Positions 1 to 38,091 of a stretch of DNA of 38,091 nt are shown piece by piece. The notes below the pieces were generated by a model. That model was not told where the DNA came from, searched no databases, and saw nothing but the letters and a program-made list of their open reading frames with translations. The position numbers and the translations under genes were made by a program. The stretch is taken from assembly GCA_028291345.1 (NCBI GenBank), contig JAQGIF010000254.1, positions 1 through 38,091 of the forward strand. Direction: 5' to 3'. This DNA comes from Rhodospirillales bacterium. Its GTDB lineage: Bacteria > Pseudomonadota > Alphaproteobacteria > BOG-932 > Roseiterribacteraceae. The stretch's first letter is position 1; the number at the start of each line of letters is the position of its first letter.

Positions 1-216
1 CCCGTTTAACGCTTTAACACGCAACCTGCGGGAATAACGATGACGAAGACATTCCTTCGCTCAGACCGGTTCCAGCAATGGCATGGCGTCGTTCAGCGGC
101 CGAACTACGGATCTGCTCCATCGAAAATGCATCCGTCCGGCACGGAGGTTGATCCCCCTACATGACACCAGATCCTAGAGCCACGCTCGTCATGCCGGCG
201 CGTCGTTTTCTCTGGA

Positions 217-761
217 ATGGTCGGCCAGGGCGACCCGACCCGGGTCGGGGCTCCGGTCGTTTCCCGGATCGGTTTCCTCGGCGCCGGCACAATCCTGCGC
301 GAAGGTATCAACGTTCATGGCCTTAACACGGCCGCGACGCTCTGGTGCTCGTCAGGGTCGGTAGCTTTGCCGGCGGCGGCTTTTGGGCGGCCAGCGCCGC
401 AGCCGCAGGGTTCGTCGTCGTCACAAACCTGTCCTTCGGACCCTGGTGCTGCGGCTCAATAGCCGGGTACTGAACGCCGCCGACGCCGAGACGCACTACA
501 CCGTGGTACTGACCTGCAGGAATACCGAAGAGACCGCATATTCGCTCGCTCCTATTGCACGCACTGCCGCAGAGCGGTTTGAGTTTACGCCGGATCAACA
601 GCGAGGATGTTGCGGAGACATCGAAGGTATCGGTCACGGCGCAGGCGGTGGCCGTGAAACGCAACGACGCGGCGCTTGAACAGATCGTCGGCCGATTGAG
701 CCTGGAGCCCTATATCAACGCCGCGATATGGCAGATCGATCGCACGATCCCCGAGGCTTAG
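217..761 (+). pseudogene. MgtC/SapB-family membrane protein remnant, frameshifted
   Basis: Recognisable MgtC-family blocks appear in the right order but in different frames. The frame starting at 217 reads GDPTRVGAPVV, GFLGAG and LREGINVHGLNTAATLWC up to about 350. The frame of 357 continues with FAGGGFWAASA. The third frame, from about 435 to 540, gives LRLNSRVLNAADAETHYTVV. The frame of 555 gives the C-terminal soluble domain (VTAQAVAV, NDAALEQIVGRLSLEP) and ends at 761. At least three frameshifts are needed, and the N-terminal membrane helices are not visible upstream of 217. MgtC proteins are inner-membrane proteins linked to magnesium limitation and intracellular survival. This copy cannot make one. 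The family assignment is by motif memory and is fairly secure; the exact frameshift positions are approximate. Confidence 0.8.
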
Positions 762-839
762 CGGTGACCCTCTGCAACCGGCCGGGCTGTATGCGGTCAC
801 CTGGACTTAATCCTTTAGAGACTCCTCACTTCACTGGGT

Positions 840-1073
840 TCACTCCGGATGGAGCAGCCGGTGGAGATGGACAATGAAATAGCGCACCGACGCGTCGTCG
901 ATCGTCGCCCGGGCAACCGATTGCCAAGCTTTGAGCGCCTCGCCATAGCTTGGATAGAGACCGACGACATGCAGTTTTGACGGATCGGCGAATTCGGTCG
1001 TCGATCCGTGTTTCAGTTCGCCGCCGAACACCAGATGAAGAAGCTGTTCGTTGGGCGGATGCGCATCGGCCAT
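840..1073 (-). CDS. DUF4170 domain-containing protein
   Basis: This 77-residue soluble protein matches the alphaproteobacterial DUF4170 family. It has the N-terminal LHLVFGGEL block, a central VVGLYPSYGEALKAWQS segment and the C-terminal ASVRYFIVHLHRLLHP signature. It is full length for the family. The start is set by a GGGAG ribosome site 7 bases before the ATG. The family is conserved next to varied genes and has no established biochemical role. It stands alone here, convergent with the MgtC remnant. Confidence 0.85.
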   Translation of the reverse strand: MADAHPPNEQLLHLVFGGELKHGSTTEFADPSKLHVVGLYPSYGEALKAWQSVARATIDDASVRYFIVHLHRLLHPE

Positions 1074-1184
1074 AAATCACTCCCAGGTGGGTTCCCCGAA
1101 AACTACCCAAAGCGATAACTATCCCTGCGCGAGTGGATCGAAGCAAGCCCGTGGCCCCGTGAAAATAACCGCTGGCAACTCTTT

Positions 1185-1415
1185 ATGGAAACTTCCCGCC
1201 GCTTCGCGCGTTTCATTCGCACGATGGACGAAACCCATGATCCCACTGTGACGCCCGACTCTCCCGACCCGGCGTCACCGCATCACGCCCCCGTGAAGTC
1301 CACTACCCAAGCGCGGGCGGGAGTAACATTCGGAACCATGCGCTGGGTGCTGGCCATTTCGATGGCCGCGGTGGCCCTGGTTTTCGGGATATTGTGGTTG
1401 TCAGCTAATCACTGA
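1185..1415 (+). CDS. small single-pass membrane protein
   Basis: This is a short protein (76 residues) with a hydrophilic Pro/His-rich N-terminal half and one hydrophobic C-terminal helix (about residues 52-72, WVLAISMAAVALVFGILWL) ending three residues before the C-terminus. It resembles the small alphaproteobacterial proteins whose helix follows an ARxGVT motif, seen here as ARAGVT. The likely topology is tail-anchored in the inner membrane. An in-frame ATG at 1224 is an alternative start that removes 13 residues. No function can be inferred. Confidence 0.55.
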   Translation: METSRRFARFIRTMDETHDPTVTPDSPDPASPHHAPVKSTTQARAGVTFGTMRWVLAISMAAVALVFGILWLSANH

Positions 1416-1455
1416 CGGCCACAGCTGACGGCCATGGCATGAGTGTCTTGCGCCG

Positions 1456-2004
1456 TTATCGCTGATATTCGGCGTCCGGGCCGTTCACTGGTGGCGCCGC
1501 CATCGAATTTCTATTCAGCATGGCGAAATTATGCCCGTCCCAGCGATAAGTATCGAGCGAACCGGCGCGCTCGTTCTCTTCATGAGTTTGGAAAGCGAGC
1601 GTCGGCGCGCCGCCCTGAGGGCTGGGCATCACCTGATATCCCAACGCCCGGACCCCGCCGGTATGCACCACCTCGCCGGACGGCAATGTCACGAATAGCT
1701 CGATCGAAGCCGGCCCGTCACCGCTGAATAGGTGGGGTTCGCCGGCGCAAACAAGATTATGGGGATTGGCGATATAGCCGGGTCTGCCATCGCCGGTTAG
1801 GTCGATCGATTCGACGGCATTGTGGTTCTGGAACCCCGCGGGACAGTCCTGTCTGGCCTGAGCCAGCCAGGCGGCGACCGGCTGCGGAAAGCTAGCCTCG
1901 GCTGGCTGCCTCTCCTTGGCGTCGGCCACGGTTGCGGGCAGCAGGATCAGGGATGCCGTGGCGAGCCGGAGCGCCGCGTATCGAAAGCCATTAGAAGGGC
2001 GCAT
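1456..2004 (-). CDS. secreted hypothetical protein
   Basis: The product has 182 residues with a signal peptide (positive MRPSNGFR, then a hydrophobic stretch and an ATVADA-like cleavage region near residue 29). The mature part contains DLTGDGRPGYI, a calcium-loop-like motif of the kind found in FG-GAP and VCBS proteins, then beta-rich sequence and two cysteines that could form a disulfide. The codon pattern is typical of the neighbourhood. I do not recognise the family. It is probably a small periplasmic protein. The ribosome site (GGAAAAAT) is weak, so the start is less certain than the frame. Confidence 0.6.
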   Translation of the reverse strand: MRPSNGFRYAALRLATASLILLPATVADAKERQPAEASFPQPVAAWLAQARQDCPAGFQNHNAVESIDLTGDGRPGYIANPHNLVCAGEPHLFSGDGPASIELFVTLPSGEVVHTGGVRALGYQVMPSPQGGAPTLAFQTHEENERAGSLDTYRWDGHNFAMLNRNSMAAPPVNGPDAEYQR

Positions 2005-2228
2005 CGCTATTTTTCCATTCCGTTATTTGCTCGAAAAACCAGATCGACAGGGCTTTGGTTCCACAAACGGGGACATCGAACCCTCCCAAACGGGAAGGGT
2101 TCCCGCGCCATGCCCCCTGTCAAGATGTTGGTAGGCACGATTTAGGTGAGGCAAGATTCAGGTGAAGGGTAGACTTGCGCGAGGCAATCCGCCAAACATG
2201 CCTAAAATCAAATCTTCGGAGGATTCAC

Positions 2229-2585
2229 ATGATGATACGTATTCTTGCGGTCGCGGCGTTCGCAACGATGTCCGTCGCGGCGCAGGCCGGCACGTTGACC
2301 AATGGCGCATGGACGCCGTCGGGCTGCGGCAGCGATCCGGGGCCGGCGCCGGAAATGGAAGGTGCCAGTCAGGCCAGCTACTCGAAGAGCGCCAAGACGT
2401 TTCAAGCGTGGCAGGACAAGGCCAAGGTCTATGAGCAGTGCCTGTCCAACGAAGCCAAGACGGATCAGAGCGCAATCGTCGAGTCGGCCAATAAGTCTAT
2501 CAGCGCGATCAATGACGGCAGCAACAAGTTCGTGGCCGATGCGAACGCGGCGGTTGAGAAATTGAAGAAGAAGGGCGGCAAATAA
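2229..2585 (+). CDS. small secreted helical protein
   Basis: The start is fixed by TCGGAGGA just upstream of ATGATG and by the signal peptide that follows (MMIRILAVAAF to VAAQAG). The mature part, about 100 residues, has two cysteines and a long C-terminal helical region rich in Ala, Lys, Asn and Ser that ends EKLKKKGGK. It looks like a periplasmic helical or coiled-coil protein. I do not recognise a named family. A very stable UUCG-capped hairpin follows 18 bases after the stop. Confidence 0.65.
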   Translation: MMIRILAVAAFATMSVAAQAGTLTNGAWTPSGCGSDPGPAPEMEGASQASYSKSAKTFQAWQDKAKVYEQCLSNEAKTDQSAIVESANKSISAINDGSNKFVADANAAVEKLKKKGGK

Positions 2586-2603
2586 GCTGCTGACGACTCG
2601 GTT

Positions 2604-2625
2604 GGAACGGCGTTCGCGCCGTTCC
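2604..2625 (+). terminator. UUCG tetraloop hairpin downstream of the secreted-protein gene
   Basis: GGAACGGCG pairs perfectly over nine bases with CGCCGTTCC across a TTCG tetraloop. No T-tract follows, so it may be a 3'-end stabiliser or a weak terminator and not a classical intrinsic terminator. Confidence 0.5.
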
Positions 2626-2686
2626 GATCGTCAGAAGGCCCGGTCGCTGGAAGACAGATCGTCAGAAGGCCGATCGTTAGAAGGAC
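2626..2686 (+). repeat. four tandem 15-base units with Shine-Dalgarno-like cores
   Basis: GATCGTCAGAAGGCC occurs at 2626 and again at 2657. A variant, GATCGTTAGAAGGAC, is at 2672, and a degenerate unit (GGTCGCTGGAAGACA) sits between the first two. The last unit supplies the AGAAGGA ribosome site for the gene at 2692. Being 15 bases long, the unit keeps frame if translated. Confidence 0.7.
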
Positions 2687-2691
2687 GGAGA

Positions 2692-3474
2692 ATGGGCGAG
2701 GCCAAGCGGCGGGGCGACGCAGGACTTGCGTCACGGATGAAATTAACCTGCTACGAAACATCGGTCGATCCGATCAATATCCGACCGGCCGAGCCTCAGC
2801 GCGCTTGGATGGACGCCTCTAACCAGGGCTTTGCCTATCGCTGTCTGCCGCTTGTGATCGCCAACGCCCATGGCTGGGAGGTTCTGTCCCCGGTGGCCTT
2901 CGATGCCGAATGGACCGGCAGTAACGCGCTCGACGGCGTCAAGGTAACACCCCTGACCCCATTCGGCGATTTCCCGCCTGTCATGAGCCATTTCGGCGAA
3001 GGCGTCCTGACCTTCCACGTGTTGGGGCTGTTCCGCACCGACCCCAAGGTCAATCTGTGGGTGACCGGTCCGGTTAACCGGCCCAAGCATGGTATCCAGG
3101 CGCTGACCGGCGTGGTCGAGACCGATTGGGCTGTCGCCAGCTTCACAATGAACTGGAAATTCACCGCGCCGGGCATCCGCGTCCGCTTCGACAAGGATGA
3201 GCCCTTCTGCTTCTTCTTTCCGATCGCACGCGGCAACCTGGAAGATATTCAGCCCGAACTGAAGTCGATCGGCGCCGCCGGCGACGACATCTATGGCGGC
3301 TATACCGCCTGGCGGGAGAGCCGCAGCAATTTCATCGATACGCTGAACGTGCCCGACAGCCCCGCCGCCAAGGCGAAGTGGGAGCGCACCTATCTCCAGG
3401 GCGCGCGGCCCGATGGCGTGCCCGGCCCCTCCGACCATCAGACCCGTATCCGGCTGAAGCCGTTTCGACGCTGA
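2692..3474 (+). CDS. DUF6065 family protein
   Basis: The 260-residue protein carries the DUF6065 hallmarks: RAWMDASNQGFAYRCLPLV, NAHGWEVLSPVAF, MSHFGEGVLTFHVLGLFRT, GPVNRPKHGIQALTGVVETD and FTMNWKFTAPG, followed by FDKDEPFCFFFPIARG. The ATG at 2692 is preferred because AAGGACGGAGA precedes it and because MGEAKRR is a common N-terminus in proteobacterial proteins. An ATG at 2737 is possible. No signal peptide or membrane helix is visible. The biochemical role of the family is unknown. The aminotransferase gene follows 18 bases later on the same strand, so the two may be cotranscribed. Confidence 0.85.
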   Translation: MGEAKRRGDAGLASRMKLTCYETSVDPINIRPAEPQRAWMDASNQGFAYRCLPLVIANAHGWEVLSPVAFDAEWTGSNALDGVKVTPLTPFGDFPPVMSHFGEGVLTFHVLGLFRTDPKVNLWVTGPVNRPKHGIQALTGVVETDWAVASFTMNWKFTAPGIRVRFDKDEPFCFFFPIARGNLEDIQPELKSIGAAGDDIYGGYTAWRESRSNFIDTLNVPDSPAAKAKWERTYLQGARPDGVPGPSDHQTRIRLKPFRR

Positions 3475-3492
3475 AGCGATGGGTTGCCAGTT

Positions 3493-4284
3493 ATGATCGT
3501 TTGGAGCAACGGCCAGCTAACCCCGATCGACCAAACCCGGATTGATCCGCGCGATCGCGGCTTCACGCTCGGCGACGGGCTGTACGAGACGATTCGCGTG
3601 TGCGACGGCAACCTGCTGCGTATCGATCGTCATTTTACCCGGTTGGACGTCGGCCTGCGGGTTCTTGGCATTAAGCTGAAGCTGGATGAAAACGCATTGA
3701 CCCGGGCAATGCGCGCCATACTGGAGGCCAACGCGCTTTCCAATGCCGCAATACGGCTGACCGTCAGCCGTGGCGTCTCAGCGCGGGGCCTTGCGCCCGA
3801 TCCGACCGCCCGGCCGACTGTTGTCATTTCCGCCACGCTCTATACGGGACCGGCCGAGCCGGCGCAGGTCATGGTCGCAACCGTTACGTGCCGCAACGCC
3901 GCCTCGCCGATATCGCGAGTCAAGACGATATGCTGCCTGGATTCGATCCTCGCCCGAATGGAAGCGGCCAAGTACGGGATGGATGACGCGATATTGCTGA
4001 ATGGCGACGGCTGGGTCGCCGAGGCGACGGCGGCCAATATTTTCGCGGTCATCGACGGCGTGCTGGTGACACCGCCGATCAGCGACGGGGCGCTTCCGGG
4101 GGTGATGCGCGCGGCGATTATGGCGCACACGCCGCTGGGCGAATGCTCCCTCTCCGCCGACGATCTCAGCCGGGCCAGCGAGATCTTCCTGACCTCCAGC
4201 CTGGGCATACGCCCGGTGGTGGCCTTCGACGGCAGAGCATTGCCAGTCGGCCCGGTGGCGGCCCGACTGGCGGCGGAGCTTTAG
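3493..4284 (+). CDS. class IV PLP-dependent aminotransferase
   Basis: This enzyme belongs to the fold-type IV aminotransferases (branched-chain or D-amino-acid aminotransferase, or aminodeoxychorismate lyase). It has 263 residues. DPRDRGFTLGDGLYETIRV marks the N-terminal domain. The lysine in SRVKTICCLDSIL is at the position expected for the PLP Schiff base. WVAEATAANIFAV and LPGVMRAAI form the cofactor phosphate region. Substrate specificity cannot be read from the sequence. The ATG at 3493 lacks a clear ribosome site; a TTG at 3484 is an alternative start. The 3' end overlaps the convergent crotonase gene by four bases. Confidence 0.88.
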   Translation: MIVWSNGQLTPIDQTRIDPRDRGFTLGDGLYETIRVCDGNLLRIDRHFTRLDVGLRVLGIKLKLDENALTRAMRAILEANALSNAAIRLTVSRGVSARGLAPDPTARPTVVISATLYTGPAEPAQVMVATVTCRNAASPISRVKTICCLDSILARMEAAKYGMDDAILLNGDGWVAEATAANIFAVIDGVLVTPPISDGALPGVMRAAIMAHTPLGECSLSADDLSRASEIFLTSSLGIRPVVAFDGRALPVGPVAARLAAEL

Positions 4285-5063
4285 GAGAAAGTAAAGCGCG
4301 GCTTTCGTTTTCCCAAGAAGGCGCTAGCGCCCTCGGCCAGATCCTCACCGGCAAATCCACCGGTGAAAAGCTGGCGCGACAGTTCGGTCTCTTCGCAGGC
4401 GCCGCCCAATATTTCGCCGATTATCGCCTTGGACGCGCGGATCGAGAATTGCGACAGGCCAGCAAGGGTCTCAGCATAGGCTTTTGCCTCGTCCCATAGA
4501 CGCTCGGACGGCCAGCATCGGTCGACCAGTCGTATTTTCGCGGCTTCCTCCACAGCGATAATCCTGCCAGTCATCAGCAGGTCGCGCGCCGCGCCCAAGC
4601 CCACATTATCGATCAGCCGCTTGGTGTCCTCCAGGGGATAGGCGATGCCGAGGCGCGCTGGCGTGACGCCGAAACGTGCTGTGTCATCGGCGAAACGGAA
4701 ATCGCAACACAAGGCCAGGCTGGAGCCCCCGCCGACGCAGGGCCCCTGGATTACCGCGATGGTCGGCTTAGGGAAGGCAGCCAGCGCCCGGGTCGCGCGG
4801 CCCATGCGGGCCCCATAGTCCTCCGCATTGCCGGCGGCGATAACGCCTGAGAACTCCCTGATATCGGCCCCGGCGGCGAAGGCGGAAGCATCCGCGCCGG
4901 AAACCATCAGAACCTTGATCTCGGGGTCGGCGGCCGCTTGGTCGAGCAGACCCGGAATGGCGTCCCAGATTTCATTGTTAAGTGCATTCAGCCGCCCCGG
5001 CCGGTTGAGCATCAGCCGGGCGATCGGTGGGGCAAGCTCCAGGCTGATGGGATCGCCGCTCAT
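4281..5063 (-). CDS. crotonase-fold (enoyl-CoA hydratase/isomerase family) protein without the two catalytic glutamates
   Basis: The 260-residue crotonase has both oxyanion-hole segments, AFAAGADIREF and GPCVGGGSSLALCCDFR. In rat enoyl-CoA hydratase the catalytic Glu144 follows GGGC and Glu164 is in QPE. Here the matching positions read GGGSS and GVTPARLG, so both glutamates are replaced (Ser and Pro). A normal hydratase reaction is therefore unlikely. Isomerase, hydrolase or other acyl-CoA chemistry is possible. The start codon overlaps the stop of the upstream GMC gene as ATGA, which implies translational coupling. Confidence 0.85.
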   Translation of the reverse strand: MSGDPISLELAPPIARLMLNRPGRLNALNNEIWDAIPGLLDQAAADPEIKVLMVSGADASAFAAGADIREFSGVIAAGNAEDYGARMGRATRALAAFPKPTIAVIQGPCVGGGSSLALCCDFRFADDTARFGVTPARLGIAYPLEDTKRLIDNVGLGAARDLLMTGRIIAVEEAAKIRLVDRCWPSERLWDEAKAYAETLAGLSQFSIRASKAIIGEILGGACEETELSRQLFTGGFAGEDLAEGASAFLGKRKPRFTFS

Positions 5064-6700
5064 AGGCTTGTCACGGCCGGCAACGGCGCATGGCCCAATA
5101 TCATATCCGCCGCCTTTTCCGCGATCATCAAAGTCGACGCATTAGTGTTGGCCGAGGGCATAGACGGCATGATCGACGAATCCGCCACACGCAGCCCTTC
5201 GACCCCGCGCACCCGCAATTGGTCGTCGACCACCGCAGTGGGATCGGTCGCTGGTCCCATACGGCAAGCACCGATCAGGTGAAAGACCGTAGAGCCCTGC
5301 TGGCGTGCCCAATGCATCAGTTCCTCATCGGTCTGAGCCTCCTCACCTGGCAATTCTTCATGGTCATAGAAGGGCGCGAGTTCCGGCGTGGTCATCAGAC
5401 GCCGCGCCAGCTTGATGCCAGCCAGCAGAACCCGGCGATCGTTCTCATGCGCCAGATAGTTGGGCTGGATCTCGGGATGTTCGAACGGATCGGCGGAGCG
5501 CAGACGGACATAACCAAGACTTTCCGGCCGCTGCTGCCACACACCGCAGGTCATGCCCGGGAAACTGTCCAGCATTCCGGCGATGCCGCCCGCTTTGTAG
5601 CTGGCCGGCGTGAAGGCGAATTGCAGATCGGGCGAATCCAGTGCCGGGTGCGAACTCCAGAAGACATGCAGCAAAGATGGGCTGAGGGCGAGGATGCTGG
5701 GCCTTCCCAGCACCCATTTCGCGATTTCCGCCCATAGGCGCGGCGGGCGGGCATAGTTGTTGATGGTGAGGCCCTTGGCCCGCGCCACCATGCGGACGGC
5801 GTAATGGTCGCGCAGGTTTTCGCCGACGCCGGGAAGGTTATAAATCGGACCAATGCCGAGTCCGGAGAGCAGCGCGGCCGGACCGATGCCGGAGCGCTGG
5901 AGCAAGGCCGGGCTGTTGATCGCACCGCCGCAGACGATCACCTCCCGCCGCGCGGTAACAGCTCGGTCGACCCCGTTAGCCCCGCCCTGGCGATAAAGCA
6001 CGCCAGTAGCGCGCTTGCCGTCGAAGGTGATCGTGGTCGCCTGGGCATCGGTGCGGACATCGAGCCCGCCCTCCGCGTTGGCCGGATGCAGGAAGGCGTG
6101 GGCGGTGGAAACCCGGCGGCCGCGATAGATGGCGCGCTGGAATGTACCGACGCCCGCCTGGGTCGCCCCGTTATAATCGAGATTGACGGGGATGCCCATG
6201 CCCGCCGCACCCGCAATGAAGGCGTCGCAAACCGGGTGAGGCCAATCCAGGCTGCTGACCGTGAAGCCACCGGAGCGGCCGCGATAACGGTCGTCGCCCG
6301 CGCCGATCCGCCGCTCCGTCCGCTGAAAATAGGGCAAGATGTTGGCATAGCCCCAGCCACGATTGCCGATCTGCGCCCAACAATCGAAATCGGTAGCCTG
6401 GCCCCGATTATATACCAGCCCGTTGATCGCGCCCGAACCGCCCAAGGTGCGTCCCTGGGTTGTCGCGAAACGCCGCCCGTCAGCGCCGGGCACCGGCTCG
6501 GTCATGAACTGCCAGGTATAGGCCGGGTTGTAGAGCGTCTTGATATAGCCGGCGGGAATATGGATGAATGGGCTGCGGTCGGGCGGACCGGCCTCGAGCA
6601 CGCAGACGGTATGCCGGCCGCTTGCGCCCAGCCGCGCCGCCAGCAGCGACCCCGCCGAACCCGCGCCGACGACCACATAGTCGAAACTGTCGGTACTCAT
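5060..6700 (-). CDS. GMC-family FAD oxidoreductase (choline/alcohol dehydrogenase-like)
   Basis: The protein, about 546 residues, starts with the FAD dinucleotide motif GAGSAGSLLAARL. GGSGAINGLVYNRG is the GMC signature, and GGAINSPALLQRSGIG is the second signature. The C-terminal active-site block has HLIGACRMG (catalytic His) and SANTNAS (Asn). The ATG at 6700 is chosen because GGAG lies nine bases upstream; the frame stays open to 6727. It probably oxidises a primary alcohol or polyol in the cytoplasm, with an unknown acceptor. Its 3' end overlaps the crotonase start by four bases, so the two probably act in one catabolic route. Confidence 0.9.
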   Translation of the reverse strand: MSTDSFDYVVVGAGSAGSLLAARLGASGRHTVCVLEAGPPDRSPFIHIPAGYIKTLYNPAYTWQFMTEPVPGADGRRFATTQGRTLGGSGAINGLVYNRGQATDFDCWAQIGNRGWGYANILPYFQRTERRIGAGDDRYRGRSGGFTVSSLDWPHPVCDAFIAGAAGMGIPVNLDYNGATQAGVGTFQRAIYRGRRVSTAHAFLHPANAEGGLDVRTDAQATTITFDGKRATGVLYRQGGANGVDRAVTARREVIVCGGAINSPALLQRSGIGPAALLSGLGIGPIYNLPGVGENLRDHYAVRMVARAKGLTINNYARPPRLWAEIAKWVLGRPSILALSPSLLHVFWSSHPALDSPDLQFAFTPASYKAGGIAGMLDSFPGMTCGVWQQRPESLGYVRLRSADPFEHPEIQPNYLAHENDRRVLLAGIKLARRLMTTPELAPFYDHEELPGEEAQTDEELMHWARQQGSTVFHLIGACRMGPATDPTAVVDDQLRVRGVEGLRVADSSIMPSMPSANTNASTLMIAEKAADMILGHAPLPAVTSL

Positions 6701-6984
6701 CGCGCCATGCTCCGTCGATCCCACCACTGCTCACCGTCTTATTGTGCCCGGGAGTGTAGCGCGATTCGTCTGGGATGATTGAGCCCCACCGAAACCACGC
6801 TTCGGCGGGAGAGAATGGCAATTTGTGCAGAATTAATCGTCTTGCGGTGCAACAACGAATTCTGGAAATTGTTTTACGAGGTGTCCTGGGCATCATGGGG
6901 GCCACATTAATGTGAATTAACGAAATTTTTAGCGAATCGAGCGCTATTAATATTACGGATTTAAAGCTTAGCCTTGGAGTATTC
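6701..6984. other. AT-rich intergenic region with a 12-base palindrome
   Basis: This stretch between the divergent GMC gene and the small secreted peptide is clearly more AT-rich than its surroundings. It holds a perfect palindrome, CACATTAATGTG, at 6903-6914 and probably the promoters for both directions. I cannot name a regulator for the palindrome. Confidence 0.35.
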
Positions 6985-7092
6985 ATGCGTGGTTTTCTCG
7001 CCGCGATGGCGATCACTGTCGCGGCGTCCCTCCTGATGGCCGCTTCGGCTTCGGCCCATCCGATTGTATGGAATGACGTGAAGCAAATTTAG
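6985..7092 (+). CDS. 35-residue secreted peptide precursor
   Basis: A good ribosome site (TTGGAG, six bases before ATG) opens a frame encoding MRGFLAAMAITVAASLLMA and then ASASAHPIVW. It has a textbook signal peptide: one Arg, a hydrophobic core and an A-S-A cleavage site. Cleavage after residue 24 would release an 11-residue peptide beginning HPIVW. The frame ends at TAG 7090. It could be a genuine tiny exported peptide or the intact 5' end of a gene lost downstream; I see no coding continuation in other frames. No known family was recognised. Confidence 0.5.
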   Translation: MRGFLAAMAITVAASLLMAASASAHPIVWNDVKQI

Positions 7093-7212
7093 GTGAAGTG
7101 GCCTTGCCATAACCGCTAGCTCTCGCAGCGCGAGAATACTTTGCCCCTTCGCTGGCGCTACCTCCCGGCCACACCATTTATGGGCAAACCCGCGACTCAA
7201 GGAGCTATCAGC

Positions 7213-7821
7213 ATGAATCCGAAAACCACAGCCCTGGTTCTGATCGAATTTCAGAATGATTTTACGACTGAGGGCGGCTCTCTCCATGAAGCGGTGAAGT
7301 CGGTGATGGAGAGCACGAATATGCTTGAGAACACGGTCGCGACGGCGGAAACTGCACGCGATCTTGGGGCCACGATTATCTTCGTGCCGATCAGCTTTTC
7401 CCCCGACTATCACGAGTTGTCGGCGCAGCCCTATGGAATTTTGAAGGGTGTGGTCGACAGCCAGTCCTTCCGCCAAGGCAGCTGGGGTGCGGCGATCGTC
7501 GACGTGCTGAAACCCGAGCCGCGGGACATTGTGGTGGAAGGCAAGCGCGGGCTGTGCGGTTTCGCCAGCACCAATCTCGATTTCATCCTGCGCAGCCGCG
7601 GCATCACCGATATCGCGTTGGGCGGGTTCCTGACCAATTGCTGCATCGAATCGACGATGCGTACAGGCTATGAAAAAGGCTATGGCGTGGTCACTCTGAC
7701 CGACTGCACCGCGGCCGTAAGCGAGGAGGAGCAGCGCTTCGCCGTCGCCAAGAATTTCCCGATGTTCTCGCGGCCGCTGGACCATAAGGCATTCCTGGCC
7801 GAGCTGGGCGGCACGGCCTAG
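7213..7821 (+). CDS. isochorismatase-family cysteine hydrolase
   Basis: The 202-residue protein has the alpha/beta hydrolase-like fold of the isochorismatase superfamily. The three catalytic residues are visible: Asp in LIEFQNDF, Lys in VVEGKRGLCGF and Cys in GFLTNCCIESTMR. The preceding glycine-rich strand and the cis-peptide region LGGFLTN fit. Members hydrolyse amides or vinyl ethers such as nicotinamide, N-carbamoyl compounds and isochorismate; the substrate here is unknown. The start at 7213 has AAGGAG nine bases upstream. The stop overlaps the end of the minus-strand dnaE2 remnant. Confidence 0.88.
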   Translation: MNPKTTALVLIEFQNDFTTEGGSLHEAVKSVMESTNMLENTVATAETARDLGATIIFVPISFSPDYHELSAQPYGILKGVVDSQSFRQGSWGAAIVDVLKPEPRDIVVEGKRGLCGFASTNLDFILRSRGITDIALGGFLTNCCIESTMRTGYEKGYGVVTLTDCTAAVSEEEQRFAVAKNFPMFSRPLDHKAFLAELGGTA

Positions 7822-8180
7822 CGAAAATCCCGTGAAGCCGGAATGACCCGGCCGCGCGCCACGGCATGGCGATCGATGCCGTCGCCCTTGGTTTCCTCCG
7901 AGTAGGACAGCATGTCGCATAGGGGCGCACAGGGCCGCCAAGGCTGTGCAGATCGGACGACAGGTCGATAGGCGGTGGGCGACGACATGGAATCACGTAG
8001 CCGCTCACGTCACGCTGAACCAAGCCGGTAACGCCCATTAGCTGACTGCCCAGCAATTCCCGCCGGAACTGCTGGAACACGCGGGGCCAGACCACGATAT
8101 TGGCGACGCCGGTTTCATCCTCCACGGTCACGAAGATCACGCCGCTGGCGGTGCCAGGCTGGGCGCGGCGTGAGCTATCC
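7818..8180 (-). pseudogene. dnaE2: 3' remnant of error-prone DNA polymerase DnaE2
   Basis: Read on the minus strand, the fragment begins near 8180 with QPGTASG, then VIFVTVEDETGVANIVVWPR, QFRRELLGSQLMGV and VQRDVSG, which is the C-terminal OB-fold region of DnaE2. It continues in other frames: HVVAHRL, then IDLSSDLHSLGG, then DMLSYSEETKGDGIDRHAVA and finally RGRVIPASRDFR with a stop at 7818. Three frameshifts interrupt it and the first 900 or so residues are missing. DnaE2 works with ImuA and ImuB in damage-induced mutagenesis; neither partner is in the window. This is a dead relic. Confidence 0.85.
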
Positions 8181-8540
8181 GCCCCCCGAGGGGGATATGT
8201 GCGGTTGCATACTTATGTATGTTCGCTATTCGTTTTTACTGATTCCGCAAGCCGAACAGATAGTCAGCCAGGCTGATGCGAATCGCTGAAATTTGTTGTG
8301 ATAGCCATCCCCCGCTTCTGCCGGCATTAACCCGAAATAAGCCCACTCAACGGCCCGAACCCATGCGCAAAAAGCAGGACTGACCTTCTGATCCAGACGG
8401 ATAAGGTAACAAAGTGACCGTGAATTGGTTCTTAATTGTACGAAAAAACAAATAGCATGCGCATTCGTGATAATCTTTTGCACTGCACCCATCGCAGCCA
8501 TGCAAATGCCAATTTTTCTCGGATTCCTGCGGCTCTCCGC
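8181..8540. other. intergenic region without a convincing gene
   Basis: Between the dnaE2 remnant and the sRNA promoter the composition is AT-richer. A minus-strand frame of 91 codons (8226-8501) exists, but its codon use is unlike the neighbours, it has no ribosome site and its product matches nothing I know. I see no RNA gene here. Confidence 0.4.
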
Positions 8541-8569
8541 CTTGCCAAGCGTTCGCAGTTGCGATAGTT
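8541..8569 (+). promoter_or_regulatory. predicted promoter of the small RNA
   Basis: CTTGCC (8541-8546) and ATAGTT (8564-8569) are separated by 17 bases. The -10 element ends about nine bases before G8578, where the first RNA stem begins. The match to the TTGaca/TATaaT consensus is moderate, but the spacing and the position fit the RNA. Confidence 0.5.
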
Positions 8570-8577
8570 TCGCCCTC

Positions 8578-8665
8578 GATATGGCATCTTCCCCGCCATA
8601 TCCGACGCCTTTTTGAGGCGTTTCCTCCCTAAACTCGGGCCGCCATTGAGCGGCCCGTTTTTTTT
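8578..8665 (+). ncRNA. candidate trans-acting small RNA with anti-Shine-Dalgarno loops
   Basis: About 88 nucleotides fold into three hairpins in a row. Hairpin 1 is GATATGGC/GCCATATC (8578-8585 with 8595-8602), eight perfect pairs around the loop ATCTTCCCC. Hairpin 2 is ACGCCT/AGGCGT (8605-8610 with 8616-8621). A single-stranded TTCCTCCCTAAACT follows. Hairpin 3 is an intrinsic terminator. The CU-rich loop and linker are complementary to ribosome binding sites, the design known from alphaproteobacterial trans-acting sRNAs. No open frame explains these structures. I cannot assign it to a named Rfam family. Confidence 0.7.
8636..8665 (+). terminator. intrinsic terminator of the small RNA
   Basis: CGGGCCGC pairs perfectly with GCGGCCCG across the six-base loop CATTGA and is followed by eight T residues. 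It is the strongest classical terminator in the window. Confidence 0.92.
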
Positions 8666-8731
8666 AGCCCCAGCAAAAGACTTGCCGAGCGGCAGGCCTT
8701 CCCCGCGGGCCGACGAGGCCGGCCGTAAAGC

Positions 8732-9436
8732 CTAGCTCAATCCCACGACGGGAAGAGAGGCGCCGTGGATCGCGCGGGCCTTATCCGACGCCAGGAACAG
8801 AATGACATCGGCCAAGGCATCCGGGGCGATCCAGCGGCTAGCGTCCGCATCTGGCATGTCGGCGCGGTTAGCAGGACTGTCGATAATGCTGGGCAGAACG
8901 CAATTGACGTTGATGCCATGGTCCCGCAACTCGGCGCTCAGGCTCTCGGTCAGGCGGATGACGACGCTCTTGGAGGCGGAATAGGCGGCCATATTGCCCT
9001 TGCCGGTCACGCCGCCCATCGCCCCGATATTGACGATCTTGCCGAAACCGGCGGCCAGCATGGCGGGCACGACGGCGCGCACAACATTCAGCACGGAGCC
9101 GGCATTCAAGTTCATCAGACCGTTCCAGAACTCATCGGTCGTCTCATGAACCGCTGGCCCCATATTGAAGCCGCCGGCAACATTGCAGACGATTTGCACT
9201 GGCCCGAACTTCTTGGTCGCCACGGCCAATGCCGTATCGATCGCCGACCGGTCGGACAGATCCACCACCAGGGGAAGCTTGCTATCGCTCTCCGCACCGT
9301 ACGACGCTTCGAGCCGCTTGGCCGCGATATCGACCAACACGAGGCGCGCACCAGCCTCGGCAAAGGCCGCCGCGACGGCGCGTCCGAGCGTACCCGCCGC
9401 GCCCGTAATCATCACAACCTGACCCGCGATATCCAT
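8732..9436 (-). CDS. SDR-family oxidoreductase with Ala at the usual catalytic Ser position
   Basis: This 234-residue classical-length short-chain dehydrogenase has the Rossmann motif TGAAGTLG near the N-terminus, Asp at the end of strand 2 (LVDIA, suggesting NAD(H)), NVAGG, and the active-site YSASK. The residue 13 positions before that Tyr, normally Ser, reads Ala (NIGAMGG). Some SDR subgroups have this and may use another residue. GGAG lies nine bases before the ATG. Substrate unknown. It stands alone between the sRNA and a small protein gene. Confidence 0.87.
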   Translation of the reverse strand: MDIAGQVVMITGAAGTLGRAVAAAFAEAGARLVLVDIAAKRLEASYGAESDSKLPLVVDLSDRSAIDTALAVATKKFGPVQIVCNVAGGFNMGPAVHETTDEFWNGLMNLNAGSVLNVVRAVVPAMLAAGFGKIVNIGAMGGVTGKGNMAAYSASKSVVIRLTESLSAELRDHGINVNCVLPSIIDSPANRADMPDADASRWIAPDALADVILFLASDKARAIHGASLPVVGLS

Positions 9437-9613
9437 CTCGAAACGCTCCGCTGACGAATGTCCTACATATGAAGGAAGCGAACATGACGCCGGATTTCAC
9501 ACCCCGCAAGCGCCTGATAATCCGCCCGGCAAAACAGTTCACGTAACGATGGAACGAAATGGCGCATCCAATGCTTTTTTATCCAGATCGATTGCGTTCT
9601 GGGCAGGCCGGCG

Positions 9614-9802
9614 ATGGCAATGCGTGTCGTGAGTTTGAACTATCGGAACGGCCAGCGCGTCTGCGCGCCGATTTTCGTTTCACTCGAGGGACGAAACTAT
9701 AGTCCAACGGATATCGAGTTCGAGGAGGAGGCCCTGCGTTTCGCCATGCGCGACGGGCTGGTCCGCAATCGCAGCGACGTCGTAATCGTTGTCCGCCGTT
9801 AG
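9614..9802 (+). CDS. small hypothetical protein
   Basis: This gene encodes 62 residues, rich in Arg and Glu, with no signal peptide or membrane helix. The codon pattern fits the surrounding genes and an AGG precedes the ATG at 9614; an in-frame ATG at 9620 is the alternative. The predicted fold is a mix of strands (VVSLNYRNGQRV, VVIVVRR) and a Glu-rich helix. The family was not recognised. Confidence 0.5.
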   Translation: MAMRVVSLNYRNGQRVCAPIFVSLEGRNYSPTDIEFEEEALRFAMRDGLVRNRSDVVIVVRR

Positions 9803-9808
9803 ACGTCC

Positions 9809-9837
9809 AAAAAGAAAGCGCCCTCCTGTGAGGACGC
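9809..9837 (-). terminator. intrinsic terminator of the minus-strand small gene
   Basis: Read on the minus strand, GCGTCCTC pairs with GAGGGCGC (one G-U pair) across ACAG and is followed by TTTCTTTTT. It lies 17 bases after the stop of the gene ending at 9854 and between two convergent genes. Confidence 0.85.
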
Positions 9838-9853
9838 CTCCTAGCAGTGGTTT

Positions 9854-10090
9854 CTAAGGTTTCGCTGTAACCTTGGCCCCGCGCTTCAGCGCCGGATCCT
9901 CGCCATGGCTGTGGCTTTTTCCGGCCTCTTCAGCCTGCTCCAACTCACGCCGCTCCGGCCCGTCCAAAGCATCGGCCGCCTCGCGCGCCTTCTTGTCGAC
10001 CTGCCCGGTCTTCTCGAAATCCTGAACGCCCTTGTTATAGGCCTTCGCTGCCGTACGGTTACCTTCGCCCTCGTTGGCCTGTGTTCCCAT
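9854..10090 (-). CDS. small conserved hydrophilic protein
   Basis: The 78-residue protein is highly charged and probably largely helical: GEGNRTAAKAYN, then alternating Lys, Glu and Ala, and an EDPALKRGAK tail. It resembles the short GEGNRTAA-type proteins found in many alpha- and betaproteobacteria, which have no assigned function. AAGGAGGA just before the ATG is an excellent ribosome site, and a strong terminator follows. It may be cotranscribed with the OPT transporter whose stop lies 51 bases upstream. Confidence 0.75.
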   Translation of the reverse strand: MGTQANEGEGNRTAAKAYNKGVQDFEKTGQVDKKAREAADALDGPERRELEQAEEAGKSHSHGEDPALKRGAKVTAKP

Positions 10091-10141
10091 GATTGTCCTC
10101 CTTGGAATGGATGTCTGTCCAAGGAACGCCGAAGCCGAGAC

Positions 10142-12172
10142 TTATGATCCCCATTTTTTGCTGCCGGCGACCCGGCGGTAGAGATCGAAGCAGGCTATCA
10201 GGAAAAAGATGGCGGCGAGCCATTCGGCGATGGGCGCGAAACCGTCACTCACTAAAGCGAGCGGCGCCTGGTTGTCGGCGGCGACGATAAGGCCCGCGAG
10301 CAGCACGCCCACTAGGCTTTCCCCGACGATCAGCCCTGATGCCAGCAAGGTGCCGCGCCGGCGGGGCAGTTCGGCATAGGCCTCGAAGGCAGGGCCCGAT
10401 GTGGCCACACCGGCCTTGGCCGCGCGCGCCTTCAGGTAACGGTCGGCCAACCAGGCGACGAAGGCGCCGGCCGACACCGGCGTCGTCACCGCCGCCGGCA
10501 GATAGATCCCGAGCCCGACAGCCAGCGGGGGTAACCGGGCTACGCCGCCGAGCTTTTTCAGGATTTCGTCGACAACGATCAGCGCCATGCCAACAGCCAC
10601 GCCGATGCCGATCATCGTCCAGTCCAGCTTGCCGGACAGGATCCCCGTCGCCAAGGTCGACATCAAGGTCGCCTGCGGCGCGCCCAGCGCTTTGTTCGGG
10701 TCCATGCCCGCATGCGGCAAGGCGCCGGCGAAGCCATAGGCCTGATAGACCAGCTCCAGGATCGGCGGGATGACGATGGCACCGGCAATGACGCCGACGA
10801 TCAGCGCCAACTGCTGTTTGGCCGGAGTCGCACCGACAAGTTGCCCGGTTTTCAGATCCTGCAGATTGTCATTGGAGATGGTGGCGATCGCCAGCACCAC
10901 CGCGGTCACGAACAAGGCGATGGCGATCGCCTGTTTCTGGATGTCCGGGTTGGCGAGCTGCCCTTGCGGTCCGCCCAGCAGCATGCTGAGCAGCACCCCC
11001 GCCGAGACCACCGCCAATATACCGATACCGGAGATCGGGCTGTTGGACGAGCCGATCAGCCCAGCCATATAGCCGCAGGCGGTCGCGACGACGAAGCCGA
11101 TGATATAGCAGAAGATGGTCGAGGTGATGACCAGCGCCCACAGCATGCCGCCGCTGAACACGCCGGACTGGCCTATGAAGTAATAGAGAACTCCGGCCAG
11201 CGGCAGCATCAGCGCCAGACTGGTGCCGACGACATAGTCGAAGGGCAGGTCGCGCTCGGTGTTCGGCACCACGCCGCCCTTGCCGGAGCGGACGGCGGCC
11301 AACGCGGCGAGCGAAGCCTTGACCCCCTCGACCATCGGCATGAAAAGTTGGATCAGGGTCCAGATGGCGGCGACGCCGATGGCGCCAGCCCCGATCAACC
11401 GCACATTGTGCCGCCACAGGCCGGTGGCATAGGTGGCGGCGTCGATGCCCGCCTCTGCAGGATGGAGATAGGACAGGATCGGCACTGCCACACCCCAGGC
11501 GAGCAGCACCCCGACCAGCATCGCCAGGCCGACGATGATGCCGACCAGATAGCCTGCTCCGACCAGCGCCAGCGACATACCCGCCCCGATGCCAGTGGCA
11601 ATGCCGCCGACCCGGAAAAACACGCTGATCTCGGTCGCGAAAATGGCGAAGCCGCTACTGATGACGCTGAACCCGGCCGAGATCACGCTGCCGATGACGA
11701 CGTCGCGCAGGCCAGGCTGCCCCGGCTGGGGCGGCGCGTCGTCCTCGCCAGGGCTGCCGACTTTGAGGATTTCAGCGGCGGCGACGCCCTCGGGGTACGG
11801 CAGGTCGCTCTCGACCACCATAGCGCGGCGCAGCGGCACAGTGAACATCACGCCTAATATGCCGCCCAGCGCGCAGATGCCGGATGTCTGCCAGAAGGGA
11901 AAGCCCGCCCAGTAGCCGACCATCACCAGCCCGGGCAGCACGAAAATGATCGAGGACAACGTGCCCGCCGCCGAGGCGATGGTCTGGACGATATTGTTTT
12001 CGAGAATATTCGAGCCCTTGACCAGCCGCAGCACGGCCATCGAGATCACGGCAGCGGGGATGGACGAGGCGAAGGTGAGCCCCACCTTCAATCCCAGATA
12101 GATATTCGCGGCGGTGAAAACGACGGTGATAAGCACGCCGAGGATCACCCCGCGCAAAGTGAATTCACGCAT
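10142..12172 (-). CDS. OPT-family oligopeptide/metal-chelate transporter
   Basis: The protein of about 676 residues is almost entirely hydrophobic, with some 14 or more membrane helices. It carries OPT-family signatures: FTAANIYLGLKVGLTFASSI near the N-terminus, SDLPYPEGVAAAEILKVG after helix 4, and SPISGIGI in the middle. OPT proteins are proton-coupled importers of oligopeptides or metal-siderophore complexes; prokaryotic members are poorly defined. The start at 12172 (MREFTLRG) matches the usual family N-terminus. A GTG at 12223 would add 17 residues. The gene is divergent from an SDR with about 105 bases between them. Confidence 0.88.
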   Translation of the reverse strand: MREFTLRGVILGVLITVVFTAANIYLGLKVGLTFASSIPAAVISMAVLRLVKGSNILENNIVQTIASAAGTLSSIIFVLPGLVMVGYWAGFPFWQTSGICALGGILGVMFTVPLRRAMVVESDLPYPEGVAAAEILKVGSPGEDDAPPQPGQPGLRDVVIGSVISAGFSVISSGFAIFATEISVFFRVGGIATGIGAGMSLALVGAGYLVGIIVGLAMLVGVLLAWGVAVPILSYLHPAEAGIDAATYATGLWRHNVRLIGAGAIGVAAIWTLIQLFMPMVEGVKASLAALAAVRSGKGGVVPNTERDLPFDYVVGTSLALMLPLAGVLYYFIGQSGVFSGGMLWALVITSTIFCYIIGFVVATACGYMAGLIGSSNSPISGIGILAVVSAGVLLSMLLGGPQGQLANPDIQKQAIAIALFVTAVVLAIATISNDNLQDLKTGQLVGATPAKQQLALIVGVIAGAIVIPPILELVYQAYGFAGALPHAGMDPNKALGAPQATLMSTLATGILSGKLDWTMIGIGVAVGMALIVVDEILKKLGGVARLPPLAVGLGIYLPAAVTTPVSAGAFVAWLADRYLKARAAKAGVATSGPAFEAYAELPRRRGTLLASGLIVGESLVGVLLAGLIVAADNQAPLALVSDGFAPIAEWLAAIFFLIACFDLYRRVAGSKKWGS

Positions 12173-12277
12173 CGCTTGCTTCAATCCAATCTCCACGGCC
12201 GGAAAAAATCTGTTATGAGCCACCCTGGCCTATATCCAACAGGCCTGTCCAGCGGAACACCGTCTTGGGGGAAAGAG

Positions 12278-13066
12278 ATGAGCAGATCGAGCGACATGCA
12301 GCCCGCTTTGGGCTCGCCGGGCACAGCCGTGCTGATCACCGGCGGGGCGTCGGGCATCGGGCTGGCGTCCGCCCGAGCGCTGGCCGCCGTCGGAAGGCCA
12401 GTCGCGCTGTGGGACATAAACAAGACGAAGGCCGAAGCCGGCGCGGCGGCGATCACGGCGGATTACGGGGTCGCCACCCTGGGGGTCGGGATCGATCTGC
12501 GCGACCTGCAAGCTTTAGGACCAGCTTTGACCGAGACGCGCCGCGCTCTTTCACCGATCGGCGGGCTGGTTCATTCGGCCGGGATCGTCGATGTCGGCTC
12601 CCTGGACGGCGTCACGCCGGAAAGCTGGGACGATGGCATCAACACCCATCTGCGGCCACTGATCCTGCTGACCCAGGCGATGATGGAGGATTTCCGCGCC
12701 AATCCCGGTTCGGCCATCGTCGCCATCGCATCGATCAACGCGACCTTGGGCAACGCCGCAAACCCGATCTACACGGCGGCCAAGGGCGGGATGCTGTCGC
12801 TGGTGAGGTCGCTCGCCGACCGGTTGGCGACCGATAAGATCCGCATCAACTCGGTCTCGCCCGGCATGGTCCTGACGCCGATGATGCAGCCCAGCGTCGA
12901 TCATTTCCCGAAGGGCTATTTCGAGAAGCGCATCCTGATGGAGCGCCTGGGCAATCCCTCGGAGATCGGCCGGGTGGTACGCTTCCTGCTATCGGATGAG
13001 GCCAGTTATATGACAGCGGCGGAGGTTGTGGTGGATGGGGGAAATATTTCGTCGCAGCGGATTTAG
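12278..13066 (+). CDS. SDR-family oxidoreductase
   Basis: This classical short-chain dehydrogenase has 262 residues. It shows TGGASGIG, Asp in ALWDINKTK, the HSAGI block, the catalytic Ser in IASINATLG, and YTAAKGG with Tyr and Lys. The C-terminal end (YMTAAEVVVDGGNIS) is typical. Start chosen at 12278, with GGGGGAAAG just upstream; an internal ATG at 12296 is possible. The Asp after strand 2 suggests NAD(H). The substrate is not predictable. It faces the OPT gene across a short divergent region, so they may share control. Confidence 0.87.
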   Translation: MSRSSDMQPALGSPGTAVLITGGASGIGLASARALAAVGRPVALWDINKTKAEAGAAAITADYGVATLGVGIDLRDLQALGPALTETRRALSPIGGLVHSAGIVDVGSLDGVTPESWDDGINTHLRPLILLTQAMMEDFRANPGSAIVAIASINATLGNAANPIYTAAKGGMLSLVRSLADRLATDKIRINSVSPGMVLTPMMQPSVDHFPKGYFEKRILMERLGNPSEIGRVVRFLLSDEASYMTAAEVVVDGGNISSQRI

Positions 13067-13096
13067 GGCACGAATCGATCCTCTGTCCCTCACCGT

Positions 13097-13115
13097 CCCA
13101 TTGCTGCGCAATGGG
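13097..13115. terminator. hairpin between convergent genes
   Basis: CCCATTGC pairs perfectly with GCAATGGG across a three-base loop, midway between the convergent SDR and cytochrome genes. No T-tract is present, so termination is only possible. Confidence 0.4.
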
Positions 13116-13145
13116 TCCCCCCCCACAGGGCGGAGAGGATATCAA

Positions 13146-13604
13146 TCAGTGATTGCCTGCGATCGTGATGGTCTTCAGGGCGTCGCTGTCGGCTTTCAGT
13201 TCGGTGGTACCGGATTTGAAGCCGTTGGCGTCGATGAGGAAGCCGATGACGTCGATATACTGGTCGTGGGTCAGGCTGCCCGGCTTGCCCTGAGGCATGG
13301 TGGTCGAGACGCGCGTGAACAGTTCGCCGACATTATGGTTCAGCCAATGCGCCAGGAACTTGTCGCCCGCCAACTCCGGCACCGGCTCCTTACCGCCCAG
13401 GTCGGGCTGGTGGCACATCGCGCAATTAGCGTTGTAGACCTCTTCGCCGCGTTTGGACTGATCACTGGTGAAGATGCCATCGCCTGCGCTTTTACCCGCC
13501 GGCGTCGCTTCCGCGGCCAGCGCGAAGGACGGCGCGCCAGTCACGGCAAATCCGCCCGCCAAGACGGCGGCGAACAATGCGGTTGCCGTGTGCTTCATGA
13601 ACAT
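13146..13604 (-). CDS. class I c-type cytochrome, periplasmic
   Basis: The 152-residue precursor has a signal peptide (MFMKHTATALFAAVLAG to about residue 31). The heme motif CAMCH is at residues 61-65 and a methionine in TTMPQGKPGSL is the likely sixth ligand. The ATG at 13604 follows GGGGAGGG by eight bases, which settles the start. The sequence resembles small cytochromes c that accept electrons from PQQ or molybdenum dehydrogenases. Its neighbours (TetR, another cytochrome c and a PQQ enzyme) support a role in periplasmic oxidation. Confidence 0.88.
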   Translation of the reverse strand: MFMKHTATALFAAVLAGGFAVTGAPSFALAAEATPAGKSAGDGIFTSDQSKRGEEVYNANCAMCHQPDLGGKEPVPELAGDKFLAHWLNHNVGELFTRVSTTMPQGKPGSLTHDQYIDVIGFLIDANGFKSGTTELKADSDALKTITIAGNH

Positions 13605-13779
13605 GCCGATAACCCTCCCCATTCTTGGAACGTCAAATTTAACTGAACCTGCCTTCATAGGTAGGGTCGTAACGCAAAGCGAAGGCAAAATCGAGCCGAG
13701 CTCGACCTCACCGGAACGATAATGTCGCGGCGAATCGTGTCGTGACGATGGCGGCCGAAGGCCGCATCTCCCTAATGTT

Positions 13780-14466
13780 TTAGCTGGAGCGCGCCAGGAA
13801 ACCGCGAAACTGTTCCCCCAGGAACGCCACGATCGCTGCGTGGTCGGTATTGGGCCTGAAGGCCAGATCGAAGACGCAAAATTCGAACTGGATCATCAGC
13901 ATTCGCACGCGCAGCCGGGCATCGGCCGACGCATCCGGCGCGGAGGCGCGGGCGAAGGCGGGAAAGCGTTCGCCCAGCATGCGGATGACCGCCTGCCGGA
14001 TCGTCTCCTCCCACTGCATGCCTTCGGGTTCGAGCGACGCGATCTGAACGATGATGTCATAAAATGGCCGGTTCGCCCGGTAAAAGCCGATCAGCCCCTC
14101 GACCCAGCGATCAATATCCCCGTCGGTTATAGGATCGGACGGCCGGACAGCGTCGTATTCGGCGAAAAGCCGCGGCCAGAACTGGTCGAACAACGCCTTG
14201 GTCATCGCGAATTTGCTGTCGAAATGACGGTAGAAAGTGCTGCGATTGACCCCGGCGCGCTTCACGATGTCGTCCACCGCCGCGCCCGCATAGGAGGATT
14301 CGGCGAAGGCGTCGTAGGCGGCGGCCAGCAGTTTCTCGCGGCTGCTCTGCTTCTGGCGCTGTTGAAGTTCGGTCCGGCCGCTGACCGCCGGCTGCGTCGG
14401 AAGCAGAAGCGCCGGAATTTCCGATTTGGACGAAACTTTAGGTTCTAAAGATTGGATTGTGACCAT
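13780..14466 (-). CDS. TetR/AcrR-family transcriptional regulator
   Basis: The 228-residue protein begins with a 30-residue low-complexity extension. Then comes the TetR helix-turn-helix (about residues 42-90: REKLLAAAYDAFAE, GAAVDDIVKRAGVNRSTFYR, HFDSKFAM). The C-terminal ligand domain is typical in length. It is divergent from the cytochrome c gene at 14661 across 194 bases, and the PQQ enzyme follows that gene. It is therefore a candidate regulator of the cytochrome/PQQ module, though I found no clear operator. Effector unknown. Confidence 0.87.
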   Translation of the reverse strand: MVTIQSLEPKVSSKSEIPALLLPTQPAVSGRTELQQRQKQSSREKLLAAAYDAFAESSYAGAAVDDIVKRAGVNRSTFYRHFDSKFAMTKALFDQFWPRLFAEYDAVRPSDPITDGDIDRWVEGLIGFYRANRPFYDIIVQIASLEPEGMQWEETIRQAVIRMLGERFPAFARASAPDASADARLRVRMLMIQFEFCVFDLAFRPNTDHAAIVAFLGEQFRGFLARSS

Positions 14467-14660
14467 GATCCCGCTTGATGATGTCGCCGCAGCCGCTGAA
14501 AGTCATCGACGCGACATTTTGTTGCATCATAGGGTTTCGGCCATTAAGCTGCAAGTATCGGCCGCATATATCACTCTTGACCGCCCGGCTGAGTGGGCAC
14601 ATCAGTTAAAAATCTATCAACTCCGTTTGAAAATCAACAACGCAAATTCGAGGTTTTAAG

Positions 14661-15053
14661 ATGCTGCGCCTTTCTCTTACGTCCGCCCTTCTCGTCGTTA
14701 CGCCTATCCTTCTTGCCGTCACGAGCGTCGGCGCGCGCGCCGCTGGCGACCCTGAAATGGGCAAGCGCCAATTCGCACCATGCAGCGCCTGCCATACCGT
14801 GGAAGCAGGCGGCCCGGACAAGATCGGTCCCAATCTGCATGGCATCTTCGGCCGCAAGGCCGGTAGCGAACCGAATTTCGCCTATTCCGATGCGCTGAAG
14901 AATTCTGGCATCGTCTGGGACGCCGACAAACTTAACACCTGGATCACGAAGCCGGCAGCAATGGTCCCCGGCACCAAGATGGCGTTCCTGGGCATCAGCA
15001 ACGAAGCCGTCCGCGCCAACATCATCGCCTATCTGCAAGAGGCGACGAAGTAA
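14661..15053 (+). CDS. cytochrome c2/c550-type protein
   Basis: The precursor has 130 residues. A signal peptide ends near ARAAG (residue 28-29). CSACH at 41-45 binds heme, [14 protein letters not shown] is the classic cytochrome c2 segment, and the Met in [11 protein letters not shown] is the sixth ligand, followed by the C-terminal helix [10 protein letters not shown]. It is full length for mitochondrial-type class I cytochromes. GAGG precedes the ATG. It lies 117 bases before the PQQ enzyme on the same strand and is the natural electron acceptor candidate for it. Confidence 0.92.
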
Positions 15054-15067
15054 GACCCGCGTTATTC

Positions 15068-15106
15068 CCCGTCATCGCGAAGGAGCAAACTCCTCGCAAT
15101 GACGGG
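15068..15106. repeat. REP-like imperfect palindrome
   Basis: CCCGTCAT...ATGACGGG arms enclose a second stem ending GGAG CAAA CTCC, with one mismatch and one bulged base. The CGTCATTGCGAGGAG type of sequence is a widespread dispersed extragenic palindrome in proteobacteria. Only this copy is present in the window. It lies between the cytochrome c and PQQ genes and could trim or stabilise a joint transcript. Confidence 0.6.
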
Positions 15107-15170
15107 TTAAGTTACGTAAAGTGAAGTAAGAATCGCCCACAAGGGCCAACGAATCCTGGGAGGGACCTAT

Positions 15171-17207
15171 ATGCTCGATAAGCACGCGCTTCTGACCACC
15201 GCCGCCTTGCTTGCCCTCGGCCTGTCCGTTTCGGCGAACGCCGCCAACGACCTGACCAAGCCGGCCGGCAAGGACTGGCCCGCGGTCGGCGGCGACTGGA
15301 ACAACAGCCGGTTCTCGACCCTGACCAAGATCAATCCCAGCAATGTCAAAACACTGGGCGCCGCCTGGTTGAAGCAATTCCCTGGCGCCTATTCGCGCAT
15401 CACCCCGGTGGTGGCGGACGGCATGATGTTCGTCACCGCCGGCCCCTTCGTCTATGCGCTGAATCCCAAGACCGGCGAGGAAATCTGGAAGTACAAGCCC
15501 GAGATTCCAGCCTCCATGCTGTTCAAGGGGGTGGCCTACGGCGAGGGCAAGGTCTTCGTCGGCACCGCCGATGCCAGCATCTTCGCGCTGGACGCCAAGA
15601 CCGGCAAGTTCCTCTGGAATACCCTGGTGGGCGACAAGCTGCCGCCGCGCGACGCCGGCCCTGGCGGTGCCAACGCCGCCGCGCTGACCACCACCGGGCA
15701 ATATATTTCCGGCGCGCCGATCTATGTGAATGGCAAGGTCATCAGCGGCATGGCCAATGGCGACTTCCTGATCATCGGCCGGCTGATGGCGCTGGACGCC
15801 AAGACCGGCAAGGAGGCCTGGCGCTTCGACTCCGTGCAGGGTCCGGGCAAGCCGGGCCACGAGACCTGGCAGCAGGACAACGAGGTGTGGAAGCATGGGG
15901 GCGGCGGCATGTGGGTGACCCCGGTGGCCGACCCCAAGCTGAACCTGGTTTATGTCGGCACCGGCAACCCGATCCCGCAATGGGCGGGCGAGACGCGCGG
16001 CGGCGACAATCTGTTTACCGACACTGCGCTGGCGCTCGACATCACCACCGGCAAGCTGAAATGGCATTTCCAGGCCATCCACCACGATATCTGGGAGGCC
16101 GACCTCGGCACGCCCTTCGTGCTGTTCGACGCCAACAAGGATGGCAAGACCACACCCGCGATCGGCATCATGCGGACCGACGGCATTCTGTTCGAGCTCG
16201 ATCGCGCCACCGGCAAGCCGGTGTTCCCGATCGAGGAAAGGGCGGTGCCGCAGAATCCGCGCCTGAAAACCTCACCCACCCAACCCTTCCCGGTGGGTGC
16301 GGACCAGATCGGCCCACCCTGCACCCCGCCGGAGCTGATCCCGGCAGGTTTCAAGCCGATCTGCTATTTCGACCCGATCGATTACGACACGCCGAACGCG
16401 ATGATACTGCTGAACAAGACGCGCTCGGCGCCGATGGCCTATAGCCCGCAGAGCGGCCTGTTCTATGCCACGGCGCATATCTCGCCATTCTGGATCAGTC
16501 GGGCTCAGGACCCCGATGTGTTCGTGCCGCCGGGCAATGCACCGGGCATGAAGTCATACGGCCTGATCACCGCCATCGACGCCAAGACCGAGAAGATTGT
16601 CTGGCAGAACAAGGTCCCTTACCGCATCGAGAATGGCAGCGGCGCCACCGTGACCGCCGGCGGGTTGCTGTTCCATGGCGAGCCCGACGGTAATCTGCAG
16701 GCCTACGAGGCCAAGACCGGCGACAAATTATGGGAGTTCCAGACCGGCGCCGACGAAGGCGGATCGGCCGCGATCTATGAGGTGGATGGCGAGCAATATG
16801 TCGCCGTGATGGCCTCGAGCAATCTGTGGGCCTTCAAGCTGGGCGGCACCGTCGCCCCGCTACCCGCCCCGCCGACCCCGGCCACCGAAACCACCTTCCG
16901 GGGCCGGCTGGAGAATGCCGACCATATCGGTATCAGCGCGACCTTGAACGATATGGGCCTGGACAAGACCCGGACCTATTACGACGAAAACGTCTTCAAG
17001 CCGCTGCGCGCCAAGGTAAAGACCGGCGCGATCACCTTCACCAACGACGGCAAGGAACCCCACACTCCGACCGCCGTGGACGGCAGTTGGACCACCGGCG
17101 AAATCGCCCCCGGCAAATCCGCCACGGTGACGATCGCGACCCCGGGCACCTATGTGTATAGCGACAAGCTGCACCCGTGGAGCTATGGCCAGCTGGTGGT
17201 GCAGTAA
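15171..17207 (+). CDS. periplasmic PQQ-dependent dehydrogenase with C-terminal cupredoxin-like domain
   Basis: The 678-residue precursor has a signal peptide (about 1-24), then an eight-bladed PQQ propeller: WPAVGGDWNNSRFS and repeated ALDAKTGK-type W-motifs. Metal and active-site positions read Asp198 (usually Glu), Asn266 in GTGNPIPQW and HHDIWEAD (Glu309, where Asp is usual, with Asp311). The vicinal Cys pair of many alcohol dehydrogenases is absent. Residues of about 600-678 resemble a plastocyanin-like domain (His631, PGKSATVTI, PGTYVYSDKLHPWSYG), but the copper Cys is Asp665 and the Met is Ser671. Such a tail replaces the cytochrome domain of quinohemoproteins. GGGAGGG precedes the ATG. 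Substrate unknown. Confidence 0.88.
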   Translation: MLDKHALLTTAALLALGLSVSANAANDLTKPAGKDWPAVGGDWNNSRFSTLTKINPSNVKTLGAAWLKQFPGAYSRITPVVADGMMFVTAGPFVYALNPKTGEEIWKYKPEIPASMLFKGVAYGEGKVFVGTADASIFALDAKTGKFLWNTLVGDKLPPRDAGPGGANAAALTTTGQYISGAPIYVNGKVISGMANGDFLIIGRLMALDAKTGKEAWRFDSVQGPGKPGHETWQQDNEVWKHGGGGMWVTPVADPKLNLVYVGTGNPIPQWAGETRGGDNLFTDTALALDITTGKLKWHFQAIHHDIWEADLGTPFVLFDANKDGKTTPAIGIMRTDGILFELDRATGKPVFPIEERAVPQNPRLKTSPTQPFPVGADQIGPPCTPPELIPAGFKPICYFDPIDYDTPNAMILLNKTRSAPMAYSPQSGLFYATAHISPFWISRAQDPDVFVPPGNAPGMKSYGLITAIDAKTEKIVWQNKVPYRIENGSGATVTAGGLLFHGEPDGNLQAYEAKTGDKLWEFQTGADEGGSAAIYEVDGEQYVAVMASSNLWAFKLGGTVAPLPAPPTPATETTFRGRLENADHIGISATLNDMGLDKTRTYYDENVFKPLRAKVKTGAITFTNDGKEPHTPTAVDGSWTTGEIAPGKSATVTIATPGTYVYSDKLHPWSYGQLVVQ

Positions 17208-17221
17208 GCATGCAAGCCCTC

Positions 17222-17263
17222 TCTTAAAACCCCTCGCCCGTTTTCACGGGCGAGGGGTTTTAA
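17222..17263. terminator. strong bidirectional terminator hairpin
   Basis: An 18-base stem is perfectly paired (CTTAAAACCCCTCGCCCG with its complement) around the loop TTTTCA. The A/T ends give a T-tract in either direction. It closes the PQQ dehydrogenase transcript 14 bases after the stop. Confidence 0.92.
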
Positions 17264-17427
17264 GGCCGCCGGATATGGACGTAACGTTGGTAGACCCTAC
17301 GCGCTGTAAGGCGGGGCGCAGGAGCCTGCCCGAATAAGCCGTAACCATCCATAGAAGGTGCCCGGAACTCCGGCGTGCGGGCGGGGAGGAGCGTCCGGGC
17401 CGCTCCTTCGCCAATCGGGAGGTAGCT

Positions 17428-17922
17428 ATGAGGCGGCTTATCCTATGCGTCGGCGCTGTCCTCTATGCCGGGTCGGCTCCATCCAGGGCGGACAATTCGA
17501 AGCCGGTCGATGCCACGCAGCCCGCGGAATTGACCGGCTCATGGAATATGCAGCACCCGGTCGTCTTAAGAAGCCCTGATGGGAGGCCCGCCGCTGGCGT
17601 GCCGGTATGCCAGTTCCAGCAGGCAGGCACCCAGCTGAACGGCGCCTGCAAGATCACCGATGGGGGCGAAGGCCCGATAACCGGCACCATCGACGGCCGG
17701 CATGTCGAGTGGCACTGGAAATTCACCTTTTGCCTTTACCCGTCGGGCACCCGGCACTCGGCGCAGCTCTATAGTGATCAATTTGCCGACGCGACATTCA
17801 GGGGCGATCTGGATGACAATAATGTCCTCGCCGGAGATTACAGATCGTCCATGCAGGTCGGCTGGACCAGGGTCTTTTTCGCAAAAAGAGAGCCGCCCGA
17901 TTCAAGGCCGGCCTGCTATTAG
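17428..17922 (+). CDS. secreted hypothetical protein
   Basis: The 164-residue product has a signal peptide (MRRLILCVGAVLYAGSAPSRA). The mature part is beta-rich, with ELTGSWNMQ near its start, a GTIDGRHVEWHWKF block and four cysteines. This pattern (a GxW start and repeated strand pairs) recalls small lipocalin-like or META-type periplasmic domains, but I cannot place it in a family. GGGAGG lies seven bases before the ATG. It is separated from the PQQ gene by a strong terminator, so it is its own unit. Confidence 0.65.
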   Translation: MRRLILCVGAVLYAGSAPSRADNSKPVDATQPAELTGSWNMQHPVVLRSPDGRPAAGVPVCQFQQAGTQLNGACKITDGGEGPITGTIDGRHVEWHWKFTFCLYPSGTRHSAQLYSDQFADATFRGDLDDNNVLAGDYRSSMQVGWTRVFFAKREPPDSRPACY

Positions 17923-18063
17923 GCGGACCGGAAGGGACCGGCGGCGGATTTGCGTTGTAGAGTGGAAAAGCGCGGCGCATTCACCATTTCAAGCTCGGGA
18001 AGATGTTGGATTACGCTTCGCTCATCCACCCTACTATTGTCCCTAAGCTCGCAGGATACGCTC

Positions 18064-18918
18064 ATGAAACCCTCCGCACTCCCACCCGATTCCGTCGCCG
18101 TCGTCACCGGTGGCGCCTCCGGCATCGGCCTGGCCGCCGCCCGGCGTTTCGCGCAGATGGGGTTTTCCGTCTGCATCGCCGATCTCGGCGCCGACCGGCT
18201 TGGCAGCGCTGCGGAGCAGATCGCCGCCGCCTCCCCTCACGGCGCGGACCGGATCATGACCTCCGAGACCGATGTCAGCCGCGTCGAGGAGCTGCAGCGG
18301 CTGGAGGCGGCGGTGTGCGCGCGGTTCGGCAGCACCGACATATTGATGAACAATGCCGGCATCCAGCCCGGCAGCGGAATATTCGGGCCGGCGGAAAATT
18401 GGCGCCAAGTGCTGAACGTCAATCTGTGGGGCATCATCAATGGCACGCAGGTCTTCGTGCCCGGCATGATCGCCCGCGGCCGGCCCGGCCTAATCGTCAA
18501 TACCGGGTCGAAGCAGGGCATCACCACTCCGCCGGGTGACCCCGCCTATAATGTGGCCAAGGCCGGCGTGAAGGTCTTCACCGAGGCGCTGCAGCATGAG
18601 CTGCGCAACACGCCCGACTGCCGGTTAAGCGCTCATCTGCTGGTTCCCGGCTATGTCTTCACCGGCCTGACCGCGCATGGGGCATCCGAGAAACCCGCCG
18701 CCGCCTGGACGCCCGAGCAGACCGTCGATTTCATGATGGACCGGCTGGAGGAGGAGGATTTCTATATCCTCTGCCCAGACAACGACGTCCCGCGTGCACT
18801 CGACGAACGCCGCATCGCGTGGGCCGCCGGCGATATCATCGAGAACCGCCCGCCGCTGTCACGCTGGCACCCGGATTGGAAGGAGGCGTTCGCGGCATTC
18901 GTGAAAGCTGCCGGTTAA
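18064..18918 (+). CDS. SDR-family oxidoreductase
   Basis: This short-chain dehydrogenase of 284 residues has TGGASGIG, Asp after strand 2 (CIADLGADR, NAD-type), MNNAGIQ, catalytic Ser in VNTGSKQGI and YNVAKAG. The C-terminus is about 40 residues longer than classical SDRs and ends in a Trp-rich segment (SRWHPDWKEAF), a feature of a group of SDRs from sphingomonad and actinobacterial catabolic clusters. AGGA lies about seven bases before ATG 18064. Substrate unknown; a hydroxylated hydrocarbon or terpenoid is plausible only by context. Confidence 0.87.
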   Translation: MKPSALPPDSVAVVTGGASGIGLAAARRFAQMGFSVCIADLGADRLGSAAEQIAAASPHGADRIMTSETDVSRVEELQRLEAAVCARFGSTDILMNNAGIQPGSGIFGPAENWRQVLNVNLWGIINGTQVFVPGMIARGRPGLIVNTGSKQGITTPPGDPAYNVAKAGVKVFTEALQHELRNTPDCRLSAHLLVPGYVFTGLTAHGASEKPAAAWTPEQTVDFMMDRLEEEDFYILCPDNDVPRALDERRIAWAAGDIIENRPPLSRWHPDWKEAFAAFVKAAG

Positions 18919-18976
18919 AAATGTCCAGTTTACGCCTTGCCCGCGGTCCTTAAGACTTTATCGGTTTAGGCGTGAC

Positions 18977-19627
18977 ATGGGGCTTGCGATGACAATGATC
19001 CAGCCGAGGGCGGCAGCCGCCCGAGACTATCGCAAATGGGCATTGTTCGCGGTAATGGGGGTGTTGAGCCTGCTAGTGTTCAATGTCGATGAACGTTTCC
19101 TGATCGATAAGACGGACGAGGAATGGCAGCACATCGCGCCGTTTCAATGGTGGCTATTGCCGCATGGGCTGGCGGGTGCTGTGGCGCTCGCGATCGGCCC
19201 TTTCCAATTCTCCGAGCGGCTGCGACGCACGCATCTGAAGCTCCACCGGGTGCTGGGGCGGATCTACATCAGCGCGATCTGCATTGCCGCGCCGCTCGCC
19301 ATCTATATCGGGGATCATTGGGACGACAACCCGGGATCCGCCGTCGAGGGCTGGGCGCAGGCCGGCGGCTGGGTGTTATGCGCGGTGCTGGCCTTCGTTT
19401 TTGCGATAAACCGCAACATCCCTCGGCATCGCCAGTGGGTGGCCCGCAGCTATGGCTTCACTTTCATCTTCATCATGGCCCGCGCCCCGCACATCGTGGG
19501 CTGGCACTGGAAGACCGAGGAGGATTTCGTGACCTATCGCTGGTTCCTGGTCTTCGCCGCGCTGATCGTGCCGGATTTGATCTTGCAGGCGGATGAGCTG
19601 TTTCGGCGGACGGCGGGCAGCCGGTGA
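18977..19627 (+). CDS. DUF2306 membrane protein
   Basis: A 216-residue integral membrane protein with about five to six helices. DUF2306 features are LKLHRVLGRIYISAI after helix 2 and PRHRQWVARSYGFTFIFIM before a later helix. The conserved His residues of this family suggest a possible heme or metal site, but no function is established. ATG 18977 has a weak AGG upstream; ATG 18989 is an alternative. It starts 58 bases after the SDR and may be cotranscribed with it. Confidence 0.8.
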   Translation: MGLAMTMIQPRAAAARDYRKWALFAVMGVLSLLVFNVDERFLIDKTDEEWQHIAPFQWWLLPHGLAGAVALAIGPFQFSERLRRTHLKLHRVLGRIYISAICIAAPLAIYIGDHWDDNPGSAVEGWAQAGGWVLCAVLAFVFAINRNIPRHRQWVARSYGFTFIFIMARAPHIVGWHWKTEEDFVTYRWFLVFAALIVPDLILQADELFRRTAGSR

Positions 19628-19882
19628 GACCTGGATTGCCAGATCAAAGCCAATCTGGACGACGCCCCCGCCAGCAAGTTCTTCACATGCCCGGTAGCAC
19701 GATCACGGGGGCAGTTATGTATAGCGTTCCCGAGAGTGGGCGCGGATATTTTCGGAATTTCCATTACTTTCTGGAGTGGTCGGCGGAATCATGTTCTTCA
19801 AGGGAAACGCAGATCCACGTTGTACGCATGCGTTCGGCTTTGTGCGTCTAATTCCCTCCGAGATGGTTTTCTAAGAGTTCGA

Positions 19883-20047
19883 CCTCCAGCGCGCGATCTC
19901 ATGCACGTTCGGCATGTTCAAGATCGCGTGGCCCGCGCCGATGGCGGACAGTGCCTCGCCCTGGGGCGATCACATGTTCGCCGTCATCCCGTCCGCACCA
20001 GATGCACGTGCCCAGTGTGGTCTTTTCGATGGTTCGTAATCGCGGCC
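19883..20047 (-). pseudogene. duplicated 3' fragment of the neighbouring LLM oxidoreductase gene
   Basis: Bases 19883-20047 align with 20743-20912, the 3' end of the intact LLM gene, in the same orientation. Long shared stretches include GCGCGATCTCATGCACGTTC and GTGCCCAGTGTGGTCTTTTC. Translation gives TIEKTTLGT in one frame and then loses the frame. Several small deletions and substitutions separate the copies. The fragment lacks the first two thirds of the gene and is clearly a decayed partial duplicate. Confidence 0.88.
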
Positions 20048-20149
20048 ACTCACTGGGTCTCGACAGCGACGCTGGTCGAGCCTCGGACCAGGGCTGAATC
20101 GCGGAATTGCGCGAAGATACGGCTCGCGCCCACCTGAAATAGGATCGTG

Positions 20150-20579
20150 GCGCTAGCCGTCGCGAAGATCGAAAAGGTCGGGTTCTCGTTGGCATGGGTC
20201 GTCACGTTGCTGGTCGGCAGCGAAAATTCCCTGATCACGCCGCAGTGGCAATTCGGCTGATCTTGCTTCCCGCGCTCGCCTGTCGCGGGAACCAGAGCGC
20301 ACCGTCGGGACCGGCGGTAATGGCAGCCGGGGCGGCGCCAAAAGATGTCGGAAATACGAGATCGCGCCTTGCGGCTTATACGTCCGACCCGATTGAAAAG
20401 CTCGGTAACCCAGACTGCACCATCCGCCCGCCACGATATCCACGGGAAAGGTTGTTGTTCACCAGACGGTATTCGGTGATGGTCTGCGCGCTCGCCGGCT
20501 TCGGAGTACCGAATAGAATCGTCGCTGTGACGATGAGGATGACATGGATCGAGTTCAACCAGCGCGCGTTTCGCGCCAA
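20150..20579 (-). pseudogene. remnant of a secreted Vgb (streptogramin lyase)-like propeller
   Basis: Starting from a TTG at 20579 the minus strand encodes a signal peptide (IHVILIVTATILFGTPKPASA), then TITEYRLVNNNLSRG. After a frameshift near 20435 it reads ADGAVWVTELFNRVGRISR, and in the next frame ITAGPDGALWFP and SKISRIATAA before a stop; a further frame gives IREFSLPTSN. The GPDGxLWFTE...KIGRI...EFxLPT pattern is the blade repeat of the Vgb lyase family. Only about two blades remain. The gene is dead. Its lower boundary merges with the LLM fragment and is uncertain. Confidence 0.72.
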
Positions 20580-20701
20580 GCCATTCCGCTTCTTAGTTGG
20601 GAGAGCAGCGTCTTAGGGTCGTTGACGCACACAAACAAGCGACCAATCACATTTCCCGAAATTCGTAGGACACACGGCTAAAACCAGAACCACTGGGCCC
20701 C

Positions 20702-21577
20702 TCAAAATCCCCCCACAGCCGGAATGATCTCCCGCCCGAATACCTCCAGCGGCGCGATCTCATGCACGTTCGGCATGTTGAAGATGGCGTGGTCCACGCC
20801 GATGGCTGACAGGGCCTCGCACTGTGCGATCACGTCCTTTGCGGTCATGCCGCCTGCCGCCAGATGCACGGTGCCCAGTGTGGTCTTTTCGATCGTGGTG
20901 TAGTCGCGGCCCAGCCTGTCGCAATGCTGTTGCAATATTGTCAGCTTGGGCCCCACCGCCTCAGGGCCGCCGAACAGGTTGCAGGCGTCGGCATATTGGG
21001 CGACGAGGCGGAGCGTCTTCTTTTCGCCGCCGCCTGCGACCAGGATCGGCGGGTGGGGGCGGGATAGCGGCTGCGGGCTGCACAGCGTCTCGGCCAGATG
21101 ATTATGGTGCCCATGATAGGGGCCGTTATCGTCGGACCACATCTGCTTGGCGATCTGCAGCGCCTCCTCCAATAGTTCGAAACGGGTAGCGACCGGCGGA
21201 AAGGGCGTGCCGAGGCCCTTCGCCTCCTGCTCGAACCAGGCGGCGCCGATGCCGAGATAGGCGCGGCCCCCCGACAGGACATCGAGGGTCGTTACTGTCT
21301 TCATCAATATGCCGGGATAGCGATATGGCACGCCGGTCACCATCGTGCCGAGCCGCAGTTTTTTCGTCAGCGCCGCGAGATAACTCAGCGTGCTGTACCC
21401 CTCCAGCATGTCCATCTCGGGCGGGCCGACAGGGGCGATCTGGAAGAAATGATCCATCGTCCACAGGCTGGCGAAGCCAGCATCGTCGGCGGCGCGCGCG
21501 ATATCGCCCAATGTGCCGCCGATTCGCGCCGGGCCGGTCGGCCAAGTGAAGTTGGGTATCTGAAGACCGATTTTCAT
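20702..21577 (-). CDS. LLM-class (luciferase-like) flavin/F420-type oxidoreductase
   Basis: The 291-residue TIM-barrel protein belongs to the luciferase-like monooxygenase superfamily: KIGLQIPNF at the start, ADDAGFASLWTMDHFFQI, LRLGTMVTGVPYRYPGIL, LDVLSGGRAYLGIGAAWFEQE and HPPILVAGGGEKKTLRLVAQ. The sequence is closer to the F420-dependent annotated branch than to FMN two-component monooxygenases, but most proteobacteria lack F420, so the cofactor is open. AGGAGGA places the start at the second ATG (21577). A decayed copy of its 3' end lies about 0.9 kb downstream. Confidence 0.88.
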   Translation of the reverse strand: MKIGLQIPNFTWPTGPARIGGTLGDIARAADDAGFASLWTMDHFFQIAPVGPPEMDMLEGYSTLSYLAALTKKLRLGTMVTGVPYRYPGILMKTVTTLDVLSGGRAYLGIGAAWFEQEAKGLGTPFPPVATRFELLEEALQIAKQMWSDDNGPYHGHHNHLAETLCSPQPLSRPHPPILVAGGGEKKTLRLVAQYADACNLFGGPEAVGPKLTILQQHCDRLGRDYTTIEKTTLGTVHLAAGGMTAKDVIAQCEALSAIGVDHAIFNMPNVHEIAPLEVFGREIIPAVGGF

Positions 21578-21748
21578 GGCCATTCCTCCTCGAACGGGCA
21601 GCCGCCTGCCCGTGAACAGGCTATCCCGGATGCCGGGCCGTGAGAACCATGCGAATCACGCGGCCTTCCGCCGATGGCTGGAACTAAATCCCCGCCCTGC
21701 ACTTAGCTTCCACATGCAAGCCGCGGTCGCACAGGGAGACACCGAAGG

Positions 21749-22030
21749 ATGACCGATAAACATGAACCGCCGATGGCGGCCCTGGGGGAAACGGCGCCCC
21801 GCCACAGCGCCATTATCAGGGGGCAGCCGATAGATCTGGACGGCGAAATTCGGCGTATGAGCCTTAGAGAGATGATCGCCGACATTGTGAAGTTGAAGGC
21901 GCTGCACCTCGCTGGTCAGCTTGCGCGACGCATCGAGGCACGGCCGATGGCGGCGATCTTCATCGCGATGGGTTTGGGTCTTCTCAGTGGCGCGCTGCTC
22001 AGGCATACGGTGCTTTCCCCTCGGCGTTAG
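21749..22030 (+). CDS. small membrane-anchored protein
   Basis: A 93-residue protein with a hydrophilic N-terminal 60 residues (probably a helix, LREMIADIVKLKALHLAGQLARRIE) and a single C-terminal helix (AAIFIAMGLGLLSGALL) followed by a basic tail. The layout, with a helix and a glycine-rich tail anchor after an RPMAA segment, resembles the ElaB/YqjD/DUF883 type of ribosome- or envelope-associated proteins. GGGAGA precedes the ATG by nine bases. It sits 58 bases before the HU gene. Family call is tentative. Confidence 0.6.
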   Translation: MTDKHEPPMAALGETAPRHSAIIRGQPIDLDGEIRRMSLREMIADIVKLKALHLAGQLARRIEARPMAAIFIAMGLGLLSGALLRHTVLSPRR

Positions 22031-22088
22031 CCCATAATCATGTGCGGATACGCTTTTATCACGTCTTTCCATTCCAATAGGAGCATTC

Positions 22089-22424
22089 ATGAATACCACT
22101 GAGATCGCCGACCGGCTTGCCGTCACGCACGGGCTTTCCAAGGTCGCCGCGAAACAGGTCGTCGAAGACGTCTTGCAGGCGATTACCGATGCCGCGGCCA
22201 TCGGCAACGAAGTGTCCCTGCCCGGCTTCGGCAAATTCAAGGTTCAGGATCGGCCGGCGCGCACAGGACGAAACCCGGCGACCGGTGAAGCGATCGAGAT
22301 CGCCGCGTCGAAGAAGCTGTCGTTCAGCGCGGCCAAGAGCCTGAAGGATATGCTCAACCCGGCTCCCAAGCCGAAGGCCGCGCCTAAGGCGAAGGCCGCG
22401 CCTAAGGCGAAAAAAGCGAAGTAA
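22089..22424 (+). CDS. HU-family DNA-binding protein with Lys/Ala/Pro tail
   Basis: The first 90 or so residues are a complete HU/IHF domain: VEDVLQAITDAAAIGNEVSLPGFGKF, the beta-arm RPARTGRNPATGE, and IAASKKLSFSAAKSLKDML. Unlike E. coli HU it continues with about 20 residues of KAAPKAK type, built on an exact 18-base tandem duplication at 22374-22409. Such histone-H1-like tails are known on some HU proteins and raise DNA affinity. AGGAG lies six bases before the ATG. It is probably a nucleoid protein. Confidence 0.92.
   Translation: MNTTEIADRLAVTHGLSKVAAKQVVEDVLQAITDAAAIGNEVSLPGFGKFKVQDRPARTGRNPATGEAIEIAASKKLSFSAAKSLKDMLNPAPKPKAAPKAKAAPKAKKAK
22374..22409 (+). repeat. two exact 18-base tandem repeats in the HU tail
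   Basis: AAGGCCGCGCCTAAGGCG is repeated twice head to tail and encodes KAAPKA twice. It is the likely mutational source of tail-length changes. Confidence 0.9.
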
Positions 22425-22436
22425 GCTCAATGGCTG

Positions 22437-22466
22437 GGCGAGCGACCAGTCAGACGGTCGCTCGCC
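22437..22466 (+). terminator. hairpin terminator after HU
   Basis: GGCGAGCGACC pairs perfectly over eleven bases with GGTCGCTCGCC across an eight-base loop, 12 bases after the HU stop. The following GGTTATT is only weakly T-rich. Confidence 0.7.
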
Positions 22467-22585
22467 GGTTATTCACGATGCCTTCGGCTTGTATTGCCAA
22501 GCGCTGGAAAGCATATGAGAAGTACGTCGCCGTCTGAGTCTCCTCCCGCGCATCCCGCCACCCCATTTCGGTCATAAGGGTCCCG

Positions 22586-23251
22586 ATGCCGCCGTCTTAT
22601 TCCCTGTTTCCCGATTACACCAAGGCCGAGCGCTGGGTGGATGCGGTCGTCCACATTCTGGGGCTGATCGGTGGGGCGATTGCGGTCATCTGGCTGTTCG
22701 AGCAGGCTGGACCGGTGATCACGGCCGGGCGGATCGCCACCGCCGCCGTCTATGCCTTCGGCCTGATCGGGATGCTGTCGGCATCGGCGCTATATAATCT
22801 GACACGGGCCGGCCGGCTGAAAGCCATATTCAGGCGGCTGGACCATGCGATGATCTATGTGATGATCGCCGGCACCTATACGCCGCTGTCGCTGACGGCG
22901 CTGCGGCCCGGCCTCGGCATACCGCTCTGCGCGATCGTGTGGCTGTTGGCGGCGATCGGCGTTGCGTTGAAAGTGGTGCGTCAACATCCGCATGAGCGTC
23001 TGTCGCTCACCCTCTATCTGACCATGGGGTGGCTGGTGCTGCCCCTTCTGCCGTCTCTGATCGCGATATTGCCGGCTGGTGCGATCGTGCTCATCATTTC
23101 CGGCGGGGCGATCTATTCGCTGGGCTCGTTCATCCATACCCGCATGGGCTGGCCGTTCCACAACGCCGTCTGGCACGGCATGGTAATCTGCGCCGCCGGT
23201 CTGCATGTGGCGGCCATCGCCCAGGTGATCACGCTGCCGGTCGGGCCTTAG
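22586..23251 (+). CDS. hemolysin III / PAQR-family membrane protein
   Basis: The 221-residue protein has seven predicted membrane helices and the PAQR signatures: AVVHILGLIGG at the first helix, SALYNLTRAGR and RRLDHAMIYVMIAGTYTP, then FHNAVWHGMVICAAGLHV near the C-terminus, with the conserved Ser, Asp and His residues of the putative metal site. Bacterial members are called hemolysin III or YqfA; haemolytic activity is rarely demonstrated and a membrane hydrolase role is suspected. AAGGG lies about six bases before the ATG. Confidence 0.92.
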   Translation: MPPSYSLFPDYTKAERWVDAVVHILGLIGGAIAVIWLFEQAGPVITAGRIATAAVYAFGLIGMLSASALYNLTRAGRLKAIFRRLDHAMIYVMIAGTYTPLSLTALRPGLGIPLCAIVWLLAAIGVALKVVRQHPHERLSLTLYLTMGWLVLPLLPSLIAILPAGAIVLIISGGAIYSLGSFIHTRMGWPFHNAVWHGMVICAAGLHVAAIAQVITLPVGP

Positions 23252-23476
23252 GACGACCGACAGCGCTGAAGGCTTGCGTCTTAACGATCTAGCGCGGCCA
23301 GGGCGGAGACCAAGGGGAAGGATTTCGTTGCTGGCTCATCAAGATCCCGGCTGCGTTTTCCGGTTTCCATTTTTTATCGAAAACTTTTAGCGAATCCAGG
23401 TTTTATTCGCATTTTGTTCTCTTAAGTTCCAGCGCGACTTCGTTCCCCCTACGGCTTGCGGGAGAGGGATTTGAAC

Positions 23477-25051
23477 CTAATGCCGCGCCATCGCGCCGCC
23501 GGGCTTGCCCTTGGGCAGGATGAAGACGCTCCCGATGCTGAACAGCATCATATAGCCCAGCGCGGTGAAGGCGTCGGAATAGGCCATGATCATGGCCTGA
23601 TGGTGAACCTGGCCGGCCAGCATGGCGACGGCCTGCCCGTGGGCGCTGCCGGCATCGCCGGATCGGCTCATGAAAAGGCCGGTCAGCTGCTCCATCCGAG
23701 CCGACGTGCGGTCGGCATTGGCGGAGACGCGTTCGGCCAGCGCCGCGAAATGCACCTGCTCGCGGCTTTGGGTCAGGGCGGCCAACAGCGCGATGCCGAT
23801 GGACCCGCCCAGATTGCGGAAGATATTGGTGAGGCTGGAGGCATCGGCGCTGTCGCGCGGCGGCAGCCCGGTGGTCGCAAGTGTCATCAGCGGAATGGCG
23901 AACAGCGGAAAGCCGATCGCGCGTAGCGCCTGCGGCAGCATGAGCTCGCTGCCACTGGTATCGGCGGTCAGGTTGGCGTTGAGGAAGCAGCTGATGCCGA
24001 TGATCAGCGACCCGGTCGCCACCATCGGTCTGGGCGGAATCCGCGCCATCAGAAACGGCATCAGCGGAAAGATCAGCAATTGTGGCAGGCCACTCCACAT
24101 CACCACCGCGCCGATCTGCATCGCGCTATAGCGCGGCACCTGCGCCAGATAGACCGGTACCAGGAAGATCGAGCCATAGCTGACGGCGCCGATGATTCCG
24201 GACATGAAGTTACCGCCGCCGACGGCCCGCCGGCCCAGCAGCCGCAGATTGATGACCGGCTTTTCCATAGTGAATTCGATGATCAGGAAGAACAGCAGAG
24301 AGATGACCGCGACCAGCGTCAGATCTCGGATCAAGGGCGAGCCGAACCATTCGCGCCGCTGCCCCTCCTCCAGCACCACCGTCGCCGCGCCGAGCCCGAC
24401 CGCCATGGTGATCACGCCCCACCAATCGCCTCCGACCAGCTCGGAGAGCTGCATCTTCTCGCGGTGCAGCCCGTAAAGCTGCAGCGCGATGGCGACGATG
24501 CCGGGGATGATGTTCAGATAAAAGATATAGTGCCAGGACAGGTTTTCGGTCAGCCAGCCGCCGATCGTCGGGCCCAAGGCCGGGGCGAAGGTGACGCCGA
24601 CGCCGAAGATCGCCATCCCGACAGTCTGCTGGCGCGGCGGCAGGTGCCGGTTTATGATCGTGATGCCGGCCGGGATCAGCGCCCCGCCGGTGAAGCCCTG
24701 GCCGGCGCGAAATAGGATCAGCTCCGGCAGGCTGGTCGACCAGGCGCAGGCGACCGAAAAACCGACGAACAGCATCGTGCTGACCGACAGATAGCGCTGG
24801 AGCCCGAATACGGTGCTGAGCCAGCCGGTCAACGGAATGACGATGATCTCAGCAATCAGATAGGCGGTGGCGATCCAGCTGCCCTCATCGACCGATGCGC
24901 CGATGGCGCCTTCGATCTGCGCCAGCGACGAATTGGTGATCTGGATATCCAGGATCGCCATGAAGCAGCCGACCATGCCGCCGGCGATGGCGAGCCAGTC
25001 CCGCGCGGTGGCGTCGGTGGTCTTGCCGATAAACGGGATGGCCTCGGTCAT
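23477..25051 (-). CDS. DHA2-family (EmrB/QacA) multidrug efflux MFS permease
   Basis: The protein has 524 residues and about 14 membrane helices. DHA2 landmarks are MAILDIQITNSSLAQIEG in helix 1, DEGSWIATAYLIAEIIVIPL and FRAGQGFTGGALIP, and the motif-C region GVGVTFAPALGPTIGGWL. It is full length. Its ATG overlaps the stop of the upstream HlyD-type gene (ATGA), so the two subunits are coupled. With that adaptor it forms an EmrAB-type proton-driven exporter of hydrophobic toxins; no outer-membrane TolC partner lies in the window. Confidence 0.93.
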   Translation of the reverse strand: MTEAIPFIGKTTDATARDWLAIAGGMVGCFMAILDIQITNSSLAQIEGAIGASVDEGSWIATAYLIAEIIVIPLTGWLSTVFGLQRYLSVSTMLFVGFSVACAWSTSLPELILFRAGQGFTGGALIPAGITIINRHLPPRQQTVGMAIFGVGVTFAPALGPTIGGWLTENLSWHYIFYLNIIPGIVAIALQLYGLHREKMQLSELVGGDWWGVITMAVGLGAATVVLEEGQRREWFGSPLIRDLTLVAVISLLFFLIIEFTMEKPVINLRLLGRRAVGGGNFMSGIIGAVSYGSIFLVPVYLAQVPRYSAMQIGAVVMWSGLPQLLIFPLMPFLMARIPPRPMVATGSLIIGISCFLNANLTADTSGSELMLPQALRAIGFPLFAIPLMTLATTGLPPRDSADASSLTNIFRNLGGSIGIALLAALTQSREQVHFAALAERVSANADRTSARMEQLTGLFMSRSGDAGSAHGQAVAMLAGQVHHQAMIMAYSDAFTALGYMMLFSIGSVFILPKGKPGGAMARH

Positions 25052-26220
25052 TTTGCGGCGTGGACCGGGGCGGGCGCCAGCGTGGTGCGAGCCCCCTCAG
25101 GGGCGGTCCGCGTATCGACCGTCGCCGTCGCCGACAAGCCGGGGCGAAGATCGACGCCGTACTGCGAGTTCGGGTCGATCTTGATCTTCACCGGCACGCG
25201 CTGGACTATCTTGGTGAAGTTGCCGGTGGCGTTTTCCGCCGGCAGCAGGGCGAACTGCGCGCCGGTGCCGGGCGCCAGGCTGTCGATCGTGCCCTCCAGT
25301 TGCAGGCCGGGAAAGGCATCGAGCGTGAAGCGCACCCGCTCGCCGCGATACATTTGGCCCAGCTGCGTCTCCTTAAAATTGGCGACGAGGTAGATGTCGT
25401 GCACCGGCACGATGGTGATCAGCCGGCTGCCCGGCTGGACGAACTGACCGACCCTGACCGACCGGTCGCCGACCGCGCCGTCGCTGGCGGCGGTGATGGT
25501 GGTGAAGGACAGGCGCAGGCGAGATTGTTCGCCTATCGCCTCGGCGCTCTGGATCGCCGCCGCGGCCTTATCGTGCTGGGTTTCCAGGACCGCGAGCTGG
25601 GCCCGCGCGGTTTCGAGCATGGCGCGGGCCTCGCCCAAAGCGGCGTTCGAGCGCTTGAGGTCGGTCTGCGCCAGCTGCGACCTCTGCCGGCTGACCGCGC
25701 CGCTTTCGACCAGATTACGGTAACGCTCGGACTCGCTGCCGGCATAGTCGAATTGAGCCCCGGCCGAGGCGATCTGGGCAACGTTGGCAGCAAGCCGGGT
25801 CTTCTGCTGAACGATCTGCGCCTCGACATTACGCAATTCGGCCTTGGCCGAGGCCAATTGCGCTTCGCTTTGGGCCAGCTCGGCCCGGTAATCGCGGTCG
25901 TCGATGCGGACCAGAACCTGGCCCGCCGTCACCTGCTGATTGTCGTCGACCGCGACCTCGGCGACATAACCGGCGATCTTGGGGCTCACGGTGATGGTAT
26001 CGGCCTGGAGATAGGCATCATCGGTGGTTTCGAGATAGCGGCCGACCAGCATCCAGCGCGCGCCGAACACAGCCCCGGCGATCAGGATCAGCGCCACCGC
26101 GCCGATCATCAGCGACCGCCGCCAGCGCGTGCGTGCCGCTGTCGCCGGCTCTAGCTCCGGCTCGGCCATCCAGTCCTCATTCTCCAAGGCGGATAGGGCG
26201 CCGCGTGGTTTGTTCTGCAT
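25048..26220 (-). CDS. HlyD/EmrA-family periplasmic adaptor
   Basis: This 390-residue membrane fusion protein has a single N-terminal helix (about 31-52, SLMIGAVALILIAGAVFGA). The biotinyl-lipoyl half motif is TDDAYLQADTITVSPKIAGY, then comes a long coiled coil rich in Ala, Gln and Arg (about 105-215) and the beta-barrel region ending GVDLRPGLSATATVDT. It would link the MFS permease to an outer-membrane channel. It is the first gene of the two-gene operon and is divergent from a TetR regulator, with paired operator-like repeats in between. Confidence 0.93.
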   Translation of the reverse strand: MQNKPRGALSALENEDWMAEPELEPATAARTRWRRSLMIGAVALILIAGAVFGARWMLVGRYLETTDDAYLQADTITVSPKIAGYVAEVAVDDNQQVTAGQVLVRIDDRDYRAELAQSEAQLASAKAELRNVEAQIVQQKTRLAANVAQIASAGAQFDYAGSESERYRNLVESGAVSRQRSQLAQTDLKRSNAALGEARAMLETARAQLAVLETQHDKAAAAIQSAEAIGEQSRLRLSFTTITAASDGAVGDRSVRVGQFVQPGSRLITIVPVHDIYLVANFKETQLGQMYRGERVRFTLDAFPGLQLEGTIDSLAPGTGAQFALLPAENATGNFTKIVQRVPVKIKIDPNSQYGVDLRPGLSATATVDTRTAPEGARTTLAPAPVHAAK

Positions 26221-26283
26221 TTTGGATCCCTATCACCTGAAGAAGGCGGGCCGTTCAGTGACTAGTCCAGGCCTCGATAATTT

Positions 26284-26327
26284 GTTACTACTCGGTAACA
26301 AGCCCGAAAACGGTACCGATCGGTAAC
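26284..26327. promoter_or_regulatory. predicted TetR operators in the efflux divergent region
   Basis: Two sites share the octamer TCGGTAAC (26292-26299 and 26320-26327), each with an inverted partner. Site 1 is GTTAC-N6-GTAAC (26284-26299). Site 2 contains the perfect palindrome TACCGATCGGTA (26314-26325). They lie between the divergent HlyD and TetR genes, and site 2 ends five bases before the TetR start, where it would block transcription of the regulator. Confidence 0.7.
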
Positions 26328-26331
26328 TTTT

Positions 26332-26964
26332 ATGTCAAGCTCGCTTGCGCTGGCAATTCGGGGATCCGCCCCGCCCGAAATCCGCGTAAAGCCGCGCGAG
26401 CGCATCCTCGTGGTGGCGCGCGACCTCTTCTACCGCCACGGCAGCCGCGCGGTGGGGGTCGATACGATCGCGGAAGCGGCAGGCACGAACAAGATGACGC
26501 TCTATCGGCATTTCAACTCGAAGGACGAGTTGATCGCGGCTTGCCTGCGCGAGGCGGCCAAGGAGTTCGATGCCGATTTCGAAAAAATCATTCGCCTTCA
26601 CGCGCGCGATCCCTATGCCCAGCTGGTGGCCTGGATGCGGTATATCGCCGATTACCTGATCGTCGAGGCCGACCGCGGCTGCGCGCTCGCCAATGCCGCG
26701 ATCGAACTGCCGGAAAAGGATCACCCGGCCCGCCGCGTTATCGAGGAAGTTAAGACGGCCCAATCCGAGCGGCTGATCGCGCTATGCCGCGACGCCGGTT
26801 TCGTCGATCCGGAAGGGCTGGCGGATGAGCTGTTCCTGCTGGTCGAGGGCGCGCGCGTCAGTATCCAGAGCGTAGGCGTGAAAGGCCCGGCCGCGCGGAT
26901 CGGCCGCATGCTGAAGACGATCATCGAAAGCCACGAGCGGGCCCCGCACTCTGCGTCTAACTAG
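26332..26964 (+). CDS. TetR-family repressor of the efflux pair
   Basis: The 210-residue regulator has the TetR helix-turn-helix at about residues 22-68: RERILVVARDLFYRHG, GVDTIAEAAGTNKMTLYR, HFNSKDELI. The rest is the ligand and dimer domain, with GCALANAAIELP as in many AcrR-type proteins. It is divergent from the HlyD-MFS operon and very likely represses it and itself. The ATG has no ribosome site: an operator palindrome occupies the bases directly upstream, so the mRNA may be leaderless. Confidence 0.9.
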   Translation: MSSSLALAIRGSAPPEIRVKPRERILVVARDLFYRHGSRAVGVDTIAEAAGTNKMTLYRHFNSKDELIAACLREAAKEFDADFEKIIRLHARDPYAQLVAWMRYIADYLIVEADRGCALANAAIELPEKDHPARRVIEEVKTAQSERLIALCRDAGFVDPEGLADELFLLVEGARVSIQSVGVKGPAARIGRMLKTIIESHERAPHSASN

Positions 26965-27026
26965 CAACCGGGGCTGGTCCGCGCGCCGTGGATGCGCGAT
27001 GATCGGATCCGCAATGGGAGATCATC

Positions 27027-27428
27027 ATGCCGTTGGATATGACAGGCGAACCGGGCCGCAGCCCGTCGCTGAATGTGCTGGGGGGAACGCTGGAGACCTG
27101 CTCGATCCACCCGATGACCGGCTTCTTCCGGGAGGGATGCTGCGACACCGGACCAGGCGATCTGGGCAGCCACACCGTGTGCGTGGTGATGACGGAGAAG
27201 TTCCTGCAATTCTCCAAGCTCGCCGGCAACGACCTGTCCACCCCGATCCCAGCCGCCGGCTTCGCCGGGCTGAAGCCGGGCGACCGCTGGTGCCTGTGCG
27301 CGCCTCGCTGGCAGGAGGCGCTGGAGAACGATACCGCGCCGCGCGTCGTGCTGCGCGCCAGCCATCTTGAGGCGTTGGATTATTGCGCGCTGGAAGATTT
27401 GAAGCGCTTTGCGATCGACCTGATGTAG
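27027..27428 (+). CDS. DUF2237 family protein
   Basis: The 133-residue protein shows the DUF2237 pattern throughout: NVLGGTLETCS, HPMTGFFREGCCDTGPGDLG, SHTVCVVMTEKFLQFSK, GNDLSTPIP and KPGDRWCLCAPRWQEALE. The conserved cysteines (C-S, CC, C-V and C-L-C) suggest metal binding or redox chemistry, but no role is established for the family. GGGAGA lies five bases before the ATG. It stands alone, downstream of the TetR gene. Confidence 0.92.
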   Translation: MPLDMTGEPGRSPSLNVLGGTLETCSIHPMTGFFREGCCDTGPGDLGSHTVCVVMTEKFLQFSKLAGNDLSTPIPAAGFAGLKPGDRWCLCAPRWQEALENDTAPRVVLRASHLEALDYCALEDLKRFAIDLM

Positions 27429-27436
27429 CGCGGTAG

Positions 27437-27892
27437 GCGAGGCCGGCCATCACCCAGTTCGAAACCGTCCCGGCCTGGCGCATCGCCCGGCTGCGGCTTG
27501 CCTTGCGCGATGCCGAGCAGCGGGGCCTGGATGCTCAGGATAGCGGCAGCGACCTGACCCACCGGGCGCTAGCCCGCCGCTTCGTACTTGGCCGACAGCG
27601 TGCCCGCGATCTCGCGGCCGATCCGCCGCCCAGGCTGACGACCACGCGCAAGGGCCGAAGCTTTCCCGTGGCCAAACGGACCGCCATCTGGCGGGCGATC
27701 TTCGCCACCCGCCCGACGAACTGGGCCCAGGGCAACCGCGCACCGTTCGGCGCGATCGTCGAGGCGCACCGTCAAGCAAGCGTCGAATGCAAAGCGCTGA
27801 ACATCGCCCCACCCCGTTACCGCACTGTTTACATGCTGTGGCATCGCGGTGTGCCGGGTGCGGATGTGCTCAAGGCGCTGACCCGCCCCTGA
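27437..27892 (+). CDS. hypothetical basic protein lacking a standard start codon
   Basis: The frame is open from 27437 to the stop at 27892 with strong third-position GC bias typical of coding DNA here. The product, up to about 150 residues, is basic and helical (RIARLRLALRDAEQRG, RAIFATRPTNWAQGNRAPFG, YRTVYMLWHRGVPGADVL). GGCGAGG sits a few bases before ATC 27449, where an ATG would be expected; the first usable start is TTG 27503, without a ribosome site. It may be a gene that lost its start codon. No family recognised. Confidence 0.45.
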   Translation, partial: ARPAITQFETVPAWRIARLRLALRDAEQRGLDAQDSGSDLTHRALARRFVLGRQRARDLAADPPPRLTTTRKGRSFPVAKRTAIWRAIFATRPTNWAQGNRAPFGAIVEAHRQASVECKALNIAPPRYRTVYMLWHRGVPGADVLKALTRP

Positions 27893-28111
27893 GTTCCTGC
27901 AGTTCGTCAGTTATTTTCCGTCGTTCGTCGGTTCCATTTGCGGTTCGCCGATGCATGGTGGTCTTCGGTCGAACACCGAGCGACATCGTGAAGCAGCCCG
28001 CATAATTTCACTTCACCGACACGGGGCGGGCGGCCAAACGGCCAGCGGATACACCCCCCGGGAAATCGATAGTGCTCTGCCAATACTATTTTGAACCCAA
28101 GGGAGGAAATC

Positions 28112-28465
28112 ATGTTCGCGCGTTCGCTTACTGCCGTCACCCTCGCGGTCCTGGCAACCGCCGCTGTCACAAGCCCCGCGCATGCGGATGACACGATCAC
28201 CAACAGCACCAGGGTCCGCTATCGCGACCTCGACCTCACCAGCGACGCTGGCGAGGCGGCCTTGAAGCAGCGGATCGCCAGAGCCGCCAAGAATGTCTGC
28301 TGGAACGCCGATGGTCCTACCATCGAGAATCACGTCCGCTTCGACACGTGCCGTAATGACGCAATCGCCAACGCATCGCCGCAGATGAACGCCGCCATAG
28401 CCTCCGCGCGTTCAGATCATCGTTACGCGACGAACAACGATGTGATTGCGATGTCCGGCCGCTGA
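28112..28465 (+). CDS. UrcA-family secreted protein
   Basis: The 117-residue precursor has a signal peptide (MFARSLTAVTLAVLATAAV to HA|DD) and the UrcA signature: VRYRDLDLTSDAGEAALKQR, IARAAKNVCW, and a second Cys in DTCRNDAIANA. Two cysteines probably form a disulfide. UrcA proteins are mostly found in Sphingomonadales and Caulobacterales, often in several copies, and have no known role. AAGGGAGGAAATC before the ATG gives an ideal ribosome site and settles the start seven codons inside the longer open frame. Confidence 0.92.
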   Translation: MFARSLTAVTLAVLATAAVTSPAHADDTITNSTRVRYRDLDLTSDAGEAALKQRIARAAKNVCWNADGPTIENHVRFDTCRNDAIANASPQMNAAIASARSDHRYATNNDVIAMSGR

Positions 28466-28486
28466 GTCCCAGCAGCCCGGACACGG

Positions 28487-28518
28487 ATGGGCGGGCGGCC
28501 GAAAGGTTTCCCGCCCAT
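28487..28518. terminator. hairpin between convergent genes
   Basis: ATGGGCGGG pairs perfectly with CCCGCCCAT over nine bases, with an inner stem capped by a GAAA tetraloop. It lies between the urcA-like gene and the convergent LytTR regulator. T-tract is short, so strength is uncertain. Confidence 0.65.
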
Positions 28519-28539
28519 TTGGCGTCTTGAAACGTAGTC

Positions 28540-29277
28540 TTAGCGGCCCGCCATCGCCCGGGCGTCGGCGAGGTAGGTCCGGCCGATCCGCAGCTCCCGC
28601 CCGTCGCGCATCTGTGCGGTCCATCCGCCCATGCCGTCATGCTTGAGGCCGGCGATGCGGTCGCGCTGGACGATGGTCGAACGATGAAGCCGCACGAACA
28701 TCCCGGGATCCAGGCGCCGCGCCAGTTCGGTGATGGTCTGATGCAGCAGGTAGGAGCGCGGGCCGACATGCAGCCGCATATAATCCCGCTCGGCCTCGAT
28801 CAGATCGATTTCGCGGGCTGCGATCCGAATCATTTCGGCGCGGTGCGGCACCCAGAGTTCCCGAGTGAAACTCGCAGCGGCCCGCGGCTCGGCCTCCGAT
28901 ACGGATTGTGCGTGCACCCGGGCAACTGCGCGCTCCAGCCTGTCCTGCGCCACCGGCTTCAGCAGATAGTCGACAGCCGATACATCGAACGCGGCGACCG
29001 CGAACTGGTCGAAAGCGGTGATGAAAATGACCGCCGGCCGCGGTGCCAGACCTTGCAGCGCCCGTGCGACGGCCATCCCGTCCAACCCCGGGATCGCGAT
29101 ATCCAGCAGCAGCAGATCAGGCTTCAGCGCCTCGACCATGCGCAGTGCCGCGGCGCCATCCGACGCGGTGCCAACCAGATGAAGGCCGGCAACGCGGGCG
29201 CAGAGAATCTGCAGCCGCTCGATGGCCAGCGGCTCATCATCGACAAGCAGGGTCCTGAGCGGCTGCGGTTCGGTCAT
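28540..29277 (-). CDS. LytTR-family response regulator
   Basis: The 245-residue protein has a receiver domain (TLLVDDEPLAIERL, phospho-acceptor Asp in LLLLDIAIPGLDG, Lys in YLLKPV) and a C-terminal LytTR DNA-binding domain (EMIRIAAREIDLIEAERDYM, FVRLHRSTIV, RELRIGRTYL). Its ATG overlaps the stop of the upstream kinase gene as ATGA, so the pair is one two-component system. It is the last gene of the six-gene minus-strand block and may control the divergent PQQ dehydrogenase unit; that target is inferred. Confidence 0.93.
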   Translation of the reverse strand: MTEPQPLRTLLVDDEPLAIERLQILCARVAGLHLVGTASDGAAALRMVEALKPDLLLLDIAIPGLDGMAVARALQGLAPRPAVIFITAFDQFAVAAFDVSAVDYLLKPVAQDRLERAVARVHAQSVSEAEPRAAASFTRELWVPHRAEMIRIAAREIDLIEAERDYMRLHVGPRSYLLHQTITELARRLDPGMFVRLHRSTIVQRDRIAGLKHDGMGGWTAQMRDGRELRIGRTYLADARAMAGR

Positions 29278-30473
29278 TGACCGGTGGCGGCGTGCATTCG
29301 CAGGGGCATGATCAGATCCACGCCGAAACCGCCATTCGGCCGCTCGCCATAGTGACAGGCGGCATCGGCGCCGAACCGCGCCGTGAGGCGATCGGAGACA
29401 TTACGCAGCCCCACGCCATGGCCCTGAGTCTTTTCTGCCGACTGACCGCCGGGACCGGCATCGGCAACGCCGTCATCGTCGACGCTGAGAAACAGCTGGC
29501 CCTGAGCCGCCCTTGCCCGGATGGTCAACGTGACTGGGCGCATGCTGCGCGCAACACCGTATTTGATCACGTTCTCGATCACCGGCTGCAGGATCATGCC
29601 CGGGACGGCAGCATTTTCGAGTTCAGGCGGAACGTCGAGCACGACCTGCAGCCGTTCGGGGAAGCGCACTTGCTCGATATCGAGATACAGGCGCTGCATG
29701 CGGATTTCGTCCGACAAAGGCACATCCTCAGTCGGGTCCGTCGTCAAGCTGGTGCGGAAGAAATTCGACAGGTTGATGATCATCCGCTCGGCCTCGTCCC
29801 CGCGCTGGCGCATCACGAGGCTCGAGAGGGAATTCAGCGTGTTGAACAGGAAATGCGGATTGACCTGATAGCGCAGCGCACGAAGTTGAGCGCTTTGCGC
29901 CTCGGCCCGATAAAGGGCTGCGTTGCGCTCGGCCAGCCGAACCTTTTGGGCATAAGACAGCGCGATATAGAGAGCCGCCCAGGCGACGATGAAGAAATAC
30001 CAGTTGAGCCCGGAATCGACGATGTCGTGCCACATCACGTGCTTTTCCGGACCCGTCTTTTGCAGCTCCTGAAGATCGGACTCCATGGGGTGGACGACGT
30101 AGAAGGCTACGTAGTTTGCGAGGGCATATGCAAACGAGACCGGGAGAGAGGCGACGAACGCGATCGATACGAGCGTGCGGGTGGATTTGCCGTCGACTTG
30201 CCGCAGAACAAGGCAGAGAAGGCCTGTGAGCAGTATCCCGATGATGCTGACGGCAACCCGACGCTCCAGCATTCCCAGCTGGTTCGGCGCCTCCATGATC
30301 GCCATGCGCACGGTGTTGATGACGAAGTAGAATAGCCAGAAGCCGACGATGGAGCGTATCGCCGCGCGGGCAGACAGGCGTAGGCTGACCTGCGGCGGCA
30401 ACGCGGCAACCGCCGCTGCATGTGGAGCGGCGATTGCTGACGAGATCGGGGCGTCTAGAGCAATATTAGCCAT
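29274..30473 (-). CDS. LytS/AlgZ-type sensor histidine kinase
   Basis: The 399-residue kinase has four predicted membrane helices in the first half (about residues 40-195) and no large periplasmic sensor domain. The kinase core is of the PF06580 class: ALRYQVNPHFLFNTLNSL with the acceptor His, then the ATP lid LQPVIENVIKYGVARS and GHGVGLRNVSDRL. It partners the LytTR regulator with which it overlaps by four bases. The gap to the ABC permease upstream is 88 bases, so read-through from the transporter genes is likely. Confidence 0.92.
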   Translation of the reverse strand: MANIALDAPISSAIAAPHAAAVAALPPQVSLRLSARAAIRSIVGFWLFYFVINTVRMAIMEAPNQLGMLERRVAVSIIGILLTGLLCLVLRQVDGKSTRTLVSIAFVASLPVSFAYALANYVAFYVVHPMESDLQELQKTGPEKHVMWHDIVDSGLNWYFFIVAWAALYIALSYAQKVRLAERNAALYRAEAQSAQLRALRYQVNPHFLFNTLNSLSSLVMRQRGDEAERMIINLSNFFRTSLTTDPTEDVPLSDEIRMQRLYLDIEQVRFPERLQVVLDVPPELENAAVPGMILQPVIENVIKYGVARSMRPVTLTIRARAAQGQLFLSVDDDGVADAGPGGQSAEKTQGHGVGLRNVSDRLTARFGADAACHYGERPNGGFGVDLIMPLRMHAATGQ

Positions 30474-30561
30474 CGTCTTAAATAACGCATTGCTGGACAG
30501 GAATCGTCAATTTTTCGATGACGCCCGTCGAAACCAGCCGGCGCTTCGTCGAAGATGTGTC

Positions 30562-31371
30562 CTACTCCGGAGGCCCACCGCGCTTGGCGATCAGCCCTCG
30601 TCCGGGGTCGTAGCCCCAGACGGCCAGAGCCATGAAGATGATAAAGAATGCCGCAACCACGGCGGCGGCCTCGGCATTGAATTTGCCATACATCGAGAAC
30701 CGGATCAGCTCGACCGCATGGGTGAACGGATTCACCGAATAGATCCGATAGAGCCAGAGGCTCGATTCCTTCACCCGCCAGAGCGGGTTTAGCGCGGACG
30801 ACGCAAAGAACATCGGGAAAATAACGAAGTTCATCACCCCGGCGAAATTCTCCAGCTGCTTGATGAAGGAGGACAGGACCAGGCCCAGCGCGCCCAGCAT
30901 CAGCCCGGCCAGGATCATCGCCGGCAGCATTTCGAGATAGCCTAGCGGCGGCGGAGATACATCCCAGAATAATGCGATCGCCAGAAACATATAGACCTGA
31001 ACGATCGACACGGCGACGCCGGCCATCAGCTTGGACAGCAGCAGAAACCAGCGTGGAAACGGGCTGATCATCAAGGTTTTCATGCTGCCCATCTCGCGGT
31101 CATAGACCATCGACAGAGAGCTTTGCATGCCATTGAACAGCTGGATCATCGCAACCAGCCCGGGCGCGATATAGACCTCATACGGAATATAGGTGTCGTA
31201 GGGCTCGATGATCGACATGCCGAGCGTGAAACGGAACCCGGCGGCGAAGATGCCGAGCCAGACTAGCGGGCGGACCAAGGCGGAGACGAAGCGGCTGCGC
31301 TGGTTGAGCCATCGCAACGCCTCCCTGTGCAGGATGCCGAGAAAGGCGCGGAGATATTGGACCGCCCTCAT
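30562..31371 (-). CDS. ABC-2 type permease of the PQQ-associated transporter
   Basis: The 269-residue membrane protein has six predicted helices and ABC-2 family sequence: FVSALVRPLVWLGIFAAG, GSMKTLMISPFPRWFLLLSK, LAGLMLGALGLVLSSFI and NFVIFPMFFASSALNPLW. Its ATG overlaps the ATPase stop (ATGA). This permease type exports or handles substrates, in contrast to binding-protein importers; the pairing with a binding protein is a known oddity of PQQ-linked ABC systems. Confidence 0.9.
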   Translation of the reverse strand: MRAVQYLRAFLGILHREALRWLNQRSRFVSALVRPLVWLGIFAAGFRFTLGMSIIEPYDTYIPYEVYIAPGLVAMIQLFNGMQSSLSMVYDREMGSMKTLMISPFPRWFLLLSKLMAGVAVSIVQVYMFLAIALFWDVSPPPLGYLEMLPAMILAGLMLGALGLVLSSFIKQLENFAGVMNFVIFPMFFASSALNPLWRVKESSLWLYRIYSVNPFTHAVELIRFSMYGKFNAEAAAVVAAFFIIFMALAVWGYDPGRGLIAKRGGPPE

Positions 31372-32129
31372 GGCTTTCCCTTTCCAGCGGGACCGGACCC
31401 GACCAGCTGGTCGAACGCGCCGCGCAGGCTGCTCTCGCCCGACGCCCGAATGACGGATGCCGCCGGGCCGGCGGCCAGCACCTTGCCCTTGTGCAGCACG
31501 ACGACCTTCGAGTTCTCGTCAGCCTCATCGATCAGGTGGGTAGCCCATAGCACCGCCATGCCGCGTTCGGCGCAAAGCTTGCGGACATGATCCAGCAGGA
31601 ATTGCCGGCTTTCGATGTCCAACCCCACCGTCGGCTCGTCGAGCAGCAGCAGAGACGGATTGTGGATCAGGGCACGCGCCAGCTCGACCCGCCGTCTTTG
31701 GCCGCCGGACAATTGCCGGGCCCGATCGCGGCGACGCTCGGCCAGTCCGATCCGTTCCAGTTCCGCGGTAATACGCGGCGCGGCGACCGACTTGGCCATG
31801 CCGTGCAGGGCGGCGTGATAGAACATGTTCTGCTCGACCGTCAGGTCGAGATCGAGAGTCGATTGCTGGAAGACGGCGCCGATCTGCGCCAGGGCCTTCA
31901 GATATTTTTTCCTCAGGTCCGCGCCATAGACCGAGATCGAGCCGTCGCGGCTGTGATAGAGCCCGGTCACCAGCGCGAACAGGGTGGTCTTGCCGGCGCC
32001 ATTCAGCCCCAGCAGAACGGTGAAGTCGCCCGCCGCGATGGTGAAGCTCACATCGTCCAGCACCTTCCGCGTGCCGAAACTGTGGCTGACATTGCGAACG
32101 TCGAGAGCAGCGAACGCGTCATCCTTCAC
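31368..32129 (-). CDS. ABC transporter ATPase, PQQ alcohol dehydrogenase system type
   Basis: The 253-residue ATPase has Walker A GLNGAGKTT, the Q-loop FQQSTLDLDLTVEQNMFYHA, signature LSGGQRRRVELARAL, and Walker B LLLLDEPTVGLD. The sequence closely follows the TIGR03864 family, defined next to PQQ-dependent alcohol dehydrogenases. A GTG at 32129 that overlaps the propeller stop as GTGA is the preferred start; an ATG at 32150 would add seven odd residues. It is coupled to the permease downstream by another four-base overlap. Confidence 0.92.
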   Translation of the reverse strand: MKDDAFAALDVRNVSHSFGTRKVLDDVSFTIAAGDFTVLLGLNGAGKTTLFALVTGLYHSRDGSISVYGADLRKKYLKALAQIGAVFQQSTLDLDLTVEQNMFYHAALHGMAKSVAAPRITAELERIGLAERRRDRARQLSGGQRRRVELARALIHNPSLLLLDEPTVGLDIESRQFLLDHVRKLCAERGMAVLWATHLIDEADENSKVVVLHKGKVLAAGPAASVIRASGESSLRGAFDQLVGSGPAGKGKP

Positions 32130-33094
32130 GGCGCCACCGCCACGCCCCAAGGCGAACGGCCGACCGGCACCGACTTCACCGCCTTCAGGTCGCCGACATC
32201 GATGACAGTGATGTCGTTGCTGACGCCATTTGCCGTCATTAGGCGTTTTTGGTCCGGCGAAAACGCCATGTTCCAGACACGCTGCCCGACCAGGATATAT
32301 TTCTGGACCTCGAAGCTCTTGGCATCGATGACCGCGACACGGTTAGCCGGTCCGAGCGCGACGAAGGCGGTCTTGCCGTCCTTGGTGATCTTGATATCGA
32401 CGGGCTGGGCCTGGTCGGAGGTCAGCCCGGGAATCTCGAACCTGATCTTCTTCAGTATCTCATGCTTGGACGCGTCGACAATCGCGACCGCCCCGCCGAC
32501 TTCGGATGACACCCAGACCTGCGTGCCGTCGGGTGTCCAGGCCGCGACGCGCGGGCGGCTGTCGACCAGCACATTGGCAATAACCTTGTTGGTCGCGGTA
32601 TTGATGAAATGCGCCATGCTGGTGGTTTCGCTGGTATTGACCACCGTCTTGCCATCCGGGCTCATCGCCACGCCTTCCGGCTCGATGCCGACTGGAATTT
32701 CGGCGACGATCTTGCCAGTCGCGATATCCAGGACCGAGACCTTGTTGTCGTTTTCATTGGCGATATAGAGCAGCTTGCCGTCCGGGCTGGCGTCGAACCG
32801 CTCCGGGTCCGCGCCGCTCGGCAGCTTACGCACGATCTTCAAGGTCGCGATATCTAGCATCTCGATCCGGTCGGAATCGCTGGCGCAGATATAGAGGCTC
32901 TTGCCGTCGGTCGAGAGCAGTATGGCGCGCGGACGCTGACCGACCTTGATGGTATCGGTAATCGCAAGCGTCTGCCCGTCCAGCACGGTGATCGTATTGT
33001 CCTTTTCATTGGAGACAAAAATCCGCTCGGCCGAAGCCGGCTGGGATAAGATCAGGCAGGCGAGAGCAGCCGTAGCGAAGCAGATTCTCATCAT
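32126..33094 (-). CDS. YVTN beta-propeller protein of PQQ-dependent catabolism
   Basis: The precursor has about 322 residues: a signal peptide (MMRICFATAALACLILSQPASA) and then seven repeats of the VFVSNEKDNTITVLD / VGQRPRAILLSTDGKSLYI type, a YVTN propeller. It matches TIGR03866 (PQQ-dependent catabolism-associated propeller; the PedB-like position in pseudomonads). The ATG at 33094 overlaps the stop of the binding-protein gene as ATGA. An ATG at 33106 adds four residues. It is probably periplasmic; the partner is unknown. Confidence 0.92.
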   Translation of the reverse strand: MMRICFATAALACLILSQPASAERIFVSNEKDNTITVLDGQTLAITDTIKVGQRPRAILLSTDGKSLYICASDSDRIEMLDIATLKIVRKLPSGADPERFDASPDGKLLYIANENDNKVSVLDIATGKIVAEIPVGIEPEGVAMSPDGKTVVNTSETTSMAHFINTATNKVIANVLVDSRPRVAAWTPDGTQVWVSSEVGGAVAIVDASKHEILKKIRFEIPGLTSDQAQPVDIKITKDGKTAFVALGPANRVAVIDAKSFEVQKYILVGQRVWNMAFSPDQKRLMTANGVSNDITVIDVGDLKAVKSVPVGRSPWGVAVAP

Positions 33095-34356
33095 TGCATG
33101 TGGCATTTCGTTTCGGGGCGATCGACGCCGAGCGTGTCCAACTCGGAGAATTGATGCAGGAAACCGGGCTGCGGCGACACCGATACAAGCGAACGCGCAT
33201 CGGCGAGCAATATCGGCTCGCGCAATTGTCCATCCCAGTCCCGGAATGTCAATTTCGTTCCCTTGAAGCCGGCGAGATCGAAATCCTTGCTGCGCATGAA
33301 TTCGGCGATCTTCGCCGGGTCGGACGTGTTGCCGCGCGTCGCCGCTTCGCCCACGGCGCGCACCGCCAGCCAGGCGCCGTAGTCATTGTCGGTCATCCAG
33401 CGGTTGGCCTGCTTCAGGAAACGGCTTTGCAGCTGGGTAGCGCCCCATTGCTCGAACGGACGGGCCCAGGCCGAGGGCACCAGCCCCTGGGATCCGGCGA
33501 TCGGCCGCGGTGAAGTGGTGCGATAGCTGAGTTCGTCGCCGAAATTATCCGCCTCGTCGGCGACCACCAGTAAGTCATAATCCCTGACGCCCTGGGTGAT
33601 GCGGGCGACCTCCGCCTGCACCGCGTAATGTCCGGTATCGGTCCGGCGGGAACCCGGATCGAAGGTCCAGGGAATTTCCTGGACGATCTTGATGCGGAAC
33701 TTGCGGGCGGAATTGCGGACCGCGTCGGCGTAATCCTTGTCGGCCGGATCGCCGCCGATCACCAACGCGATATTGCCCCATTTCTTGATCACCAGATATT
33801 GCATCAGCGCGTCGGCCAGCATTGCCCGGCTGGGCGAGGTGTGCAGCACATTGCGGCGGCAGCTTTCGCCGCGCAGTGTGTCGTCACGCGTCGTTGCGTC
33901 GAGCAAGGTAACGCCCTTGGCCTCGGGCAAATCTGCCACCTGAAGCAGCAGCGGCGCCGGTAGATCTGTCACGAAGAGGCGCTGCCCGGCAGCGACCTGC
34001 TTTTTGAAAGCGTCGATCGCCCCGGCCGGGTCGGCAGCCATGGCTTCGTTCAAATGATAGGATTGGCCTAGAAACTGCCCGGTCGTCTGGTTGTCGCCGA
34101 GCGCCAGCCGCGCACCCTGGATGCCGTCGTCGGTCGGCGGCTGATCGAGATAGGATAGCGGCAAAACGCGCTCGACTGTCAGGCCGAGATAGGTAATCTC
34201 GATCGGGGGCGCGGGAGCGGGTGTTTGCGCCGACGCCATCTCTCCGCAAAGACCGAAGCCGCAAAATCCGGCGAGCGTCGCCACCGCCAGACCAGCCATC
34301 GCGAGCTTCCGCCCGATTGAAACCGGCCGACTGGATACCGGAATACGCCGTCGCAT
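33091..34356 (-). CDS. substrate-binding protein of the PQQ-associated ABC system
   Basis: The precursor of about 421 residues has a signal peptide (MRRRIP, then AMAGLAVATLAGFCGFGL). The mature part is a type I periplasmic-binding fold: PIEITYLGLTVERVLPLSYL, DDGIQGARLALGDN, the hinge LVIGGDPADKDYADAVR and NDYGAWLAVRAVGEAA. It fits TIGR03863 (PQQ-dependent alcohol dehydrogenase system). GGGAGG before ATGATG favours 34356 or 34359 as start. It is the first gene of the minus-strand block, and its 3' end overlaps the propeller gene. Confidence 0.9.
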   Translation of the reverse strand: MRRRIPVSSRPVSIGRKLAMAGLAVATLAGFCGFGLCGEMASAQTPAPAPPIEITYLGLTVERVLPLSYLDQPPTDDGIQGARLALGDNQTTGQFLGQSYHLNEAMAADPAGAIDAFKKQVAAGQRLFVTDLPAPLLLQVADLPEAKGVTLLDATTRDDTLRGESCRRNVLHTSPSRAMLADALMQYLVIKKWGNIALVIGGDPADKDYADAVRNSARKFRIKIVQEIPWTFDPGSRRTDTGHYAVQAEVARITQGVRDYDLLVVADEADNFGDELSYRTTSPRPIAGSQGLVPSAWARPFEQWGATQLQSRFLKQANRWMTDNDYGAWLAVRAVGEAATRGNTSDPAKIAEFMRSKDFDLAGFKGTKLTFRDWDGQLREPILLADARSLVSVSPQPGFLHQFSELDTLGVDRPETKCHMQ

Positions 34357-34454
34357 CATATCCTCCCGCATGCAGGCTCTCATCGCACTTAGCGTCCAAT
34401 TACGTGCCGAGATGTTTGCGCGCGTGGCCCGTGATTCGCCATCATAAACGCGAT

Positions 34455-34845
34455 CATGCCGCTTTCCCGCCGGAACTGATTAAGGCACTGGGCGGCGGCC
34501 AGCTGGATTCAATGATGACCTTCTGGCGTTTCGCTGCAAAGGCGGAAGCACGTCGCATCCAGCACGTTCTTGCCACCTTCTTGGCACCGAAGATGCGGTT
34601 TGCGAATTGGGCGTCGCCGACAGCGCACCGTTTACCGGCTATGTGTTTTCCAGGGCATGGGCCGAGAATAACCGCGCAGCGATCGACGGATTGCTGGCCG
34701 CAGGCCTCCATGCGCCGACGTTGCTGGAAACGTCGGACTGCGAGAGGGTGCGTCTCAAGCCGGTCCTCATGTCCATGATGACGCCGAATTGGACAGGCTG
34801 AAAATCGGCTGTCGTCGCGGTCTCGTTCATCAATCGAATGACGTT
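34455..34845 (+). pseudogene. remnant of a NitT/TauT-type ABC substrate-binding protein
   Basis: One frame reads FPPELIKALGGGQLDSMMTF then WRFAAKAEARRIQ. After a shift near 34580, another gives VCELGVADSAPFTGYVFSRA, WAENNRAAIDGLLAA and RLKPVL, and a third gives DAELDRLKIGCRRG. This is the C-terminal half of a periplasmic binding protein of the SsuA/NitT-like kind (LGVxxPxxGYVFxxxWA pattern). The N-terminal half is absent and at least two frameshifts are needed. It lies between the divergent halves of the PQQ locus. Confidence 0.75.
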
Positions 34846-35049
34846 CAGCATGACGCAATTGCCCACCTCTATTGAATATTGGCGGGGAGCCCCCGGGGGA
34901 CGGGACGGTGGGCGCGTCGCCGCAAATTCCGCCCGGGACATTGTGGTAGGCAAACCGGCTAGAATGACACCGATGACTATAACGGCGGCGTCGGAGGCCA
35001 AAGCAGCCTCTTGCCTCGACAGCGAAAAACTATAAGACCACACAGAAAT

Positions 35050-35065
35050 CTATAAGGGGTTATAG
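35050..35065 (+). promoter_or_regulatory. inverted repeat enclosing the ribosome site of the PQQ alcohol dehydrogenase
   Basis: CTATAA and TTATAG flank GGGG, placing the AAGGGG Shine-Dalgarno sequence inside a small hairpin immediately before ATG 35068. A second CTATAAG lies 23 bases upstream. The stem is only six A/T-rich pairs, so it may be a protein-binding site and not an RNA switch. Confidence 0.35.
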
Positions 35066-35067
35066 GG

Positions 35068-36783
35068 ATGATTCAGGACCAACCGGCAATGAAAGTCCGT
35101 GCGCGCCTGGCGTTGGCCGCTTGCCTGCTACTTGGCGTTTCGACTTCCATCGCCGACGTGGCGCGGGCGGGCGATTCGGCAAACTGGCCGTCCTTTTTCG
35201 GCAACGATCAGGCCTGGAGCTATAGCCCGCTCGACCAGATCAATCGCGACAACGTCAAGCATCTATCGGCAGCCTGGGCGTTTTCCACCGGCGAAAAGGG
35301 CCTTGGCGCGACGCCGCTGGTGGTCGACGGGACGATGTATCTGGTAGCGCCAAGCAACAAACTGTTCGCGCTGGATGCCGCGACCGGCAAGCAGCTCTGG
35401 ACTTATTCTCGCGAGGCGCCGCAGGGACAGTTGGGCGGCCTCGGCGGCGCGACTGGCCTGGCGATGGGGTTCGGGCTGATCTTCGAGGGAACGCTCGACA
35501 ACCATCTGGTCGCCATCGATGCCAAAACCGGCCTGCAGGTCTGGGACACGCAAATCGAGGATTACCGCCAGTGCAAATGCACGACGTCCTTCACGCCCCT
35601 GCTGGCTGGCGACAAGATCGTGATCGGCGCCCGCGGCGACATCGCCCATCGCGCCTATATCGCCGCCTATGATGCCAAGACCGGCAAGCAGGCTTGGCGT
35701 TTCTGGGCCATTCCCGGAAAAGGTGAGCCTGGGAACGACAGCTGGCAGGGCGATCAGTGGAAACTGGGTGGCGGATCGACCTGGCTGGGGGGTTCGTATG
35801 ATCCCAAACTGAACCTGATCTATTGGGGGGTCGGCAATCCGCAGCCGATGCTGAATGCCAAGGTCCGCCCCGGCGATAATCTCTATACCGACTCGCTGGT
35901 CGCGCTCGACGCCAATACCGGCAAGATCAAATGGTACTTCCAGGAGAACCCGAACGATTCGCTCGATTTCGATGCGACGCCGGAACCAGTGCTGATCGAT
36001 GTCGAGCGCAACGGCAAGATCGAGCCGCTGGTCCTGCACCCCAACAAGTCGGGCTATACTTATGTGCTGAATCGCGAGACCGGGAAATTCGTCGCCGGCT
36101 GGTCGCATGTCGATCTGCTGAACTGGACGAAAGGCCTGGACAAGGACGGCAAGCCGATCGACCCGGTACAGACCGAACTCGGCATCGACAAGCTGATCTG
36201 CCCATCCCTCTATGGCTCGCGCGCTGGCAACCATTCGACCTATAGCCCGCATACCGGCTGGTGGTACAATATCTCGTTCGAGGTTTGCGCCAAGACGAAG
36301 GCCGTCCCGCCGATGGCGGCCAAAGAAGGCGACATGTTCATGGGCGGCTTCATCGCCCCCGTCCGCTCCACCACCACCAAACCATTTATCGCGGCGTTCG
36401 ACCCCATCACCGGCGCACGGAAATGGACGCACGAGACCGAAATTCTGACCACGTCGGCGCTGACCGCGACCGCCGGGGACCTGATTTTCGGCGGCGATCC
36501 GTTCGGCATGACCTGGGCGCTGGACGCCACCACCGGCAAGACCCTGTGGTCGTTCTCGACAGGCGGTGGGATATCGAGTTCCCCGATCAGCTATGCCGTC
36601 GGCGGCCGGCAATACATCGCCGTCGCCAGCGGGCTGACCGGCGCACCGGGAACCCTCGTCGGGCCGCTCTGGCCCGAATTCAAGGATCGCATACCGCCGG
36701 TGGGATCGACTCTGTTCGTATTTGCACTCCCTGATACCGTCGGGCGGGTGGAGACTGGAAAGGCGACGACCGATGCGCACTGA
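35068..36783 (+). CDS. PQQ-dependent alcohol dehydrogenase, probable lanthanide type
   Basis: The 571-residue precursor has a signal peptide (MKVRARLALAACLLLGVS, cleavage near VARAG; ATG 35089 is an alternative start). The eight-bladed PQQ propeller has NWPSFFGNDQAWSYSPLDQI and repeated ALDAATGK motifs. Metal-site positions read Asp191 (usually Glu) in ARGDIAHRAY, Asn257 in GVGNPQP, and NDSLDFDATP with Asp300 and Asp302. The second Asp, two residues after the catalytic one, marks lanthanide-using enzymes (XoxF, ExaF, PedH). The adjacent Cys pair is absent; CKC occurs at another place. The gene overlaps the diheme cytochrome gene. Confidence 0.9.
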   Translation: MIQDQPAMKVRARLALAACLLLGVSTSIADVARAGDSANWPSFFGNDQAWSYSPLDQINRDNVKHLSAAWAFSTGEKGLGATPLVVDGTMYLVAPSNKLFALDAATGKQLWTYSREAPQGQLGGLGGATGLAMGFGLIFEGTLDNHLVAIDAKTGLQVWDTQIEDYRQCKCTTSFTPLLAGDKIVIGARGDIAHRAYIAAYDAKTGKQAWRFWAIPGKGEPGNDSWQGDQWKLGGGSTWLGGSYDPKLNLIYWGVGNPQPMLNAKVRPGDNLYTDSLVALDANTGKIKWYFQENPNDSLDFDATPEPVLIDVERNGKIEPLVLHPNKSGYTYVLNRETGKFVAGWSHVDLLNWTKGLDKDGKPIDPVQTELGIDKLICPSLYGSRAGNHSTYSPHTGWWYNISFEVCAKTKAVPPMAAKEGDMFMGGFIAPVRSTTTKPFIAAFDPITGARKWTHETEILTTSALTATAGDLIFGGDPFGMTWALDATTGKTLWSFSTGGGISSSPISYAVGGRQYIAVASGLTGAPGTLVGPLWPEFKDRIPPVGSTLFVFALPDTVGRVETGKATTDAH

Positions 36784-37621
36784 ACTCTTCGCATTCGCGC
36801 TGATCCTTGGCGGCGCATCCGCTTCCGTTGCCAACGCCGCCCCGTCCGCCGCCGAACTTGAGGCGGCCGGCAATCTGTTCTCCATCACCTGCAGCAGCTC
36901 GTTCTGCCATGGAGAAGGCGGCATCGGCGCGCGCGGACCAAGCTTGCGCAATCGGAACTTTCCACCTAACTACGTTCGCAACACAATTATGAACGGCCGG
37001 TCAGGTACGCCCATGCCATCCTTCAAGGATGCATTAACCCCAAACGAAATTGCGATGATCGCCGGTTACGTCATGTCGCTTTCGCCGGAAAATCATACCG
37101 CGGATACGGGTAGCGCCGAAGCGGTCGCCGCCCCAGCCGCCATACCCTTAAGCGATCAGGCCTTGCGCGGCTCCGACCTGTTCTTCGACCAGACCCGATC
37201 GAGCAATTGCGCCGCTTGCCATTCTTACGGATCGAAAGGCGGGCTGGTCGGGCCGGATCTTTCGACGGTGGCAGGAAAGCCAGCCAGTGCGATCTATCAG
37301 AGCATCATCAAGCCGGCGGTATCCAGCGACGCTTATCCGGCCATCACCGTCACCACCAGGGACGGACGTAAATTCGCCGGGATCAAGCGCGATCAGAACG
37401 ACCAGCAGGTCACGTTTTTCGATGTGTCCTCGGCTCCGCCGGTGTTGCGCAGCCTCTATTTCGCCGACGGGATCAAGGTTGAGCCATCGACCGGCGGCGC
37501 CCTATATACCCATAAGCTGGACGGCTATTCGAAGACGGACATCGCCGACCTGATCGCGTTCCTGAAATCCGCCGGCGGCGACAATAAGGTTGTGACCGCC
37601 CAGGACCTGGCTTCGCAATAG
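36773..37621 (+). CDS. diheme c-type cytochrome with one CX4CH site
   Basis: The 282-residue precursor has a signal peptide (MRTELFAFALILGGASASVA). Domain 1 binds heme through CSSSFCH (C40, C45, H46; four residues between the cysteines instead of two) with Met in TPMPSF as probable ligand. Domain 2 has the standard CAACH (C146-H150), then GGLVGPDLSTVAGK and a TRDGRKFAGI segment as in the TIGR02603-type heme domain. It starts inside the dehydrogenase gene (11-base overlap, AAGG nine bases before ATG), so it is the coupled electron acceptor of that enzyme. Confidence 0.9.
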   Translation: MRTELFAFALILGGASASVANAAPSAAELEAAGNLFSITCSSSFCHGEGGIGARGPSLRNRNFPPNYVRNTIMNGRSGTPMPSFKDALTPNEIAMIAGYVMSLSPENHTADTGSAEAVAAPAAIPLSDQALRGSDLFFDQTRSSNCAACHSYGSKGGLVGPDLSTVAGKPASAIYQSIIKPAVSSDAYPAITVTTRDGRKFAGIKRDQNDQQVTFFDVSSAPPVLRSLYFADGIKVEPSTGGALYTHKLDGYSKTDIADLIAFLKSAGGDNKVVTAQDLASQ

Positions 37622-37645
37622 CCCGGCTTTGCAATAGGACGAACG

Positions 37646-38091
37646 ATGACCGACAGCGCAAACGCCCAACCCGATCTGCTGGCCCGTATCGACCGGCTGG
37701 AATCGATCGACGCGATCCGCCAGTTGGCGGCGAAATATTCGCTGGCGCTGGATATGCGCGATGCCGATGCCTGGGTCGGGCTGTTCCCCGAGGATGTGAA
37801 GGTCAGCGAGAACCAGACCGGCCGAGCGGCGCTGAAAAAATGGTTCGATGAGACCATGCGGATGCAGTTCGACGGCACCGCACATCATATCGGCGGCCAT
37901 ATCATCGAATTCATCGACCCCGACAATGCCCAGGGAATTCTCTACTCCAAGAACGAGCACGAGACGGGAGCGGAATGGGTCATCATGCAGATGATGTATT
38001 TCGACCGCTATCAGCGGATCGGAGGCCGTTGGTATTTCCGCAGACGCCTGCCGCTCTATTGGTATGCGACCGATCTCAACAAGCCACCGAT
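37646..38091 (+). CDS. SnoaL-like (NTF2 fold) protein, cut by the window end
   Basis: The first 148 residues are present; the 3' end lies beyond the window. The N-terminal helix (LARIDRLESIDAIRQLAAKY) and ALDMRDADAWVGLF are typical of SnoaL_4 type NTF2-like proteins, followed by HHIGGHIIEF with the paired histidines and GRWYFRRRLPLYWY. Such proteins act as small-ring cyclases, dehydratases or isomerases in catabolism. It starts 25 bases after the cytochrome stop, with AGGAC upstream, and is probably the third gene of that operon. Confidence 0.85.
   Translation, partial: MTDSANAQPDLLARIDRLESIDAIRQLAAKYSLALDMRDADAWVGLFPEDVKVSENQTGRAALKKWFDETMRMQFDGTAHHIGGHIIEFIDPDNAQGILYSKNEHETGAEWVIMQMMYFDRYQRIGGRWYFRRRLPLYWYATDLNKPP

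Follow-up and report, generated by a model that had tools for sequence, protein, structure and literature searches.

The question raised by this locus is whether positions 8541 to 8665 of the window (the whole stretch of DNA that was analyzed, 38,091 nucleotides) hold an undescribed small RNA (sRNA) gene, as the first-pass annotation had proposed. The parts that it described are present where it placed them. A promoter-like CTTGCC (8541 to 8546) is separated by 17 nt from ATAGTT (8564 to 8569), and is followed by an 8-pair hairpin (8578 to 8602) with the loop ATCTTCCCC (8586 to 8594), a second hairpin (8605 to 8621), the linker TTTCCTCCCT (8621 to 8630), and an 8-pair terminator stem (8636 to 8657) with eight T residues (8658 to 8665). 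The sRNA gene itself, on the forward strand, extends from 8578 to 8665 and comprises three hairpins, two CU-rich single-stranded elements and the Rho-independent terminator (8636 to 8665), which was also detected by a terminator scan. The 96 nt from 8570 to 8665 fold at -39.1 kcal/mol compared with a shuffle mean of -21.9 kcal/mol (z = -5.8), a value equaled by 0 of 200 shuffles. Folded singly, each of the three hairpins is also better than its shuffles (z = -4.1 to -4.9, with -4.9 for the 5' hairpin).

The word "undescribed" does not hold. The Infernal search that had been suggested as a check returned a known family: positions 8600 to 8671 of the forward strand match Rfam RF00519 (suhB/MmgR, alphaR8) over the full model (1 to 77 of 77) with 55 bits, above the curated gathering cutoff of 41, and an undescribed family is thereby ruled out. 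AlphaR8 RNAs are recognized by a 10-nt UUUCCUCCCU that is left single-stranded after a hairpin and before a terminator (PMC12559287). The family core hairpin, ACGCCU...AGGCGU, lies at 8605 to 8621 in both the Rfam alignment and the single-hairpin fold, and the diagnostic UUUCCUCCCU, an anti-Shine-Dalgarno (anti-SD) seed, lies at 8621 to 8630, where it is unpaired in the fold except for its first one or two U residues. The locus is thus a real sRNA gene, with a core from an alphaproteobacterial family that is already known and is widespread, and its description as a trans-acting sRNA gene with anti-SD elements is well supported. Members of this family have been experimentally shown to be sRNAs in other organisms, where they are tied to carbon storage and to the control of nutrient receptors; their function has been studied in Sinorhizobium and Caulobacter (PMC8401924, PMC12559287). 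What is new here is a conserved, genus-specific 5' hairpin with a second CU-rich loop.

The gene is not alone in its genome, which has two copies; copies with the same architecture number three in the congener G001 and two in the congener G002. When 385 genomes of the class were searched with a covariance model of the 88-nt architecture, these seven genus loci scored 92 to 117 bits and nothing else exceeded 54 bits. The alphaR8 family as such was found in 32 of the 59 genomes sampled from the class. In most species, one of the copies is reported to lie beside an N-formylglutamate amidohydrolase gene; the gene adjoining the window copy is a short-chain dehydrogenase gene (8732 to 9436, reverse strand; Pfam PF00106), a convergent neighbor and not part of the sRNA gene, whose orthologue also adjoins the sRNA genes L032 and L033. 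A plasmid search gave no record covering 80% of the query, and the matches listed cover the core only. The hairpin 15-mer has more than 120 scattered matches in viral contigs, which we take as chance with so short a pattern.

Several divergent family members were seen along the way. A fourth alphaR8-like copy in a congener (L066, G001:C218:22110-22190; 31.7 bits) has CACCCUCCCUU where UUUCCUCCCU is expected and lacks the CU-loop 5' hairpin. Weak alphaR8-like RNAs of the sister genus (L045, G003:C1 ~1841750, and L046, G004:C158 ~13440; 29 to 30 bits) carry a 5' hairpin CCGACG-CTCCC-TCGTCGG and more CUCCC elements, giving up to three anti-SD-like motifs per RNA. In an alphaR8 gene of another family (L018), UUUCCUCCCU is tandemly duplicated within 20 nt (positions 1502 and 1522), and one genome has a tandem array of three alphaR8 genes in 600 bases (L007/L054, G036:C7:54432-55030).

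The 5' hairpin (8578 to 8602, forward strand) almost wholly precedes the RF00519 model, which begins at 8600. It has 8 pairs and a CU-rich, anti-SD-like loop, AUCUUCCCC (8586 to 8594). Across the seven copies in three genomes, it follows the consensus GATATGGC-A(T/C)CTTCCCC-GCCATATC with at most 2 differences. Mean pairwise identity among these copies is 96% in this hairpin and 97% in the UUUCCUCCC linker, while it is 75% in the core hairpin, 65% in the terminator and 59% in the 34 nt upstream (the promoter). Since conservation begins sharply at about 8577, the transcript 5' end is likely to be at about 8577 to 8578. A 63-amino-acid open reading frame with a TTG start (8425 to 8616) overlaps the hairpin, but it is unlikely to be coding, because the hairpin nucleotides hardly vary among copies, in contrast to an identity of no more than 59% immediately upstream.

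Is this hairpin a true structure, and does it belong to the RNA? The annotation had also proposed that the stems be checked in relatives. They are indeed kept there, mostly by sequence identity. The stem of the 5' hairpin has two one-sided, pair-keeping changes (G-U and U-G) and zero compensatory changes, whereas the terminator stem has one compensatory change. As proof of structure, covariation is uninformative here, with the sequences too alike and most stem pairs invariant, so the structure of the 5' hairpin rests on folding and identity. The copy L040 retains the hairpin although its promoter is without the shared TTCGCA dyad, which indicates that the hairpin travels with the RNA and not with the promoter. 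All seven full-architecture copies have kept it, through duplication and promoter exchange, and none of the other genomes of the class that were searched had it in this form.

A second seed is probably what the genus-specific hairpin contributes to the RNA. The more specific proposal, that the AUCUUCCCC loop would be an independently constrained pairing site, so that a dual-seed alphaR8 RNA would have two target sets (one for UUUCCUCCCU and one for CUUCCCC), seems to us quite possible, and we put it forward tentatively. The alternative is that the hairpin serves just to cap the RNA, as a variable stem that protects its end, with a CU-rich loop that has no pairing role. Many alphaR8 loci of other genera do bear hairpins of unrelated sequence at the same position, and in the sister genus (L015) the hairpin there is without a CU-rich loop, as expected of a cap. 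However, a mere cap would drift as freely as the other two hairpins do, and within the genus both loop and stem are fixed. We consider a role as a cap alone possible but less likely than not.

A second alternative concerns the family rather than the hairpin. AbcR1 and AbcR2 (alphar15) have three stem-loops with two CU-rich anti-SD motifs, transporter targets and partial homology to SuhB (PMC7143759), and the layout at this locus resembles theirs in its stem-loops and motifs. That the RNA is nearer to AbcR than to MmgR is nonetheless improbable: its core bears the exact alphaR8 UUUCCUCCCU, and its best Rfam family is suhB, the sole clan family reported by the Rfam scans, which retain the best of each clan. 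The least credible reading, which we consider very improbable, is that there is no sRNA gene here but a DNA-level feature, or an orphan terminator belonging to the convergent dehydrogenase gene, which ends 67 nt away in a synteny kept in congeners. The same structure occurs in other gene neighborhoods (the paralogues L002, L040 and L041), the dehydrogenase gene and the T run are on different strands, and in other organisms experiments have shown this family to be an sRNA.

Alignment with L002, L016, L019 and L041 shifts the promoter by one base from the register first described, to a -35 element TTGCCA (8542 to 8547; TTGACG or TTGTCA in paralogues) and, 17 nt downstream, a -10 element TAGTTT (8565 to 8570; homologous to TATATT), which together correspond to TTGACG-N17-TATATT in L002. 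These hexamers are weak by consensus, and a promoter scan reported none for the window copy. Between them is a dyad, CGCAGTTGCG (8554 to 8563, forward strand), which recurs at alphaR8 promoters and has a spacer of 2 nt compared with the canonical 1 nt; the extended dyad TTCGCANNTGCRATA has two occurrences in the 5.6-Mb genome, both at alphaR8 promoters.

Farther upstream, about 90 nt before the likely start, is the single match in the window to the PhaR/AniA-type box YGCRNYGCR (TGCACTGCA, 8479 to 8487, forward strand). The mmgR gene of S. meliloti is under repression by PhaR/AniA and activation by NtrC (PMC8401924); there, electrophoretic mobility shift assays (EMSA) show YGCRNYGCR to be the motif that PhaR recognizes in the mmgR promoter (PMC12542648). 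The genome encodes PhaR, which would probably bind this predicted box and control the locus. Upstream of 49 alphaR8 loci, which are related and are not 49 independent observations, there are 54 such boxes at 40 of the 49 loci compared with 6.7 in dinucleotide shuffles, and they cluster 40 to 80 nt before the seed. This enrichment is class-wide, yet the Caulobacter study reported no promoter motif common to the four siblings there.

Which mRNAs might such an RNA pair with? UUUCCUCCCU is identical to the Caulobacter motif that pairs with mRNAs and with CrfA (PMC12559287), and SisA of that organism has mRNAs for TonB-dependent receptors among its validated targets. In the present genome there are seven occurrences of GGGAGGAAACG, which is exactly complementary to the core seed CGUUUCCUCCC; two of them are inside the sRNA genes. 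The other five sites (5/5) lie 0 to 5 nt before start codons, of genes for two TonB-dependent receptors, one glutathione S-transferase, one DoxX-like protein and one product with a signal-peptide-like start and no Pfam match. These sites are only suggestive, because the 11-mer contains the Shine-Dalgarno (SD) sequence and is expected near starts. In G001 to G004, the 11-mer sites outside sRNA genes precede other genes or none, with no evident TonB receptor among them. A general preference for TonB receptors by duplex energy (p of about 0.001) was rejected, as the 16S anti-SD itself matches the difference, whose cause is strong SD sequences or more accurate start calls rather than the sRNA; across 22 TonB receptor genes, pairing with the sRNA had no more discriminating power than pairing with the 16S anti-SD. 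For the loop, the complementary GGGGAAGAT before ATG gives 12 distinct sites, about nine of them at plausible gene starts. These fit weakly with the loop as a seed, but they are short and SD-like.

Taken together, the core family membership, the conservation of the parts in paralogues and congeners, the PhaR gene and the PhaR-type boxes upstream lead us to conclude that this is very likely an alphaR8 (MmgR/SuhB/Sis-type) trans-acting sRNA gene of ~88 nt, encoding what would be a PhaR-linked antisense repressor at ribosome-binding sites, probably with a second, loop-borne seed. Transcription would proceed from the sigma70-type promoter at 8542 to 8570 and end at the terminator at 8665. The RNA, probably acting together with Hfq, on which MmgR and the Sis RNAs are known to depend, would pair through CGUUUCCUCCC with the ribosome-binding sites of mRNAs, putatively including those of the two TonB-dependent receptors, and block their translation. 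PhaR that is free of storage polymer would probably repress transcription and so tie the RNA to the carbon status of the cell. In this scheme, the 5' hairpin peculiar to the genus would present AUCUUCCCC as the second seed and may also protect the 5' end.

Compared with MmgR (Sm8/SuhB, alphar8) of S. meliloti, the RNA shares RF00519, the UUUCCUCCCU linker, the terminator and the PhaR site upstream, which is predicted here, but it is ~88 rather than 77 nt long, is encoded by at least two gene copies and has a 5' hairpin that lies outside the Rfam model. Like SisA to SisD of Caulobacter crescentus, it combines the same core motif with several copies per genome; however, receptor mRNAs are only candidate targets here, and for the siblings in Caulobacter the promoters are reported to be unrelated and a sponge RNA, CrfA, to exist (PMC12559287), while most copies here share the promoter dyad. 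A CrfA-like sponge for this RNA would be expected to have a loop bearing GGGAGGAA. The layout with two anti-SD elements is not a new principle, since MmgR is reported to have three stem-loops and an anti-SD in its first loop, and AbcR RNAs have two such motifs (PMC7143759).

With these results, an sRNA family that is functionally important but has received little study is extended to a lineage of uncultured alphaproteobacteria, whose close relatives are bog metagenome assemblies. The boxes upstream suggest that alphaR8 genes may as a rule be under PhaR control across the class, and not in Sinorhizobium alone. The near-invariant 5' hairpin offers a clean test case for the gain of a second seed in sRNAs; if the loop is indeed such a seed, one RNA would serve two target sets, an arrangement that would have been acquired in this uncultured genus.
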